A program made the position numbers and the translations under genes. A stretch of DNA of 64,000 nucleotides from Stutzerimonas urumqiensis (GTDB lineage: Bacteria; Pseudomonadota; Gammaproteobacteria; Pseudomonadales; Pseudomonadaceae). This document shows, in pieces, positions 1-64,000 of the stretch. Positions within the stretch are counted from its first letter, which is position 1; each line of letters opens with the position of its first letter. The stretch is from NCBI RefSeq assembly GCF_003640395.1, contig NZ_RBZQ01000009.1:62001-126000 (forward strand), written 5' to 3'. Under the pieces are notes generated by a model. That model worked only from the letters and a program-made list of their open reading frames with translations, made no database searches and was not told the DNA's origin.

Positions 1-685
1 CGGGCTCCAGCCACTGGTGGCGACGCTGCGCGTGATAGGCCCAGACGCCGGCGAGGCAGTCGGCCTGCAATTCCTGGCGCACCAGCAGGCCGTTGTCGCC
101 CTCCAGCTGCACGCCGCGCTGCCGCGCCGCCTGGATATCCTGCGAGACGCCGAGCAGCGTCTGCACGTGATGGCCGACCTCATGGGTGATGACATAGGCC
201 TGGGCGAAGTCGCCGGCGGCCGAGAATCGCTCGGCCATCTCATCGAAGAACGACAGGTCGAGGTAGACCTGCTCATCGCCGGGGCAATAGAACGGACCGG
301 TCGCCGAGGTCGCGAAGCCGCAGGCGGAGTTCACGCCCTGGCGAAACAGGATCAGCCGTGGCTCGCGATACGGCGCGCCGGCCTGCTGGAACAGCGCGCC
401 CCAGGTGTCTTCGGTATCGCCGAGGATGGCGCGGACGAACTCGACCTCGGGTTCGGCGACCGGCGGCGGTCCGGCGCCTTCGGTAGATACCGGGGCCGTG
501 GCGACCGGTCCTTCGCCAGCGAGCTGATCGAGCACCTGGATCGGGTCCTGCCCCAGCAACAGGCTCAGCGCGACGACGATCACCACGCCGCCCAGGCCCA
601 GCCCCCCACCGATCTTCAGCCCGCGCCCTGACCGCCCGCGGGCATCCACTACGTTGTCGCTGCGACGTGCCTTTTGCCAGCGCAT
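1..685 (-). CDS. YpfJ-family neutral zinc metallopeptidase (partial, C-terminus outside window)
   Basis: The first 228 residues are visible; the rest lies beyond the left edge. A short basic N-terminus containing RRSDNVVD is followed by a glycine-rich membrane-anchor segment (about residues 22-42), a Pro/Ala/Glu-rich linker and a peptidase region that includes SACG and the zinc-binding motif HEVGHH. This arrangement is that of the Zn_peptidase/YpfJ family (PF04228), whose members are single-pass inner-membrane proteins with a periplasmic putative metalloprotease domain and no defined substrate. The ATG at 685 is preceded by GGGAGA at good spacing. The N-terminal half of the family is essentially complete here, so the family call is firm although the gene is cut. 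Confidence 0.9.
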   Translation of the reverse strand, partial: MRWQKARRSDNVVDARGRSGRGLKIGGGLGLGGVVIVVALSLLLGQDPIQVLDQLAGEGPVATAPVSTEGAGPPPVAEPEVEFVRAILGDTEDTWGALFQQAGAPYREPRLILFRQGVNSACGFATSATGPFYCPGDEQVYLDLSFFDEMAERFSAAGDFAQAYVITHEVGHHVQTLLGVSQDIQAARQRGVQLEGDNGLLVRQELQADCLAGVWAYHAQRRHQWLEP

Positions 686-902
686 GAGGTCTCCCGGCCG
701 TTTGCGGTGCCGCCGGCAGGATTCCGAGCGGCGTTACCATCGAAGCAAACGACCCTGGCGACAGCGCAAAGGTTCGCGTCGGCCGGCTATGGCCAGGGCT
801 CGGAGATCGGGCGAGGGCGCGAGCGAGGGAAAGGGAAGGCAGGGAAAGGGCGAGGCGATGGGCGCGAGGAAGCGCCGGCCCGCGATGGCCGGCGCAGGCG
901 GA

Positions 903-1337
903 TCAGCGGGCCGGGTATTCGGCCAGCACCTGTTCCCCGTTCGATTCGGTCAGGCCGATGACCTGATAGGCATCCTGGCGGTCGCCCATATCCATGCCGG
1001 GCGAGCCGGCGGGCATGCCGGGCACCGCGGCGCCGATGAGGTCGTCGCGCTTGACCAGCTCGCGGACCTCGCTGGCCGGTACGTGCCCTTCGACGAACTT
1101 GCCGTCGATCACGCCGGTGTGGCACGAGCCCAGGCGATGCGGCACGCCCTGCGCGGTTTTGAAGGCGGCCATGTCCGACTCGACGTGATCGCGCACCACG
1201 AAGCCGTTGCTCTCCAGGTGCTTGATCCACGCCTTGCAGCAGCCGCAGTTGGGGTCGCGATGGACGTCGATGGTGAGGGGCTCGGCAGCCTGGGCGAGAC
1301 CGGCGAACAATGTGGCAACGAGCAGAAGACGGCGCAT
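903..1337 (-). CDS. DUF411 domain protein, periplasmic metal-binding candidate
   Basis: A 144-residue protein with a cleavable signal peptide (about residues 1-17, ending AQA) followed by a thioredoxin-like DUF411 domain. The motif DPNCGCCKAW (about residues 28-37) carries the clustered cysteines typical of the family, and SCHTG lies further on. Some DUF411 proteins sit in copper- or silver-resistance loci and are annotated CopG-like; no copper genes adjoin this copy, so a metal-handling role is inferred only. It is transcribed alone, leftwards, with the YpfJ-like gene about 220 bp downstream in the same direction. Confidence 0.85.
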   Translation of the reverse strand: MRRLLLVATLFAGLAQAAEPLTIDVHRDPNCGCCKAWIKHLESNGFVVRDHVESDMAAFKTAQGVPHRLGSCHTGVIDGKFVEGHVPASEVRELVKRDDLIGAAVPGMPAGSPGMDMGDRQDAYQVIGLTESNGEQVLAEYPAR

Positions 1338-1561
1338 GGCGGCTCCGAAGGTGAGTGGAACGCGGCCAGCATAGCGGCACCCGGGCGAGGCTCAAGGGGC
1401 AGTTGTCGGCAAGATGTGTCCAGGGCCTGCGCAGGGCTGCGACCGATCGTCTCGGTCCGGCCGAACGAGGCGCAGGGCGAACGAAACGCCGTTTGTCGGG
1501 TCTTCTAGCTCACCCGTAAAGGATGCCCCGCGTCGGGGTTGCGCTATCGGCGGAGGAAAGC

Positions 1562-2215
1562 ATGCGGTTCGCCCGGATCGTCTTGGCCATCGAGGCCGTC
1601 GTGATGTTGGGGCTCAGTCTGGCCTACTGGATCTGGCCCTACGAGATGGCCAATCTCAACGGCATGCTCCTGATGGAGACTGCATCGGTCAGCCATATGC
1701 GCGTCTATTACGGCGGCCTCCAGCTGGGGCTGGCGCTGTTCCTGCTGTGGTCGATGCGCGATGTCCAGCGCATCCGCCCGGCGCTGGTGCTGCTGGTCTT
1801 CACGATGCTGGCGCTGGTCATCGGCCGGCTCGGATCGCTGCTGCTCGATGGCGGCGAGCTGATCGGCTTCGACCTGGCGTCGCTCATCTACCGGTTGGTC
1901 GCTGCGCTGCTGGCCGGCATCGCCTGGCTGCTGGTACGCCGCGACGTCGCGCCTGAAGTCGAATCGGACGAGGACGTCGGCGCCGACCCGGAACCGCTGC
2001 CGCAGCGGGTCGAGCCGCCGACACGGCGCCTGTTCGACGAGCCGCCCAAGCCCTTTCGGGTTGGTGAGGTGCCGCCGGATGCCGAGCTGGCTCCACGCAC
2101 GAGTCCCTCGACAGCCGATGCGCCGGCGCCCGGTGGCACTGGCGTCCACACCTGGGACCCTGACGCCCCCGGCCTGGACGGATCGATCGATCGACCCGAC
2201 GGGCCGGTTCGATGA
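1562..2215 (+). CDS. DUF4345-like four-helix membrane protein with acidic, proline-rich tail
   Basis: A 217-residue protein. Residues 1-130 contain four hydrophobic helices with the pattern of DUF4345 proteins (a conserved tyrosine/glycine-rich region YYGGLQLGLALF between helices 1 and 2). The last 85 residues are a charged, Pro/Asp/Glu-rich tail with no visible domain, probably disordered and cytoplasmic. The ATG at 1562 was preferred over an upstream in-frame GTG/TTG-type start because GGAGG sits just upstream at about 1551-1556. The stop codon overlaps the start of the following DUF1615 gene (ATGA), so the two are probably translationally coupled. Function is unknown. Confidence 0.7.
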   Translation: MRFARIVLAIEAVVMLGLSLAYWIWPYEMANLNGMLLMETASVSHMRVYYGGLQLGLALFLLWSMRDVQRIRPALVLLVFTMLALVIGRLGSLLLDGGELIGFDLASLIYRLVAALLAGIAWLLVRRDVAPEVESDEDVGADPEPLPQRVEPPTRRLFDEPPKPFRVGEVPPDAELAPRTSPSTADAPAPGGTGVHTWDPDAPGLDGSIDRPDGPVR

Positions 2216-3315
2216 AGTACCCGACCCGCGTGCGCGGCCTCGGCCTGCTGGCCGGCGCCAGCCTGCTCCTGCTGCTCGGTGGCTGCGGTGTGCGCGGTAC
2301 GGCGCCGATGCCCGAGCCCGAGGAAATCCAGTCGCGGCTGATGCGTGTGCTGCCCAAGACCGTGTCGGACCGCGCCGGCTGGGCGAAGGACATCCAGGTG
2401 GCCTTTACGGAGCTGGAGATCGAGCCCAGCTACGAGAACCTCTGCTCGGTGCTCGCCGTGACCGAGCAGGAGTCGACCTTCCAGGTCGCGCCGCCGGTGC
2501 CGGGGCTGGCGAAGATCGCCCGCGCCGAGATCGACCGCCGTGCCGAGCGGCTGCACATCCCCGCGTTTCTCGTGCGCGCCGCCCTGCAGCTCGAATCGCC
2601 GACCGGCAAGACCTACGCCGAGCGGCTGAGCGCGGTGCGCACCGAAGAGCAGCTCAACGACCTGTTCAGCGATTTCATCGGCATGGTGCCGCTCGGTCGG
2701 CAGCTGTTCGGTACTTTCAACCCGGTGCACACCGGCGGGCCGATGCAGGTCAGCATCGACTTCGCCGAGGAGTACGCGCACCGTTACCCCTACGAGGTCG
2801 AGCGCTCGATCCGTGACGAAGTGTTCAGCCGCCGCGGCGGGATGTTCTTCGGCATCGCGCACCTGCTCGACTACCCGGCGCATTACGAGCGCTCGCTGTA
2901 TCGCTACGCCGACTTCAATGCCGGTTGGTACGCCAGCCGCAATGCCGCCTTCCAGAATGCGGTGGCCCGGCTGAGCGGCCGGCGGCTGGCGCTGGACGGC
3001 GACCTGATTCGCCACGGCACGCGCGAGCCGGGGCAGACCGAGCAGGCGGTGCGTTCGCTCAGCCGGAAGCTCGGGCTGGACGATGCCGAGATTCGCCGCG
3101 CGCTGGAACAGGGCGACAGCCTCGATTTCGAAGAAACCGAGCTGTACGAGAAGGTCTTCGCGTTGGCCGACAAGGCGGCCGGCAAGCGTTTGCCGCGTGC
3201 GCTGGTGCCGAACATCGCGCTGGAAAGCCCCAAGATCACCCGCAAGCTCACCACCGCCTGGTTCGTCGAGCGGGTCGACGAGCGCCGCAAGCGCTGCCTG
3301 GCACGCGCCGGCTAG
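2212..3315 (+). CDS. DUF1615 family lipoprotein
   Basis: A 367-residue exported lipoprotein: a positively charged N-terminus, a hydrophobic core and the lipobox LLGGC around residue 24. The mature part matches the DUF1615 family known from pseudomonads; family members have no assigned biochemical function, although the fold region around CSVLAVTEQEST and the conserved GGPMQVS resemble lytic transglycosylase-like segments, which would suggest a cell-wall role (inference). The ATG overlaps the stop of the DUF4345-like gene. No partner gene follows in the same direction. Confidence 0.85.
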   Translation: MKYPTRVRGLGLLAGASLLLLLGGCGVRGTAPMPEPEEIQSRLMRVLPKTVSDRAGWAKDIQVAFTELEIEPSYENLCSVLAVTEQESTFQVAPPVPGLAKIARAEIDRRAERLHIPAFLVRAALQLESPTGKTYAERLSAVRTEEQLNDLFSDFIGMVPLGRQLFGTFNPVHTGGPMQVSIDFAEEYAHRYPYEVERSIRDEVFSRRGGMFFGIAHLLDYPAHYERSLYRYADFNAGWYASRNAAFQNAVARLSGRRLALDGDLIRHGTREPGQTEQAVRSLSRKLGLDDAEIRRALEQGDSLDFEETELYEKVFALADKAAGKRLPRALVPNIALESPKITRKLTTAWFVERVDERRKRCLARAG

Positions 3316-3349
3316 GGCCTGCCGACGCGCTTGCGTTAACGACAGACGA

Positions 3350-3514
3350 TCAGGCGCTGGCCGTCAGGGCGGGCCGGGGCGTCTGGGGTAGGGGCTCCTT
3401 ACCGAGGCGGGCAGGGCGGCCGCCGGCAAGCCGGGCCTGGCGCCAGGCCGCAAGGCCGGTGTCGGCGGAAACGGGGGTGTTGCTGCGAGCGATCAGGCGT
3501 TCGAGCTTGCTCAT
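3350..3514 (-). CDS. Small 54-residue protein of unknown function
   Basis: A short frame encoding 54 residues that begins MSKLERLIARSN and is rich in Arg, Ala and Pro. It is supported by an AGGAGG ribosome binding site about 5 nt upstream of the ATG at 3514 and by its location just upstream of trmA in the same direction. An in-frame upstream extension exists but lacks such a site. No domain is recognisable. Coding status rests on the binding site alone, so confidence is moderate. Confidence 0.5.
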   Translation of the reverse strand: MSKLERLIARSNTPVSADTGLAAWRQARLAGGRPARLGKEPLPQTPRPALTASA

Positions 3515-3606
3515 GGGGCCTCCTGTCGGACCGGGTGCCGGTGGAGGCACCCTAACAAGCGACGGATGACCGAATGGTGTCAGCACGGGGCGCTGCCGAT
3601 GGGCGG

Positions 3607-4692
3607 CTAGCGCCGCTCGAGCAGCACGCCGGCTTCCATGTGGTGGGTATAGGGGAACTGGTCGAACAGCGCGCTGCGGGTTACCCGGTGGGTGTCGTGC
3701 AATTGCGCGATGTTGGCCGCCAGCGTCTGCGGGTTGCAGGAGATGTAGAGGATGCGCTCGAAGCGCCGGGTGAGTTCGCAGGTGTCGCGGTCCATGCCGG
3801 CACGCGGCGGGTCGACGAACACGGTGCCGAAGTCATAGCGCTTCAGATCGATCCCGGCGAGCCGGCGGAACGGCCGCACCTCGTTCAGCGCCTGGGTCAG
3901 CTCTTCGGCCGACAGGCGCACCAGCGCGACGTTGTCGATGCCGTTGTCGGCCAGGTTCGCCAGCGCGGCGTTGACCGAGCTCTTGCTGATCTCGGTCGCC
4001 AGCACGCGGCGCACGCGGGTGGCCAGCGGCAGGGTGAAGTTGCCGTTGCCGCAGTACAGTTCCAGCAGGTCGTCGTCCCGCTCGCCGAGCGCCTCGTAGG
4101 CCCAGCCGAGCATCTTCTGGCAGACCTCGCCGTTGGGCTGGCTGAAGGCACCCTCGGGCTGGCGGTAACGGTAGGAGCGGCCTGCGACCTCGAGCGTTTC
4201 TTCCACGTAGTCCCGTCCGATGACCAGCCGCTGGCCGCGCGAGCGCCCCACGAGGCTGGCGCCGAGCGAGGCGGACAGTGCCTCGGCTTCGGCCCGCCAG
4301 CTGTCGTCCAGAGGGCGATGGTAGGCGAGGGTGATCAGCGCATCGCCCGCCAGCGTGGTCAGGAATTCGACCTGGAACAGCTTGAAGCTCAGCGCCTCGC
4401 TCGCCTGCCAGGCCGCCTTCAGCGGCGGCATCAGTTCATTGATGCGCCGGCTGGCGACCGGGAAGGTGTCGAGCAGGATCGGCGTGTGCTTGTCGCCCGG
4501 GGCGAACATGGCGTAGTGACGCTCTTCGCCCTCGCGCCACAGGCGGAACTCGGTGCGCAGCCGATAATGCTCGCGCGGCGACTCGAAGACCTGCGGCGCC
4601 GGTGCGTCGAAGGGGGCCAGCAGCTCGATCAGGCGCTGGCGCTTGTCGTCCAGTTGCGCGGCATAGCCCGCGGCGTCGACCGAGCCGGTCAT
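3607..4692 (-). CDS. trmA: tRNA (uracil-5-)-methyltransferase TrmA
   Basis: A 361-residue SAM-dependent enzyme that methylates U54 of tRNA to ribothymidine (T-loop). The C-terminal Rossmann domain has the SAM motif CGNGNF at about 214-219, DPPRAGMD at about 294-301 and the catalytic cysteine in ISCNP at about 317-321. Length matches TrmA (about 360) and there is no N-terminal TRAM domain or Fe-S cysteine set, which separates it from RlmD/RlmC. Its ATG overlaps the stop of the upstream permease gene (ATGA), so translation is probably coupled. Near certain. Confidence 0.96.
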
Positions 4693-5987
4693 GCGTTGGT
4701 GCCGAAGGCGAACTTGACGATGAAGATCGCCGCGAGGATTACCAGCGCCGCGTTCAGGTCCTTGAAGCGTCCGGCCAGCGCCTTGATCACGACCCAGGTG
4801 ATGAAGCCGAACGCAATGCCGTTGGCGATCGAGAAGGTCAGCGGCATCGCCAGCGCGGTGATCACCACGGGCGCGGCGACGGTGATGTCGTCCCAGTCGA
4901 TTTCGGCGAGGCCCGAGGTCATCAGCACGGCGACGAACAGCAGCGCCGGCGCCGTGGCGAAGGCCGGCACGGTGCCGGCCAGCGGGGCGAAGAACAGCGC
5001 CAGCAGGAACAGCGCTGCGACGACCACGGCGGTCAGGCCGGTGCGCCCGCCCGCCGCGGCACCGGCCGCCGACTCGATGTAGCTGGTGGTGGTGCTGGTG
5101 CCCAGCAGCGAGCCGCCCATCGCGGCGGTACTGTCGGCGATCAGGGCGCGACCCATCTTTGGCAGGTGGCCGTCCGGGGTCATCAGGCCGGCGCGCTTGG
5201 CGACGCCGATCAGGGTGCCGGTGTTGTCGAACAGGTCGACGAACAGGAAGGCGAAGATCACGCTGATCATGCCGACGTCCAGCGCGCCGGCGATATCCAG
5301 TTGCAGGAAGGTCGGCGCCAGCGACGGCGGCATCGACACCACGCCGGCGAAGGGCGTGATGCCCAGCAGCACGGCGATGGCCGTGACGACGAGGATGCCG
5401 ATCATCACCGCACCGGTCACCCGCAGGGCTTCCAGCGCGACGATCAGCACGAAGCCCAGGATCGCCAGCAGCGGGCCGGGGGCGGTGAGGTCGCCGAGGC
5501 CGACCAGGGTCGCCGGGTTGGCGACCACCAGACCCGCTTCCTTCAGCGCGATCAGCGCCAGGAACAGGCCGATGCCGGCGGCAATCGCCGAGCGCAGCGG
5601 CAGCGGGATGCTGTTCACGATCCACTCGCGGATGCGGAAGATCGACAGCAGGAAGAACAGCGTCGCCGAAATGAACACCGCGCCCAGTGCCACCTGCCAG
5701 CTGTAGCCCATGTGCAGCACGACGGTGTAGGTGAAGAAGGCGTTCAGGCCCATGCCCGGCGCCAGGGCGATCGGGTAGTTGGCGATCAGCCCCATGATCG
5801 CCGAGCCGATGGCGGCGGCCAGGCAGGTCGCGACGAACACCGCCCCCTTGTCCATGCCGGTTTCGCCGAGGATCGCCGGGTTGACGAAGAGGATGTAGGC
5901 CATCGTCAGGAAGGTGGTGAGACCGGCGAGGATCTCGGTACGCACGGTGGTGCCGTGCGCGTTGAGTTGGAACAGCTTTTCCAGCAT
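4689..5987 (-). CDS. NCS2 (AzgA-type) adenine/guanine/hypoxanthine permease
   Basis: A 432-residue polytopic inner-membrane protein with roughly 12-14 hydrophobic segments, of the AzgA-like branch of nucleobase-cation symporters. The N-terminal [18 protein letters not shown] and the mid-protein segments containing DLFDNTGTL and [10 protein letters not shown] are the hallmark substrate/ion site motifs of this branch. It imports purine bases; which one cannot be told from sequence. It is divergent from xdhC across a 236-bp spacer and followed without a gap by trmA. The pairing with a molybdenum hydroxylase set next door may reflect purine use, but this is inference. Confidence 0.92.
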
Positions 5988-6223
5988 GGCGATTCCCCTG
6001 GGTTGTGCCGCTGCGGTGCGTGAGGGCGGTTCTTGTTATGGCATTCCGACCGGAGCGGCCGGAAAAAGGCCGGCATCTTACACCGGCTGCCGGCGCCTTG
6101 AGCGCGGCGTTCAGGGCGTGATGGCGGACGATCCTGCCAGTGCGCGGCGCAACGGGCGAACTTGTCCGCGGGCCGCCGGGTCTGTCCCCAAGACTCTAGC
6201 CGAAGCGATCGAACGGGGCGCGA

Positions 6224-7204
6224 ATGGACACTGTGGATCTGGCGGTATTGCGCCGCGCGCGGGACTGGTTGGCCGACGGGCACCGCGTCGTCCTCTACAC
6301 CGTGGTGGAAACCTGGGGCAGCGCGCCGCGACCCGTTGGCGCGCTGCTGGCCCTGCGCGAAGACGGGCGCGTGGAAGGCTCGGTCTCCGGCGGCTGCGTG
6401 GAGGACGACCTGCTCGCTCGCCTGCCCACCGCCGCAACCGAGCATGGCCGCGCCTGCCGGCTGATCACCTACGGCGTCACGCGCGAGGAAACCGCCCGCT
6501 TCGGCCTGCCCTGCGGTGGCACGCTGCGCCTGGTCGAGGAGCCGCTCGGCGAGGGCGCCTGGCTCGGCGAGCTGATCGAGCGTTGCGAAGCCCACCAGCG
6601 GGTGGTGCGTCGGCTCGATCTCGACAGCGGGCGCGTGACGCTCGCCCAGGTCGAACGGACCGCTCCGCTGCGATTCGATGGCCAGACGCTCGAGGCCGGC
6701 TTCGGGCCGAGCTGGCGGCTGCTGCTGATCGGCGCCGGGCAACTGTCGCGCTACGTCGCCGACCTGGCCGGGCCGCTCGGCTTCGAGGTGTCGATCTGCG
6801 ACCCGCGCGAGGCCTACGCCCATGACTGGCCGGCCGGGCAGGCGCGCTTCGTCGACGGCATGCCGGACGACGCGGTGCTGGCCATCGAGCCCGACCCGCA
6901 CACGGCGATCGTCGCCCTGACCCACGACCCGCGGCTGGACGACATGGCATTGCTCACCGCCCTGCAATCGCGCGCCTTCTATGTCGGCGCCCTGGGTTCG
7001 CGGCGCAACAATGAGGCGCGCAAGGGCCGTCTGCGCTCGCTCGGGCTTCCCGCGGAGGCGGTCGAGCGGTTGCATGGGCCGATCGGGCTGCCGATCGGCA
7101 GCCGCACGCCGGCGGAGATCGCCCTGTCGCTCATGGCCGAGGTCGTGGCCTGCAAGAACGGCCTGCGCCTGGGTGCGACCGAGGCTGCCCGCCGCTGTGC
7201 CTGA
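6224..7204 (+). CDS. XdhC/CoxI family molybdenum hydroxylase maturation factor
   Basis: A 326-residue protein with the N-terminal XdhC-CoxI domain (VVLYTVVETWGSAPRPVG, then SGGCVEDD) and a C-terminal Rossmann-fold XdhC domain beginning LLLIGAGQLSRY (about 168-179). Family members bind molybdenum cofactor, help with its sulfuration and insert it into xanthine dehydrogenase or aldehyde oxidoreductase; PaoD is the Escherichia coli counterpart for PaoABC. It heads a same-strand run with a MocA-like gene and paoABC, which makes these its likely clients. The ATG at 6224 was kept because the XdhC domain starts within the first 20 residues. Confidence 0.9.
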   Translation: MDTVDLAVLRRARDWLADGHRVVLYTVVETWGSAPRPVGALLALREDGRVEGSVSGGCVEDDLLARLPTAATEHGRACRLITYGVTREETARFGLPCGGTLRLVEEPLGEGAWLGELIERCEAHQRVVRRLDLDSGRVTLAQVERTAPLRFDGQTLEAGFGPSWRLLLIGAGQLSRYVADLAGPLGFEVSICDPREAYAHDWPAGQARFVDGMPDDAVLAIEPDPHTAIVALTHDPRLDDMALLTALQSRAFYVGALGSRRNNEARKGRLRSLGLPAEAVERLHGPIGLPIGSRTPAEIALSLMAEVVACKNGLRLGATEAARRCA

Positions 7205-7817
7205 GCCGCGCGATGGCGTGGTGACGCTGCTGCTGGCCGGTGGGCTCGGCAGCCGGTATCGGCAGGAGGATGACCGCGACAAGCTGCTCGTGCCCAGCGC
7301 CGGGGCGGGCTCGCGACCGGTGCTCGAGGCAGCGATCGAGACGTTGCGGGGCCTGACCGAGCGGCTGGTGGTGGTCGCGCGGGCCGACAATCGGCCGCTG
7401 TGCGAGCGGCTCGAGATCTGGCGGCGCTCGCGGGCATTCGATGTGTTGTCGGTAGACACGCGTGGCCTGGGCCATAGCCTGGCGCAGGGGGTTGCCGCCT
7501 GTCCGGCTGCGCGAGGCTGGCTGGTGGCGCTCGGCGACATGCCCTATGTGCGACGCGACACCCTGGCCACGCTCGTCGCGCACATCGAACCCGATCGTCT
7601 GTTGCTGCCGGTGCACGACGGGCAGCCGGGGCACCCGCGCGGCATTGGCGCTCGCCATCGGTCGGCCTTACTGGCGCTCGACGGCGACCGAGGCGCGCAG
7701 GCGTTGTTCACTGAGTCGCCCGTTCTGCGGTTGCCCGTGCAGGACGCCGGCGTGCTGCGCGATATCGACCGTCCGGGCGATCGGACGGATCGGGCGTCGG
7801 GCCAAGCCGACGGCTGA
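7197..7817 (+). CDS. MocA/MobA-like molybdenum cofactor nucleotidyltransferase
   Basis: A 206-residue nucleotidyltransferase with the signature LLLAGGLGSRY near the N-terminus, a lysine in DRDKLL that contacts the nucleotide, and LGDMPYVRRD for the metal site. It is most like MocA, which makes molybdopterin cytosine dinucleotide, the cofactor form used by PaoABC-type aldehyde oxidoreductases; its position directly between xdhC and paoABC fits. The GTG at 7197 overlaps the end of xdhC and puts the conserved motif about 10 residues in; longer upstream frames encode only Arg/Ala-rich shadow sequence. CTP versus GTP specificity is not proven here. Confidence 0.83.
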   Translation: MPEPRDGVVTLLLAGGLGSRYRQEDDRDKLLVPSAGAGSRPVLEAAIETLRGLTERLVVVARADNRPLCERLEIWRRSRAFDVLSVDTRGLGHSLAQGVAACPAARGWLVALGDMPYVRRDTLATLVAHIEPDRLLLPVHDGQPGHPRGIGARHRSALLALDGDRGAQALFTESPVLRLPVQDAGVLRDIDRPGDRTDRASGQADG

Positions 7818-7927
7818 ACGTTTGCCGCCGCGGGGCAGTCGTAACCCCGACAACGCAGACGATCGGCGCCGATCGGTACGTCTGCCATGTACGCACGGAA
7901 GCGCCACCGCCAAACCGTGAGGCCCGC

Positions 7928-8458
7928 ATGAGCGCCACTACCCCCATCCCGGAGGCCGACGGCATCGCCGCCTGCCCCGTCAGCCTCGAACTCAACGGCC
8001 AGCGTCGACACCTCGACATCGAACCCTGGACCACGCTGCTCGACCTCCTGCGGGATCGCCTGGCCATGACCGGCACCAAGAAGGGCTGCGACCACGGCCA
8101 ATGCGGCGCGTGCACCGTGCTGGTCGATGGCAAGCGGGTGAACGCCTGCCTGACCCTCGCGGTGATGTGCGACGGCAAGCAGGTCACCACCATCGAGGGG
8201 CTGGCACGCGGTGACGAATTGCACCCGATCCAGCAGGCCTTCATCGACCATGACGCCTTCCAGTGCGGCTACTGCACGCCGGGGCAGATCTGCTCGGCGG
8301 TCGGCATGGTGAATGAAGGGCGCGCGCGGAGTCGCGACGACATCCGCGAGCAGATGAGTGGCAACATCTGTCGTTGCGGCGCCTACCCGCACATCCTCGA
8401 GGCGATCGAAGACGCCCTGCCGGCGGCCAGGGCCTGGGCCGGGGAGGGCGAGCGATGA
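7928..8458 (+). CDS. paoA: Aldehyde oxidoreductase [2Fe-2S] subunit
   Basis: A 176-residue small subunit of a three-subunit molybdenum hydroxylase. The plant-ferredoxin-type cluster is held by GCDHGQCGAC with a further Cys in VNACL, and the second [2Fe-2S] cluster by CGYCTPGQ and NICRCGAYP. It passes electrons from the molybdenum centre to FAD. Unlike E. coli PaoA there is no clear Tat leader in the 20-residue N-terminal extension, so a cytoplasmic location is possible. It overlaps paoB by ATGA. Confidence 0.9.
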   Translation: MSATTPIPEADGIAACPVSLELNGQRRHLDIEPWTTLLDLLRDRLAMTGTKKGCDHGQCGACTVLVDGKRVNACLTLAVMCDGKQVTTIEGLARGDELHPIQQAFIDHDAFQCGYCTPGQICSAVGMVNEGRARSRDDIREQMSGNICRCGAYPHILEAIEDALPAARAWAGEGER

Positions 8459-9441
8459 ATCCGTTCAGCTACGCACGGCCTGCCTCGGTCGACGACGCGG
8501 TGAAGCTCGCCGGGCCGGACGCGCGCTTCATCGCCGGCGGCACCAACCTGCTGGACCTGATGAAGGAAAACGTCCTGCGGCCCCGGCAACTGATCGACAT
8601 CACCCACCTGCCGCTGCGCGAGGTGGCGGCGAGTGGCAACGGCGGCCTGCGCGTCGGGGCGCTGGTCAGCAACGCCGACCTCGCCTGGCACCCGGAGGTC
8701 GAGGCGCGCTATCCGCTGTTGTCGCAGGCCATTCTGGCCGGCGCCTCGGGCCAGCTTCGCAACATGGCGACCACCGGCGGCAACCTGCTGCAACGCACCC
8801 GTTGCTGGTACTTCTACGACACCGGCACGCCCTGCAACAAACGCGAGCCGGGCTCGGGCTGCGGCGCGCGCGATGGCGTCAACCGGATGAACGCCATCCT
8901 CGGGGCCAGCGACGCCTGCGTCGCGGTGCACCCGTCGGACATGTGCGTGGCGCTGGCCGCGCTGAAAGCCACCGTGCACGTGCAGGGACGGCAGGGTGCC
9001 CGCGAGATCGCCTTCGCCGACTTCCATCGCCTGCCGGGCGACGAGCCGCAGCGCGACAACGTGCTCGCCGACGATGAGTTGATCACCGCCATCGAGCTGC
9101 CCGCCGAAGGCTTCGCCACGCATTACCGCTACCTCAAGGTGCGCGAGCGTGCGTCCTACGCCTTCGCCCTGGTGTCCGTCGCCGTCGCGCTGGAGATGGA
9201 CGGTGACACCGTTCGCCAGGCGCACGTCGCCCTCGGTGGGGTCGCCCATAAGCCCTGGCGGCGCGAAGAGGCCGAGGCCCTGCTGGTGGGCCAGCGCGCC
9301 GATGACACCCATTTCGCCGCGGCGGCCGACGCGCTCCTCGCCGGCGCGCAGCCCCTCGCCTACAACGCCTTCAAGGTCGAACTCGCCCGCCGCGCCATCA
9401 TCCGTGCGCTCGACGAGGCAGCCAGAGGAGTGACCCGATGA
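8455..9441 (+). CDS. paoB: Aldehyde oxidoreductase FAD-binding subunit with extra [4Fe-4S] segment
   Basis: A 328-residue medium subunit of the xanthine oxidase family. FAD-binding motifs are AGGTNLLDLM (about 27-36) and the TTGGNLLQRTRC region (about 106-117). The stretch from RCWYFYDTG through CNKREPGSGCGA to HPSDMC supplies four cysteines, the insertion that binds a [4Fe-4S] cluster in PaoB and separates it from ordinary XDH FAD subunits. The ATG at 8455 overlaps the paoA stop; the frame is open further upstream only as a shadow. Its stop overlaps the start of paoC. Confidence 0.92.
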   Translation: MNPFSYARPASVDDAVKLAGPDARFIAGGTNLLDLMKENVLRPRQLIDITHLPLREVAASGNGGLRVGALVSNADLAWHPEVEARYPLLSQAILAGASGQLRNMATTGGNLLQRTRCWYFYDTGTPCNKREPGSGCGARDGVNRMNAILGASDACVAVHPSDMCVALAALKATVHVQGRQGAREIAFADFHRLPGDEPQRDNVLADDELITAIELPAEGFATHYRYLKVRERASYAFALVSVAVALEMDGDTVRQAHVALGGVAHKPWRREEAEALLVGQRADDTHFAAAADALLAGAQPLAYNAFKVELARRAIIRALDEAARGVTR

Positions 9442-11636
9442 ACAGCACCTCACCCATCGGCCAGCCGCTCCCACGGGTCGACGGCCGCCTCAAGGTCACC
9501 GGACAGGCGAAGTACGCCGCCGAATTCGAGATTCCCGGGCTGCTGCACGGCAGCGTGGTCAACAGCACCATCGCCCGCGGTCGCGTCAGGCGCATCGATA
9601 CCACCGCGGCCGAGGCCGTCGCCGGCGTGGTGCTGGTGCTGACCCACGAAAATCGCCCGCCGGTCGCCAGTTACGACGAGCCCTACCAGGACGACGATGC
9701 CGCCGACGGCTCGCCGTTCCGCCCGCTGTACAACGATCGGGTGCTCTACAGCGGCCAGCCGCTGGCGCTGGTCGTCGCCGAAAGCCTGGAGCTGGCGCGC
9801 TACGCCGGCTCGCTGGTGCGCATCGAATATGACGTCGAGCCGCACCAGACCGACCTCGCCGCGGTGCGCGAGCAGGCCCACCCCGCGCCGGAAGAGGTCC
9901 CCTCGCGCGGCGACTTCGAGGCGGCGTACCGTGGCGCGCCGTTGCAGATCGACCATGAGTACGGCACACCCATCGAGCATCACAACCCGATGGAGCCGCA
10001 CGCCTCGACGGTGCACTACCAGCCGGGCGACGAGCTGATCATCCATGACAAGACCCAGGGCGTGCAGAACTGCATGCGCTATGTCGAAGGGGTGTTCGGC
10101 CTCGAGGGCAAGGTGCAGGTGCATTCGCCCTTCGTCGGCGGCGCCTTCGGTTCGGGGCTGCGGCCGCAGTATCAGTTGCCGCTGGCGGTGATGGCCGCAC
10201 TCAAGCTCAAGCGCTCGGTGCGGGTGGTCCTCAAGCGGCAGCAGATGTTCACCTTCGGCTACCGGCCGCGCACGTTGCAGCGCCTGGCCATCGGCTTCTC
10301 GCCGAACGGCCGGCTGGAGGCGCTGCACCACGGTTCGCTCGGGCAGACGTCGCGCTTCGAGGACTTCACCGAGCATGAGGTCGAGTGGTCCGGGGCGCTG
10401 TATGCCTGTGACAACGTCCAGCTCGAGTACAGGCTCGGATCGCTCGACGTCTACACGCCGATCGACATGCGCGCCCCCGGCGCGGCGATCGGCGTCTATG
10501 CGCTGGAAGCGGCGATGGACGAGGTGGCCTACGCGGCGGCGATCGACCCGCTGCAACTGCGGCTGCGCAACTACACCGAGATCAATGGCAACCAGGGCAA
10601 ACCCTATTCGAGCAAGGAGCTGTGCGCCTGCTACGAGCAGGGCGCCGAGCGTTTCGGCTGGTCGCGCAGGCCGCTCGAAGCGCGCAGCATGCGCGACGGG
10701 CATGAGCTGATCGGCTGGGGCATGGCGACCGGCGTCTGGGAGGCGATGCAGATGCCCGCCAGTGCCAAGGCATGCCTGGCGGCGGACGGTCGGCTGATCG
10801 TCAGCAGCGCCACGGCCGACATCGGCACCGGCACCTACACGGTGATGACGCAGATTGCGGCCAGCGCCCTCGGCCTGCCGATGGACCGCGTGGAGTTTCG
10901 CCTGGGTGACTCGCGTTTCGCCCAGGCACCGCTCGAAGGCGGCTCGGCAACGGTCTCGTCGGTCGGCAGCGCGGTGCACCAGGCCTGCGTCGGCCTGCGG
11001 GAGAAGATCCTCGACGCGGCCCAGCAGTCGCCGGCCTCGCCCTTCACCGGGGCCAGCCTCGACGATGTGGCGTTCGAAGACGGCGAACTGGTGCTCAAGC
11101 GCGAGCCGGCGCGGCGCGTGCCGCTGACGCAGCTCATCCAGACCAGCGGCACCCTCGAGGCCGAGGCGAGCGTCAAGCCCGGCGACGAGCGCGAGAAGTA
11201 CGCCACCGGCACGCACTCGGCGATCTTCGTCGAAGTCCGCGTGGACGAGGCCCTCGGCACGGTGCGCGTGACCCGCGTGGTCAGCGCCGTCGCCGCCGGC
11301 AAGGTAATCAATCCGAAGACGGCTGCCAGCCAGATCCTGGGCGGCGTGGTCTGGGGCATCGGCATGGCCCTGCACGAGGAAACCTGGACCGACCACCGGC
11401 TGGGTCGCTACATGAACCACAACCTGGCCGAGTATCACGTTCCGGTGAACGCCGACATCCATGACATCGACGTGTTCTTCGTCGAGGAGCAAGACAGCGT
11501 GGTGAACGACCTTGGCTCCAAGGGCGTCGGCGAGATCGGCATCGTCGGCGTGGCCGCGGCGGTGGCTAACGCCATCTACCACGCCACCGGCAAGCGCGTG
11601 CGGGACCTGCCGATCACGCCGGACAAGCTGCTCTGA
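9438..11636 (+). CDS. paoC: Aldehyde oxidoreductase molybdenum-binding subunit
   Basis: A 732-residue large subunit of the molybdenum hydroxylase family. Visible hallmarks are the N-terminal RVDGRLKVTGQAKYAAE, the cofactor-binding GGAFGSG (about 235-241) and, near the C-terminus, KGVGEIG, which holds the catalytic glutamate. Length and subunit order match E. coli PaoC, which oxidises aromatic aldehydes and carries molybdopterin cytosine dinucleotide. With xdhC and the MocA-like gene upstream, the five genes form a self-contained enzyme-plus-maturation unit. The physiological substrate cannot be read from sequence. Confidence 0.92.
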   Translation: MNSTSPIGQPLPRVDGRLKVTGQAKYAAEFEIPGLLHGSVVNSTIARGRVRRIDTTAAEAVAGVVLVLTHENRPPVASYDEPYQDDDAADGSPFRPLYNDRVLYSGQPLALVVAESLELARYAGSLVRIEYDVEPHQTDLAAVREQAHPAPEEVPSRGDFEAAYRGAPLQIDHEYGTPIEHHNPMEPHASTVHYQPGDELIIHDKTQGVQNCMRYVEGVFGLEGKVQVHSPFVGGAFGSGLRPQYQLPLAVMAALKLKRSVRVVLKRQQMFTFGYRPRTLQRLAIGFSPNGRLEALHHGSLGQTSRFEDFTEHEVEWSGALYACDNVQLEYRLGSLDVYTPIDMRAPGAAIGVYALEAAMDEVAYAAAIDPLQLRLRNYTEINGNQGKPYSSKELCACYEQGAERFGWSRRPLEARSMRDGHELIGWGMATGVWEAMQMPASAKACLAADGRLIVSSATADIGTGTYTVMTQIAASALGLPMDRVEFRLGDSRFAQAPLEGGSATVSSVGSAVHQACVGLREKILDAAQQSPASPFTGASLDDVAFEDGELVLKREPARRVPLTQLIQTSGTLEAEASVKPGDEREKYATGTHSAIFVEVRVDEALGTVRVTRVVSAVAAGKVINPKTAASQILGGVVWGIGMALHEETWTDHRLGRYMNHNLAEYHVPVNADIHDIDVFFVEEQDSVVNDLGSKGVGEIGIVGVAAAVANAIYHATGKRVRDLPITPDKLL

Positions 11637-11963
11637 ATGCCGGGTAGCGCGGGAAGGCTGGACGACAAGCGTAGGGTGGATGACGGCACAGCCTCATCCA
11701 CGCGTCCGGTCGGACCCGCACCAAGCTCGCCATGGCCACCGGGCGCCACCGCGGGCCACAGTGGAAAACGCTCCGCGGTTTTCCACCCTACGGCCCTAAA
11801 GCGAGCACCGTAGGGTGGACGACGGCGAAGCCTCGTCCACGTGTCGCCAGGACCGTAGGGCGGATTCAGGAGCGAAGCGAACAATCCGCCGGGGCGGTGC
11901 ACAAACGAAGCCCCGCGCCGAATACCGGTGCATTGCTGCGCGAATGCACCCTGCGGATGCGCA
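11637..11963. repeat. Spacer filled with short palindromic repeats (families A and B)
   Basis: No gene is seen. Three copies of a hairpin repeat (family B: GTAGGGTGGA, about 6 variable bases, GCGAAGCCT-like loop, TCCAC) lie at about 11671-11704, 11757-11793 (inverted) and 11809-11842. They are followed at 11854-11957 by one copy of family A, GTAGGGCGGATT then GGAGCGAAGCGAACAATCC, with a trailing GTGCATTG...GAATGCACC hairpin. Related copies recur elsewhere in this window. The spacer lies between paoC and the convergent MFS gene. Confidence 0.85.
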
Positions 11964-13202
11964 TCAGCCAGCCTGCTCCGGCTTCAACTCGCTCAAGCGA
12001 TCGCGCTTGGCCAGCGTCGGGAAGAGCTTCATCCACAGCCCCGTCACCACCAGCGTGCCGGCGCCGCCGAGAACCACCGCCGGCACGGTGCCGAACCACG
12101 CCGCGGTCAGGCCCGACTCGAATTCGCCGAGCTGGTTCGAGGCGCCGATGAACAGCCCGTTGACGGCGCTCACCCGGCCGCGCATCTCGTCCGGCGTCTC
12201 GAGCTGCACGAAGGCGCCCCGAATGACCATGCTGATCATGTCTGCCGCGCCCAGCACCGCCAGTACCGCCAGCGAGAACCAGAACGACGTCGACAGGCCG
12301 AAGGCGATCGTCGCCACGCCGAACACGCCAACCGAGATGAACATGATCCGCCCGACCTGACGCTGAATCGGAAAGCGCGCCAGCCAGAACGCCATCGCCA
12401 GCGCGCCCACCGCCGGGGCCGAGCGCAACAGGCCCAGCCCCCAGGGGCCCGTGAGCAGAATGTCCTTGGCGAACACCGGCAACAGTGCCGTGGCACCGCC
12501 GAGCAGCACGGCGAACATGTCCAGCGAGATGGCGCCGAAAACGTCCGGCCGGCTGCGAATGAAGCGAATCCCGGCAAGCAGGCTGTGCAGGCTGGCCTTC
12601 TCCTGCTTCAGCGGTTTCTGCCGCGCCGGCAGGCTCAGCATCAGGCACACGGCCAGCGCGTAGAGCGCGACGCTCGGCCCGTAGGCCCAGACTTCGCCGA
12701 ACGCGAACAGCAAGCCGCCGAGGGCCGGCGCGACGATGGTGGCGGTCTGCATGGCTGACGCCGAGGCCGCTACCGCCGCGGGAAACAACCCCGGCGGCAC
12801 GATGTTGGGCAGCAGCGCCTGGGTGGTCGGCATCTCGAAGGCGCGGGCGGTGCCGAAGATGAAGGCGATCGCGAAGATCATCTCCCGCGTCACGCTGTCG
12901 TTGAGGCTGCCGATCACCAGCGCCAGCGCCGTCAGGCCCTGCACGGTCTGGCACAGCGCGGCGACCTTGCGGCGGTCGAAGCGGTCGGCGACGTGCCCGG
13001 TGTGCAGCATGAAGAGCACCCGCGGCAGGAACTCCACCATGCCGACGAGGCCCAGGTCGAGCACGCTGCCGGTCAGCGCATAGAGGTGCCAGCCGATTGC
13101 CACGGTGATCATCTGAAACGCGCTGGCCGTGAACACCCTGGCGAACCAGAATTTGAGAAAGGGGCGGTGGCGACGCAGTTGCAGGGAGGTTTCGACGGAC
13201 AT
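11964..13202 (-). CDS. MFS transporter, EntS/enterobactin-exporter-like
   Basis: A 412-residue major facilitator with about 12 hydrophobic segments. The N-terminus has RRHRPFLKFWFARVFT as in the MFS_3/EntS group, and the loop after helix 2 carries HTGHVADRFDRRKV, the conserved MFS A motif variant GxxxDRxxRR. Members of this group export siderophores or drugs; no siderophore gene is adjacent, so substrate is unknown. The ATG at 13202 was chosen over an extended start because the upstream residues are Arg/Pro-rich with no export or membrane character. It is divergent from a thioesterase gene. Confidence 0.85.
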   Translation of the reverse strand: MSVETSLQLRRHRPFLKFWFARVFTASAFQMITVAIGWHLYALTGSVLDLGLVGMVEFLPRVLFMLHTGHVADRFDRRKVAALCQTVQGLTALALVIGSLNDSVTREMIFAIAFIFGTARAFEMPTTQALLPNIVPPGLFPAAVAASASAMQTATIVAPALGGLLFAFGEVWAYGPSVALYALAVCLMLSLPARQKPLKQEKASLHSLLAGIRFIRSRPDVFGAISLDMFAVLLGGATALLPVFAKDILLTGPWGLGLLRSAPAVGALAMAFWLARFPIQRQVGRIMFISVGVFGVATIAFGLSTSFWFSLAVLAVLGAADMISMVIRGAFVQLETPDEMRGRVSAVNGLFIGASNQLGEFESGLTAAWFGTVPAVVLGGAGTLVVTGLWMKLFPTLAKRDRLSELKPEQAG

Positions 13203-13348
13203 GGCGGGCGGGTTCGGACGTGCTGGCGGCGGGCCGCCGAGGCTAGCACGGACACGGCCGCCCGGCGCGCAGCCCGCAAGCATAGCGGGCGCTGATCGCC
13301 CACACGTGCGCTACAGTGCAGCGACCCTCACCGCGATGGAGTCGCGCC

Positions 13349-13831
13349 ATGCTACCCGGCAATACCGAGCTGACCATGACCGTCCTGATGACGCCCGACA
13401 TGGCCAATTTTTCCGGCAACGTGCATGGCGGCACGCTGCTCAAGTACATGGATGAAGTCGCCTATGCCTGCGCCAGCCGCTATGCCGGGCACTACGTGGT
13501 GACCCTGTCGGTCGATCAGGTGACCTTTCGTCAGCCGGTGCACGTCGGCGAGCTGGTCACCTTCCTGGCCTCGGTGAACTTCACCGGCAATACCTCGATG
13601 GAAATCGGCATCAAGGTGATCGCCGAGCACATCCGCAACAAGACGGTCCGGCACTGCAACAGCTGCTTCTTCACCATGGTGGCGATGGGCGAGGACGGCA
13701 AGCCGACCCCGGTTCCGTCGCTCGACCCGCAGACCCCCAACCAGCGCCGTCGCTGCGTGCAGGCGCAGCAGCGACGGGCGATACGGCAGGAGCTGGAAGC
13801 GCGGTATCGGGAAATGAAAGGCAGCTATTGA
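13349..13831 (+). CDS. Acyl-CoA thioesterase, hotdog fold (YciA-like)
   Basis: A 160-residue single hotdog-domain protein. NVHGGTLLKYMDEVAYACA carries the conserved HGG and the catalytic Asp of the acyl-CoA hydrolase group, and VDQVTFRQPVHVGE the second conserved strand. It hydrolyses acyl-CoA thioesters in the cytoplasm; chain-length preference is not evident. The ATG at 13349 has GGAG about 9 nt upstream; the 11-residue upstream extension is not typical of the family. It stands alone, divergent from the MFS gene. Confidence 0.88.
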   Translation: MLPGNTELTMTVLMTPDMANFSGNVHGGTLLKYMDEVAYACASRYAGHYVVTLSVDQVTFRQPVHVGELVTFLASVNFTGNTSMEIGIKVIAEHIRNKTVRHCNSCFFTMVAMGEDGKPTPVPSLDPQTPNQRRRCVQAQQRRAIRQELEARYREMKGSY

Positions 13832-13980
13832 TCGGCATCGGCATCGGCATCGGCGCCGGTGGACGCGTGGATAAGGCTTCGCCGTTATCCACCCTAGGGT
13901 GTCTGTAAGCGTGGGAAGCCAGGGTTACCGAGTGCCGGACGTCGGGTGGAAAGCCGCGCCACGTTTTCCACCGCGAAGCC
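13832..13980. repeat. Spacer with hexamer tandem repeat and two family B hairpins
   Basis: The thioesterase stop is followed by ATCGGC repeated about four times (13831-13854). A family B hairpin follows at about 13864-13898 (inverted relative to the 11671 copy) and a degenerate one at about 13941-13978, both with the complementary GTGGAAA/TTTCCAC or GTGGAT/ATCCAC arms. The element lies between convergent genes (thioesterase and rlmG) and may act as a bidirectional terminator, as such repeats often do; there is no T-tract, so this is inference. Confidence 0.7.
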
Positions 13981-15108
13981 TCACCCCTTGGTCGCCCGCA
14001 GGATGACGAATTTCGGCGTCGCGCCGACCTGCTCAACCCCGCCGAACAGGCGCTTGAGCTTCTGGTGGTAGCCCAGGTGGCGGTTGCCGACGATCCACAG
14101 CTCGCCGCCCTTGACCAGCGCCGCACGCGCTTGCTGGAACATGCGCCAGGCGAGGAAGTCGCCGACCACCTGCTGCTGGTGGAACGGCGGGTTGCACAGC
14201 ACAAGGTCCAGCGATTGCGGCGGCTGCTCGGCCAGGCCGTCGCCGGCACGGACGTCGGCCGGTCGCTCGCCCAGCGCCGCGTGCCAGTTGGCCTGGGCCG
14301 ACTGCACCGCCATGTAGCTTTCGTCGACCAGCGTCAGCTCCGCCTGCGGATTGCCGAGTGCGTAGACGATCCCCAGCACGCCATTGCCGCAACCGAGATC
14401 GGCGACCCGCAGGTGGCCGAGCGCGCGCGGCAGATGCGGCAGAAAGGCGCGGGTGCCGATGTCCAGCCCGTCGCGGCAGAAGACGTTGGCGTGGTTGATG
14501 AGCGTCAGCGGCGGTTGGTCGAGCCGGTAGGCGGACGGATAGGGCGAGGTCGGCGCAGGCTTGGCTTCGGGCGTCGCGAACAGCAGCCGCGCCTTCTTGA
14601 CCGCCAGGGAGGCCTGCACCGGCCCGATGTAGCGTTCCAGCAGATCGCCGGCCGCGCGCGGCAGGTGCTTGATCATCCCGGCGGCGACCACCCGAACGCC
14701 CGGCGCCAGCTGGCCGTGCAGGCGGATCAGCTGTTCCTCCAGCAGGGCCAGCGTCTTGGGCACGCGGACCAGCACCCAGTCGAACGGCCCCTGGGCCATC
14801 TCGCTGGCCGGGACGAAGGTCACGCCGTCTTCGGCGAGCCCGTTGCGCGCAAGGTTCTTCCTCAGCGCCAACTGCCCGAGGTAGGAATCGCCGCTGCTCG
14901 TCACGACCGCGCGACCGGCGAGCGAGCTGGCCAGCGCACCGAACGCGTCGTTGAGCACTAGCACCCGATCGCCCGCCGCGAGCCCTTGCTCATGCAGGTG
15001 CGACAACAGGTACTCGTCGGCCGCATCGAAGGCCTGCAAGGGCTCGTTGGCCTGCTCCGGCTGGCGGATCAGGTCGAGGCGGGCGAACGGCGATTCGAGA
15101 ATAGGCAT
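13981..15108 (-). CDS. rlmG: 23S rRNA (guanine(1835)-N2)-methyltransferase RlmG
   Basis: A 375-residue protein built of two methyltransferase-like halves: an N-terminal degenerate domain and a C-terminal active one with the SAM motif VADLGCGNGVLG (about 237-248) and the N6/N2-methyltransferase motif LCNPPFH. This two-domain plan is shared by RsmC and RlmG; the residues around the motifs and length favour RlmG, which modifies G1835 of 23S rRNA. The ATG at 15108 gives the usual MPILESPFARLDL start; longer frames only add Arg-rich shadow. It is divergent from fpr. Confidence 0.88.
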   Translation of the reverse strand: MPILESPFARLDLIRQPEQANEPLQAFDAADEYLLSHLHEQGLAAGDRVLVLNDAFGALASSLAGRAVVTSSGDSYLGQLALRKNLARNGLAEDGVTFVPASEMAQGPFDWVLVRVPKTLALLEEQLIRLHGQLAPGVRVVAAGMIKHLPRAAGDLLERYIGPVQASLAVKKARLLFATPEAKPAPTSPYPSAYRLDQPPLTLINHANVFCRDGLDIGTRAFLPHLPRALGHLRVADLGCGNGVLGIVYALGNPQAELTLVDESYMAVQSAQANWHAALGERPADVRAGDGLAEQPPQSLDLVLCNPPFHQQQVVGDFLAWRMFQQARAALVKGGELWIVGNRHLGYHQKLKRLFGGVEQVGATPKFVILRATKG

Positions 15109-15202
15109 GGAAACTGGCGGTGTTTGTCGGCGTCGGAATGCAGTATCAAGACGACTGGTGGCCGTGAGGGTCGCCGCCGTCCAGTCCGAAAGGGAGCGCA
15201 GT

Positions 15203-15979
15203 ATGACCGTCAGCGAAGAGAAGTTCACCCGCCAACGCCTGCTCGAAGTCGAGACGCTCACGCCCAATCTGTTCACCCTGCGCACGACCCGCGATCCGGG
15301 CTTTCGCTTTCGCGCCGGGCAGTTCGCGCGGCTGGGCGTGCGCAAGCCCAGCGGCAGCATCGTGTGGCGGGCCTATTCGATGGTCTCGGCGCCGCATGAC
15401 GAGTTTCTCGACTTCTTCTCGATCGTCGTGCCGGACGGCGAGTTCACCAGCGAGCTGAGCCGCCTGCGTCCCGGCGATGAACTGCTGGTCGACAAGCAGG
15501 CCTTCGGCTACCTGACGCTCGACCGCTTCCCGGACGGCCGCGACTTGTGGCTGCTGGCGACGGGCACGGGCGTCGCGCCCTTCATTTCCATTCTTCAGGA
15601 CCTCGAGGTGTGGGACCGTTTCGAACGCATCGTGCTGGTCTACAGCGCGCGGGAGGCACGCGAGCTGGCCTATCAGGAGCTGATCCGCACGCTGCCCGAG
15701 CGCGACTACCTGGAAGGCGTCCGTGCACGACTGACCTACCTGCCGGTGGTGACGCGCGAGCAGGTGCCGGGCGCGCTGCACGGCCGCATTACCACGCTCA
15801 TTCCCAGCGGCGAGCTGGAGCGGGCGGCGGAGCTGAAGCTGGAGCCGGAACACTCGCGCATCATGCTCTGCGGCAACCCGCAGATGATCGAAGACACCCG
15901 GCTGCTGCTCAAGTCGATGGACATGAACCTCGCGCTGACCCGCAAGCCCGGTCAGGTGGCGGTGGAAAACTACTGGTGA
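15203..15979 (+). CDS. fpr: Ferredoxin--NADP(+) reductase
   Basis: A 258-residue FAD flavoprotein that passes electrons between NADPH and ferredoxin or flavodoxin. FAD binding: RAYSMVSAP (about 55-63). NADP binding: LLATGTGVAPFIS (about 114-126) and CGNPQM (about 227-232). The C-terminus ends in the aromatic residue of VAVENYW, as in E. coli Fpr and P. putida FprB, and unlike the pseudomonad FprA type that ends in VEK; FprB is therefore the closer relative (inference from motifs). The ATG at 15203 follows GGGAG. The next element downstream is the FMN riboswitch, which has its own transcript. Confidence 0.9.
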   Translation: MTVSEEKFTRQRLLEVETLTPNLFTLRTTRDPGFRFRAGQFARLGVRKPSGSIVWRAYSMVSAPHDEFLDFFSIVVPDGEFTSELSRLRPGDELLVDKQAFGYLTLDRFPDGRDLWLLATGTGVAPFISILQDLEVWDRFERIVLVYSAREARELAYQELIRTLPERDYLEGVRARLTYLPVVTREQVPGALHGRITTLIPSGELERAAELKLEPEHSRIMLCGNPQMIEDTRLLLKSMDMNLALTRKPGQVAVENYW

Positions 15980-16033
15980 GCTGACCCGGTCGGTGAACTG
16001 TGGTAAAAACGCCGCCGGGCCGAACGGCCCGTT

Positions 16034-16172
16034 ACGTTCTCAGGGCGGGGTGCAATTCCCCACCGGCGGTGATGACGCGATGCGTCCAGCCCGCGAGCGC
16101 TTGCCCACGGCAAGGTCAGCAGATCCGGTGCGATTCCGGAGCCGACGGTCATAGTCCGGATGAGAGAGAGCG
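16034..16172 (+). promoter_or_regulatory. FMN riboswitch (RFN element) controlling ribE
   Basis: The sequence contains the conserved RFN blocks in order: AGGGCGGGGTGCAATTCCCC then ACCGGCGGT, AGCCCGCGAGCG, a variable stem, GCAGATCCGGT with GATTCCGGAGCCGACGG, and ATAGTCCGGATGAGAGAGAG. All the nucleotides that form the FMN pocket are in place. Binding of FMN should lower expression of the downstream ribE-ribBA-ribH genes. A candidate expression platform follows at 16183-16237. Confidence 0.96.
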
Positions 16173-16182
16173 GGATGCCTCG

Positions 16183-16237
16183 ACAGGTGTCGTCCGTGCG
16201 CCTGTCCGATCCCTTTTCGATCGCACGCCCTGTTTTT
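16183..16237 (+). terminator. Candidate riboswitch expression platform: terminator with competing helix
   Basis: CGTGCG at 16195-16200 pairs with CGCACG at 16222-16227 around an inner GATC/GATC stem, and CCCTGTTTTT follows, giving a plausible intrinsic terminator. ACAGGTG at 16183-16189 can instead pair with CGCCTGT at 16199-16205, which lies inside the terminator stem, so the two helices exclude each other. The ribE start is about 54 nt beyond. Found by eye; no folding was run. Confidence 0.5.
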
Positions 16238-16290
16238 CATAAACAGGAGTTCGTTTTCATGTTCGTTTCCCACCTCGTCGGAGAGCTGCC

Positions 16291-16956
16291 ATGTTCACCG
16301 GCATAATCGAAGCCATCGGTACCATCCGCGCGCTCACCCCCAAGGGCGGCGACGTCCGCGTGCGGGTCGAGACCGGCAAGCTGGACCTGTCCGACGTCAA
16401 GCTCGGCGACAGCATCGCGGTCAACGGCGTCTGCCTGACCGCGGTCGAGCTGCCGGGCGACGGCTTCTGGGCCGACGTCAGCCGCGAGACGCTGGCCCGC
16501 ACCGCGTTCATCGACCTCAAGGCCGGCAGCCGCGTCAACCTGGAAAAGGCCCTGACGCCGACCAGCCGGCTTGGCGGGCACCTGGTAAGCGGCCACGTCG
16601 ATGGCGTCGGCGAGATCGTCGCGCGCGACGAGAACGCGCGTGCCGTGCAATTGCGCGTGCGTGCGCCGGCCGAGCTGGCCAGATACATCGCCATGAAAGG
16701 CTCGATCACGGTCGACGGCACCAGCCTGACGGTCAATGCGGTCGATGGCGCCGAGTTCGAGCTGACCATCGTTCCGCACACGCTGGCCGAGACCATCATG
16801 GTCGACTACCGGCCGGGGCGGCAGGTCAACCTCGAAGTCGACCTGCTGGCGCGCTACCTCGAGCGCCTGCTGCTCGGCGACAAGGCGGCGGAGCCGGTGA
16901 AGAAGGCGTCCTCGCTGACCGAACATTTCCTGGCCGAACACGGCTACCTGAAGTAG
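16291..16956 (+). CDS. ribE: Riboflavin synthase, alpha subunit
   Basis: A 221-residue protein with the two tandem lumazine-binding barrels of riboflavin synthase: MFTGIIEAIGTI at the start with NGVCLT, and GHLVSGHVDGVG beginning the second, with DGTSLTVN. It converts two 6,7-dimethyl-8-ribityllumazine molecules into riboflavin. GGAG precedes the ATG closely (within GTCGGAGAGCTGCC). It is the first gene behind the FMN riboswitch. In Pseudomonas aeruginosa ribD normally precedes this gene, but here the upstream neighbour is fpr. Confidence 0.96.
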   Translation: MFTGIIEAIGTIRALTPKGGDVRVRVETGKLDLSDVKLGDSIAVNGVCLTAVELPGDGFWADVSRETLARTAFIDLKAGSRVNLEKALTPTSRLGGHLVSGHVDGVGEIVARDENARAVQLRVRAPAELARYIAMKGSITVDGTSLTVNAVDGAEFELTIVPHTLAETIMVDYRPGRQVNLEVDLLARYLERLLLGDKAAEPVKKASSLTEHFLAEHGYLK

Positions 16957-16967
16957 GAACTGCCCAG

Positions 16968-18059
16968 ATGGCACTCAACAGCATCGAAGAACTCGTCGAA
17001 GACATCCGCCAGGGCAAGATGGTCATCCTCATGGATGACGAGGACCGCGAGAACGAAGGCGACCTGATCATGGCCTCCGAATGCGTGCAGGCCGAGCACA
17101 TCAACTTCATGGCGCGCTTCGCCCGCGGCCTGATCTGCATGCCGATGACGCGCGAGCGTTGCGAGACGCTCAAGCTGCCGCTCATGGCGCCGCGCAACGG
17201 TTCGGGCTTCGGCACCAAGTTCACGGTCTCGATCGAAGCGGCCGAAGGCGTCACCACCGGCATCTCCGCCGCCGACCGCGCGCGGACCGTGCAGGTCGCC
17301 GCCGCCAAGTTCGCCAAGGCCGACGACATCGTCAGTCCCGGCCACATCTTCCCGCTGATGGCGCAGGCCGGTGGCGTGCTGGCCCGCGCCGGCCATACCG
17401 AAGCGGCGTGCGACCTGGCGCGCATGGCCGGCTTCGAGCCGACCGGCGTGATCTGCGAAATCATGAACGACGACGGCACCATGGCCCGCCGGCCGGAGCT
17501 GGAAGTCTTTGCGCAGGAGCACGGCATCAAGATCGGCACCATCGCCGACCTGATCCACTACCGGCTGATCCACGAACACACCATCGAGCGCGTCGCCGAG
17601 CAGCCGCTGGATACCGAGCTCGGCCAGTTCAGCCTGGTGACCTACCGGGATTCGGTCGAGGGCGACGTGCACATGGCGCTGGTGCTCGGCCAGATCCGCA
17701 AGGACGAGCCGACGCTGGTGCGCGTCCACAATATGGACCCGCTGCGCGACCTGCTGATGGTGCGCCAGGCCGGACGCTGGAGCCTGCGCGCGGCGATGGC
17801 CAAGGTGGCCGAGGCCGGCAGTGGCGTGGTGCTGCTGCTGGGTCATCCGCTGGACAGCGAGGACCTGCTCGCCCACGTCCGCGAAGGCAACGCCGGGCAG
17901 CCGTCGAAGACGCCGAGCACCTACAGCACGGTGGGCGCCGGTTCGCAGATCCTGCGCGACCTGGGCGTTCGTCGGATGCGGCTGATGAGTTCGCCGGTGC
18001 GCTTCAACGCAATATCCGGCTTCGATCTCGAGGTTGTAGAATACCTGCCCGCTGAATGA
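16968..18059 (+). CDS. ribBA: 3,4-dihydroxy-2-butanone 4-phosphate synthase with degenerate GTP cyclohydrolase II-like domain
   Basis: A 363-residue fusion. Residues 1-205 are a complete RibB domain: DDEDRENEGDL (about 21-31) binds metal and substrate, and RRPELEVFAQEH and HEHTIER complete the site. Residues 206-363 align with GTP cyclohydrolase II, but the zinc-binding cysteines are gone: where ribA in this window has HSECLTGD and [10 protein letters not shown], this protein has HNMDPLRD and VRQAGRWSLR. The C-terminal half should therefore not catalyse the cyclohydrolase step, which the separate ribA performs. It lies 11 nt after ribE under FMN riboswitch control. Confidence 0.94.
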   Translation: MALNSIEELVEDIRQGKMVILMDDEDRENEGDLIMASECVQAEHINFMARFARGLICMPMTRERCETLKLPLMAPRNGSGFGTKFTVSIEAAEGVTTGISAADRARTVQVAAAKFAKADDIVSPGHIFPLMAQAGGVLARAGHTEAACDLARMAGFEPTGVICEIMNDDGTMARRPELEVFAQEHGIKIGTIADLIHYRLIHEHTIERVAEQPLDTELGQFSLVTYRDSVEGDVHMALVLGQIRKDEPTLVRVHNMDPLRDLLMVRQAGRWSLRAAMAKVAEAGSGVVLLLGHPLDSEDLLAHVREGNAGQPSKTPSTYSTVGAGSQILRDLGVRRMRLMSSPVRFNAISGFDLEVVEYLPAE

Positions 18060-18232
18060 CGGCGGCCGGTGCAAGGGGTGTCTCGACCGTTATCGAGACG
18101 CCCTGAAGGTCGGGCAGGACGAGGATCGCCGCGCGGTCATCGCCCACCCGACCGTCCCGCAAGGACGGGGACGACGATTTCTTTCGGTGCGCACCGCGCG
18201 CCGGCTCTTTAAACGCATTACGAGACCCGCTC

Positions 18233-18709
18233 ATGTCCCTGAAGACCATCGAAGGTACCTTCATCGCCCCCAAGGGCAAGTTCGCCCTGGTCGTTGGCCG
18301 CTTCAACAGCTTCGTGGTTGAAAGCCTGGTCAGCGGCGCCGTCGACACCCTGGTTCGCCACGGCATCGGCGAAGACAACATCACCATCATCCGCGCGCCG
18401 GGTGCATTCGAAATCCCGCTGGTCTCGCAGAAGGTCGCTCAGCAGGGCGAGTACGACGCCATCATCGCGCTGGGCGCGGTCATCCGTGGCGGCACCCCGC
18501 ACTTCGAATACGTCGCGGGCGAGTGCACCAAGGGCCTGGCGCAGGTCTCCATGGAGTTCGGCGTGCCGGTCGCCTTTGGCGTGCTGACCGTCGATTCCAT
18601 CGAGCAGGCGATCGAGCGCTCCGGCACCAAGGCCGGCAACAAGGGCGCCGAAGCCGCGCTTTCCGCCCTGGAAATGGTCAGCCTGCTGGCGCAGTTGGAG
18701 GCCAAGTGA
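18233..18709 (+). CDS. ribH: 6,7-dimethyl-8-ribityllumazine synthase
   Basis: A 158-residue lumazine synthase, which condenses the RibB product with 5-amino-6-ribitylaminouracil. Family motifs are [17 protein letters not shown] and [16 protein letters not shown] with the catalytic histidine, then FGVLTVD. Length is normal for the icosahedral enzyme. A 173-bp gap separates it from ribBA without an obvious terminator. Its stop overlaps the GTG start of nusB (GTGA), coupling riboflavin synthesis to nusB translation, as in other pseudomonads. Confidence 0.97.
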
Positions 18710-19191
18710 GCCTGAATCGCGACGACAGCCCGGACGCCGAACCGGCCAAGCCCGCCAAGGGCAAGATCGCCATGCGCCGCGTCGCCCGCGGCCTGGCCAT
18801 GCAGGCGCTCTACCAGTGGCAGATGGCGGGCCAGTCGCTGAACGAGATCGAAGCGCAGTTTCGCGTCGACAACGATTTCGCCGGCGTCGACGGGCCGTAC
18901 TTCCATGAGCTGCTGACCGGCGTGGCGCATGACAAGACCGACATCGACGGCGCCATCGCCCCGCATCTCGATCGTCCGCTGGACGAGCTCGATCCGGTCG
19001 AACTGGCCATCCTGCGGCTGTCGACCTACGAGCTGAAGCATCGCCTCGACGTACCGTACCGGGTCGTGATCAACGAAGGCATCGAGCTGGCCAAGGTCTA
19101 CGGCGCCACCGACGGGCACAAGTTCGTCAACGGCGTCCTGGATAAGCTGGCCCCGCAGCTGCGCAGCGCCGAAACGCGCGAACGGCGCTGA
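18706..19191 (+). CDS. nusB: Transcription antitermination protein NusB
   Basis: A 161-residue all-helical protein that binds boxA RNA with S10 (NusE) in rRNA antitermination. [17 protein letters not shown] (about residues 25-41) is the conserved first helix, and [13 protein letters not shown] and [10 protein letters not shown] lie near the C-terminus. The GTG at 18706 overlaps the ribH stop and gives a typical length. The first 20 residues are a Lys/Ala/Pro-rich extension. Confidence 0.95.
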
Positions 19192-19204
19192 CCGACACGC
19201 CGGC

Positions 19205-20158
19205 ATGGGTGAGTTCGAACTGATCCGCCGCTACTTCGCCACCGCGTCCTGTGCCAGGGCCGGTGGCGAAGTCGTATTGGGCATCGGCGACGACTGCGCG
19301 CTGCTGGCGGTGCCGGCGGGCGAGGTGCTGGCGATTTCGACCGATACCCTGGTGGCCGGCGTGCATTTCCCCGAGGGCTGCGATCCGTTCCTGCTTGGCC
19401 AGCGTGCACTGGCGGTCTCGGCCAGCGATCTGGCGGCGATGGGGGCGGCACCGATCGGCTTCACCTTGGCGTTGACGCTGCCGGCGGTCGAGCCGGTATG
19501 GCTCGAAAGGTTCGCCCGTGGACTCGAGCGCATGGCGAGTCGCTGCGCATTGCGGTTGGTGGGCGGCGACACAACGCGCGGGCCGCTGACGCTGACCCTG
19601 ACCGTGTTCGGCCGCGTACCCGAGGGCGCCGCGCTCCGGCGCGATGGCGCACGTCCCGGCGATCTGGTCTGCGTCGGTGGCGGGCCGCTGGGCGACGCCG
19701 CCGGTGCGTTGCCGCTGGTGCTGGGCCAGCGGAGCGCCGCACCCGCTGTCGCCAAGCCGCTGCTGGATCAGTACTGGCAGCCGCTGCCGCAGCTTGCGCT
19801 CGGCCAGGCCTTGCGCGGCAGGGCGAGCGCGGCACTGGACATATCCGATGGCTTGCTCGCCGATTGCGGGCACCTGGCGACCGCTTCCGGCGTTGCATTG
19901 TTCATCGACGCGCCGCGGGTGCCGCGCTCGGCCGAACTGGTCGACTTCATGGGCGAGGAGGCCGCATTCGCCTGCGCGCTCGCCGGTGGCGACGACTACC
20001 GGCTGGCCTTCACCCTGCCGCGCCAGCACCTGGCCGCGCTGGCCTCGGACTGGCCGATCACGGTCATTGGCGAGGTGCGGGACGGCGCGGGTGTTCACCT
20101 GCTCGATGCGCAGGGCCGGGCGATGGAGCCGCCGCGGCGTGGCTACACCCATTTCTGA
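19205..20158 (+). CDS. thiL: Thiamine-monophosphate kinase
   Basis: A 317-residue kinase of the PurM/ThiL fold that phosphorylates thiamine monophosphate to the active diphosphate. FELIRRYF at the N-terminus, GIGDDCALL for metal/ATP, STDTLVAGVHF, SASDLAAMGA and VGGDTTRG are standard ThiL motifs; DISDGLLADCGHL and GGDDY occur in the second domain. It starts 14 nt after nusB, in the conserved nusB-thiL-pgpA order. Confidence 0.97.
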   Translation: MGEFELIRRYFATASCARAGGEVVLGIGDDCALLAVPAGEVLAISTDTLVAGVHFPEGCDPFLLGQRALAVSASDLAAMGAAPIGFTLALTLPAVEPVWLERFARGLERMASRCALRLVGGDTTRGPLTLTLTVFGRVPEGAALRRDGARPGDLVCVGGGPLGDAAGALPLVLGQRSAAPAVAKPLLDQYWQPLPQLALGQALRGRASAALDISDGLLADCGHLATASGVALFIDAPRVPRSAELVDFMGEEAAFACALAGGDDYRLAFTLPRQHLAALASDWPITVIGEVRDGAGVHLLDAQGRAMEPPRRGYTHF

Positions 20159-20209
20159 GAGAGACGCGCCGGCGCGGAGTGCGCCAGGCGATTGCACGAG
20201 GACAGTGCC

Positions 20210-20710
20210 TTGACCGATCCACTTCAGGCGCCGGCCACGCCGGTCCCGCTCTCCATCTGGAGCAACCCCTGGCATAACCTCGCATTCGGCTTCGGTGCTG
20301 GTGGCATGCCCAGGGCGCCGGGGACCTGGGGCACGCTCGTCGGTCTGCCGTTCGTATTGCTCTGGGCCTCGCTCCCGCTGTGGGGCCAAGGGCTCGTGCT
20401 GGTCGCGTCGATCGTTTTCGGCGTCTGGCTGTGCGGCAAGGTCGCGCGCGAGCTGGGCGTCCACGACCACGAAGGCATCGTCTGGGACGAGATGGTCGGC
20501 ATCTGGCTGACCTGCTTCCTGCTGCCGGCCGAACCGCTCTGGCTGGCGCTGGGCTTCGTCGTGTTCCGCGTGATGGACATCGCCAAGCCCTGGCCGATCA
20601 GTTGGGCCGACCGCCATGTGCATGGCGGCTTTGGCATCATGCTGGACGACGTGCTGGCCGGGGTCGCCGCCTGGGGCGTGATGCAGGCTTTCGTCTGGGC
20701 CTGGGCATGA
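20210..20710 (+). CDS. pgpA: Phosphatidylglycerophosphatase A
   Basis: A 166-residue inner-membrane phosphatase that removes phosphate from phosphatidylglycerophosphate to make phosphatidylglycerol. GFGAGGMPRAPGTWGTLVG, VHDHEGIVWDEMVG and FRVMDIAKPWP are the PgpA signatures, with about three to four hydrophobic segments. There is no ATG at the right place; the TTG at 20210 has GAGGA about 7 nt upstream and is preferred over a TTG six codons earlier. Start position is the only uncertain point. Confidence 0.93.
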   Translation: MTDPLQAPATPVPLSIWSNPWHNLAFGFGAGGMPRAPGTWGTLVGLPFVLLWASLPLWGQGLVLVASIVFGVWLCGKVARELGVHDHEGIVWDEMVGIWLTCFLLPAEPLWLALGFVVFRVMDIAKPWPISWADRHVHGGFGIMLDDVLAGVAAWGVMQAFVWAWA

Positions 20711-20775
20711 TCCGCTTCGCAACGCCGCTCCAGCGGCCTCTGCCAGGCCGGCGCTTTTTCACAAGGACACCGCGC

Positions 20776-21420
20776 ATGCGTATTCGGGTTTTGCTCGCTG
20801 CGACACTGGGTTTGTTGCCTGCGCTCGGTCTGGCGCAGCCGCAGGTTCAGGTGGTCGGCTTGTTTCCCGGCGCGGCGGTGCTCACCGTCGATGGCCAGCG
20901 CAAGCTGGTGCGTGTCGGACAGACCGGTCCGGGCGGCGTACAGGTAGTGAGCGTGGACGGGCAGGGCGCTCGGCTGCGGGTCGATGGCGTCGAGCGGCAT
21001 TACCCGCTGGGTCGCGAGTACAGCGCCGGGTTCGCCGCGCCCACCGCCACCAGCGTGTCGATCGCCCGCGGCGCCGGCGGACACTACTGGATCGCCGGCT
21101 CGATCGACGGACACGTCACGCAGTTTCTGGTCGACACCGGTGCCACCTCGGTGGCGATGAACGAAGCCCACGCGCGGCGCCTCGGGCTCGATTACCGCAC
21201 CCAGGGTCGTCGCATCACCGTCAATACGGCGTCCGGAACGGCGCGCGCCTGGAGCCTTCGGCTCGACAGCGTGAAGGTCGGGGCGATCGAAGTGCTGGGG
21301 GTCGATGCGGTGGTCATCGAGGGTGGCGCGCCGAGCGAAATGCTCCTGGGCATGAGCTTCCTCAACCGCGTCCGCTGGCGCGAAGAACAAGGCACGCTGA
21401 GGCTCGAGTCGCGGCTGTAA
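20776..21420 (+). CDS. Retropepsin-like aspartic protease, exported
   Basis: A 214-residue protein with a signal peptide (about 1-20, ending GLA) and a C-terminal clan AA aspartic protease domain of the TIGR02281 type. The active-site triad sits in [12 protein letters not shown] (about 117-128) and the closing strand in [12 protein letters not shown] single aspartic motif implies a homodimer, as in retropepsins. The substrate is unknown. It is found between pgpA and ribA in this gene order in pseudomonads, but no functional link to riboflavin synthesis is evident. The first 25 residues after cleavage form a Val/Gly-rich N-terminal region. Confidence 0.87.
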
Positions 21421-21493
21421 CGGCCGACCGACTGCCAGCCGCGGTGCAGCTTGCTGTTACACTATCCGCTCTTTTTTCTCTGGAGTTCCTCCG

Positions 21494-22111
21494 GTGTCCG
21501 TCGTGTTCGTCGCTGCTTGCCAACTCCCCACCCCCTTCGGGGTATTCACCATGCACGGGTTCCTCGATCAGGACACCGGCAAGGAGCATGTCGCGCTGAC
21601 CCTGGGTGACGTGGCGGACGGCCGGCCCGTGCTTGGTCGCCTGCATTCCGAGTGCCTGACCGGCGATGCCCTGTTCAGCCTGCGTTGCGATTGCGGCTTC
21701 CAGCTCGAGGCGGCGCTCAAGGCGATTGCCGATGAAGGCCGCGGCGTGCTGCTGTATCTCCGGCAGGAGGGTCGTGGCATCGGCCTGCTGAACAAGGTTC
21801 GTGCCTATGAATTGCAGGATGCCGGCGCCGACACGGTGGAGGCGAACGAGCGACTCGGCTTCGCGCCGGACCAGCGCGATTACGCGATCTGCCGGCCGAT
21901 GCTGGCGCACCTCGGCATCAGTGAAATCAAGCTGATGACCAACAACCCACGCAAGGTCAACGCCTTGCAGGGCTTTGGCATTCGCATTTCCGAGCGCCGT
22001 CCGCTGCAGGTCGCGCACAACCCGCACAACCAGAAGTACCTGGCCACCAAGGCCGGCAAGCTTGGACATCTGCTGGGCGAGATTCACCAGGGCGAAGCCG
22101 AGCAGTCGTGA
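21494..22111 (+). CDS. ribA: GTP cyclohydrolase II
   Basis: A 205-residue enzyme catalysing the first step of riboflavin synthesis, opening GTP to the pyrimidine diamine. The zinc site is intact: [20 protein letters not shown] holds three cysteines, and [12 protein letters not shown] is the GTP/PPi-binding segment; TNNPRKV follows. The start is GTG at 21494 with GGAG upstream. It supplies the activity that the ribBA fusion has lost. The FMN riboswitch is about 5 kb upstream, so regulation of this gene may be separate; a TACACT-like -10 at about 21458 is seen without a good -35. Confidence 0.96.
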
Positions 22112-22521
22112 TCGCGGCGGCAGCCCGGCGCCGGTTGCGGCGCCAGCAGTGGCTGGCCGGCATGGTCATGCTGGCCGCGCCGTTGCTGGCTTCGTCGCTG
22201 CCGTCCGCGGGGCTTCCCGCCTGGATCGGCCCGGTGTTCTTTGTCGCGGGGCTTGCCGCCTTCTTCCCCAGCCTGCCGTATTTCAAGGCGTACAAGCATG
22301 CGCTGATCGCCACCGGGCAGGCGCTGGGTAGCGATGCCGAGGCGCAAGCCTGGGCACATCTCGTACAGGCCCAGCGAGCCGGTCTCGCGGTGGCGGCGGC
22401 GCCTGCGCTCGTCGCGGCAGCGGGCTTGCCGCTCGGCCTGGAACCGGTCGCCGCGCTGCTGCTGACAGGCGCAAGCCTGACGCTCTGGCTGCTGTACCGC
22501 TTGCCTCGGTTGCTGCAATGA
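22108..22521 (+). CDS. Small inner-membrane protein of unknown function
   Basis: A 137-residue protein with an Arg-rich N-terminus and about four hydrophobic segments (roughly 16-34, 40-55, 93-109, 112-130). No domain is recognisable. It starts with GTG overlapping the ribA stop (GTGA) and its own stop overlaps the btuF-like start (ATGA), so it is translated as part of a ribA-to-btuF unit. The conserved location suggests it is real, but its role is not known. Confidence 0.75.
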
Positions 22522-23351
22522 GGCGGTGGCTCGTCTGTCTGCTCGGTTGCTTGCTCGGTGGCCTGCTGGTGCTGCCGCTGCAGGCGGCAGAGCGGGTGGT
22601 CAGCCTTGCCCCGTCGCTATCCGAAATCATGCTCGAGCTGGGTGCCGAGGATCGTCTCGTCGGCGTACTCGACGGCGGCGAGCGTCCGGCCGCCCTGGCC
22701 GGCATTCCCTCCGTGGGGCGCTACGGGCGCGTCGAGATGGAGACCCTGCTCAGCCTGTCACCCGACCTGGTCCTGCTCTGGCCCGACAGCATCGGTGCCG
22801 GCGAGCGCCGCCAGCTCGAACAGTTCGGGATTCCGCTGTTGATCGTCGAGCCCCATCGCCTCGAAGACCTCGCCGAGGGCGTGCAACGGATCGCCGATGG
22901 CATCGGCCTGCCGGCGCGGGGCCATGCGCGCGCGGAAGCGGTACGCGAGCGGCTGAAGGCGCTGGAAGAACGCTATCGCGACGCCGAGCCGCTGTCGGTC
23001 TTCTATCAGATCTGGGACCAGCCGCTATACACGGTCGGCGGCAACCAGATCATCAGCGATGCGCTGGAAACCTGCGGGGCACGGAATGTCTTCGCCGACC
23101 TTGAGCTGCCTGCGCCGCAGGTCGGCATCGAAGCCGTACTGGCGCGCGACCCCGATGTCATCGTCGTCAGCGAACCGCGGCTGGCCGAGGCCTGGAAGGC
23201 CTGGCCGCAACTGAGTGCGGTGCGCGAGGGCCAGGTGTGGGCCGTGCCGGACCGTGGCCTCGAACGGCCCAGCCTGCAGATGCTCGCGGCGACCGAGCGG
23301 TTGTGCGAGCGGCTGGACGCCGCCCGCATCGCCCTCGATACCGCCGATTAG
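22518..23351 (+). CDS. btuF: Periplasmic cobalamin-binding protein, BtuF-like
   Basis: A 277-residue exported class III substrate-binding protein: signal peptide about 1-24 (ending LQA), then RVVSLAPSLSEIMLELGAEDRLVG, the typical BtuF/FecB N-terminal strand-helix, and YTVGGNQIISDALETCGARNVF mid-protein. It would capture vitamin B12 after BtuB import and hand it to BtuCD; no btuC or btuD is in the window. It is convergent with btuB, and the two stop codons overlap by four bases. It is not behind the cobalamin riboswitch. Assignment to cobalamin rather than an iron chelate rests on similarity and the btuB neighbour. Confidence 0.83.
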   Translation: MRRWLVCLLGCLLGGLLVLPLQAAERVVSLAPSLSEIMLELGAEDRLVGVLDGGERPAALAGIPSVGRYGRVEMETLLSLSPDLVLLWPDSIGAGERRQLEQFGIPLLIVEPHRLEDLAEGVQRIADGIGLPARGHARAEAVRERLKALEERYRDAEPLSVFYQIWDQPLYTVGGNQIISDALETCGARNVFADLELPAPQVGIEAVLARDPDVIVVSEPRLAEAWKAWPQLSAVREGQVWAVPDRGLERPSLQMLAATERLCERLDAARIALDTAD

Positions 23352-25231
23352 AAGGTCGGCGTCCAGGTCATGCCCAACAGGGCGGTGGTGCCGGCCGTCT
23401 CGTACACCTCGCGCGCGCCGAAGCCCCGGTAGGTGGTTTCGACATAGTCGTTGCCCAGCAGGTTGGCGATCTTGATGTCGAATTCCAGCGTTGGGGTGGC
23501 GTTCCAGCTGCCGCGCACGTCGACCACACCGTAGCCGCCTATGCGTACGTCGTTGGCGGCGTCGTCATAGCGGCTGCTGACCAGCCGCCAGGTGCCGCCG
23601 ACGCCGAAGGCGCCGAACCGACGGTCAAGATCGAGCGACGCCGTGCGCTTGGCGCGGCGAGGCAGGACATGCCCGCTGTCACGGTCGCGCGGGTCCAGGA
23701 TGCCGACGGCCAGGCGCGTCTGCCAACCCAGCAGCGTTTCCTGGTAGGTCGCCTCGAAGCCGTTCACCCGAGCGGTCTGCACGTTGCGCGGGATGTCGGT
23801 GAAGACAATCGCGTCTTCGAGGTCGATGCGGTAGAGCGAGGCTTCCAGCGACCCGGTCTCGCTGAAGGCATGCCGCCACTGGGCTTCATAGCTGCGCGAG
23901 GTCTCGGGTTGCAGGTCCGGGTTGGCGCTGGCGAAGCAGCCGAAGCCCGGGTAGCAGTAGTCCGGGTAGTAGAGGTCGTTAAAGGTCGGCGCGCGGAAGC
24001 CTTCGCTGTAGGACAGGATCAGTTGGTCCGCGTCGCCAAGCGGCAGGGTAAGCGCACCGCTCCAGGTGTTCACGCTGCCGAACTGCTCGTTGTCGTCATG
24101 GCGCAGCCCCAGCTCGGTGGCGAAGGCTTCGCCCTGGTAACGGTGCTGAATGAAGGCGGCCTGGTTCCAGCGCGACTCCTCGACGAAGGTCGTGGTGGCA
24201 TGCAGGCGGTCTTCGTACCAGTCGGCGCCCAGCAGCAGCTGGTGCGCCGGGGCCAGTTGCAGCGTATTCACCCAGCTGGCCGAGTCTCGGTAGGTGTTGT
24301 ACGTGTAGAAATCGCTGGCCGCGGCAAACGACGCATCGTTGCCGGTGTCGCGCTTGTCTTCGCTGTGCCCGATTTCCAGCCGGCTGTGCCAGCGGTCGAG
24401 CAACTGGGCGCTGAAGAAGGCCGACGCCGCGCTGAGCTGATAGTCGTCATATGGGGCGGTGCCCGCGTAGATGTCATCGAACTCGACCTGCCCGCGTTGA
24501 TCGAGCAGCGACAGCCCCGCCTCGGCGCGCTCGCTGAACCGGTGCGTCACGTTGAGGCTCAGCGAGCGCTTGCGCAGGGCGTCGTCGTCGCCGCTTTCGC
24601 CAAGCTCGCTCTGGGTGATATCGAAGCCCTCGCTTTCGCTCAGGCTCGCACCGAGGTGCACGCGCGTCTGCTCCGTGCCGCCGGAAACGCCAAGGCTGCG
24701 CTCGAAAGTACCGTCGCTGCCGGCGGCCAGGCGCAGGTAGGGGTGGGCGCCTGCGCGGTCGGCGCGACGCGTGAAAATCTGTACGACGCCGCCGATGGCA
24801 TCGGAGCCATAGAGCGCCGAGCGCGTGCCGCGCACCACTTCGATTCGCTCGATCTGGCTCGGGTCGAGAAACTCCAGGCTCGCCGCGCCATTGCTGGCGG
24901 CCGCGATCCGCTGTCCGTCCACCAGCACCAGCGTTTGTGCGCTGGACATGCCGCGGATGAACAGACCGGTGACGTTGCCAGCGCCGCCATTGCGCACGAC
25001 GGTCGCCCCCGGCACGCGCTCCAGCAGCTCGCCGACGGACCGCGGACGAAGCCGTTCGATGTCGGCGCGGGTGAACACCGTGGTGGCGGCCGTCGCATCG
25101 CTACGGGCCTCGCCGACACGACCGGACGTGACGACCAGCGCCGGGAGATCGACCTGTGCGTCGTCGGCGAACGCCTGCATGGAAACGGGACTGGCCAGCG
25201 CAACGGCCAGGGCAAGACGGGACAGCTTCAT
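23348..25231 (-). CDS. btuB: TonB-dependent vitamin B12 outer-membrane receptor
   Basis: A 627-residue outer-membrane receptor: signal peptide about 1-22 (ending AFA), TonB box-like LPALVVTSGR, a plug domain with RGMSSAQTLVLVDGQRI and ERIEVVRGTRSALYGSDAIGG, and a 22-strand beta-barrel ending in the aromatic WTPTF typical of outer-membrane proteins. BtuB-type features and the cobalamin riboswitch directly upstream make B12 or cobinamide the substrate. Loop cysteines YCYPGFGCF (about 430-438) are near an extracellular region. Expression should fall when cobalamin is plentiful. Confidence 0.95.
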   Translation of the reverse strand: MKLSRLALAVALASPVSMQAFADDAQVDLPALVVTSGRVGEARSDATAATTVFTRADIERLRPRSVGELLERVPGATVVRNGGAGNVTGLFIRGMSSAQTLVLVDGQRIAAASNGAASLEFLDPSQIERIEVVRGTRSALYGSDAIGGVVQIFTRRADRAGAHPYLRLAAGSDGTFERSLGVSGGTEQTRVHLGASLSESEGFDITQSELGESGDDDALRKRSLSLNVTHRFSERAEAGLSLLDQRGQVEFDDIYAGTAPYDDYQLSAASAFFSAQLLDRWHSRLEIGHSEDKRDTGNDASFAAASDFYTYNTYRDSASWVNTLQLAPAHQLLLGADWYEDRLHATTTFVEESRWNQAAFIQHRYQGEAFATELGLRHDDNEQFGSVNTWSGALTLPLGDADQLILSYSEGFRAPTFNDLYYPDYCYPGFGCFASANPDLQPETSRSYEAQWRHAFSETGSLEASLYRIDLEDAIVFTDIPRNVQTARVNGFEATYQETLLGWQTRLAVGILDPRDRDSGHVLPRRAKRTASLDLDRRFGAFGVGGTWRLVSSRYDDAANDVRIGGYGVVDVRGSWNATPTLEFDIKIANLLGNDYVETTYRGFGAREVYETAGTTALLGMTWTPTF

Positions 25232-25339
25232 GGAGATTCCTCAAAAGAAAGAGACTTTCGAGGAGGGCAGGGGCAAGGGCGGACAGCCGGAGGGCGAGCC
25301 AGCGCTTGACGGTGATGCCCTCCGCAACACCAGTCGCAC

Positions 25340-25535
25340 TACGCACCGAGGCCGGTCTCCGGGCTCGCGACAGGCGCCGTCTCACCTTCCCATGCCGAGG
25401 CACAGTGGTTGTCGAGGGGCGTGCGATCGATGATCGCGGTCGCTTACCGTTGCGGGGGCAGCGCAGGCATTCGAGCGGGGCTCGGCACCTGACTTCCCGT
25501 TTAATCCGCGGCGACGAGGCCTGCGGAACCTTCGG
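25340..25535 (-). promoter_or_regulatory. Cobalamin riboswitch upstream of btuB
   Basis: Read on the minus strand, the sequence shows AAGGTTCCGC, then ACGGGAAGTCAGGTGCCGAG, the B12-box core GCTGCCCCCGCAACGGTAAG, CCACTGTGCC, GGCATGGGAAGGTGAGAC and GAGCCCGGAGACCGGCC. These blocks and their order define the class I cobalamin aptamer. It ends about 110 nt before the btuB ATG, leaving room for an expression platform that sequesters the ribosome binding site; that part was not resolved. Edges are approximate. Confidence 0.96.
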
Positions 25536-25603
25536 TGCTGTTCAAAGCGGGTCGCACCCTAAAGCGGGGGCGATCGCCGGTCAAGCCGCGTGCAGCGGCG
25601 GGT

Positions 25604-27499
25604 TCATTCGGGCGAGCGTGCGAGTCGCGCACGGATGGCGGCCTCGATGCCGGCGGCGTCCAGTCCGCATTCGGCAAGCATTTCGCTGGGCTTGGCGTGC
25701 TCGACGTAGCGATCCGGCAAACCGAGCTGCAAAAGCGGAACCTGCAGGTTCTCGGCGGCCAGGAATTCACCGACCGCACTGCCGGCGCCGCCCATGATGC
25801 TGTTCTCCTCGAGGGTGACGAGCAGGCGGTGGCGCTGCGCCATCTCCCGCACCAGCGCCTCGTCGAGCGGCTTCACGAAGCGCATGTCGACCACCGTCGC
25901 ATCGAGCGTTTCGGCGACTTGCAGCGCCTCCGGCACCTGGACGCCGAACACCAGCAACGCCACGTCCCGGCCGTCGCGGCGGACCAGGCCCTTGCCGATT
26001 TCCAGCGGCTCGAGGCCGGGCTCAAGCGGCGCATTCGGACCGCTGCCGCGCGGATAGCGCACCGCCGCCGGGCCGGGGTAGTGAAAGCCGGTGGTCAGCA
26101 TGCGGCGCAGCTCGTTCTCGTCGCTGGGCGTCATCACCACGACGCCCGGGATGCAGCGCAGGTACGACAGATCGAAGCTGCCGGCATGCGTCGGGCCGTC
26201 TTCGCCGACCAGGCCGGCGCGATCGATGGCGAACAGTACGTCGAGGTTCTGCACCGCCACGTCGTGAATGAGCTGGTCGTAGGCCCGTTGCAGGAAGGTC
26301 GAGTAGATGGCCACCACCGGCTTGGCGCCTTCGCAGGCCATGCCGGCGGCGAGGGTGACGGCGTGCTGCTCGGCGATCGCGACATCGAAATAGCGCTGCG
26401 GGAAGCGCTCGCTGAAGGCCACCAGGTCCGAGCCTTCCTTCATGGCGGGCGTGATGCCCATCAGGCGGGGGTCAGCCTCGGCCATGTCGCACAGCCACTG
26501 GCCGAACACGTTGGAGTACTTCGGCCCGGCCGGCTTCTTGGGCGCCGGCTTGGCGTCCAGCGGCTCGAGCTTGCTGATCGCGTGCCAGGTGATCGGGTCG
26601 ACCTCGGCGGGCGCGAAGCCCTTGCCCTTCTTCGTCACCACATGGAGGAACTGCGGGCCCTCCAGGTCGCGCATGTTGCGCAGCGTGTGGATCAGCGTGG
26701 GCAGGTCGTGGCCGTCGATCGGGCCGATGTAGTTCCAGCCCAGCTCCTCGAACAGGGTGCCCGGCACCAGCATGCCCTTGGCGTATTCCTCGGTGCGACG
26801 GGCGATCTCCCAGGCGCCGGGCAACCGCGAGAGCACCTTCTTGCTGCCTTCGCGGACGCTCGAATAGGTGCGGCTGGACAGCAGCTTGGCAAGGTAATTG
26901 GACAGGCCGCCGACATTGCGCGAGATCGACATGTCGTTGTCATTCAGAACGACGAGCATGTTGGCACCGACATCGGAGGCATGATTAAGCGCCTCGAAGG
27001 CCATGCCCGCGGTCAGCGCGCCGTCGCCGATCACCGCGACCGTCTTGCGATCGATGCCTTGCATGCGCGCGGCGATCGCCATGCCCAGCGCGGCGCTGAT
27101 GCTGGTGCTGGAATGGCCGACGCCAAAGGTGTCGTACTCGCTTTCCGCGCGGCGCGGAAAGGCGGCGAGGCCGTCTTTCTGGCGCAGGCTGGGCATGCGT
27201 GTGCGGCGGCCGGTGAGCATCTTGTGCGGATAGGCCTGATGGCCGACGTCCCACACCAGGCGGTCGGCGGGCGTGTCGAACACGTAATGCAGCGCGATGG
27301 TCAGCTCGATCACGCCGAGGCCGGCGCCGAAGTGGCCGCCCGTCAGCCCGACGTTGTAGAGCAGGTCCTGGCGCAGCTCGTCGGCCAGCGCTTCGAGTTC
27401 CGACTCACCGAGCCGGCGCAGCTGCTCCGGGTCGGCCGCACGGTCTAGAACGGGCGTCGCTGGGCGCGTCCGAGGAATCTCATGGAACGTCTTCGGCAT
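25604..27499 (-). CDS. dxs: 1-deoxy-D-xylulose-5-phosphate synthase
   Basis: A 631-residue thiamine-diphosphate enzyme that condenses pyruvate with glyceraldehyde 3-phosphate, the first step of the MEP isoprenoid pathway. The ThDP motif [14 protein letters not shown] is at about 158-171 followed by [22 protein letters not shown] comes earlier, and the transketolase-type pyrimidine domain starts about residue 320 with [12 protein letters not shown]. The gene lies in the usual xseB-ispA-dxs order. Also supplies the precursor for thiamine and pyridoxal. Confidence 0.97.
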
Positions 27500-27678
27500 C
27501 AGGCGATTATCTGTCGGGGAAAAGTGCGGCAGTTTAACTGCAAAGGCGCACTGGATACAGGTTGCGCGGCGGCTGCGGACGCTGGCCGCAGGATGCTGGC
27601 GGGCCGTTGTCGATGCTGGGGAGGGCGCGTCTCGCCATTAACGACCGGCCGGGCGAAGGGCGCCCGGTGGCGTTCGGT

Positions 27679-28566
27679 TCAGTGGCGCCGTTCGACGATG
27701 AAGCGCGCCAGCGCACGCAGCGGCTCGGCCGTCGGGCCGAAGTCGCGCAGCGCCTGGAGGGCGAGATCGCGCAGCTCCAGCGCGTAGGCCTTGGCCTCGT
27801 CCAGGCCGAGCAGGGCGGGGTAAGTGGGCTTGTCGCGAGCGATGTCGGCGCCTTGCGTCTTGCCGAGCGTGGCGGTGTCGCTTTCCACGTCGAGGATGTC
27901 GTCCTGCACCTGGAACGCCAGGCCGATGGCGGCGGCGTACTGCTGCAAGGAGGCCAGCGCCTGGCGATCGGCCTGGCCGCTGGCCAGCGCACCGAGCTGC
28001 ACGCTGGCCTCGATCAGCGCGCCGGTCTTGTGCCGGTGCATGCGCTCGAGGGCCTGCTGATCGAGCTTGTGGCCGACCGAGCCGAGGTCGATCGCCTGGC
28101 CGCCGACCATGCCGACCGGCCCCGCCGCCCGCGCGAGCGTGGCGACCATGCGCAGGCACACGGCCGGGTCGGCGGGATTGCGCCCGGCGTGCGTCAGCGC
28201 CTCGAAGGCGAGCGCCTGCAGCCCATCGCCGGCGAGGATGGCGCAGGCTTCGTCGAAGGCCTTGTGCGTGGTCGGCTGCCCGCGGCGCAGGTCGTCGTCG
28301 TCCATTGCCGGCAGATCGTCGTGCACCAGCGAGTAGGCATGGATCAGCTCCACGGCGCAGGCGGCGCCGTCGGCCTGGTCCCGCTCGCCGGCCAGGGCCT
28401 CGCAGGCAGCGTAGACCAACAGGGGGCGCACCCGCTTGCCGCCGTTCATCACGCTGTAGCGCATCGCCTCCACCAGCCGCGCGAGCGCCGGCTCCGCGGT
28501 CTGCAGCAGCGCGGACAGATGCTGGTCGACGCGTTGCTGGCAGGCTCGCTGGTACGCGTCGATCAT
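27679..28566 (-). CDS. ispA: Farnesyl (geranyl) diphosphate synthase
   Basis: A 295-residue short-chain prenyltransferase that joins IPP with DMAPP and GPP to give farnesyl diphosphate. First aspartate-rich motif [10 protein letters not shown] at about 83-92 with the two-residue insertion characteristic of bacterial FPP synthases; second motif DDILD at about 222-226; GGKRVRPLL at about 42-50 binds IPP. The ATG overlaps the xseB stop (ATGA). It is followed by dxs after 179 bp. Confidence 0.96.
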
Positions 28567-28802
28567 GCGTCGGTATCCGTCTGGAAGGGGGCGGCTTCGA
28601 GTTCACCGTTGCGCTCGAGCAGAATCTGCACCTTTTGCTCGGCCTGCGACAGCGCGGCCTGGCATTCACGGGTGAGGCGGATGCCCTGCTCGAAGCAGGC
28701 CAGCGAATCTTCCAGCGACAGCTCGCCGCTTTCCAGGCGCTCGACCAGCTGCTGCAGGTCGGCGAGGGATTGTTCGAAATCGACGGCTTTCTTGCGGGCC
28801 AT
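28563..28802 (-). CDS. xseB: Exodeoxyribonuclease VII small subunit
   Basis: A 79-residue helical protein with the XseB signature [34 protein letters not shown] pattern (abbreviated motif: [16 protein letters not shown], about 13-28). Several copies bind one XseA subunit to form exonuclease VII, a single-strand DNA exonuclease; xseA is not in the window. It heads the xseB-ispA-dxs unit and overlaps ispA by four bases. Confidence 0.95.
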
Positions 28803-28877
28803 GAAGGGACCTGTCTGGCGGGTTCTGGAACGGGGGCGACATTAGCAAAGTGCGGTTGCCCCAGCCAGCGCGGAGGC

Positions 28878-29648
28878 TTACCAGGCGCCGTAGGTGTCGC
28901 CGAAGTAGTAGACCGTCATGGCCGTCCCGACCAGGATGACGAAGGCCCGCAGCCAGGCGGCCGGCAGTTTCTGGCTCAGCGCGCCACCCACGTAGCCGCC
29001 GACTGTCGCGCCGACCAGCAGGATCGCCAGCTCGACCAGGCTGACCCGGCCGGCGAACAGGAAGGTCACCGTGGCGATGCTGTAGATGACGGCGGAGATC
29101 AGATTCTTCAGCGCGTTGGCGCGGGCATAGGCGTGCCCTTCGATGGAAAACGCCGCCAGTTGCAGGATGCCCATGCCCGCGCCGAAATACCCGCCATAGA
29201 TCGAAACCAGCCCGTGGGCGACCAGTGACAGCGGCGAGTGCGGCGGGACCAGCGCCTCCTGGCGCCGCGCCGCGAGCCACCGGCTCAGCCACGGGCTGGC
29301 GGCGAACAGCGCGGTGGCCAGCAGCAGCAGCCAGGGAATCAGCAGGCTGAACACGTCGTCACCGCCGGCGAGCAGCAGCAGGCCGCCGAGCAGTCCGCCG
29401 GCCAGCCCGGCCAGCAACAGCGGAATCAGGTAGCGGCCGAGTGGACGCAGCGTCGAGCGCGCGGCCCAGGCACCGGCCAGGCTCGCCGGCCACAGTGCAA
29501 CGGCGTTGGTCGCGTTGGCGGTCACGGGCGGCAGGCCGGTCGCCAGCAGGGCGGGAAAGGAGAAAAAGGTGCCACCGCCGGCCAGGGCATTCATGCCGCC
29601 AGCGGCAAAGCCGGCGGCAACCAGCAGAAGCATATCGGTGAGGGGCAT
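28878..29648 (-). CDS. TSUP-family (TauE/SafE) membrane permease
   Basis: A 256-residue inner-membrane protein with about eight hydrophobic segments. The N-terminal GFAAGGMNALAGGGTFFSFPAL and a second, related half beginning SIYGGYFGAGMGILQLA are the paired signature of the sulfite exporter TauE/SafE (TSUP) family. Members move sulfite, sulfoacetate or other organosulfur anions. No sulfur metabolism gene is next to it, so the substrate is unknown. The ATG at 29648 was chosen over an extension five residues longer; either is possible. Confidence 0.9.
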   Translation of the reverse strand: MPLTDMLLLVAAGFAAGGMNALAGGGTFFSFPALLATGLPPVTANATNAVALWPASLAGAWAARSTLRPLGRYLIPLLLAGLAGGLLGGLLLLAGGDDVFSLLIPWLLLLATALFAASPWLSRWLAARRQEALVPPHSPLSLVAHGLVSIYGGYFGAGMGILQLAAFSIEGHAYARANALKNLISAVIYSIATVTFLFAGRVSLVELAILLVGATVGGYVGGALSQKLPAAWLRAFVILVGTAMTVYYFGDTYGAW

Positions 29649-29806
29649 ACCCGGCGCTCGCACAAAAAGAGGGCACTGTATAGCCGGCCGTCGGGCGGGC
29701 CAAGCCTGCGCGCGCTGCGAGGCAGATCACCAGCGGCGAGAACTCCCGCACAATGGCGCGGCCTATAGCAAGCCGGCGATGGCGCCGGGACCATCAAGGA
29801 GTGTGC

Positions 29807-30418
29807 ATGTTTGATTCGATAGTCGGGATGATCGAGCAGAGCGGATACCTCGGCATCCTGTTCCTCATGCTGCTGGAAAACATTTTTCCGCCGATTCCGT
29901 CCGAGGTGATCATGCCGCTGGCGGGCTTCACCGCCGCGCGTGGCGACCTGAACATTTACCTGGTGGTTGTCAGCGGCACCCTGGGCTCGGTGCTGGGCGC
30001 GCTGCCCTGGTACTACGCGGGCGCCAAGCTCGGTGAGGCGCGTCTGCGCAGGCTCGCCGAACGTCACGGGCGCTGGCTGACGCTGTCGTCTGACGACGTG
30101 ACGGAAGCCTCGCACTGGTTCCGTTCGCACGGCGCCAAGGCGGTGTTCTTCGGACGGCTGGTGCCGGCGATCCGTACGCTGATCTCGGTGCCGGCCGGCA
30201 TCGCGCGCATGCCGTTCTGGGCCTTCCTGGCCTACACGGTGGTGGGGTCGCTGATCTGGACGAGCATCCTCGCGCTGGCCGGCTACCTCCTGCACGCCGA
30301 ATACAAGCGTGTGGCCGAGTACGTCGACCCCGTATCCACCGCCGTGGTGGTCGGCGTGGTGCTTATCTATCTGTACCGGCTGCTGACCTGGGATCGGCGC
30401 AAGGGCAGCGATCGCTGA
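29807..30418 (+). CDS. DedA family inner-membrane protein
   Basis: A 203-residue protein of the DedA/VTT (SNARE-associated) family. ENIFPPIPSEVIMPLAG (about 24-40) is the N-terminal re-entrant motif with conserved acidic and proline residues, and FFGRLVPAIRTLISVPAGIARM (abbreviated: GRLVPAIRTLISVPAG, about 119-134) is the arginine-containing signature. DedA proteins are implicated in lipid-carrier recycling and membrane potential homeostasis. AAGGAG lies upstream of the ATG at 29807. It is divergent from the TSUP gene. Confidence 0.93.
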   Translation: MFDSIVGMIEQSGYLGILFLMLLENIFPPIPSEVIMPLAGFTAARGDLNIYLVVVSGTLGSVLGALPWYYAGAKLGEARLRRLAERHGRWLTLSSDDVTEASHWFRSHGAKAVFFGRLVPAIRTLISVPAGIARMPFWAFLAYTVVGSLIWTSILALAGYLLHAEYKRVAEYVDPVSTAVVVGVVLIYLYRLLTWDRRKGSDR

Positions 30419-30425
30419 TACGCGA

Positions 30426-30473
30426 CGCCTGGCGATGCCGCGCGCACAACAAGGGCGCGGCGGTCGCCAGGCG
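30426..30473. terminator. Long inverted repeat between convergent genes
   Basis: CGCCTGGCGA at 30426-30435 is complementary to TCGCCAGGCG at 30464-30473, with a further CCGCGC/GCGCGG pairing inside. It sits immediately after the DedA stop and before the end of the convergent small gene. It lacks a T-tract; a role as a bidirectional terminator or mRNA 3'-end stabiliser is inferred. Confidence 0.5.
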
Positions 30474-30479
30474 GGCGGC

Positions 30480-30659
30480 TTATCGGCCGCTACCTTCCTG
30501 ATTCAGCGCGCCCGGCGCATCGGGCAGCACGAGACGGGCGAGCATGTCCTCGTCGCCGACCGTCTCGGTCTCGGCCAACCGTTCGCCGACATACTCGACC
30601 TCGCGGAACGAATAGCCGTCGGCCCACACACCAATCACCCGCTCTCTGATATCGCTCAT
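30480..30659 (-). CDS. Small 59-residue acidic protein of unknown function
   Basis: A 59-residue acidic protein (many Glu/Asp) starting MSDIRERVIGVWADG. The ATG at 30659 has AGGAGCG about 8 nt upstream, and the gene begins 11 nt after the stop of the glycosyltransferase, suggesting an operon. The same frame runs on upstream inside the glycosyltransferase but there it is only a shadow. No domain recognised. Confidence 0.55.
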   Translation of the reverse strand: MSDIRERVIGVWADGYSFREVEYVGERLAETETVGDEDMLARLVLPDAPGALNQEGSGR

Positions 30660-30670
30660 GCCGCACGCTC

Positions 30671-31702
30671 CTAGGGAACGCCAGCCAGGTGCTGGGTCGG
30701 GGTTGGCAGCGCAATTTCGACCGGCGCCACGGGCGGCACCGTTTCGATTTGCCGCTCGCCCAATAGCCGGGCCGTGACGCCGAGGGTTTCCAGCGGCGCG
30801 TCGGCCGATTCGGGGCTGGGGGTGAAGCGAAGGCTTTCCAGCAGGCCGATCAGCACGATCTTCGCCTTGTTGAATTCGCGGTCGCGCAGCAGCCGTGTCA
30901 GCAGAATCATGCGCGAAAACATCAGACCCAGCAGGCGACGTTTCTTGTAGAAGCGCCGGAAGACGTACACCTCGTTGCGCACGAAGTGCCGGTGCAGCGG
31001 CACGCGCGCCGGGTTGGTCTCGCGCCGGATGTTGATCGTCCCGCTGATGCGGCGCAGGTGCAGCACCTTGCTCGCGGCCACCAGGTAGCCGGGTTCGCGC
31101 TCGGTGATGCGCAGCGTGAACTCGGTGTCGTCCCCCCACATGAACATCGGCGCGATCGGCAGCCCGTAGCGTTGCAGGGTGGCGCGCGGCACCAGGATGG
31201 AGACGAAGGTGGCGCGCCGGACCGGCACCAGCCCGAACTCCACCAGGCGCGGCCAGTATTCGTAGTCGATGCCGTTGGTGCGGTCGTCCACGCTGGGCAC
31301 GTTCGTCAGGGTGCCGGCCTCGGTGTAGGCGTTGGAGACGAGGAACGAGCGGGGCTCGCCCAGCTCGGCCAGTTTGTCGTCGGCCTGGAGCAGCTTTTCC
31401 AGCGCATCGGGTTGAGGAATGACGTCGTCGTCCATCATCCAGACGAAGTCGGCACCGCTCTGGTACGCAATGCGGAAGCCCGCATTGAAGCCACCCGAGG
31501 CACCGGTGTTCTCGGAAAGCACATAGACCTTCAGCTTGGGCAGACCCAGTTCGAGGAGCATCTCCTCGGTGCCGTCGTTGCTGGCGTTGTCGACGACGAT
31601 GACCGCGTCGCAGGGGCGTGTTTGGGCGGCAATGGCTTCAAGGCATTGCTTGAGGAGTTCCTTACGCTTGTAAGAAAGCACCACGGCAAAAATCTGGTTC
31701 AT
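30671..31702 (-). CDS. Family 2 glycosyltransferase
   Basis: A 343-residue GT-A fold glycosyltransferase. FAVVLSYKRKELLKQCLEAI and VIVVDNASNDGTEEML form the nucleotide-sugar-binding N-terminus; the metal-binding DxD is in VWMMDDDVIPQ (about 90-100); WGDDTEFTLRI supplies the likely acceptor/catalytic acids. It resembles rhamnosyl- or galactofuranosyl-transferase-like GT2 enzymes that build surface polysaccharide, but donor and acceptor are unknown. An in-frame GTG nine bases earlier is an alternative start. It is followed by a small unknown gene, and the next gene upstream is an acyltransferase, so both may decorate the same surface glycan (inference). Confidence 0.87.
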   Translation of the reverse strand: MNQIFAVVLSYKRKELLKQCLEAIAAQTRPCDAVIVVDNASNDGTEEMLLELGLPKLKVYVLSENTGASGGFNAGFRIAYQSGADFVWMMDDDVIPQPDALEKLLQADDKLAELGEPRSFLVSNAYTEAGTLTNVPSVDDRTNGIDYEYWPRLVEFGLVPVRRATFVSILVPRATLQRYGLPIAPMFMWGDDTEFTLRITEREPGYLVAASKVLHLRRISGTINIRRETNPARVPLHRHFVRNEVYVFRRFYKKRRLLGLMFSRMILLTRLLRDREFNKAKIVLIGLLESLRFTPSPESADAPLETLGVTARLLGERQIETVPPVAPVEIALPTPTQHLAGVP

Positions 31703-32109
31703 GGCGAGCACGCTCGGTAATTCAGGCGGAAAGGTGACGTTCCCTTGTCACGAACCGAACGGCTGGTCGAACCGCCCAAAAGGGCGCGTAGCTCAGTCTG
31801 GCCAACGGTCGTCACTCGCGGCGTACGACGCGGGCGATCGGGGTTGGTTCCGGGTTCCGAGAAGAATATTTCAAAAGTTTTCGCGGCCCCCGATCCGGCG
31901 CGGCTTCTAGCGGCTCGGATGCTCTGGAATGGGCGTTTCAGGCCGATACGGATTAATCCTTCAAACAGCGTGAAGGCGACGATCGGTTCGCCCGGTTCTT
32001 TCAGGAAGCGAAGGTGCAGTCACAGGCGGCGGGCCGGGCGAAGCGACTGATGGCTACGCTTGCGCCCGGTGTAACAGTGACCTGCTGGAGGGCATCGTCC
32101 GGTGCGGTT
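31703..32109. other. Gene-free spacer (407 bp) with a tRNA-like fragment
   Basis: No convincing coding sequence is seen. At about 31782-31799 GGGCGCGTAGCTCAGTCTGG-like sequence matches the 5' half (acceptor strand plus D-arm) of a bacterial tRNA, but no matching anticodon arm, T-arm or acceptor strand follows. The remainder is mixed composition, slightly lower in GC than neighbouring genes, and lies between two genes transcribed leftwards. Confidence 0.5.
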
Positions 32110-34095
32110 TCAGCCCTCGCTCGGTCGGGCGACCGAGCGATCGCCTTCCTCGAGGGCGACAGCGCGCGGCTGCCTGGACAGGTCCGTGATCCTGTCTTGG
32201 AAGCGTCGATACGCCCTTGAGGCGAAGAAGGCTTCGGCTGCCATCTTCGAGCCGTAGATGCTCAGGTGCCCGGAGGTGTCCAGGCCGAAGGGAATGTTCT
32301 CTTCGGTCACGTCCGAGGGGGTGCCATTGATGTGGAACAGCGCGCCGCGGTCGAGGAAGGTCACGTTGTCCCAGGCGCTGGCGAATGTTTTGAGCTTCTC
32401 GTTGGCCTCCCGGCTGGGAACATCGCGCTGCTTGCTGTAGCGGGCGATATCGAATGGCAGGTCGAAGCGAAGGCTGCGTGCGTAATGGTCGCCGACATTC
32501 ACGTCGAAGTTGGTCGGTGTCGGCATGATCACCAGCAGCGGCGTGGCCTCGGCGGTTTCTTCGATGGCGGCATAGACGCCGTCGAGCTTGTTCTGTTGAT
32601 CGATCACGCCCCAGGAGCCGGCGAAGATGACCAGGTCATAGCTGCCCACATGCTTCTCCAGGTAGTCCCGGTTGACCATGCACTGGCGAAACCCGCGGCT
32701 GGTGGTCGGGCCGGTGTAATCGTCGTCGGCGGACGGAAAGCACCAGTTGGTGGAGATGGTGTGGATCTGCATGGCGTGGCGCTTGCCGACCGCATCCCAG
32801 AAGGGCCCGTAGTGGCCGGCGAACGAGTCGCCGATCAACAGGGCGTCGAGCGTCCCGTTCCGATCGCCGACCTGGCAGGTATGGCCGCGCGAGCCGATGG
32901 GTAGCGTCTCGATGCTCTCCACGCTGTAGAAGCACCAGCCGTTGGTCACGATCGGCAGGGCGATCTCCGCGATGGCGGCGCGGTAATCCCGAGGCAGGCG
33001 TTCCGGTAGGCCCTCGGTCACCACGGCCACCATGCCAACGCCGGCAATGCCGAACACGGCGCTGTATTTCGTCAAGGGGCTGCTGCGATGGATCCGTCCC
33101 TCCCGGCGAGAGGCCGACAGCTCGACGAAGCGGTAAGACAGGTGCCCCACCAGGATCGACGCGAGCATGCCGAGGCCGACCCAGAGCGGTTGCTTGTCCA
33201 GGCCGAAGTAGTACAGCCAGACGGCGAATGGCCAGTGCCACAGGTAGATCGAATACGAGGTGGTGCCGAGGTACTGAGCGACCGGATTGTTAAGCAGCCA
33301 GCACCCCTGATGCGCCGCCGCGATGATCAGCGCCGCACCGCCCACGGGTAGCAGTGCGAAGTAGCCCGGCCAGAGCATCCCGGGCGTCGCGAAGGCCGCC
33401 GACGCCGCGATCATCGCGCAACCTGTCCAGGTGGCGACCTGACGCCCCAGTGGGCTGAACCTCAGCGGGAACAGGAAGACCAGCGCGCCGGCGAGCATTT
33501 CCCATGCACGGGCGGGCAGGAGGAAGAAGGCCCCGGTCGGCCAATGCACCGAGGCGACCAGCGAGATCGCGAAAGACGCGATCGCGGCAGCGAGAAGCAC
33601 CCACCGTCCGCGGCTGATGGGCATGAACCGGCACAGGGCGATGATCAGCAGCGGATAGAGCAGGTAGAACTGCCACTCGACCGATAGCGACCAGGTGTGA
33701 AGCAGCCAGAGGTCGTGCGCGCTTGGCTGGAAGTAACCGGTGTCGAGCCAGAAGAACAGGTTCGAGACGAAGGCCAGGCTGGTCATGACCTGCGTGCCAA
33801 GCGACACGTAGTCCTTGGGCAAGGTCAGGATCAGCCCGACCACCAGCAGGACGGCACACAGCACGACGAGCGCCGGGAGGATCCGGCGGCAACGGGCCTG
33901 GTAGAACTCCATCAGCCGGAAGCGCCCCTCCTGATGCCTGGACACGATGATCTGCGTCATCAGGTAGCCGGAGATCACGAAGAAGACGTCCACGCCGACG
34001 AAGCCGCCACTCACCCCAGGTATCGCGAAGTGGAACAGCACCACCAACAACACGGCGATGGCGCGCAGGCCGTTGATATCGTTCCGGAAGGTCAT
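32110..34095 (-). CDS. OafA/YrhL-type O-acyltransferase with C-terminal SGNH domain
   Basis: A 661-residue protein. Residues 1-350 are an acyltransferase-3 domain with about ten membrane helices: FRNDINGLRAIAVLLVVLFH carries the conserved Arg/His, and GGFVGVDVFFVISGYLM the second motif. Residues 400-650 form a periplasmic SGNH hydrolase-like domain with the serine in LLIGDSFAGHYG and a Asp/His pair in DTSGHLSIYG. Such proteins O-acetylate lipopolysaccharide, exopolysaccharide or peptidoglycan. The ATG at 34095 follows GGAGG. Substrate unknown; the nearby glycosyltransferase suggests a surface polysaccharide. Confidence 0.92.
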   Translation of the reverse strand: MTFRNDINGLRAIAVLLVVLFHFAIPGVSGGFVGVDVFFVISGYLMTQIIVSRHQEGRFRLMEFYQARCRRILPALVVLCAVLLVVGLILTLPKDYVSLGTQVMTSLAFVSNLFFWLDTGYFQPSAHDLWLLHTWSLSVEWQFYLLYPLLIIALCRFMPISRGRWVLLAAAIASFAISLVASVHWPTGAFFLLPARAWEMLAGALVFLFPLRFSPLGRQVATWTGCAMIAASAAFATPGMLWPGYFALLPVGGAALIIAAAHQGCWLLNNPVAQYLGTTSYSIYLWHWPFAVWLYYFGLDKQPLWVGLGMLASILVGHLSYRFVELSASRREGRIHRSSPLTKYSAVFGIAGVGMVAVVTEGLPERLPRDYRAAIAEIALPIVTNGWCFYSVESIETLPIGSRGHTCQVGDRNGTLDALLIGDSFAGHYGPFWDAVGKRHAMQIHTISTNWCFPSADDDYTGPTTSRGFRQCMVNRDYLEKHVGSYDLVIFAGSWGVIDQQNKLDGVYAAIEETAEATPLLVIMPTPTNFDVNVGDHYARSLRFDLPFDIARYSKQRDVPSREANEKLKTFASAWDNVTFLDRGALFHINGTPSDVTEENIPFGLDTSGHLSIYGSKMAAEAFFASRAYRRFQDRITDLSRQPRAVALEEGDRSVARPSEG

Positions 34096-35090
34096 GGCCG
34101 GCCCTCCGTCGCCAGGCGGCATTGGCGCGTCCGCATGGCGAGACGTGCGCCAGGCGGTGGCGACAAGGGTGTGCGAGAGGGCGCGACGGGGCATCCGGTT
34201 GTGTAGAACATGGCATCCGACCTTTAAAGCGACCTTGGCCTTTCCGGCCTTGGTAAAAACGGAGCGCGCACGATGAAAGCCGCGTGGGGCCTAGGTGAAG
34301 CTATCGATGTGAAGGGTGCGCGATCGAGCGATCGCCGCGAAACGTCAGCGCGGCGACATGAAGGCAGCAAGGGGCACACGCAGGCGCGCCAGACTTGCTG
34401 GACGGGGGGAGCGGTCAACTATGGCGGAGTGACAGCCATGGGGAAGTACCTGGTCGGTTCGGAGGCGGTGCAAAAAATGCACTGCACCTACAGAGTGGAC
34501 GATGGCTTGTAAGTTCCGCTCCGGGCAGTCGGCGTTCCATGCGGCCTCTCGCGAGCCGTACGGGTTGTCGGTCGGCATCGTTCGTATCGGAGCCAGCTGC
34601 ATCTGGCGGTCGATGTGAGGGCGCGCTGGGTCAGTTCGTCGATGACGCCGACATCGAGCTTCACATTTACCGATGACTTTCCTAGACTCCCGGCTCCACG
34701 ACGAAGCCAAGTATTCACTGCCCATGCGTGCGTTCCCTCTCTCCTCGGCTGTCACGCCGCCATAGCCCCAGGCTCACTCGACTAGCGACTCGATGTTCGA
34801 GGCCCGGCTAGTCACGCTGTCTCCGCGACAGGAGACCTTCGCTGAGTTCTCGGCTCGGCTATTTGCCGCCGCGCCTAAAACCGGAACTCGTCACCAGTCT
34901 GTTCACTTGATGCTCACGCGGGCATGGCTGACCGAGCCATGCCGTGGAATGGCTTTCTGGATCGGTGCACGCTTCGCCGCTGTCGTACTTCACGTGCCTT
35001 GGCTTGGCACGCAAGGCTCGCGGCGTCGCCTGTGGTTGATGGGCTGTTACCGCTCGCATGGGCATCGGGTCTGCTTGTTGCGGAACACCG
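34096..35090. other. Gene-free region of about 1 kb upstream of sulP
   Basis: Only short, Arg/Ser/Thr-rich open frames on both strands occur, with no domain or coherent start signals. A perfect palindrome GTGCA-AAAAA-TGCAC lies at 34468-34482 with TGCACC repeated just after. One tiny frame of 24 codons (34439-34513) has GGAG upstream but no other support. The region may hold a long 5' leader or regulatory site for sulP, or be decayed DNA; I cannot decide. Confidence 0.5.
34468..34482. repeat. Short perfect palindrome with A5 centre
   Basis: GTGCA, five A, TGCAC. Perfect 5-bp arms; an additional TGCACC follows six bases on. It is a possible operator for a dimeric regulator in the gene-free region before sulP; no partner regulator is encoded nearby. 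Confidence 0.35.
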
Positions 35091-36578
35091 ATGTTTAAAA
35101 CGATTCAGCAAAACTGGCTTTGCAACATTCGTGGCGACCTCCTGGCCGGCATCGTGGTTGCGCTCGCGTTGATACCCGAGGCCATCGCCTTCTCAATCAT
35201 TGCCGGTGTGGATCCGCGTGTCGGTCTCTACGCGTCCTTCTGTATCGCGGTCGTCATCGCATTTATCGGTGGACGCCCCGGCATGATCTCTGCCGCCACG
35301 GGTGCGATGGCCTTGTTGATGGTGACGCTGGTAAAGGATCACGGTCTGCAGTACTTGCTGGCCGCGACCCTTCTGACGGGCGTTCTGCAGATCGGGGCGG
35401 GCTACCTGAAGCTCGGTTCCTTGATGCGCTTCGTATCGCGCTCGGTGGTGACGGGCTTCGTCAATGCGCTGGCGATACTGATCTTCCTGGCGCAATTGCC
35501 TGAGCTGACCGGCGTGACCTGGCAGGTCTATGCGATGACCGCTGCCGGGCTCGCCATCATCTATCTGTTCCCATACGTGCCGCTGCTGGGCAAGTCGGTG
35601 CCGTCGCCGCTGATCTGTATCGTCGTGCTGACGGGCGTTGCGATCCATTGGGGGCTGGACATCCGGACGGTCGGCGACATGGGCGAGCTGCCGGACACCC
35701 TTCCGGTGTTTCTGTGGCCGGACGTTCCGCTGACCCTCGAGACACTGCTGATCATCCTTCCGTACTCGGCTGCCCTGGCGGTGGTGGGCCTGCTGGAATC
35801 GATGATGACCGCGACCATCGTCGACGACCTGACCGACACGCCGAGCGACAAGAACCGAGAGTGCAAGGGTCAGGGCGTGGCCAACATCGCGTCGGGGTTT
35901 CTGGGTGGCATGGCCGGCTGCGCCATGATCGGGCAGTCGGTGATCAACGTGAAATCCGGTGGCCGTACGCGCCTATCGACCCTGTCGGCGGGCGTGTTCC
36001 TTCTGCTGATGGTGGTTTTCCTCGGGGAGTGGCTGTCGCAGATACCGATGGCCGCGCTGGTAGCCGTGATGATCATGGTCTCCATCGGCACCTTCAGCTG
36101 GGATTCGCTGCGCAACCTCAAGCGCCACCCGCTCTCGACCAATATCGTCATGGTGACAACCGTCATCGTCGTGGTGGCTACGCATAACCTCGCTTACGGC
36201 GTACTGGCCGGTGTTCTGCTCGCCGCGATGTTCTTCGCCAACAAGGTTGGCCATTACCTGGCGATAACGTCCGGTCTGGCCGACGACTCGGCTACGCGGC
36301 ACTACCGTGTCATCGGCCAGGTGTTCTTCGCCTCTTCCGAAAAATTCTCCCGCGCCTTCGATTTTCGCGAAGCGATCGATCGTGTGGTCATCGACCTGAC
36401 CCATGCGCATTTCTGGGACATCACCGCGGTCGCCGCGCTGGATCGGGCTGTCATCAGATTCCGCCGCGAAGGCACGGACGTCGAGGTCCTGGGCCTCAAC
36501 GAAGCAAGCGCAACCATCGTCGATCGATTCGGCATTCACGACAAACCCGGTGCGATCGACGACCTGATGGGTCATTGA
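35091..36578 (+). CDS. SulP-family anion transporter with STAS domain
   Basis: A 495-residue permease: N-terminal [24 protein letters not shown] (abbreviated signature [12 protein letters not shown], about residues 20-31) and [10 protein letters not shown] mark the SulP/SLC26 fold, about 12-14 helices run to residue 390, and a C-terminal STAS domain follows with [21 protein letters not shown]. Family members carry sulfate, bicarbonate or other anions. In several bacteria a SulP gene near a stress or carbonic anhydrase gene handles bicarbonate; here the partner is a universal stress protein, so the anion is unresolved. Start chosen at ATG 35091; an upstream GTG/ATG extension adds Cys/Gly residues not seen in relatives. 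Confidence 0.92.
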
Positions 36579-36660
36579 GCGATTTACGAGACCCGCGCCA
36601 TCCAATTCAACAGGCGGGGCGACCTGGACGGTCGAGCCGCCGACGTACAAGGAAAATGCC

Positions 36661-37512
36661 ATGACCACGGTTGTCGCCTGCATCGACGGCTCCATACACG
36701 CCCCCGCCGTCTGCGATTGCGCCGCTTGGGCAAGCCTGCGCATCGAGGCGCCCCTCATGCTGCTGCACGTGCTTGATCACCAGCGATATCCAGTACCTGG
36801 CGACTACTCCGGCAACATCGGCCTCGGGAGCCGTGAACACCTGCTGGAAGAACTCACGGCGCTTGACGTGCGGCGAGGCCGCCTCGCGCTCGAGCAAGGC
36901 AGGCACATGCTGCAGGCCGCCACTGCGAGAGTCGTCGCGCGGGGTCAGGAGGATGTGGAACTGAAGCAACGACATGGCGACTTGGCTCAGGCCTTGAGAG
37001 AGCTGGAGGAGCGGACTCGTCTGCTGGTGATGGGAAAGCGTGGCGAAGAACGCCACGACAGCGACCGGTCGCTGGGTCATCAGCTGGAGCGGGTGATTCG
37101 GCACATTCACCGGCCGATCCTGATCACGCCCCAGGTGTTCCTTCCGCCTCGCAGTCTGATGTTCGCCTTCGACGGGCGTCCGACGGCGAACAAGGGAATC
37201 GAGATGATCGCCAATAGCCCGCTGCTCAAGGGCATGTCGGTGCATCTGGTGATGGTCGGCGCGGAAACGGGTGCCGCCTGGGCGCACATACGGCGAGCCA
37301 GGCAGACGCTCGTGGAGGCCGGCTTCGACGTGCTGACCGCCATCTGTGAGGGCGAGGTGGAGCGCACCCTGCACAACTATCAGTGCGAGAAGCGCATCGA
37401 CTTGCTGGTAATGGGCGCCTATGGGCATTCCCGACTAAGGGAGCTGCTGCTGGGGAGCACCACGAACAAGATGCTCGCGGTCACCGACACGCCGGTCCTG
37501 TTGATTCATTGA
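36661..37512 (+). CDS. Tandem-domain universal stress protein
   Basis: A 283-residue protein made of two UspA domains. Each begins with a strand like TTVVACIDGS or SLMFAFDGRPTANK and ends with a hydrophobic strand (RPILI; TPVLLIH). The second repeat keeps the ATP-binding pattern G-x-x-G...G-S/T (VMGAYGHSRLRELLLGSTT), while the first has VMGKRGEE with a weaker Gly/Ser end, so nucleotide binding may be limited to the C-terminal half. It lies 82 bp after sulP on the same strand, likely an operon. Role: stress tolerance, possibly regulation of the transporter (inference). Confidence 0.92.
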   Translation: MTTVVACIDGSIHAPAVCDCAAWASLRIEAPLMLLHVLDHQRYPVPGDYSGNIGLGSREHLLEELTALDVRRGRLALEQGRHMLQAATARVVARGQEDVELKQRHGDLAQALRELEERTRLLVMGKRGEERHDSDRSLGHQLERVIRHIHRPILITPQVFLPPRSLMFAFDGRPTANKGIEMIANSPLLKGMSVHLVMVGAETGAAWAHIRRARQTLVEAGFDVLTAICEGEVERTLHNYQCEKRIDLLVMGAYGHSRLRELLLGSTTNKMLAVTDTPVLLIH

Positions 37513-38015
37513 GGGATTGGAAGACGCAAGAATCCGCATATGGGCGGGCACGGCACCGTGCGTGCCGCCCGGATCGCCCGCAAGCGGGCTCCTACAGGGG
37601 GCGCTGCTGATCTGCGAACGAACGGATTTCAGCCGTAGGGCGGATTTAGGAGCGAAGCGAACAATCCGCCAGAAGGCCGCGCCTGATGCGAAACCCCGGT
37701 GCATTGCTTCGCGAATGCACCTTACGGACCGCACGCCACGATCTTCGCTCCGACCGGCATTGGCCGTGCAGTTGGCTTGCCGGCGATGCTCGCCGGATCG
37801 CCCGCAAGCGGGCTCCTACAGGGCCCTGCGAATCTCCGAACGAACGGATCTCAGCCTGTAGGGCGGATTCCGGAGCGAAGCGAACAATCCGTCAATGCCC
37901 GACTCCGTGGGTTCCCATCAAGATGCATTGCCTCGCGAATGCACCCTACGCACGACCATCCGCGCCGATCGTGGGATTCAGCCCCGGCCATGCTTTCGTA
38001 GGCCAGGGCATCGCA
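37513..38015. repeat. Repeat-filled spacer between usp and ppa (families A and C)
   Basis: Two copies of family A (GTAGGGCGGATT then GGAGCGAAGCGAACAATCC, trailing GCATTG...GAATGCACC hairpin) lie at about 37634-37727 and 37857-37950. Each is preceded by an inverted copy of family C (GATCGCCCGCAAGCGGGCTCCTACAGG-like, at about 37568-37600 and 37797-37822). Short frames in this stretch cross the repeats and are not genes. Confidence 0.85.
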
Positions 38016-38044
38016 AACAAAAAAGCCGGCTTGTGGCCGGCTTT
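38012..38044 (-). terminator. Rho-independent terminator of ppa
   Basis: On the minus strand AAAGCCGGC, a 5-base loop and GCCGGCTTT form a strong 9-bp stem followed by a T-run. It lies 18 nt beyond the ppa stop codon. Confidence 0.92.
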
Positions 38045-38061
38045 CAGGGGGTGGTGTCGGC

Positions 38062-38589
38062 TTACTTCTGGTAAGCCGCAACCGCCTTGGTGATCTCGGC
38101 GCGGGCGGCGTCGGCGTTGCCCCAGCCTTCGACCTTCACCCACTTGCCCTTTTCAAGGTCCTTGTAGTTCTCGAAGAAGTGCTTGATCTGCTCGAGCAGC
38201 AGGGCGGGCAGGTCGGTGTATTCCTTCACGTCGACGTACAGCTGGCTCAGCTTGTCATGCGGAACGGCGATGAGCTTGGCGTCGCCGCCGGCTTCGTCGG
38301 TCATGTGCAGGACGCCGACCGGGCGGGCGCGGATGACCGAGCCCGGCGCAACCGGGTAGGGGGTCACGACCAGCACGTCGAGCGGGTCGCCGTCGTCGGC
38401 CAGGGTGTTGGGGATGTAGCCGTAGTTGGCCGGGTAGAACATCGGGGTGGCCATGAAGCGGTCGACGAACAGGCAGTCGCTGTCCTTGTCGATTTCGTAC
38501 TTGATCGGCGCGTGGTTGGCCGGAATCTCGATCGCGACGTAGATGTCGTTGGGCAGGTCTTTGCCAGCCGGGATCTTGCTGTAGCTCAT
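38062..38589 (-). CDS. ppa: Inorganic pyrophosphatase
   Basis: A 175-residue family I soluble pyrophosphatase, which hydrolyses PPi to drive biosynthesis. The signature DGDPLDVLV (about 66-74) with the metal-binding aspartates is intact, together with [14 protein letters not shown] and YGYIPNT. Length is that of the E. coli enzyme. Single gene with its own terminator. Confidence 0.97.
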
Positions 38590-38729
38590 GGTCGATGGCT
38601 CCGTTATCGGCCGATGCGCGGCCAGGGGGCGAAAAAGCGGCCGCGATTATAGGCCGAACGTGCCGACCGATACCACGCTACCGATATAGCCCATTGGTAG
38701 CGGTCGGGCCGGCATTCGACGGCGTTGGG

Positions 38730-39554
38730 TCAGCCCGGTTCCTTCGCGTCGCGGTATTCGGGATGGTTGGCCTGCAGATGCCGCAGCCGGGCGAACGGAT
38801 CCTGGCGGTAGAACAGGCCGAGCTGCCGGTACACCGCCGGGAAGGCGTCGTGCAGCAGGTCTGGCGCGGTGAAGAAATACTCGCTGGTGACGGCGAAGAA
38901 TTCGGCCGGGTCTTCGGCCGCGTAGGGGTCGATCGGCGTCTCGGCAGCGGGGTCGGCGTCCAGTTGCGCGTTGAGCGCGTCGTAGGCCGGCTGCATCGCC
39001 TCGGCCCAGTCGGCGATGCGCATGTCGCGGTGCAAGGGCGGCAGGCCATTGGCGTCGCCGTTGAGCATGTCCAGCTTGTGGGCGAGTTCGTGGATGATCA
39101 GGTTGTAGCCTTCCCAGCCGCCGCTCTGTTCGATGCCCGGACGCGCCAGGATTACCGGCCCCTGCTGCCAGGCTTCGCCGCTGTGCTCGGCGTCCCATTC
39201 GTGGACGACGCCGGAGTCGGGGTCGCGGTGCTTCTGCGGGCTGGCGAAATCATCGGGGTAGATCACCAATTCGTGAAAGCCGCCGTACCAGTCCAGGTCC
39301 GGCAGTTCCAGCAGCGGCAGTTGCGCCTGGGCGGCCAGCCGCAGGCGCGCGACGGTGTCGAGCGATACGGTCGGCAGGCAGGTGAGTCGCTTGGCGTGCA
39401 GGAACAGCACGCAACGGTCGCGCAGCCGATCGAGCGCTTCGGGCTCCAGCCCGTCGAGCAGCGGCAGGCTGTCGATCACCTGCTGCCAGAGCGCGGTGTC
39501 GATCGGGAATCGGGCAAGAAGGCGCCGGCGTCGCCAAGCGCGATACGACCACAT
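38730..39554 (-). CDS. mtfA: MtfA-type zinc peptidase (Mlc titration factor)
   Basis: A 274-residue protein of the MtfA (DUF980) family. The gluzincin motif HELAHKLDM starts at about residue 155, with the third ligand Glu in EFFAVTSEYFF further on; WDAEHSGEAWQQGPVILA is also conserved. In E. coli MtfA binds the glucose repressor Mlc and has aminopeptidase activity; the target in pseudomonads is unknown. The ATG at 39554 has GGAG about 9 nt upstream. The frame stays open far upstream, antisense to eddA, but that extension is a high-GC shadow. It is divergent from eddA. Confidence 0.92.
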   Translation of the reverse strand: MWSYRAWRRRRLLARFPIDTALWQQVIDSLPLLDGLEPEALDRLRDRCVLFLHAKRLTCLPTVSLDTVARLRLAAQAQLPLLELPDLDWYGGFHELVIYPDDFASPQKHRDPDSGVVHEWDAEHSGEAWQQGPVILARPGIEQSGGWEGYNLIIHELAHKLDMLNGDANGLPPLHRDMRIADWAEAMQPAYDALNAQLDADPAAETPIDPYAAEDPAEFFAVTSEYFFTAPDLLHDAFPAVYRQLGLFYRQDPFARLRHLQANHPEYRDAKEPG

Positions 39555-39646
39555 ACAGAGGCTCCAGGGGCGGGTGGCCACCATAAGCGGGACGCCCGAG
39601 ACGGGCAAGCGGGTGGCTGGCGGGTGCTCGTCGGCTTTCTGTCGCA

Positions 39647-39664
39647 GAGTCATATTTCTGTCAA
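39647..39664 (+). promoter_or_regulatory. Candidate Pho box upstream of eddA
   Basis: GAGTCAT-ATTT-CTGTCAA matches the PhoB-binding consensus CTGTCAT-N4-CTGTCAT at 11 of 14 half-site positions with the correct 11-bp repeat spacing. It lies 58 nt upstream of the eddA ATG. A PhoB site here agrees with the phosphate-scavenging nature of the two genes that follow. Confidence 0.65.
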
Positions 39665-39722
39665 TCGACTGGCGTACACCAGTGACGTTCGCGCACGACG
39701 CACCCATCACCAGGAGAGCCGC

Positions 39723-41267
39723 ATGAGCCAGCCGGACCGCAATCGTCGTTTGTTGGTACAGGGAATTGGTGCCGGCCTCGCATTGCCGGCGCTTGGCGTA
39801 GCGCCGGCGATCATCGCCTCGCCGAACGCTCGGCCACGGGTAATGGACGGCGTGCAATCCGGCGACGTCAGCGGCAGCCGGGCGATCGTCTGGAGTCGCT
39901 GCGATCGGCCGGCCCGGCTCGTCGTCGAATGGGACACCCGCAGTAGCTTCGCCAATCCGCGACGCATCCAGTCGCCGGTGACCACCGATGCGCTGGACTT
40001 CACGGCCAAGGTCGATCTGCGCGGCCTGCCCGCCGATCAGGCCGTCTTCTACCGCGCCCGCTTCGAAGACGCCCGCGACGGCAGCCTCAGCGAGCCGTGG
40101 TTCGGCCACCTGCGCAGCGCTCCGCGTCGCGACCGCGATATCCGCTTCGTCTGGGGCGGCGACACCTGCGGCCAGGGCTACGGCATCAACCCTGACATCG
40201 GCGGCATGCGCATCTACGAAGCCATGCGGCGCCGGCAACCGGATTTCTTTTTGCACAGCGGCGACGTCATCTATGCCGACGGCCCGATCCCCGAGCAGGT
40301 GACCGCCGAGGACGGCCGCATCTGGCGCAACCTCGTCACCGAAGCCAAGAGCAAGGTGGCCGAGACACTGGACGAATACCGCGGTAACTACCGCTACAAC
40401 CTGATGGACGAGAACCTGCGGCGCTTCAACGCCGAAGTCCCGCAGATCTGGCAGTGGGACGATCACGAGGTGACCAACAACTGGTCCCCTTCGAAGGTCC
40501 TCGATGACCGTTACCGGGTAAAGGACATCGACGTGCTGGTCCGCCGTGCGCGGCAGGCTTACCTCGAATACGCGCCCATGCGGCTGACGCCCCGTGACGC
40601 GCTCGGTCGCGTGTACCGCAAGATCGCCTACGGGCTGCAGCTCGACGTGTTCGTACTGGACATGCGCAGCTACCGCGGCCCGAACACCGCCAACCTTCAG
40701 GCCGAGCCAAGCGCCGAGACGGCCTTCCTGGGCCAGCAGCAGCTGGACTGGCTCAAGCGCGAACTGCGCAGCTCGCAAGCGACCTGGAAGGTGATCGCCG
40801 CCGACATGCCGATCGGCCTGCACGTGCCGGATGGCCCGCGCTGGGAGGCCATCGCCAATGGCAACGATGGCCCGGCGCTGGGCCGCGAACTGGAGATCGC
40901 CGACCTGCTGGCCTTCATCCAGCGGGCGCAGGTACGCAATACCGTCTGGCTGACGGCCGATGTTCACTACTGCGCCGCGCACCATTACCATCCCAGCCGC
41001 GCCGCCTTCCAGCGATTCGATCCGTTCTGGGAGTTCGTCGCCGGGCCGCTCAACGCCGGCAGTTTCGGGCCGAACGCGCTGGACGCGACCTTCGGTCCGG
41101 AAGTGGTTTTCCAGAAGGCACCGCTCACGCCTAATAGCTCGCCGTTCGCCGGCTTCCAGTTTTTTGGCGAGGTCGAGATCGAATCGCGCGGCGCGCTCAC
41201 CGTCTCGCTGCGCGACATCGACGGCAACGCCGTCTTCACCCAGACCCTCGAACCCCAACTGGCCTGA
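39723..41267 (+). CDS. eddA: PhoD-like secreted alkaline phosphatase/phosphodiesterase
   Basis: A 514-residue exported PhoD-family phosphatase. The N-terminus NRRLLVQGIGAGLALPALG contains twin arginines and a hydrophobic core, suggesting Tat export. Metal and active-site residues are in VWGGDTCGQGYG, FFLHSGDVIYADGP, WQWDDHEVTNNW and LTADVHYCAAHHY. The closest described relative by arrangement is P. aeruginosa EddA, co-expressed with the nuclease EddB under phosphate limitation. The two genes here are 21 nt apart. Start ATG 39723 follows GGAG; the longer frame upstream is a shadow of mtfA. Confidence 0.9.
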   Translation: MSQPDRNRRLLVQGIGAGLALPALGVAPAIIASPNARPRVMDGVQSGDVSGSRAIVWSRCDRPARLVVEWDTRSSFANPRRIQSPVTTDALDFTAKVDLRGLPADQAVFYRARFEDARDGSLSEPWFGHLRSAPRRDRDIRFVWGGDTCGQGYGINPDIGGMRIYEAMRRRQPDFFLHSGDVIYADGPIPEQVTAEDGRIWRNLVTEAKSKVAETLDEYRGNYRYNLMDENLRRFNAEVPQIWQWDDHEVTNNWSPSKVLDDRYRVKDIDVLVRRARQAYLEYAPMRLTPRDALGRVYRKIAYGLQLDVFVLDMRSYRGPNTANLQAEPSAETAFLGQQQLDWLKRELRSSQATWKVIAADMPIGLHVPDGPRWEAIANGNDGPALGRELEIADLLAFIQRAQVRNTVWLTADVHYCAAHHYHPSRAAFQRFDPFWEFVAGPLNAGSFGPNALDATFGPEVVFQKAPLTPNSSPFAGFQFFGEVEIESRGALTVSLRDIDGNAVFTQTLEPQLA

Positions 41268-41288
41268 GCCGCTGCCAAGGAGCGACAC

Positions 41289-43628
41289 ATGCGTGCGTCA
41301 TCTTTTCGTCGTCACCCGCTGGGCCTGGCGCTGGCCGCAACCGTAGCCGCCAGCGCCGCGCCGCTGGCGATGGCCGACCTGCTGATCTCCGAATACGTCG
41401 AGGGCAGCGGCAACAACAAGGCGCTGGAGTTCTACAACACGGGGGACGCCCCGCTGGCGCTCGACGGGCATCAGGTCGAGTTCTACTTCAACGGCGCCCG
41501 CGAGCCGGGTCGGCGAATCGAGCTGACCGGCAGCCTGGCGGCCGGTGCGGTGCATGTGCTGGTGCATGGCGAAGCCGACCCGGCGCTGCGCGCGCTGGGT
41601 GCGCAGGTCGCCGGTGGCAGCTGGTACAACGGCGACGACGCGATCCTCCTGCGCGGGCCGGACGGGACGGTGGTCGATAGCCTCGGCCAGCTGGGCATCG
41701 ATCCTGGCAGCACCTGGGGCGGCGGCAACACCCAGACGGCGGATCGCACCCTGGTGCGGCTGACAACGGTGACGCGAGGCGATCGCGAGCCGGCCGACGG
41801 CTTCGACCCGGCCGCCGAGTGGCAGGGGTTTGCGCGCGACACCTTCGCCTCGCTCGGCGGGTACGGGCCGGGCAGTGGCGAGCCCGGCGGTGGCGGCGCG
41901 GCGAGCGAGCGCAGCATCGCCGAGGTCCAGGGACGTGAGGAAACCAGCCCGCTGGCCAATCAGGTGGTGATCGTCGAAGGCATCGTGGTCGGCGACTTTC
42001 AGGGCGAAGACCAGTTGCGCGGCTTCTTCATTCAGTCTTCGGCGGGCGATGCGGACAGCGACGCCCTGACGTCCGAGGGGTTGTTCATCTACGGCGGCCA
42101 GACCGACGTGCAGGTCGGCGATCGCGTCCGCGTGCAGGGCCGGGTCGAGGAGTTCAACGGACTCACCGAACTGACCGCCCCGCAGGTCAGCGTGCTGGCG
42201 CGTGGCCAGGCGTTGCCGGCTGCCGTACCGGTTCGTCTGCCACTGGCGTCGTCCGATGCGCTGGAGCGGCTCGAAGGCATGCGCGTCGCATCGCCGACGC
42301 CGCTGATCGTGAGCGAGGGCTACAACCTCGGCCGCTACGGCGAGCTGGTGCTGACCTCCGGCGAGCGGTTGTGGATTCCGTCCCATCGTGTCGCGCCGGG
42401 GGCTGCGGCGCAGGCGCTGCAGGCGCAGAACGACCTTGATCGTCTTGTCCTCGATGACGGCCTGAGCGGGCAGAACCCCGATCCCGTGCGCTATCCGGCG
42501 CCGCAGCTCAGCGCCTACGCGACGGTGCGGGTGGGCGACCGCGTCGAGGGTGTGCAGGGTGTGCTGCATTACCTGGCCGGCAGTTACCGCATCCAGCCCA
42601 CCGTGCAGCCGACCATCACCCAGGCCAACCCGCGCCCGGCTGCGCCAGAGACCATCGACGGGCGGCTGCGGGTCGCCAGTTTCAACGTGCTCAACTATTT
42701 CAATGGCGACGGGCAGGGCGGCGGCTTCCCGACTTCGCGCGGCGCCGACAGCCTCGAGGAATTCCAGCGCCAGCGCGAGAAAGTCGTCGCCGCGATCCTG
42801 GGGGCGGACGCGCACATCATCGGCCTGATGGAAATCGAGAACGATGGCTACGGCGCGGACAGCGCCATCGCCGACCTGGTCACCGCATTGAACCGCTCGG
42901 CGGTCGGCCGGCAGCGTTATGCCTATGTCGACCCGCGGCAGGATCGGCTGGGCACCGACGAGATCGCCGTCGGCCTGATCTACCGGGAAGATGTCGTCCG
43001 GCCGCACAAGGCTGCGGCCGTGCTGGACGCCTCGGTCGATCCGCGCTTCGACGACACTCGCAACCGACCGGCACTGGCGCAGACCTTCCGCGAGCGGCAC
43101 AGCGGCGAGCGCCTGACCGTGGCGGTCAACCACCTCAAATCCAAGGGCTCGTCCTGCGAAGACCGGGGCGACCCGGATCGCGGAGACGGCCAAGGCAACT
43201 GCAACCTGACCCGTGCCCTTGCCGCTCAGGCGCTGGTCGACTGGCTGGCCACCGACCCCACCCGCGCGAAGGACCCGGACCGCCTGATCATCGGCGACCT
43301 CAACGCCTATGCGAAGGAAGACCCGATCACCGTCATCCGTGCGGCCGGCTATGTCGACCTGCTGGCACGCTTCGTCGGCGACTCGGCCTACTCCTACGTG
43401 TTCGAGGGGCAGTCCGGTTACCTCGACCACGCGCTGGCCAGCCCGACCCTCGCCGGGCAGATACGCGGCGCCACCGAGTGGCACATCAACGCCGACGAGC
43501 CCCGCGCGCTGGACTATAACCTCGAGTTCAAGACGCCAAGACAGCAGAGCGGCTTCTACAGCCAGCAGCCGTACCGGGCCTCGGATCACGATCCATTGGT
43601 GATTGGCATCGACCTGAACCGTCGCTGA
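41289..43628 (+). CDS. eddB: Extracellular endonuclease of the ExeM/NucH family
   Basis: A 779-residue secreted nuclease: signal peptide about 1-29 (ending PLAMA), a lamin-tail domain (about 29-150: LISEYVEGSGNNKALEFYN), an OB-fold-like nucleic-acid-binding region (about 205-345) and a C-terminal endonuclease/exonuclease/phosphatase domain (about 455-779) with FNVLNYFNGDG, LMEIEND, NHLKSKG, GDLNAYAKEDP and ASDHDPLVIG. This is the domain plan of ExeM and EddB, which degrade extracellular DNA for phosphate. It forms an operon with eddA. Confidence 0.92.
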   Translation: MRASSFRRHPLGLALAATVAASAAPLAMADLLISEYVEGSGNNKALEFYNTGDAPLALDGHQVEFYFNGAREPGRRIELTGSLAAGAVHVLVHGEADPALRALGAQVAGGSWYNGDDAILLRGPDGTVVDSLGQLGIDPGSTWGGGNTQTADRTLVRLTTVTRGDREPADGFDPAAEWQGFARDTFASLGGYGPGSGEPGGGGAASERSIAEVQGREETSPLANQVVIVEGIVVGDFQGEDQLRGFFIQSSAGDADSDALTSEGLFIYGGQTDVQVGDRVRVQGRVEEFNGLTELTAPQVSVLARGQALPAAVPVRLPLASSDALERLEGMRVASPTPLIVSEGYNLGRYGELVLTSGERLWIPSHRVAPGAAAQALQAQNDLDRLVLDDGLSGQNPDPVRYPAPQLSAYATVRVGDRVEGVQGVLHYLAGSYRIQPTVQPTITQANPRPAAPETIDGRLRVASFNVLNYFNGDGQGGGFPTSRGADSLEEFQRQREKVVAAILGADAHIIGLMEIENDGYGADSAIADLVTALNRSAVGRQRYAYVDPRQDRLGTDEIAVGLIYREDVVRPHKAAAVLDASVDPRFDDTRNRPALAQTFRERHSGERLTVAVNHLKSKGSSCEDRGDPDRGDGQGNCNLTRALAAQALVDWLATDPTRAKDPDRLIIGDLNAYAKEDPITVIRAAGYVDLLARFVGDSAYSYVFEGQSGYLDHALASPTLAGQIRGATEWHINADEPRALDYNLEFKTPRQQSGFYSQQPYRASDHDPLVIGIDLNRR

Positions 43629-44385
43629 AACTCGTTCGGCGGACGGCTGCACATCCCTGTAGGAGCCCGCTTGCGGGCGATCCGGCAAGCATCGCCGGCA
43701 GGCTTGCAGCATGTAGGGTGAGCTTCAGCCCACCAGCCCATCCATGTTTCCGATGGGCTGAAGCCCACCCTACAACGCTGAAGCCCACAACAACGCGAGG
43801 CCTGAGCTGAATCCGCCCAATCGGCGCGGGCGGTGCCTTGGCGTAGGGCGCATTCGCGAAGCCATGCACCTTGGGACGCACGCAGCCGAGTATTGGCGGA
43901 TTGTTCGCTTCGCTCCTGAATCCGCCCTACGGCCTGACCGGCCATCAAGAACCCGTTCGGCGATTGGTCGCGCACCCCTGTCGGAGCCCGCTTGCGCGCG
44001 ATCCGTGAGCATCACCGGCAAGCTTGCAGCGTGTAGGTGGGCTTCAGCCCACCAGCCCATTCATGTTTCCGGTGGGCTGAAGCCCACCCTACAACGCGAG
44101 GCCGGAGTTGAATCCGCCCAATCAGCGTGGGCGGTGCCTTGGCGTAGGGCGCATCACGAAGCCATGCACCTTGGGACGCACGCAGTCGGGTACTGACGGA
44201 TTGTTCGCTTCGCTCCTGAATCCGCCCTACGGCCTGGCCCACCATCAAAAACCCGCTCGGCGATTGGCGCGCACCCCTGTAGGAGCCCGCTTGCGGGCGA
44301 TCCGGCGAGCATCGCCGGCAAGCGGCACCGGCCAGCGCAACCCGCCGAAAGCGGGGCGGCGCCAGGCCAAGCGATGAGTGCCTAA
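43629..44385. repeat. Tandem ~310-bp repeat block between eddB and pilA
   Basis: Two near-identical units, about 43630-43949 and 43950-44249, and a partial third (44250 to about 44325) occur in direct tandem. Each unit contains ACCCGTTCGGCGATTGG, a family C element (GTAGGAGCCCGCTTGCG), a family D hairpin (GGGCTTCAGCCCACC with matching GGTGGGCTGAAGCCC, at about 43712-43773 and 44034-44092) and an inverted family A element (ending GGATTGTTCGCTTCGCTCC, 43841-43932 and 44142-44232). No coding sequence is seen. Confidence 0.9.
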
Positions 44386-44417
44386 AACAAAAACCCCGCC
44401 GATTAGGGCGGGGTTTG
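44386..44417 (-). terminator. Rho-independent terminator of pilA
   Basis: AAACCCCGCC at 44391-44400 and GGCGGGGTTT at 44407-44416 form a 10-bp stem with a 6-base loop; on the minus strand it is followed by a T-rich run. It lies 65 nt past the pilA stop. Confidence 0.92.
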
Positions 44418-44481
44418 TTTGCGCCAATTAGGCGATATGGAATCGCGTGGATTCATCGTCTATAAGGCGTCGAAACAGTCA

Positions 44482-44979
44482 TTAACGGCAGCTGGCCGGA
44501 AGATACTTGGCTTCAATACCGCCCGTGGCTGCAGCTTTACATTTCCAACCACGGATAGGTTTGATGGTTGCGCTAGCAAAGTCATTAGCAGCCGAAGCGG
44601 TTGTCAATCCTGCGTCGCTGTAGGGAATAAAATCGACCTTCGTATTAGTGCTGCCGAGTTGAGAAATATTTCGTGCCTCAACGGTGATTACACCCTCTTT
44701 GCTAGTGGTGATCTTATTAACGTACTGCGAGACTGGACCGGTAGCGTCTTCACCACATCCAAAGCTATTTGCAGCTGTGGGAGCGGCAGCAAACCCGGTC
44801 TGCGATGCCTCCGAAATTGCGGTGCGGCAAGCCGAGGCTGCAAGTACGACTTCCGATACTTTCGCCCGAGCGGTGTAATCCTGATAAGCCGGCAGCGCCA
44901 CAGCAGCCAAAATACCGATAATCGCCACAACGATCATCAATTCAATCAGGGTAAAACCTTTTTGCATCTGAGCTTTCAT
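44482..44979 (-). CDS. pilA: Type IV major pilin precursor PilA
   Basis: A 165-residue prepilin: short basic leader MKAQMQKG, cleavage by PilD before [18 protein letters not shown], Glu5 of the mature protein present, then a globular domain. The C-terminal disulfide loop runs from [10 protein letters not shown] to ASCR, and another cysteine pair is in SACRTA and FGCGED. It polymerises into the type IV pilus used for twitching and DNA uptake. GGAG lies 6 nt upstream of the ATG at 44979. Base composition is visibly more AT-rich than neighbouring genes, suggesting allele exchange. It is divergent from pilBCD. Confidence 0.95.
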
Positions 44980-45025
44980 GTGTTTCTCCTTGAAAGTGTT
45001 CAGGCGTTGAGCCTGCTCTCCCTGT

Positions 45026-45041
45026 AGCACCCAGCGTGCCA
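45026..45041 (-). promoter_or_regulatory. Sigma-54 (RpoN) promoter of pilA
   Basis: Minus-strand TGGCACG-CTGG-GTGCT fits the -24/-12 consensus TGGCAC-N5-TTGCA, with GG and GC separated by exactly 10 bases. It would start transcription near 45014, about 35 nt before the pilA ATG. pilA of P. aeruginosa is RpoN- and PilR-dependent, so this site is expected. Confidence 0.8.
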
Positions 45042-45202
45042 ACTTCGCAGAGCCCGCGAAATCGCTCGTCTGGCGTCTTTTCGCAAACCGGCCAGCGGCA
45101 CTCTTCAGCACCTTGTGACAATTCCCGTCACCTGCGAAAGCCGCGTTTGGCACGCCTTGTCAACTGCGCTATAAGGCGGGCACTTCTTCGGGCGAGGTGA
45201 AC

Positions 45203-46906
45203 ATGACGGACGCTATTCCGCTCTCCGGCTTGGCACGGCAGATGGTGCTTGCAGGGCTGCTGGACGACAAGACGGCCCAGCAGGCTCAACAACAGGCGAC
45301 GCGCAACAAGCTGTCGCTGGTGACCTATGTCGTGCAGAACAAGCTGGCGCAGGGCCGGGCGGTCGCGGAGCTGGCGGCTGAGCAGTTCGGCATCGCCTTC
45401 ATGGACCTCTCCGTGCTGGATAAGGATAACCAGCCGAAGGACGCGGTCAGCGAAAAGCTTGTCCGCCAGCACCGCGTCGTGCCGCTGTGGAAGCGTGGCA
45501 ACAAGCTCTATATAGGCGTCTCCGATCCGGCCAATCATCAGGCGGTGACGGACATCCAGTTCAGCACGGGTCTCACGACCGAAGCGATCCTCGTCGAGGA
45601 TGACAAGCTCGGCGAGGCGATCGACAAGCTCTATGACAACGGCGCGACAGGCCTCGAAGACCTGGGTGACGTCGATCTTGATGGGCTCGAAGTCAGCGCC
45701 GCCAACGATAACGACAAGGAGGAGCAGGCTGGTGGCGATGCCGACGATGCGCCTGTGGTCCGCTTCGTGAACAAGATGCTGCTCGATGCCATTCGCGGCG
45801 GCTCGTCGGACTTGCACTTCGAACCCTATGAGCGGGCCTACCGGGTGCGGTTGCGTACCGACGGCATCCTGCATGAGGTCGCGCGTCCGCCGATCCAGCT
45901 GGCGCCGCGTATTTCCGCGCGTCTCAAGGTGATGGCGGGGTTGGATATTTCCGAGCGCCGCAAGCCGCAGGACGGCCGCATCAAGATGAAGGTCTCCAAG
46001 ACCAAGGCCATCGATTTCCGGGTCAACACGCTGCCCACTCTGTGGGGCGAGAAGATCGTGATGCGGATCCTCGACCCGACGAGTGCGCAGATGGGCATCG
46101 ATGCGCTGGGGTATGAGGAGAATCAGAAAGAGCTGTACATGAATGCGCTGCGCCAGCCGCAGGGCATGATCCTCGTGACGGGCCCGACCGGCTCGGGCAA
46201 GACGGTCTCGCTGTATACCGGCTTGAACATCCTCAATACCGTCGATGTGAACATCTCGACGGCCGAGGACCCGGTGGAAATCAACCTCGAGGGCATCAAC
46301 CAGGTCAACGTCAACCCACGGCAGGGCATGGACTTCGCCCAGGCGCTCCGCGCGTTTCTGCGGCAGGACCCGGACATCATCATGGTGGGGGAGATCCGTG
46401 ACCTGGAGACGGCCGAGATCGCCATCAAAGCCGCGCAGACCGGCCACATGGTGATGTCGACGCTGCACACCAACAGCGCCGCGGAGACGCTGACCCGTTT
46501 GCGCAACATGGGTGTGCCGGCCTTCAACATCGCCACGTCCGTCAACCTGATCATTGCCCAGCGCCTGGCGCGCAAACTCTGCGGTACTTGCAAGAAGGAG
46601 CTTGATGTGCCGCGCGAAGCGCTGCTGCGCGAGGGCTTCCCGGAGTCGGCGATCGGTACCTTCAAGATCTACGGGCCGGTGGGGTGCGACAACTGCAAGG
46701 GTGGCTATCGCGGCCGTGTCGGTATTTATGAAGTGGTTAAAATCACGCCAGCTTTGCAGCGCATTATCATGGAGGACGGCAATTCGATAGACATTGCCAG
46801 CCAGATGCGTAAAGACGGCTTCAACGACCTGCGCACTTCAGCCTTGCTGAAGGCGATGCAAGGCGTCACGAGCCTTGAAGAAGTCAATCGGGTCACCAAG
46901 GATTAA
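45203..46906 (+). CDS. pilB: Type IV pilus assembly ATPase PilB
   Basis: A 567-residue hexameric secretion ATPase that powers pilus extension. N-terminal GspE/MshEN-type domain, then the core ATPase with Walker A GPTGSGKT at about 327-334, Asp box and Walker B DPDIIMVGEIRD, and a zinc-binding tetracysteine site in CGTCKKE and CDNCKGG. ATG 45203 was preferred to GTG 45197 because of its spacing to GCGAGG. It leads the pilBCD-coaE-yacG run. Confidence 0.96.
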   Translation: MTDAIPLSGLARQMVLAGLLDDKTAQQAQQQATRNKLSLVTYVVQNKLAQGRAVAELAAEQFGIAFMDLSVLDKDNQPKDAVSEKLVRQHRVVPLWKRGNKLYIGVSDPANHQAVTDIQFSTGLTTEAILVEDDKLGEAIDKLYDNGATGLEDLGDVDLDGLEVSAANDNDKEEQAGGDADDAPVVRFVNKMLLDAIRGGSSDLHFEPYERAYRVRLRTDGILHEVARPPIQLAPRISARLKVMAGLDISERRKPQDGRIKMKVSKTKAIDFRVNTLPTLWGEKIVMRILDPTSAQMGIDALGYEENQKELYMNALRQPQGMILVTGPTGSGKTVSLYTGLNILNTVDVNISTAEDPVEINLEGINQVNVNPRQGMDFAQALRAFLRQDPDIIMVGEIRDLETAEIAIKAAQTGHMVMSTLHTNSAAETLTRLRNMGVPAFNIATSVNLIIAQRLARKLCGTCKKELDVPREALLREGFPESAIGTFKIYGPVGCDNCKGGYRGRVGIYEVVKITPALQRIIMEDGNSIDIASQMRKDGFNDLRTSALLKAMQGVTSLEEVNRVTKD

Positions 46907-46908
46907 GC

Positions 46909-48126
46909 ATGGCGCAGAAAGCGATCAAAACCAGCCTCTTTACCTGGGAAGGCACCGATCGTCGGGGCTCGAAGGTCAAGGGCGAGCTCAGCGGTGTAAG
47001 CCCGGCGCTGGTCAAGGCGCAGCTGCGCAAGCAGGGCATCAACCCGCAAAAGGTTCGCAAGAAAGGCGTCTCGCTGTTCGGCGCCGGCAAGAAGATCAAG
47101 CCGATGGACATCGCCCTGTTCACGCGTCAGATGGCGACCATGATGAAGGCGGGCGTGCCGCTGTTGCAGTCCTTCGACATCATCGGCGAAGGCTTCGACA
47201 ACCCGAACATGCGCAAGCTGGTCGACGACCTGAAGCAGGAGGTGGCCGCCGGTAACAGCTTTGCTTCGTCGCTGCGCAAGAAGCCCCAGTATTTCGACGA
47301 CCTTTACTGCAACCTGGTCGATTCCGGCGAGCAGTCCGGTGCGCTGGAGACGCTGCTCGATCGCGTCGCGACCTACAAGGAAAAGACCGAAGCGCTCAAG
47401 GCCAAGATCAAGAAGGCGATGAACTACCCGATCGCGGTGGTCGTGGTGGCGGTCATCGTGTCGGCGATCCTGCTGATCAAGGTGGTGCCGCAGTTCCAGT
47501 CGGTGTTCGCCAACTTCGGTGCCGAGCTGCCGGCCTTTACGCTGATGGTTATCCATCTGTCCGAGCTGCTTCAGGAATGGTGGCTGATGGTGCTCGTGGG
47601 GCTTATCGGCGCGGGCTTCGCGTTCAGGCAGCTCCACCAGCGATCCGAGAAGTTTCGCAATTCGTTCGACCGTACGCTCCTGAAGCTGCCGATCGTGGGC
47701 GACATTCTCTACAAGTCCGCGGTCGCCCGTTTCGCGCGGACCTTGTCGACCACCTTTGCCGCGGGCGTCCCGCTGGTCGATGCGCTCGATTCGGTCGCCG
47801 GCGCCACCGGCAACGTGGTCTTCCGCACGGCGACCAACAAGATCAAGGGCGATGTCTCGAGTGGCATGCAGCTCAATTTCTCGATGCGCACGACCAACAC
47901 CTTCCCGACGATGGCCGTGCAGATGACGGCCATTGGCGAGGAATCCGGCTCGCTGGACGAAATGTTGGCGAAGGTGGCGACCTTCTATGAGGACGAAGTG
48001 GACAACATGGTCGACGGCCTGACCGCTCTGATGGAGCCCATGATCATGGCGGTGCTGGGTGTGCTGGTTGGTGGCCTGATCATCGCGATGTACCTGCCGA
48101 TCTTCCAGTTGGGGTCCGTGGTCTGA
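46909..48126 (+). CDS. pilC: Type IV pilus inner-membrane platform protein PilC
   Basis: A 405-residue polytopic protein of the GspF/PilC family with two homologous halves, each ending in a hydrophobic hairpin. FTRQMATMMKAGVPLLQSFDI and its partner FARTLSTTFAAGVPLVDALDS (each abbreviated to the shared pattern TxxxxAGVPL) are the duplicated F-domain motifs. It links PilB to pilus growth at the membrane. It starts 2 nt after pilB. Confidence 0.96.
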   Translation: MAQKAIKTSLFTWEGTDRRGSKVKGELSGVSPALVKAQLRKQGINPQKVRKKGVSLFGAGKKIKPMDIALFTRQMATMMKAGVPLLQSFDIIGEGFDNPNMRKLVDDLKQEVAAGNSFASSLRKKPQYFDDLYCNLVDSGEQSGALETLLDRVATYKEKTEALKAKIKKAMNYPIAVVVVAVIVSAILLIKVVPQFQSVFANFGAELPAFTLMVIHLSELLQEWWLMVLVGLIGAGFAFRQLHQRSEKFRNSFDRTLLKLPIVGDILYKSAVARFARTLSTTFAAGVPLVDALDSVAGATGNVVFRTATNKIKGDVSSGMQLNFSMRTTNTFPTMAVQMTAIGEESGSLDEMLAKVATFYEDEVDNMVDGLTALMEPMIMAVLGVLVGGLIIAMYLPIFQLGSVV

Positions 48127-48128
48127 CG

Positions 48129-49001
48129 ATGTCGATTCCTCATTACCTGGCCAGCGCACCGCTGGCCTTTGTTTTATGTGTGGCCCTGCTTGGGTTGCTG
48201 GTCGGCAGCTTTCTCAATGTGGTGGTGTATCGCCTGCCGATCATGATGAAGCGTGACTGGCGCAAGCAGGCGCGCGAATACCTCGAGTTGCCTGCCGAGC
48301 CGGATGAGGCGGTGTTCAACCTGGTCCTGCCCAATTCGCGTTGCCCGTCCTGCGGTCATGCCATTCGGGCGTGGGAGAACATTCCGCTCGTGAGCTGGCT
48401 GATGCTTCGCGGGCGCTGTTCTTCCTGCAAGGCGCCCATCAGCACGCGTTACCCCATCGTCGAGCTGGTATGTGCGGTGCTGTCGGGGTATGTCGCTTGG
48501 CACTTCGGCATGGGTTGGCCGACGGCAGCGGTATTGCTGCTGACCTGGGGCTTGCTCGCCATGAGCCTCATCGATGCGGATCATCAGCTGCTGCCCGACG
48601 TGTTGGTGTTGCCGCTCTTGTGGCTGGGGTTGATCGTCAACGCCTTCGGCTTTTTCGCCTCGCTCGAAAACGCGCTCTGGGGCGCTGTAGCCGGCTATCT
48701 GAGTCTGTGGTCCGTCTATTGGCTGTTCCGGATGGTCACGGGCAAGGAGGGCATGGGGTACGGGGATTTCAAGCTGCTGGCGATGCTCGGCGCGTGGGGC
48801 GGCTGGCAGGTTTTGCCGCTGACGATCCTGCTGTCATCGCTCGTTGGTGCCATTCTGGGCACGATCATGCTGCGGCTGAGAAACGCCGACGGTGGAACGC
48901 CGATTCCTTTCGGTCCCTACCTGGCGATCGCCGGCTGGATCGCACTTCTCTGGGGCGATCAGATCACGGCGTCCTACCTGCAGTTTGCCGGGTTTCGCTA
49001 G
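48129..49001 (+). CDS. pilD: Prepilin peptidase / N-methyltransferase PilD
   Basis: A 290-residue bifunctional enzyme that cuts the leader from pilins and methylates the new N-terminal residue. Zinc-binding CPSCGH and CSSCKA form the cytoplasmic tetracysteine loop (about 72-102); catalytic aspartates are in LIDADHQLLPD and GYGDFKLL. About eight membrane helices. It processes PilA and also type II secretion pseudopilins. Immediately follows pilC. Confidence 0.97.
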   Translation: MSIPHYLASAPLAFVLCVALLGLLVGSFLNVVVYRLPIMMKRDWRKQAREYLELPAEPDEAVFNLVLPNSRCPSCGHAIRAWENIPLVSWLMLRGRCSSCKAPISTRYPIVELVCAVLSGYVAWHFGMGWPTAAVLLLTWGLLAMSLIDADHQLLPDVLVLPLLWLGLIVNAFGFFASLENALWGAVAGYLSLWSVYWLFRMVTGKEGMGYGDFKLLAMLGAWGGWQVLPLTILLSSLVGAILGTIMLRLRNADGGTPIPFGPYLAIAGWIALLWGDQITASYLQFAGFR

Positions 49002-49063
49002 CTGGGTTGCAATGGGGCGCCTGGGCGCGTTAGATGGCGCCTTTTAGGCTGGCTGCATTGCAT

Positions 49064-49672
49064 ATGAAACCTTGGGTTCTGGGGCTGACCGGCGGGATCG
49101 GCAGTGGCAAAAGCGCGGTTGCCACATGCTTTGCCGAGCTTGGCGTGCTTGCCGTCGATGCCGACCAGGTCGCCCGATTCGTGGTGGAGCCCGGCCAGCC
49201 GGCGCTGGCCGAGATCGCCGGTCGGTATGGTCCGGACATCCTGCTGGCCGATGGTCGTCTCGATCGTGCGGCGCTTCGGCAGCGCATTTTCCAATCGGCC
49301 GAAGAACGCAAGTGGCTCGAGCAGCTACTGCATCCTCTGATAGGTGCCGAAGTTTCGGCGCGACTTGCCCGGGCAGTTTCGCCCTACGCCATTCTCGAAT
49401 CGCCATTGTTGATCGAATCGGGTCAGTTTCGAACGGTCGATCGCGTGCTGGTGGTCGATGCGCCGGAGGCTCTGCAACTGGCTCGTGCCATGTCGCGGGA
49501 CGAGGCAGGGGAGGCGCAGATCGCCGCCATCATGCGGACCCAGGCCAGTCGGGACGAGCGGTTGAGACATGCCGACGACGTCCTGGTCAATGACGGTGAC
49601 CTTGGCTCGCTGCGCGCGAAGGTCGAGCGCTTACATCGATTTTATTTGTCGCTGAAAGGAGAGGCTCGCTAA
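49064..49672 (+). CDS. coaE: Dephospho-CoA kinase
   Basis: A 202-residue P-loop kinase, last step of CoA synthesis. Walker A GGIGSGKS at about 10-17, AVDADQVAR with the substrate-contacting Asp, and [13 protein letters not shown] 49064 places the P-loop at the usual distance from the start; upstream in-frame residues are not conserved. Its stop overlaps yacG (TAATG). Confidence 0.95.
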
Positions 49673-49866
49673 TGCCGTTGCACGTTGAATGCCCTACTTG
49701 CGGCGCTCCGGTCGTCTGGGAAGCGCAAAGCAAGTTTCGACCCTTCTGCTCCCATCGGTGTCGCTTGATCGACCTGGGGGCCTGGGCGGCCGAAGAGCAT
49801 CGGATCCCGGTCGAGGATGCGGTGCCCGATTGGGCGGACGACGAGTCCGGCCCGCAGAGCCACTGA
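49672..49866 (+). CDS. yacG: DNA gyrase inhibitor YacG
   Basis: A 64-residue zinc-finger protein. CPTCG (about 6-10) and [14 protein letters not shown] hold the four zinc ligands. In E. coli YacG binds GyrB and inhibits DNA binding by gyrase. The short acidic C-terminal tail is normal. Start codon overlaps the coaE stop. Confidence 0.95.
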
Positions 49867-49877
49867 CCTACAACGAC

Positions 49878-50552
49878 TCAGTCTTTCCAGGGTGCTTGCA
49901 GGTACCGGGTGCGATTGAAGGTTTCCAGCCACTCGGGCCTGAATACCACCAGCGCGGTGACGGCGGTGCCGTTGATGAAGGCCTCGGGGAACATGACGAG
50001 CCAGAGATAGCCCCAGAATTGCGACAGCCACGGGGGCATCGGGTAACGGTCATCAAGCAGCAACAGGCCGAGCGAGGCCAGCACGCAACCGAGCGCCGCC
50101 AATGCGGCCGGGAAGAATCCGGAGCAGAAGATATAGACGAACAGGTTTCGCGGCTGGGCGCGTTCGACGGCCAGGGCGCAGCATTCCGTCACGATGACCG
50201 GAATGAGCACCAGGACCAGGCCGTTGACGCCAATCGCCCAGAGGTCCTGATGACCCGTCGCGAAGAGACCCAATTGGGCAATGAAGGCCGCCAGGATCGC
50301 GAGCGGCCAGTCCAGCAGCAACGTGACGGCCGTCAAACCGATGAAGTGGAACGACAGCCCGGAGTCGAAATCGCGGCGGATCAGCCACAGCAGAAATATC
50401 GCCAGGGTCGCGCCGAATAGCAGGTGCTGGCGCCGCGTATCGCTGAAGAGTTCAAGCCAGGGCGTGCGCGAGGCCGCCCACGCCAGGGCGAGGGCATAGC
50501 AGATCCAGCCTGTCACGAGGCTGAGCGGTGAAAGCAGATGGTCGGCGATCAC
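49878..50552 (-). CDS. CbiM-like energy-coupling-factor type permease
   Basis: A 224-residue inner-membrane protein with about six to seven hydrophobic segments. Residues such as SFHFIGLTAVTLLLDWPLA (His-containing second segment) and VMFPEAFINGTAVTALVVF resemble CbiM-type ECF substrate-capture components for cobalt or nickel, but the typical metal-binding N-terminal MHIxDG motif is absent; the start is MIADHLLSPL. No ATPase or CbiQ partner is nearby. It is convergent with yacG, a location conserved in pseudomonads. Substrate is unknown. Confidence 0.75.
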   Translation of the reverse strand: MIADHLLSPLSLVTGWICYALALAWAASRTPWLELFSDTRRQHLLFGATLAIFLLWLIRRDFDSGLSFHFIGLTAVTLLLDWPLAILAAFIAQLGLFATGHQDLWAIGVNGLVLVLIPVIVTECCALAVERAQPRNLFVYIFCSGFFPAALAALGCVLASLGLLLLDDRYPMPPWLSQFWGYLWLVMFPEAFINGTAVTALVVFRPEWLETFNRTRYLQAPWKD

Positions 50553-50611
50553 GGTAATCCCCAGGTGTCTCGGTTGAGACGTCTGTCAAAGCGGCAGGTT
50601 CGCCGCGTGCG

Positions 50612-51649
50612 TCAGGGAGCGGGATTAGGTTGGTCGGTGTGGATGGCTTCGATGGCTGCCAGCAGCGTTTCGGAGAGCTCCACATCAATGCTGGCCAGGT
50701 TCTCGTCGAGCTGTTCCAGCGAGGTGGCGCCGATGATGTTGCTGGTGACGAAGGGTTGGCGTGTTACGAAGGCCAAGGCCATCTGCGCCGGGCTTAGCCC
50801 ATGCTCATGAGCGAGTGCTACGTAGCGCGCGCATGCGGCTTCCGCCTGCGGTTGGCTGTATCGCTTGAAGCGGCTGAACAGGCTGAGGCGAGCCCCTTCG
50901 GGGCGTGCGCCCTTGTCGTATTTGCCCGTCAGCATGCCGAATGCAAGCGGTGAGTAGGCCAGCAGACCGCATTGCTCACGGATGGCCATTTCCGCCAGTC
51001 CGATTTCGAAGGTGCGGTTGAGCAGGTTGTAGGGATTCTGAATGCTGGCGACGCGTGGCCAGCCACGCGTCTCGGCAAGTCGAAGGTAGGTCGCCAGGCC
51101 CCAGGGTGTTTCGTTCGATAGACCGATATGCCGAATCTTGCCGACCCGCACGAGGCCATCGAGCGCCTCGAGGGTGTCTTCAAGTGGCGTGAAGGACTCT
51201 TCGTTGTGCTGGTAGCCCAGTCGTCCGAAAAAGTTGGTGCTGCGTTCGGGCCAATGAAGCTGATAGAGATCGATATAGTCAGTGCCGAGGCGGCGCAGGC
51301 TGCCCTCGACGGCCTCCTGTAGTTGCCTGCGGTCAAACTTGGGATGGCCGTTGCGGATGTAGTCGATGCCGTTGCCTGGTCCGGCCGCCTTGGTGGCGAG
51401 GACCCACTCGTTGCGTGTGCCGCGATTGCGGAAATAGGCGCCGATGATGCGTTCGGTTGCCGTGTAGGTTTCCTGTCGCGGCGGAACGGGATACATCTCG
51501 GCGGTATCGACGAAGTTGATGCCGGCCGCCCTGGCGCGATCCATCTGGGCGAATGCCTCCGCCTCGTCGTTCTGCTCGCCCCACGTCATGGTGCCGAGGC
51601 AGAGCGCACTGACGGCAAGATCGGTTTGGCCAAGACGGCGCTTTTGCAT
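50612..51649 (-). CDS. tas: NADP(H)-dependent aldo-keto reductase, Tas-like
   Basis: A 345-residue (alpha/beta)8 oxidoreductase. Catalytic tetrad positions are visible: Asp in FVDTAEMY (about 50-57, with the Tyr), Lys in VLATKAAG, and His in LYQLHWPERS. The length and the MQKRRLGQTDLAVSALCLGTMTWGEQN-type N-terminus (signature TMTWGEQN) match Tas, which in E. coli complements tyrosine auxotrophy by unknown means. GGAGG lies just upstream of ATG 51649. Carbonyl substrate unknown. Confidence 0.92.
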   Translation of the reverse strand: MQKRRLGQTDLAVSALCLGTMTWGEQNDEAEAFAQMDRARAAGINFVDTAEMYPVPPRQETYTATERIIGAYFRNRGTRNEWVLATKAAGPGNGIDYIRNGHPKFDRRQLQEAVEGSLRRLGTDYIDLYQLHWPERSTNFFGRLGYQHNEESFTPLEDTLEALDGLVRVGKIRHIGLSNETPWGLATYLRLAETRGWPRVASIQNPYNLLNRTFEIGLAEMAIREQCGLLAYSPLAFGMLTGKYDKGARPEGARLSLFSRFKRYSQPQAEAACARYVALAHEHGLSPAQMALAFVTRQPFVTSNIIGATSLEQLDENLASIDVELSETLLAAIEAIHTDQPNPAP

Positions 51650-51981
51650 AGGAACCTCCACGAACGATCGATGGCTAACGATAGCCGGCTAATGGATTTG
51701 GCGAAACCCTGGTGATGTCGGCCCGTCGCGCTGTTCAAAGCCATTGATTTGCAGGGATCGGTTGATTTTCTGGGGGAACAGGGCATAATCCCGCGGCTTC
51801 GACGGGTCGCCTAGCCCGTCGCTCAGGTAGGGGATGCCTAGCCTACCGAACTCGCCGTAGCGGACGCGCTGACCCGAGCCCCCGACAGTGTCTGTTTCCG
51901 GCCGTCCTGGCCTTGCTAGGGCAAGCACCATTCAGTAAGATTCGCCGTCTTATTTTCAGGCGGCCCCTGAGGCTATAACGA
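51650..51981 (+). promoter_or_regulatory. rplM promoter and long 5' leader
   Basis: The -35 TTGATT (51762-51767) and -10 CATAAT (51784-51789) are separated by 16 bp and give a predicted start near 51797, leaving a leader of about 185 nt before rplM. Within it CCTAGCC-type inverted elements (GTCGCCTAGCCC, GGGATGCCTAGCC) recur. In E. coli the rplM leader is the site for L13 autorepression; the present leader could play the same part, but no structure was computed. Confidence 0.65.
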
Positions 51982-52410
51982 ATGAAGACTTTTACTGCTA
52001 AACCGGAAACCGTAAAGCGCGACTGGTATGTCGTCGACGCTGCCGGTCAGACTCTGGGTCGTCTGGCCACCGAAATTGCCAGCCGCCTGCGTGGCAAGCA
52101 CAAGCCTGAATACACTCCGCACGTGGACACTGGCGACTACATCGTCGTGATCAATGCCGAGCAGGTTCGTGTCACGGGTGCCAAGACCACTGACAAGATG
52201 TACTACTCGCACTCCGGGTTCCCGGGTGGGATCAAGTCGATCAACTTCGAAAAGCTGATCGCACGTGCTCCTGAGCGTGTCATCGAAACCGCGGTGAAGG
52301 GCATGCTGCCCAAGAATCCGCTGGGTCGCGACATGTATCGCAAGCTGAAGGTGTACAAGGGTGCCGCTCACCCGCATGCCGCTCAGCAGCCCCAAGAACT
52401 CAAGATTTAA
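51982..52410 (+). CDS. rplM: 50S ribosomal protein L13
   Basis: A 142-residue protein, full length. [36 protein letters not shown] and [10 protein letters not shown] are characteristic L13 segments. It is an early-assembly protein of the large subunit. It precedes rpsI by 14 nt in the universal rplM-rpsI operon. Confidence 0.99.
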
Positions 52411-52424
52411 CGGAATAGTTCATT

Positions 52425-52817
52425 ATGTCGGCGACTCAAAATTACGGCACTGGCCGTCGCAAGACTGCAACCGCTCGGGTGTTCCTGCGTCCGGGTACAG
52501 GCAAGATCTCTATCAACAACCGTAATCTCGATCAGTTCTTCGGTCGCGAAACGGCTCGCATGGTTGTCCGTCAGCCGCTCGAGCTGACCGAAACCACCGA
52601 GAAGTTCGATGTTTACGTGACCGTTCTGGGCGGCGGCGTGAGCGGACAGGCTGGGGCGATCCGTCACGGCATCACTCGCGCACTGATCGAATACGACGAG
52701 AGCTTCCGCAGCTCGCTGCGTCGCGCTGGTTATGTAACGCGCGATGCGCGTGAAGTTGAGCGTAAGAAAGTGGGCCTGCGTAAAGCGCGTAAGCGTCCGC
52801 AGTACTCCAAGCGTTAA
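52425..52817 (+). CDS. rpsI: 30S ribosomal protein S9
   Basis: A 130-residue protein with the conserved N-terminal [15 protein letters not shown], central [15 protein letters not shown] and the basic C-terminus ending in SKR, which reaches the ribosomal P site. Second gene of the rplM operon; a strong terminator follows 14 nt later. Confidence 0.99.
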
Positions 52818-52828
52818 TCGCGATTGCG

Positions 52829-52861
52829 AAAAAAGCCCGGCCAATGCCGGGCTTTTTTTTG
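52829..52861 (+). terminator. Rho-independent terminator of rplM-rpsI
   Basis: AAAGCCCGGC-CAAT-GCCGGGCTTT with a run of eight T. The 10-bp stem is perfect and sits just past the rpsI stop. Confidence 0.96.
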
Positions 52862-53115
52862 CGTTGTTTTCCGGTCGCCCAATGTCGGTGACGGCTGCCT
52901 GAATCGGCCGGCAATTTTGCAATCCATAATGCTCATGCGACAGCGTGTCGCGTGCGCAAGCCCTGTATCTGCGGGTCTCCCGGCCCTTTGTGTCAGGGTA
53001 TTACCTTGTCAGAAAAGGGGGTTTTCTTTACCATTTGGCGAATTTTTTCGCGGCCTTTTTTCTAGTGGTACATGCCTGCAATGCGGGCCATAAGAAGCTG
53101 ATGGGAGACGACTTA

Positions 53116-53709
53116 ATGAGCAATGACGGCGTGAATGCTGGCCGGCGTCGCTTCCTGGTAGCCGCTACTTCGGTAGTGGGCGCTGCAGGAGCGGTGGGTG
53201 CCGCGGTCCCGTTCGTGGGGTCATGGTTCCCTAGTGCCAAGGCCAAGGCGGCCGGTGCACCGGTGAAGGTAAATATCAGCAAGATCGAGCCGGGCCAGCA
53301 GATGATCGCCGAATGGCGTGGTCAGCCGGTGTTCATCGTGCGCCGTACCGAGGAGACGCTGGCGAATCTGGAGAAGCTCGCCGACGTGGTCGCCGATCCG
53401 ACCTCCGAGGCTTCGGTGCAGCCGTCCTACGTCGATCCTCGTGTTCGTTCCATCAAGCCTGAAATCCTCATTCTGGTAGGGCTCTGTACGCACCTCGGCT
53501 GCTCGCCGTCTTTCCGTCCCGAAGTGGCGCCTGCTGATCTCGGCCCCGATTGGCTCGGCGGTTATTTCTGCCCATGCCACGGTTCGAAATACGATCTGGC
53601 TGGCCGCGTTTACAAGGCGCAGCCTGCGCCATTGAATCTCCCGGTGCCGCCTCACATGTACGAGACCGACAACGTGGTGATCATCGGTGTTGATCAGGAG
53701 AGCGCATGA
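53116..53709 (+). CDS. petA: Ubiquinol-cytochrome c reductase, Rieske iron-sulfur subunit
   Basis: A 197-residue subunit of the cytochrome bc1 complex. A Tat-type signal-anchor RRRFLVAATSVVG (about 10-22) leads to the Rieske domain with CTHLGC and CPCHGS (two Cys and two His bind the [2Fe-2S] cluster). ATG 53116 has GGGAG upstream; a longer in-frame extension is not conserved. petA, petB and petC are tightly spaced with overlapping codons. Confidence 0.97.
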   Translation: MSNDGVNAGRRRFLVAATSVVGAAGAVGAAVPFVGSWFPSAKAKAAGAPVKVNISKIEPGQQMIAEWRGQPVFIVRRTEETLANLEKLADVVADPTSEASVQPSYVDPRVRSIKPEILILVGLCTHLGCSPSFRPEVAPADLGPDWLGGYFCPCHGSKYDLAGRVYKAQPAPLNLPVPPHMYETDNVVIIGVDQESA

Positions 53710-54920
53710 TGAGCAAGTTCATGGAATGGGTTGACGCCCGCTTCCCCGCCACGAAGATGTGGGAAGACCACCTGAGCAAGTATTACGCGCCGAAGAATTT
53801 CAACGTTCTGTATTTCTTTGGTTCGCTCGCATTGCTCGTACTGGTCAACCAGATCATTACCGGCATCTGGCTGACCATGAGTTTCGAGCCGTCGGCCGAA
53901 GGTGCGTTCGCTTCCGTCGAATACATCATGCGTGATGTGGAGTTTGGCTGGATCATCCGATACCTGCACTCGACGGGCGCCTCTGCGTTCTTCGTCGTCG
54001 TGTATCTGCATATGTTCCGTGGCTTGCTCTATGGCTCCTACCAGAAGCCTCGCGAGTTGGTCTGGATCTTCGGCATGATGATCTACCTGGCCCTGATGGC
54101 CGAGGCCTTCATGGGCTATCTGTTGCCGTGGGGCCAGATGTCCTACTGGGGCGCCCAGGTGATCATCTCGTTGTTCGGTGCGATCCCGGTGATCGGTGAA
54201 GACCTCACCCAGTGGATTCGCGGCGACTACCTGATCTCGGGCATCACCCTGAACCGCTTCTTTGCGCTGCATGTGATCGCGCTGCCCATCGTCTTGCTTG
54301 GCCTGGTCGTGCTGCACATTCTCGCCTTGCATGAAGTAGGTTCGAACAACCCGCTGGGTGTGGACATCAAGAAGGCGAAGGATGAGACGGGCAAGCCGCT
54401 GGACGGCATTCCGTTCCACCCTTACTACACGGTCAAGGACATCGTCGGTGTCGTCGTCTTCCTGTTCGTGTTCTGTGCGATCGTGTTCTTCTTCCCGGAG
54501 ATGGGCGGTTACTTCCTTGAGAAGCCCAACTTCGAGATGGCTAACCCGTTCAAGACCCCTGAACATATCGCGCCGGTCTGGTACTTCACGCCGTTCTACG
54601 CAATTCTGCGTGCCGTTCCCGACAAGCTTTTGGGTGTCATCGCGATGGGTGCGGCAATCGCTGTGCTGTTCGTGATCCCATGGCTGGATCGCAGCCCCGT
54701 CAAATCGATGCGCTACAAGGGCTGGATGAGCAAGCTGGCTTTGCTGGTCTTCTGCGTATCCTTCGTGATTCTCGGCGTTCTCGGCGTTCTGTCACCCACA
54801 CCTGGTCGTACCTTGCTGTCGCAGGTGTGTACCGTACTGTACTTCGCCTACTTCATTCTGATGCCGTTCTATACAAGGCTCGAGAAGACCAAAGCAGTTC
54901 CGGAAAGGGTGATTGGCTGA
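53709..54920 (+). CDS. petB: Ubiquinol-cytochrome c reductase, cytochrome b
   Basis: A 403-residue, eight-helix membrane protein with two b hemes and the quinol oxidation and reduction sites. Heme-ligating histidines are in RYLHSTGAS, VVYLHMFRGL, LHVIALP and VLHILALHEVG; the Qo-site PEWY-type motif appears as PVWYF. Start: ATG at 53709 (MSKFMEWVDARFPAT) follows one codon after another ATG at 53706. Overlaps the petA stop. Confidence 0.97.
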   Translation: MSKFMEWVDARFPATKMWEDHLSKYYAPKNFNVLYFFGSLALLVLVNQIITGIWLTMSFEPSAEGAFASVEYIMRDVEFGWIIRYLHSTGASAFFVVVYLHMFRGLLYGSYQKPRELVWIFGMMIYLALMAEAFMGYLLPWGQMSYWGAQVIISLFGAIPVIGEDLTQWIRGDYLISGITLNRFFALHVIALPIVLLGLVVLHILALHEVGSNNPLGVDIKKAKDETGKPLDGIPFHPYYTVKDIVGVVVFLFVFCAIVFFFPEMGGYFLEKPNFEMANPFKTPEHIAPVWYFTPFYAILRAVPDKLLGVIAMGAAIAVLFVIPWLDRSPVKSMRYKGWMSKLALLVFCVSFVILGVLGVLSPTPGRTLLSQVCTVLYFAYFILMPFYTRLEKTKAVPERVIG

Positions 54921-55702
54921 TGAAAAAACAATTGGCTGCATTAATACTGGCAGTGCTTCCGGCGTTCACCTTCGCCGCAGGCGGTCATGGTGTCGAGCTG
55001 GATCACGTGGAGATCGACCTGACCGACAAGGCCGCGATGCAGGACGGCCTGAGAACGTTCGCCAACTACTGCATGGGCTGCCATAGCGCCCAGTTCCAGC
55101 GGTACGAGCGCGTTGCTGACGATCTGGGCATCCCCCACGAAATCATGATGGAGAATGTCGTGTTCACCGGTGCGAAGATCGGTGATCACATGAAGATCGG
55201 CATGAAGCCGGAGGATGGCAAGACCTGGTTCGGTGCGGCGCCACCGGACCTGACCCTGGTTGCCCGGGTACGCGGTACCGATTGGCTGTACTCGTATCTG
55301 CGTGCGTTCTACGAGGATCCGACGCGTCCATACGGCGTCAACAATCGCGTGTTCCCGAACGTCGGCATGCCACACGTGCTCGCCCCGCTGCAGGGACGGC
55401 AGGTGGTGGGTTGCAAGCAGGTGCAAGTCGTCGAGGATGGACGCAAGCAGTTCGATCCTCTGACGGGAACGCCGATCACGCATGAAGCATGCGACCAGCT
55501 GACGGTGCTCCCGAATACGGGAGAGCTGTCCGAGGCGGAGTACGACGAGAAGGTCAAGAATCTGGTTACCTTCCTTGCCTACTCGGCCAATCCGGTCAAG
55601 CTCGAAAGCCAGCGCATCGGCACCTATGTGCTGCTGTTCCTTGCCTTCTTCTTCGTATTCGCCTATTTGCTCAAGCGCGAATACTGGAAGGACGTGCACT
55701 AA
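54920..55702 (+). CDS. petC: Ubiquinol-cytochrome c reductase, cytochrome c1
   Basis: A 260-residue protein: signal peptide about 1-18, a single covalent c-heme site CMGCH (about 51-55), methionine ligand in the [16 protein letters not shown] region, and a C-terminal membrane anchor (about 233-250) followed by KREYWKDVH. Start ATG overlaps the petB stop (TGATG). Passes electrons from the Rieske protein to soluble cytochrome c. Confidence 0.96.
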
Positions 55703-55720
55703 CGTACTTCGGTGTCATAA

Positions 55721-55750
55721 ACACGCGCCCAACTGGGCGCGTGTTTTTTT
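55721..55750 (+). terminator. Rho-independent terminator of petABC
   Basis: ACACGCGCCC-AACT-GGGCGCGTGT, a perfect 10-bp stem, then a T-run, 18 nt after the petC stop. Confidence 0.95.
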
Positions 55751-55815
55751 ATCGCCAAATCAATGTCCAATCCCTGGCTGGGGTCCCCCCGTTGCCACCA
55801 TCGAGGAGGTCCTGC

Positions 55816-56433
55816 GTGGCAGCCGTGAATTGCCTGCGTTGCTACTCCGATCCAGCCGACCATTATTCGCATCGGATTCGTTTGGCCCTTGCCGAAAAGG
55901 GTGTGGCCGTCGATATCGTGGATGTCGACCCGTCAGTTGTTTCTCCACGCCTGGCGGAGCTCAACCCCTATTCGACCTTGCCAACCCTGGTGGATCGCGA
56001 CCTCGTGCTCTACGAGCCGACCGTCGTGATGGAGTATCTCGAAGAACGTTATCCGCATCCGGCGTTACTGCCGGCCTATCCCGTAGCGCGTGCCAATACG
56101 AGGTTGCTGGCGCACAGGGTTCAGCGCGATTGGTGCTCCCTCGTCGACCGAATCCAGTCGATGCGCAAGGGGGAGTCTGCGGCCGCGCAGGCGCGAAAGG
56201 AGCTGCGCGAAAGCCTGAGTGGTGTGGCGCCCCTGTTCGCGGAGAAACCGTTTTTCCTGAGCGATGAGGTCAGTCTGATCGATTGTTGCCTCTTGCCTAT
56301 TCTGTGGCGTTTGCCGAGTCTAGGAATCGAGTTGCCCAAAGGCGCCAAGCCGCTCCTCGATTACATGGAGCGCAACTTCGTCCGTGAGCCGTTTCAGGCC
56401 AGTCTTTCATCTGCAGAGCGCGCGATGCGCTAA
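55816..56433 (+). CDS. sspA: Stringent starvation protein A
   Basis: A 205-residue GST-fold protein that binds RNA polymerase. [25 protein letters not shown] at the N-terminus (signature [11 protein letters not shown]) is typical; the glutathione-site Cys/Ser is replaced as in SspA. The GTG at 55816 follows GAGGAGGT and gives [11 protein letters not shown]. With sspB it follows petC in the order usual for gammaproteobacteria. Confidence 0.95.
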
Positions 56434-56447
56434 GAGAGGTCCGCCGC

Positions 56448-56846
56448 ATGATTTCCAGTCGTCCCTATCTCGTGCGAGCCCTTTATGAGTGGATCGTGGA
56501 CAACGACTGCACGCCGCATCTGTTGGTCGATGCGGAATATCCCGGTGTCCAGGTCCCCGACGGCTTCGCAACGGAGGGGCAGATCGTGCTGAACGTATCG
56601 CCCAGTGCCGTCCGTGCGCTCGAAATGAAGAACGAGGCGGTAAGCTTCGAGGGTCGATTTGGCGGCGTTTCGCATTCGCTGCATATCCCGTCATCCGCCG
56701 TCATGGCGATTTATGCGCGGGAAAACGGGCAGGGGATGGTGTTTGAGACGGAGACTTCGCCGCCGTCGGGCGATCATCCGGGTGGAGCGGAGGGCGAGGG
56801 TGCCTCCAAGCCGGCCGGGCGGCCGAGCCTGAAGGTCGTCAAATAG
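56448..56846 (+). CDS. sspB: ClpXP protease specificity-enhancing factor SspB
   Basis: A 132-residue adaptor that brings ssrA-tagged proteins to ClpXP. N-terminal domain with RPYLVRALYEWIVDN and VSFEGRFGGVSHSL; then a flexible Gly/Glu/Pro linker; then the ClpX-docking C-terminal tail RPSLKVVK, which matches the E. coli tail LRVVK pattern. 14 nt after sspA. Confidence 0.97.
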   Translation: MISSRPYLVRALYEWIVDNDCTPHLLVDAEYPGVQVPDGFATEGQIVLNVSPSAVRALEMKNEAVSFEGRFGGVSHSLHIPSSAVMAIYARENGQGMVFETETSPPSGDHPGGAEGEGASKPAGRPSLKVVK

Positions 56847-56862
56847 CGGAAGCGGCCTGGCG

Positions 56863-58474
<1,612 letters not shown>

Positions 58475-58488
<14 letters not shown>

Positions 58489-60304
58489 CGACCGTATCCG
58501 CTTGCAGCGGTACTGCTTGGCCGTTGCGGAACTGAGCCCACGGCAGATCGCGTTCGACGCGGCGGCCCGGTGTCAGGCTAAGGCTGCCCGACAGGCCATC
58601 CAGCTCACTTTCCGGAATGGCGACGAGTTGAGGAAGGCGTGAGGCGAGCAGGTAGGCATCGGCACCCATCGCATAGAGTCGACCCAGGCTGCCGACGGCC
58701 GCAGGCCATTGAGCGACTGCCGCCTGTCGCAGCGAATTCTGCGCATCGAGCAGCCAAGGAGTCTCGGCGAAGTAAACGCCCTCGAGGTCCAGGTACTGAC
58801 TGCGGTTGTCGTTCGCAGCGTGGAGGTGCGAGGTCCCGTAGACGGGGAGGTCTGCAGCGTACTGGAACACAAGGGTCGGCTTGACCTGCTGGGCCTGTTG
58901 TGGCGTCGCGGCGAGGAAGAGGAAGTCGGCGTCGCGGCGACGCGACGGCTGGGTATCGAGTTCCTGGCCGGTGGTGGATTCGAGTCGATCGGTCCGTGCC
59001 TCGCTGGCGCGCAGGTCAAGCAATTCGGCGATCTGACCGGCCAGTTCGACGGGTTCCGCCAGCGGTTCGGCTGCGATCACGGTTCCCCCCAGCCGGGTCC
59101 ACTCTTGCTGAAATGCATCAAGGACGCGTGCCCCCCAATCGCCGCGCGGGGCCAGCGCGATCGCGTTACGGTGGCCATCGGCCCAAGCCTGGCGGGCGGC
59201 ATCACGCGCCTCGTCCTCGGCGGCCAGCCCGAACTGATAGAGCTGCTCGGGGGTGTTTTGGCCGGTATCGCCGTAATTCAGCGCCAGCGTCGGAATCGGC
59301 AGCGACGGCCGCTCCGCGAGCTGTTTGACCAGCTCCTTTTCCAGCGGACCGACAACGAGCTGCACCTTGGCGGCTTCGGCGTCACGATAGAAGGCATCCA
59401 GCGACGTCAGCCGGCTGCTGTCATACAGCGTGATCTTGGGGAGCGGCTGCACGCCCTGGTCGCGTGCCTGGTAATGCGCGGCCAAAAACCCATCCCTGAG
59501 CGCCCGCGCGACGCCTGCCAGCTGTCCGTTCAGCGGCAACAGCAGTGCGATGTGGTTGAGTGGCTCCGCGGCGAGTTCGAGCAGCTTGGCGAGCGGCTCG
59601 GGAAGGGTTTTCGCTGCTGGGTGATTGGGATGTTGCTGCCGCCAGGTATTGATGGCGCTCTGCTGCACGCTCAGGGTGCCGGCTTGTTGCACGGTCGCCG
59701 CGAGGTTGAGCCAGCCGGCAAGGTCCGCCTCGGCACCAGCCAGATGGGATTGCGGGTCGGGCAGTGCCGAGGCCAGCGCCCAGATGGCTTCATGATTGGC
59801 GGTCGCCTGGCTGCCGCCGAGCAGCGGAGCGATGAAAATGCGCTCGCGCAGCGCCTCTATCGGCTGGCCGGCGGCTTCGAGGGCCTTTGCGCGGGTTAGT
59901 TGGGAGCGCACTTGTTGCTCTACCGGCAGCTCGGATAGCCGCGCGAACGCCGGATGGTCGAAGGCAGCGACCGCTTGTTCCGGCTTGCCGTCAGCCAGTG
60001 CGAGCTCGGCGCCAAGTGTCTGGAAGAATATCTGCTGGGCCGGCGGCAGCTGGGTGACGTCGACCTGGCCGAGGATGTCTCGTGCGTGGGCCAGATCGCC
60101 GCGCTGGTAGGCCTGGTCGGCGGCGGCCAGGCGCAAAAGCGCTGCCTCCTCGGGTTCGCTCGTGGCGGCCTGCTCGAGCAACTGCTGAATCGTTGCCTGC
60201 GGCGTGCGAGGCAGCTCGCCCAGCGTCGAGGACGGCGAGCTGGCGCACGCTGCGAGAAGAGTCGCCAGGAAAACGATAAGGAATGGGCGCAAGCAAGCCG
60301 GCAT
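58475..60304 (-). CDS. lpoA: LpoA, outer-membrane lipoprotein activator of PBP1A
   Basis: A 609-residue lipoprotein: signal with lipobox LLAACASS (Cys about 18), an N-terminal TPR-like helical domain (about 30-250) and a C-terminal periplasmic-binding-protein-like domain (about 265-609; starts HIALLLPLNGQLAGVARALRDG). LpoA spans the periplasm to stimulate peptidoglycan synthesis by PBP1A. Divergent from rsmI, as in E. coli. Confidence 0.93.
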
Positions 60305-60390
60305 TGACTGATTCCTGAGGCTGAGACAGATCGGGTTGATTGTACCCATGGCGCCAGGCAGTGGCGCGCAGTCGGGATGATGAAACGGGC

Positions 60391-60396
60391 TACAAT
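60391..60396 (+). promoter_or_regulatory. -10 element of rsmI
   Basis: TACAAT sits 26 nt upstream of the chosen GTG; a -35 is not clear. A transcript start near 60403 would lie downstream of the earlier in-frame ATGs at 60377 and 60395, which supports the GTG start of rsmI. Confidence 0.5.
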
Positions 60397-60421
60397 GCGC
60401 GTTTTGCGCGAAGGTATCGCT

Positions 60422-61288
60422 GTGACTGTATCCGACACCGTGAATTCCAGCTTCGGTACGCTCTTCGTCGTGGCGACGCCGATTGGGAATCTCGACGACA
60501 TCACGGCCCGGGCGTTGCGCATTCTGGGCGAGGTGTCGCTCATCGCGGCCGAAGATACCCGCCATTCGGCGCGCCTTCTCCAGCACTTCGGAATCGGCAC
60601 GCCACTGGCCGCCTGTCACGAGCACAACGAGCGCGCCGACGGCGGCCGTTTTCTCGCGCGCCTGGCTGCGGGAGAAGACATCGCGTTGATTTCCGATGCC
60701 GGGACCCCCTTGATTTCAGATCCCGGTTTTCACCTGGTCAGGCAGGCCAGGGCCGCGGGTGTGCGGGTGACTCCGGTGCCAGGTGCCTGTGCAGCGGTGG
60801 CGGCCCTGTCGGCCGCCGGCCTGCCGTCGGATCGCTTCAGCTTCGAGGGCTTCCTGCCCGCCAAGCGTGCGGGCCGTCGCACGCGGCTGGAAACATTGCG
60901 CGAAGAGGCGCGGACGATGGTGTTCTACGAAGCCCCCCACCGCATCCTTGAATGCTTGCAGGACATGGCGGAGTTGTTTGGTGCGGAGCGCCAGGCCGTG
61001 CTGGCTCGGGAAATCACCAAGACATTCGAGACGATAAAAGGCCTGCCGCTGGCTGAATTGGCCCTCTGGGTCTCGCAGGACGAGAACCAGCAGCGCGGTG
61101 AGTGCGTCGTGCTGGTCGCCGGCCATCAGCCCTCATCCGAGGATGAGCTCGATGCCGAGGCGATCAAGGTTCTCGATCTCTTGCTCGCCGAGCTGCCGAT
61201 CAAGCGAGCCGCCGCACTGGCGGCGCAGATCACGGGGGCGCGCAAGAACCGGCTCTACGAGCTGGCGCTGTCGCGTAAACCGCAGTAA
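60422..61288 (+). CDS. rsmI: 16S rRNA (cytidine(1402)-2'-O)-methyltransferase RsmI
   Basis: A 288-residue SAM-dependent methyltransferase of the tetrapyrrole methylase fold. VVATPIGNLDDIT (about 14-26), AAEDTRHS and SDAGTPLISDPG are signature motifs; FEGFLPAKRAGRRTRL follows. GTG 60422 has GAAGG about 8 nt upstream and follows the -10 element TACAAT at 60391-60396. It modifies C1402 in the decoding centre together with RsmH, encoded 1.2 kb downstream. Confidence 0.94.
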   Translation: MTVSDTVNSSFGTLFVVATPIGNLDDITARALRILGEVSLIAAEDTRHSARLLQHFGIGTPLAACHEHNERADGGRFLARLAAGEDIALISDAGTPLISDPGFHLVRQARAAGVRVTPVPGACAAVAALSAAGLPSDRFSFEGFLPAKRAGRRTRLETLREEARTMVFYEAPHRILECLQDMAELFGAERQAVLAREITKTFETIKGLPLAELALWVSQDENQQRGECVVLVAGHQPSSEDELDAEAIKVLDLLLAELPIKRAAALAAQITGARKNRLYELALSRKPQ

Positions 61289-61306
61289 CCGGCGTCACCG
61301 CGAGGG

Positions 61307-61335
61307 TTGCTGCCTGTGGATGAGGTCTCTATCCT
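61307..61335 (+). promoter_or_regulatory. rnpB promoter
   Basis: TTGCTG (61307-61312) and TATCCT (61330-61335) are 17 bp apart, predicting a start at about 61343, exactly where the RNase P RNA begins. Confidence 0.75.
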
Positions 61336-61342
61336 GTGCGCC

Positions 61343-61701
61343 GGAGAGTCGATCGGACAGTCGCTGTTTCCTTCGTTCGCGAAGGGAAGGGAGGAAAGTC
61401 CGGGCTCCGCAGGGCAGAGTGCCAGGTAACGCCTGGGAGGCGCGAGCCTACGGAAAGTGCCACAGAAAATAACCGCCTAAGCGCTTCGGCGCCGGTAAGG
61501 GTGAAAAGGTGCGGTAAGAGCGCACCGCACGGCTGGCAACAGTCCGTGGCTAGGTAAACCCCACTCGGAGCAAGACCAAATAGGGATCCATTGGCGTGGC
61601 CCGCGCTGGATCCGGGTAGGTTGCTAGAGGCGGCCAGTGATGGTCGTCGTAGAGGAATGGCTGTCCTCGACAGAACCCGGCTTACAGATCGACTCTCCGA
61701 C
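61343..61701 (+). ncRNA. rnpB: RNase P RNA, bacterial class A
   Basis: The RNA shows the conserved core blocks: GGAGGAAAGTCCGGGCTCC near the 5' end, GGGTGAAAAGGTGCGGTAAGAG, GCACGGCTGGCAACAG-type segment with AAACCCCACTCGGAGCAAGACC, and near the 3' end GAACCCGGCTTACAG. 5' GGAGAGTCGATC pairs with 3' GATCGACTCTCC to form helix P1. A T-rich tail after about 61708 should act as terminator. Flanked by rsmI and mraZ as usual in pseudomonads. Confidence 0.97.
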
Positions 61702-61733
61702 CCCTTCTTTTTTTCTGCTTACCCCGTCGCGTT

Positions 61734-61779
61734 AGCACAAAACAATCTTTCTCTTAAGGTTTCACTTTAAGTGTGTGCT
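61734..61779. repeat. Nested AT-rich inverted repeat upstream of mraZ
   Basis: Outer arms AGCACA (61734-61739) and TGTGCT (61774-61779) enclose inner arms CTTAA (61753-61757) and TTAAG (61767-61771). The stretch is the most AT-rich part of this region and lies about 120 bp before the mraZ promoter. Possible regulator-binding or curved DNA; function unknown. Confidence 0.4.
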
Positions 61780-61896
61780 GCTAGTGCAGGCGCCAGCTTG
61801 CAAGTTGTTCGGCGTAACCCTCCTTCCGCTGCCTCCGTTCGTCAAAAACATCGCTAAATCACCGTCGGATAAGGCTTTTCCACCCCCCGTGGCGCC

Positions 61897-61926
61897 TTGA
61901 CGGTGTCGTGGGCGCATTTCTATAGT
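61897..61926 (+). promoter_or_regulatory. mraZ (dcw cluster) sigma-70 promoter
   Basis: TTGACG (61897-61902) and TATAGT (61921-61926), 18-bp spacer. Predicted start near 61933, so the MraZ operator repeats overlap the transcription start. Confidence 0.75.
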
Positions 61927-61935
61927 GTGCCCCAG

Positions 61936-61970
61936 TGGCATGAAGTGGTGAAAAGTGGGTCGTTATGGGC
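61936..61970 (+). promoter_or_regulatory. MraZ operator: four direct TGGNN repeats with 10-bp period
   Basis: TGGCA (61936-61940), TGGTG (61946-61950), TGGGT (61956-61960) and TGGGC (61966-61970) are spaced exactly 10 bp apart. MraZ in other bacteria represses its own operon through TGGGN direct repeats with 5-bp spacers. The first repeat is weakest. Location over the transcription start supports repression. Confidence 0.8.
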
Positions 61971-62002
61971 ATGGATAGCTAGTTTTCAGGGGAAGCGCAG
62001 CC

Positions 62003-62458
62003 GTGTTTCGCGGAGCAAACGCCATCAGTCTCGACGCCAAAGGGCGCCTCGCGATGCCGAGTCGGTATCGCGATGAGCTCGTTTCGCGTTGCGATGGCCA
62101 GCTCATCATCACGATCGATGCCGTCGATCGCTGCCTCTGCATCTATCCGCTGTCCGAATGGGAAGTCATCGAAGCCAAGTTGCGTCAGTTGCCGTCGTTC
62201 AGCGAAGAGGCCCGTCGCCTGCAGCGTGTGCTGATCGGCAACGCGGTCGATCTGGAGCTGGATGGCAGCGGCCGGTTGCTGGTGCCGCCGCGGTTGCGGG
62301 AATACGCCGGCCTCGATAAGCGGGCAATGCTCGTTGGCCAACTGAACAAATTTCAATTGTGGAACGAGGACGACTGGAACGCGCTTGCCGAGGCGGACCT
62401 AGCGGCCATCAAACAACCCGGCGGTCTGCCGGACGAACTGCGCGACCTTATTCTGTGA
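62003..62458 (+). CDS. mraZ: Transcriptional regulator MraZ
   Basis: A 151-residue protein with two SpoVT-AbrB-like half-domains, each with the DxxGR pattern: [15 protein letters not shown] (about 10-24) and [19 protein letters not shown] (about 89-107). It binds the repeats just upstream and controls the division/cell wall cluster. First gene of the cluster; its stop overlaps the rsmH start. Confidence 0.97.
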
Positions 62459-63398
62459 ATCCGAACAGCGAGCTGGCCCATGTCACCGTATTGCTCGACG
62501 AAGCCGTCGATGCGCTCGAGGTGCGTCCGGATGGTCGCTATATGGATGGAACCTTCGGTCGAGGAGGGCACAGCCGGCTATTGTTGCGCAGGCTCGGACC
62601 TGAAGGGCGCTTGCTGGGATTCGACAAGGACCCGCAAGCCATCGAGACGGGTGAAACGCTGGCGGCCGAAGACGGCCGCTTCGTTATTGTGCAACGCAGC
62701 TTTGCCGAGCTGGCCGACGAAGCGCGCCAGCGCGGTTGGATGGGCACGGTAAGCGGCGTGCTGCTGGATCTCGGCGTGTCTTCACCGCAGCTGGACGATC
62801 CCTTGCGGGGTTTCAGCTTCACCCATGACGGTCCGCTGGACATGCGGATGGACCCGTCGCGCGGCGTCAGCGTGGCCGAGTGGCTTGCCGGCGCGAGCGA
62901 GGACGAAATCACCCACGTCTTGCAGACCTATGGCGAAGAGCGTTTTGCGCGGCGCATGGCCCGGGCGGTTATCCAGCGTCGCGCCGAGCGGCCGTTCGAG
63001 CGCACGACCGACCTGTCCGCCGTGCTGGCCCAGGCGAATCCGGCCTGGGAAAAGGGCAAAAACCCGGCGACTCGCGCCTTTCAGGGGCTGCGCATCTTCA
63101 TCAACGACGAACTGGGCGATCTCGAGCGGGGCCTGGAGGCCGCGCTCGACGTGCTCGACGTGGGCGGGCGGCTGGCGGTCATCAGTTTCCATTCGCTGGA
63201 GGATCGTATCGTCAAGCAATTCATGCGGCGCCACGCCAAAGGCGAAGCGGACAAGCTGCCGCGCGATCTGCCGATCATCCCGCCTGCGTTCCAGCCGCGC
63301 CTGAAGCTCCTTGGCAAGCCTCGGTATGCCTCGGCCGACGAGGTGAAAGGCAATCCGCGGGCGCGCAGCGCCGTGATGCGCGTTGCGGAGAAGTTGGC

Positions 63399-63402
<4 letters not shown>
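62455..63402 (+). CDS. rsmH: 16S rRNA (cytosine(1402)-N4)-methyltransferase RsmH
   Basis: A 315-residue SAM-dependent methyltransferase (MraW). [27 protein letters not shown] and [14 protein letters not shown] are the family blocks; [12 protein letters not shown] near the C-terminus. GTG 62455 overlaps the mraZ stop. It methylates N4 of C1402, the same residue as RsmI. Confidence 0.97.

Positions 63403-64000
<598 letters not shown>

Follow-up and report, generated by a model that had tools for sequence, protein, structure and literature searches.

A tandem composite of three REP families between eddB and pilA in Stutzerimonas urumqiensis, probably a hybrid BIME/REP cluster

The interval between the eddB-like and pilA-like genes of Stutzerimonas urumqiensis holds an array of three palindromic repeat families, here called A, B and C, arranged in the order A-B-C-A-B-C-A at positions 43628-44323 of the window, by which is meant the whole 64,000-nucleotide stretch analyzed (G000:C18:62001-126000; the genome, G000, comprises 4.07 Mb in 18 contigs). 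Two head-to-tail units are followed by a partial third. The array is very probably a hybrid BIME/REP cluster, real and somewhat elaborate but ordinary and not evidently a pilin device, of a kind already in print as far as the available portions of four papers go (PMC2817692, PMC3116915, PMC3733652, PMC3686654). Among the literature titles and abstract openings listed, none dealt with this array or with composite REP arrays in Stutzerimonas.

The tandem array is real and lies far above chance level. Self-comparison of 43630-44023 with 43951-44323 gave 85% identity (E about 1e-126), and TRF scored the array at 920 with a period of 300 and 1.8 copies. The initial annotation had described a tandemly duplicated composite of several palindromic repeat types at 43630-44325, placing it correctly to within a few bases, and had proposed a base-by-base alignment of the units; that alignment (MAFFT) shows units 1 and 2 to be 89.7% identical over 300 aligned columns, spacers counted in, with the third copy partial. 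Between the two units, identity is 70% in the stretch preceding A, 87% in A, 88% in the 8-nt A-B spacer, 95% in B, 92% in the B-C spacer, 94% in C and 79% in the C-A spacer. Because the spacers are themselves homologous between units, the block was duplicated as a whole, without independent insertions rebuilding it, and ordered, repeated REP modules with homologous spacers are what is expected of a BIME. Unit 1 begins directly at eddB, its first base (43628) being the last base of the stop codon. For the single strand of 43630-44420 the computed folding energy is -223 kcal/mol (z -8.2, from 20 shuffles). Rfam matches within the array (mir-3923, MIR5565 and others) fell mainly on the B hairpin, scored far under the gathering thresholds and were set aside.

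In favor of an assembly artefact, G000 is a draft genome, and two of its contigs share a 20-kb stretch at 99.995% identity. Units 1 and 2, however, disagree at 31 aligned positions (26 transitions, 5 transversions) and by indels, so they do not represent a single stretch assembled twice; the array is moreover internal to a contig of 200,687 bases. An artefact is extremely improbable and the assembly of the array seems sound, although a further, identical unit may have been collapsed.

Table 1. Features of the array, its surroundings and the RAYT gene (window positions unless a contig is given)
Feature	Position	Strand	Basis or remark
Related composite C-A-C-A, inverted, far side of ppa-mtfA-eddA-eddB	37563..37949	-	self-comparison
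eddB-like ExeM/NucH family extracellular nuclease gene	41289..43628	+	NF033681, 676 bits
Unit 1 (A1-B1-C1 and spacers), 323 bp	43628..43950	+	self-comparison, MAFFT
A1	43657..43703	+	GTAG-headed REP (GTAGGAGCCCGCTTGCGGGCGA), then a second small palindrome
B1	43712..43774	+	REPIN-like: two GTAGGGTGGGCTTCAGCCCACC-type REPs in inverted orientation, forming a long hairpin (z -7.6)
C1	43842..43931	+	REPIN-like; GTAGGGYGCATTCGCGAAGC.. and ..GGATTGTTCGCTTCGCTCCTGAATCCGCCCTAC flanking a variable middle
Unit 2 (A2-B2-C2 and spacers), 300 bp	43951..44250	+	self-comparison, MAFFT
A2	43978..44023	+	degenerate A (GTCGGAGC..GCGCGC)
B2	44034..44092	+	
C2	44144..44230	+	
Partial unit 3 (pre-A segment and A3 only)	44251..44323	+	self-comparison, MAFFT
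A3	44277..44323	+	intact A
Terminator-like hairpin of pilA, between pilA and array	44391..44416	-	weak: 3 sites in region vs 2.0 expected from shuffles
pilA-like type IV pilin gene	44482..44979	-	
RAYT gene	C16:108123-108590		between fruA and prfC (L173:16655-17684)

All three families are GTAG-headed palindromes, A being a single REP and B and C inverted pairs that resemble REPINs. The GTAG head precedes the palindrome in A, in B and in both halves of C, with the degenerate A2 reading GTCG. The arms of B1 are 95% complementary, as expected of a REPIN, and its hairpin and that of B2 fold at z -7.6 and -8.5; C1 and C2 also form end-to-end folds (z -2.6 and -2.2), while A1 by itself folds no better than shuffles (z -0.7) and A3 reaches z -2.4. 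Copies of C are highly conserved. Of the 65 profile hits, 38 full-length copies were aligned, with the copies in stretch L175 and all partial ones dropped; in this alignment both halves of C are conserved and related to each other without being identical, and they enclose a variable middle.

The same elements recur throughout the genome. Exact patterns recovered 223 A-type cores, a figure that takes in several stem variants, and 22 B cores, the reversed control pattern returning 0 in each case. C gave 65 profile hits in a 417-kb sample that includes one 20-kb stretch in duplicate, and a 304-bp query against the genome produced 68 listed matches, the majority over C. This sample is made up of the window and 20 stretches picked for having C hits, 416,659 bases in all with the 20-kb stretch doubled, and is biased accordingly. 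In the 397 kb that are left when the duplicate L175 is omitted, cores lay outside called genes in 94/99 cases for A, 7/7 for B, 30/31 for the 5' end of C and 26/26 distinct cores for its 3' end, called coding sequence making up 78% of that sample; the calls come from our own rough caller, which missed pilA and overextended eddA, and the flank orientations derived from them do not enter the argument. With a head and palindrome, high copy number and an extragenic location, the elements have the properties of GTAG-type REPs. Blastn searches of plasmids and phages did not recover the array, and the C-end pattern had 0 matches in viral contigs. A lone C element lies at 11855-11953 of the window, with further GTAG palindromes in its downstream flank. 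The duplicated stretch itself (L174, G000:C14:357201-377200, and L175, G000:C11:429951-449950) covers 19,994 bases at 99.995% identity and is either a large duplication or assembly redundancy.

Among the 55 other genomes of the genus, the closest has 82% PilB identity (first 199 residues), and none seems to belong to the same species. When the whole array was used as query, 51/56 genus genomes (G000 included) had a match at E <= 0.001, and nearly all matches listed outside G000 were to B-type or short A pieces. With at most 16 candidates per genome scored, full-length C was found in G000 alone of the 56 genomes and 26-nt matches occurred in 3 others; among the matches listed, there was one C-like match in G064 (76% over about 80 nt).

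A Y1_Tnp profile search of the genome returned one match at E <= 0.001, a REP-associated tyrosine transposase (RAYT; NCBIfam NF047646, 153 bits against a cut-off of 80). A-type REPs stand on both sides of its gene, as an inverted pair toward prfC and as a 169-bp tandem array of 2.3 copies toward fruA. Flanking of a RAYT by its REPs was seen for A only; for B and C the search at this threshold gave no cognate transposase. A RAYT 65% identical to this one occupies the same place beside prfC in G014 and G027, flanked by another A-type stem, CCAG/CTGG. We infer that A is mobilized by the RAYT of G000 or by its ancestor. The RAYT gene lies between fruA and prfC here, and 4/5 of the Stutzerimonas relatives read have eddA-eddB beside prfC. 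Two relatives carry a RAYT-like match downstream of pilA, at L192:6321-6659 (32% identity to the RAYT of G000) and L191:5540-5989 (28%).

The initial annotation considered a tandemly duplicated composite of repeats unusual, a judgement that does not hold for this genome: in the biased 417-kb sample, TRF gave 15 rows with a period of at least 60, corresponding to 14 distinct arrays, 7 of which contain C, and like arrays have been published, as far as the available parts of PMC3733652, PMC3116915 and PMC2817692 go. A related composite lies ~6 kb away in inverted orientation, across ppa-mtfA-eddA-eddB, and in it two repeated parts enclose 63 unrepeated nucleotides. The order B-C-A recurs at C12:410k, and A-C-A-C-A is found at C13:506.6k. 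Twenty-six hand-picked REP-rich regions comprised 16 head-to-tail arrays with a segment of at least 20 nt occurring n+1 times, 9 in which two copies were split by unrepeated bases, and 1 without a 60-nt self-match.

Common spacers suggest that some of these modules travel as blocks. A C-spacer-A module with a conserved spacer is present at C12:410k, C13:506.6k and C18:99.6k, with two C copies at each. Spacers adjacent to C were compared with REP cores masked. The comparison took in the 43 (downstream) and 40 (upstream) C copies whose spacer reached 20 nt, paired them where they lay on other contigs or over 2 kb from each other, and set its threshold at the best of 8000 shuffled pairs. Above that threshold were 15/886 downstream and 61/764 upstream pairs, or 8/750 and 50/658 when only pairs on different contigs are counted; these figures replace unmasked counts (96/1405 and 175/1063), which were inflated by neighboring REPs. 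The upstream signal comes largely from one cluster of 12 copies (58/61 pairs) that belongs to a longer mosaic and not to the A-B-C module, while the downstream signal forms several small clusters, one of which joins the three loci just named. In the masked comparison the C-A spacer of the pilA array forms a cluster of its own and matches no other locus, and its B-C spacer has a single match, in the array 6 kb away (37.9 kb in the window). It is likely that some composite modules spread whole between loci, this being read from few loci of a biased sample; for the pilA array itself, whole spread is not proven. A mosaic of up to about 1.5 kb occurs in several copies on another stretch (L182:351-1851, 8100-9900 and 17980-19700) and combines A arrays and one C with a further palindrome (GTAGGGTGGAAAACC..GTTTTCCACC) and a stretch of non-REP sequence; partial copies are found in L172, L174, L176, L178, L184 and L186. 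At L182:8907-8970 there is a short run of a AAAAGCAG-like repeated unit shortly 5' of a C element.

These observations frame the origin that we favor for the array as a hybrid BIME/REP cluster. Members of the A, B and C families would have gathered after eddB as an A-B-C module beside a second A, and the A-B-C stretch between the A copies would then have been duplicated head to tail to give A-B-C-A-B-C-A, through slippage or unequal exchange involving the A copies on either side, or through RAYT-driven amplification. The units would since have drifted apart to about 90% identity. The A-bearing segment that ends the pilA array is present in n+1 copies, an outcome that each of the three mechanisms predicts.

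That RAYT-driven rolling-circle amplification in particular made the array and seeded modules elsewhere, as in the model set out in the available part of PMC2817692, as against slippage or RecA exchange, is possible but doubtful. The genome does have a RAYT, whose gene adjoins a tandem A array, and the conserved C-spacer-A module at three loci is what such seeding would leave. On the other hand, B and C have no RAYT that could be found here, slippage accounts equally well for the tandem step, the C-A spacer of the pilA array is without a match at other loci, and S. maltophilia arrays are reported, in the portion of PMC2817692 available, to lack homology among inter-REP segments. The n+1 rule, by which the same REP stands at both ends of an array, holds for the pilA array but is not enriched over the sample: the n+1 segment carries an A-type core in 11/16 head-to-tail arrays against 8.0 expected, and as a rule for all tandem arrays it is not supported there.

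The array also stands at a point where gene order differs from that of relatives. In G000 the joints are eddB-array-pilA and cysNC-eutC, and the arrangement in relatives is another (window 37563-44321; L219:3776-8065; L220-L226; L189-L194). There, cysD-cysNC lies within about 3 kb of pilA (6/6 read) and eutC on one side of mtfA (7/7 read), the two being neighbors in G066, G059, G016 and G058; other sequence separates them in G027 and G036, as does eddA in G018, where eddB was not found. On the other side of mtfA, ppa is present in 6/7 relatives and was not found in the G058 stretch. The eddB gene neighbors prfC, in some cases with an intervening RAYT, in 4/5 Stutzerimonas and 4/4 Pseudomonas loci read. 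This distribution indicates that eddB was joined to pilA by an exchange of neighbors through inversion or translocation, and the eddB-pilA joint is a breakpoint in G000 that is seen in none of the relatives read. At the reciprocal cysNC-eutC joint, where the gap is about 55-60 bp (L219; 59 bp from the cysNC match to the eutC match), no REP of the four types searched was found in the surrounding 16 kb. Because the reciprocal joint is without such REPs, causation of the rearrangement by REPs is unproven; the array lies on the breakpoint and may have caused, followed or merely survived the event.

It had been suggested in the initial annotation that the array is a hot spot of recombination or expansion tied to the variable pilin gene, where frequent recombination would drive change. 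The position of the array on a rearrangement joint unseen in the relatives read bears this out in part, and inverted related arrays flank ppa-mtfA-eddA-eddB. The link to pilA fares worse: A and B cores (exact pattern) occur in 0/6 pilA stretches of relatives (11.6 kb each), although the pilA flanks vary; units at 90% identity speak against recent expansion or homogenization; similar arrays are found at other loci; and a REP-to-REP crossover should have left one REP at each joint, whereas the reciprocal one has none of the four types. A pilin-linked hot spot is accordingly very unlikely. A wider reading, in which the copied unit of this genome would be a composite multi-family module with its spacers, amplified in tandem on arrival at distant loci as RAYT rolling-circle action predicts, the eddB-pilA array being one landing that served as or marked the rearrangement joint, is also unlikely, if less so.

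The array could alternatively be a selected regulatory block, its REPs protecting the 3' end of eddB mRNA, ending transcription or binding gyrase between convergent genes. The first REP begins about 30 bp past the eddB stop codon, eddB and pilA are convergent, and the B hairpins are strong; roles in gyrase binding and mRNA protection are stated for E. coli REPs in the available portions of PMC2817692, PMC3116915, PMC3733652 and PMC3686654, and by analogy might extend to these. The terminator-like hairpin of pilA stands between pilA and the array, about 70 bp from the array end, which would place the array outside a normally terminated pilA transcript. Against selection for such a role, the plus strand at the eddB end has no terminator-like site and A2 is degenerate; A-type cores occur in the eddB flanks of 3/5 Stutzerimonas (G014, G016, G027) and 0/4 Pseudomonas, and the B core in 0/9 relatives' eddB flanks, A and B patterns having been searched. 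We consider a selected block improbable. As an ordinary hybrid cluster, the array would consist mainly of mobile DNA that has settled, and is tolerated, in the interval between the convergent genes, and its contribution to protecting or ending the eddB transcript would be the most that it does.

Comparison with known systems is made here with what the available portions of the respective papers describe. The BIMEs of Stenotrophomonas maltophilia consist of modules arranged head to tail, and some are hybrids that combine REPs belonging to two RAYTs (Nunvar et al., 2010; PMC2817692). The present array resembles these hybrid BIMEs in its head-to-tail modules, in the modified REPs inside them and in a RAYT gene directly by an array; it differs in having three GTAG families, with B and C as inverted pairs. 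BIMEs have also been described with alternating REPs, whereas all three A copies here point one way. In P. fluorescens SBW25, tandem REPIN clusters include their flanks (Bertels and Rainey, 2011; PMC3116915), and the likeness extends to clusters by RAYTs and to the mixed GI-GIII arrays there, although the unit here combines REPIN-like pairs of two families with a REP of a third. The same source, in the part available, reports no REPINs from its P. stutzeri genome, whereas an inverted A pair lies beside the RAYT in this Stutzerimonas. The GTAG REP superfamily (PMC3733652, 2013), with its clusters reiterated in tandem together with flanking DNA, offers a further parallel in the terminal GTAG, the palindromic stem and the hybrid GTAG dimers of S. 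maltophilia; C may belong to one of its 24 GTAG families or to none of them. Finally, some inter-REP spacers are common to distant arrays here, whereas the available portion of PMC2817692 reports no inter-REP homology in S. maltophilia. A genome in which module spacers are still recognizable makes copying between loci traceable, and offers a handle on how BIMEs form and spread.
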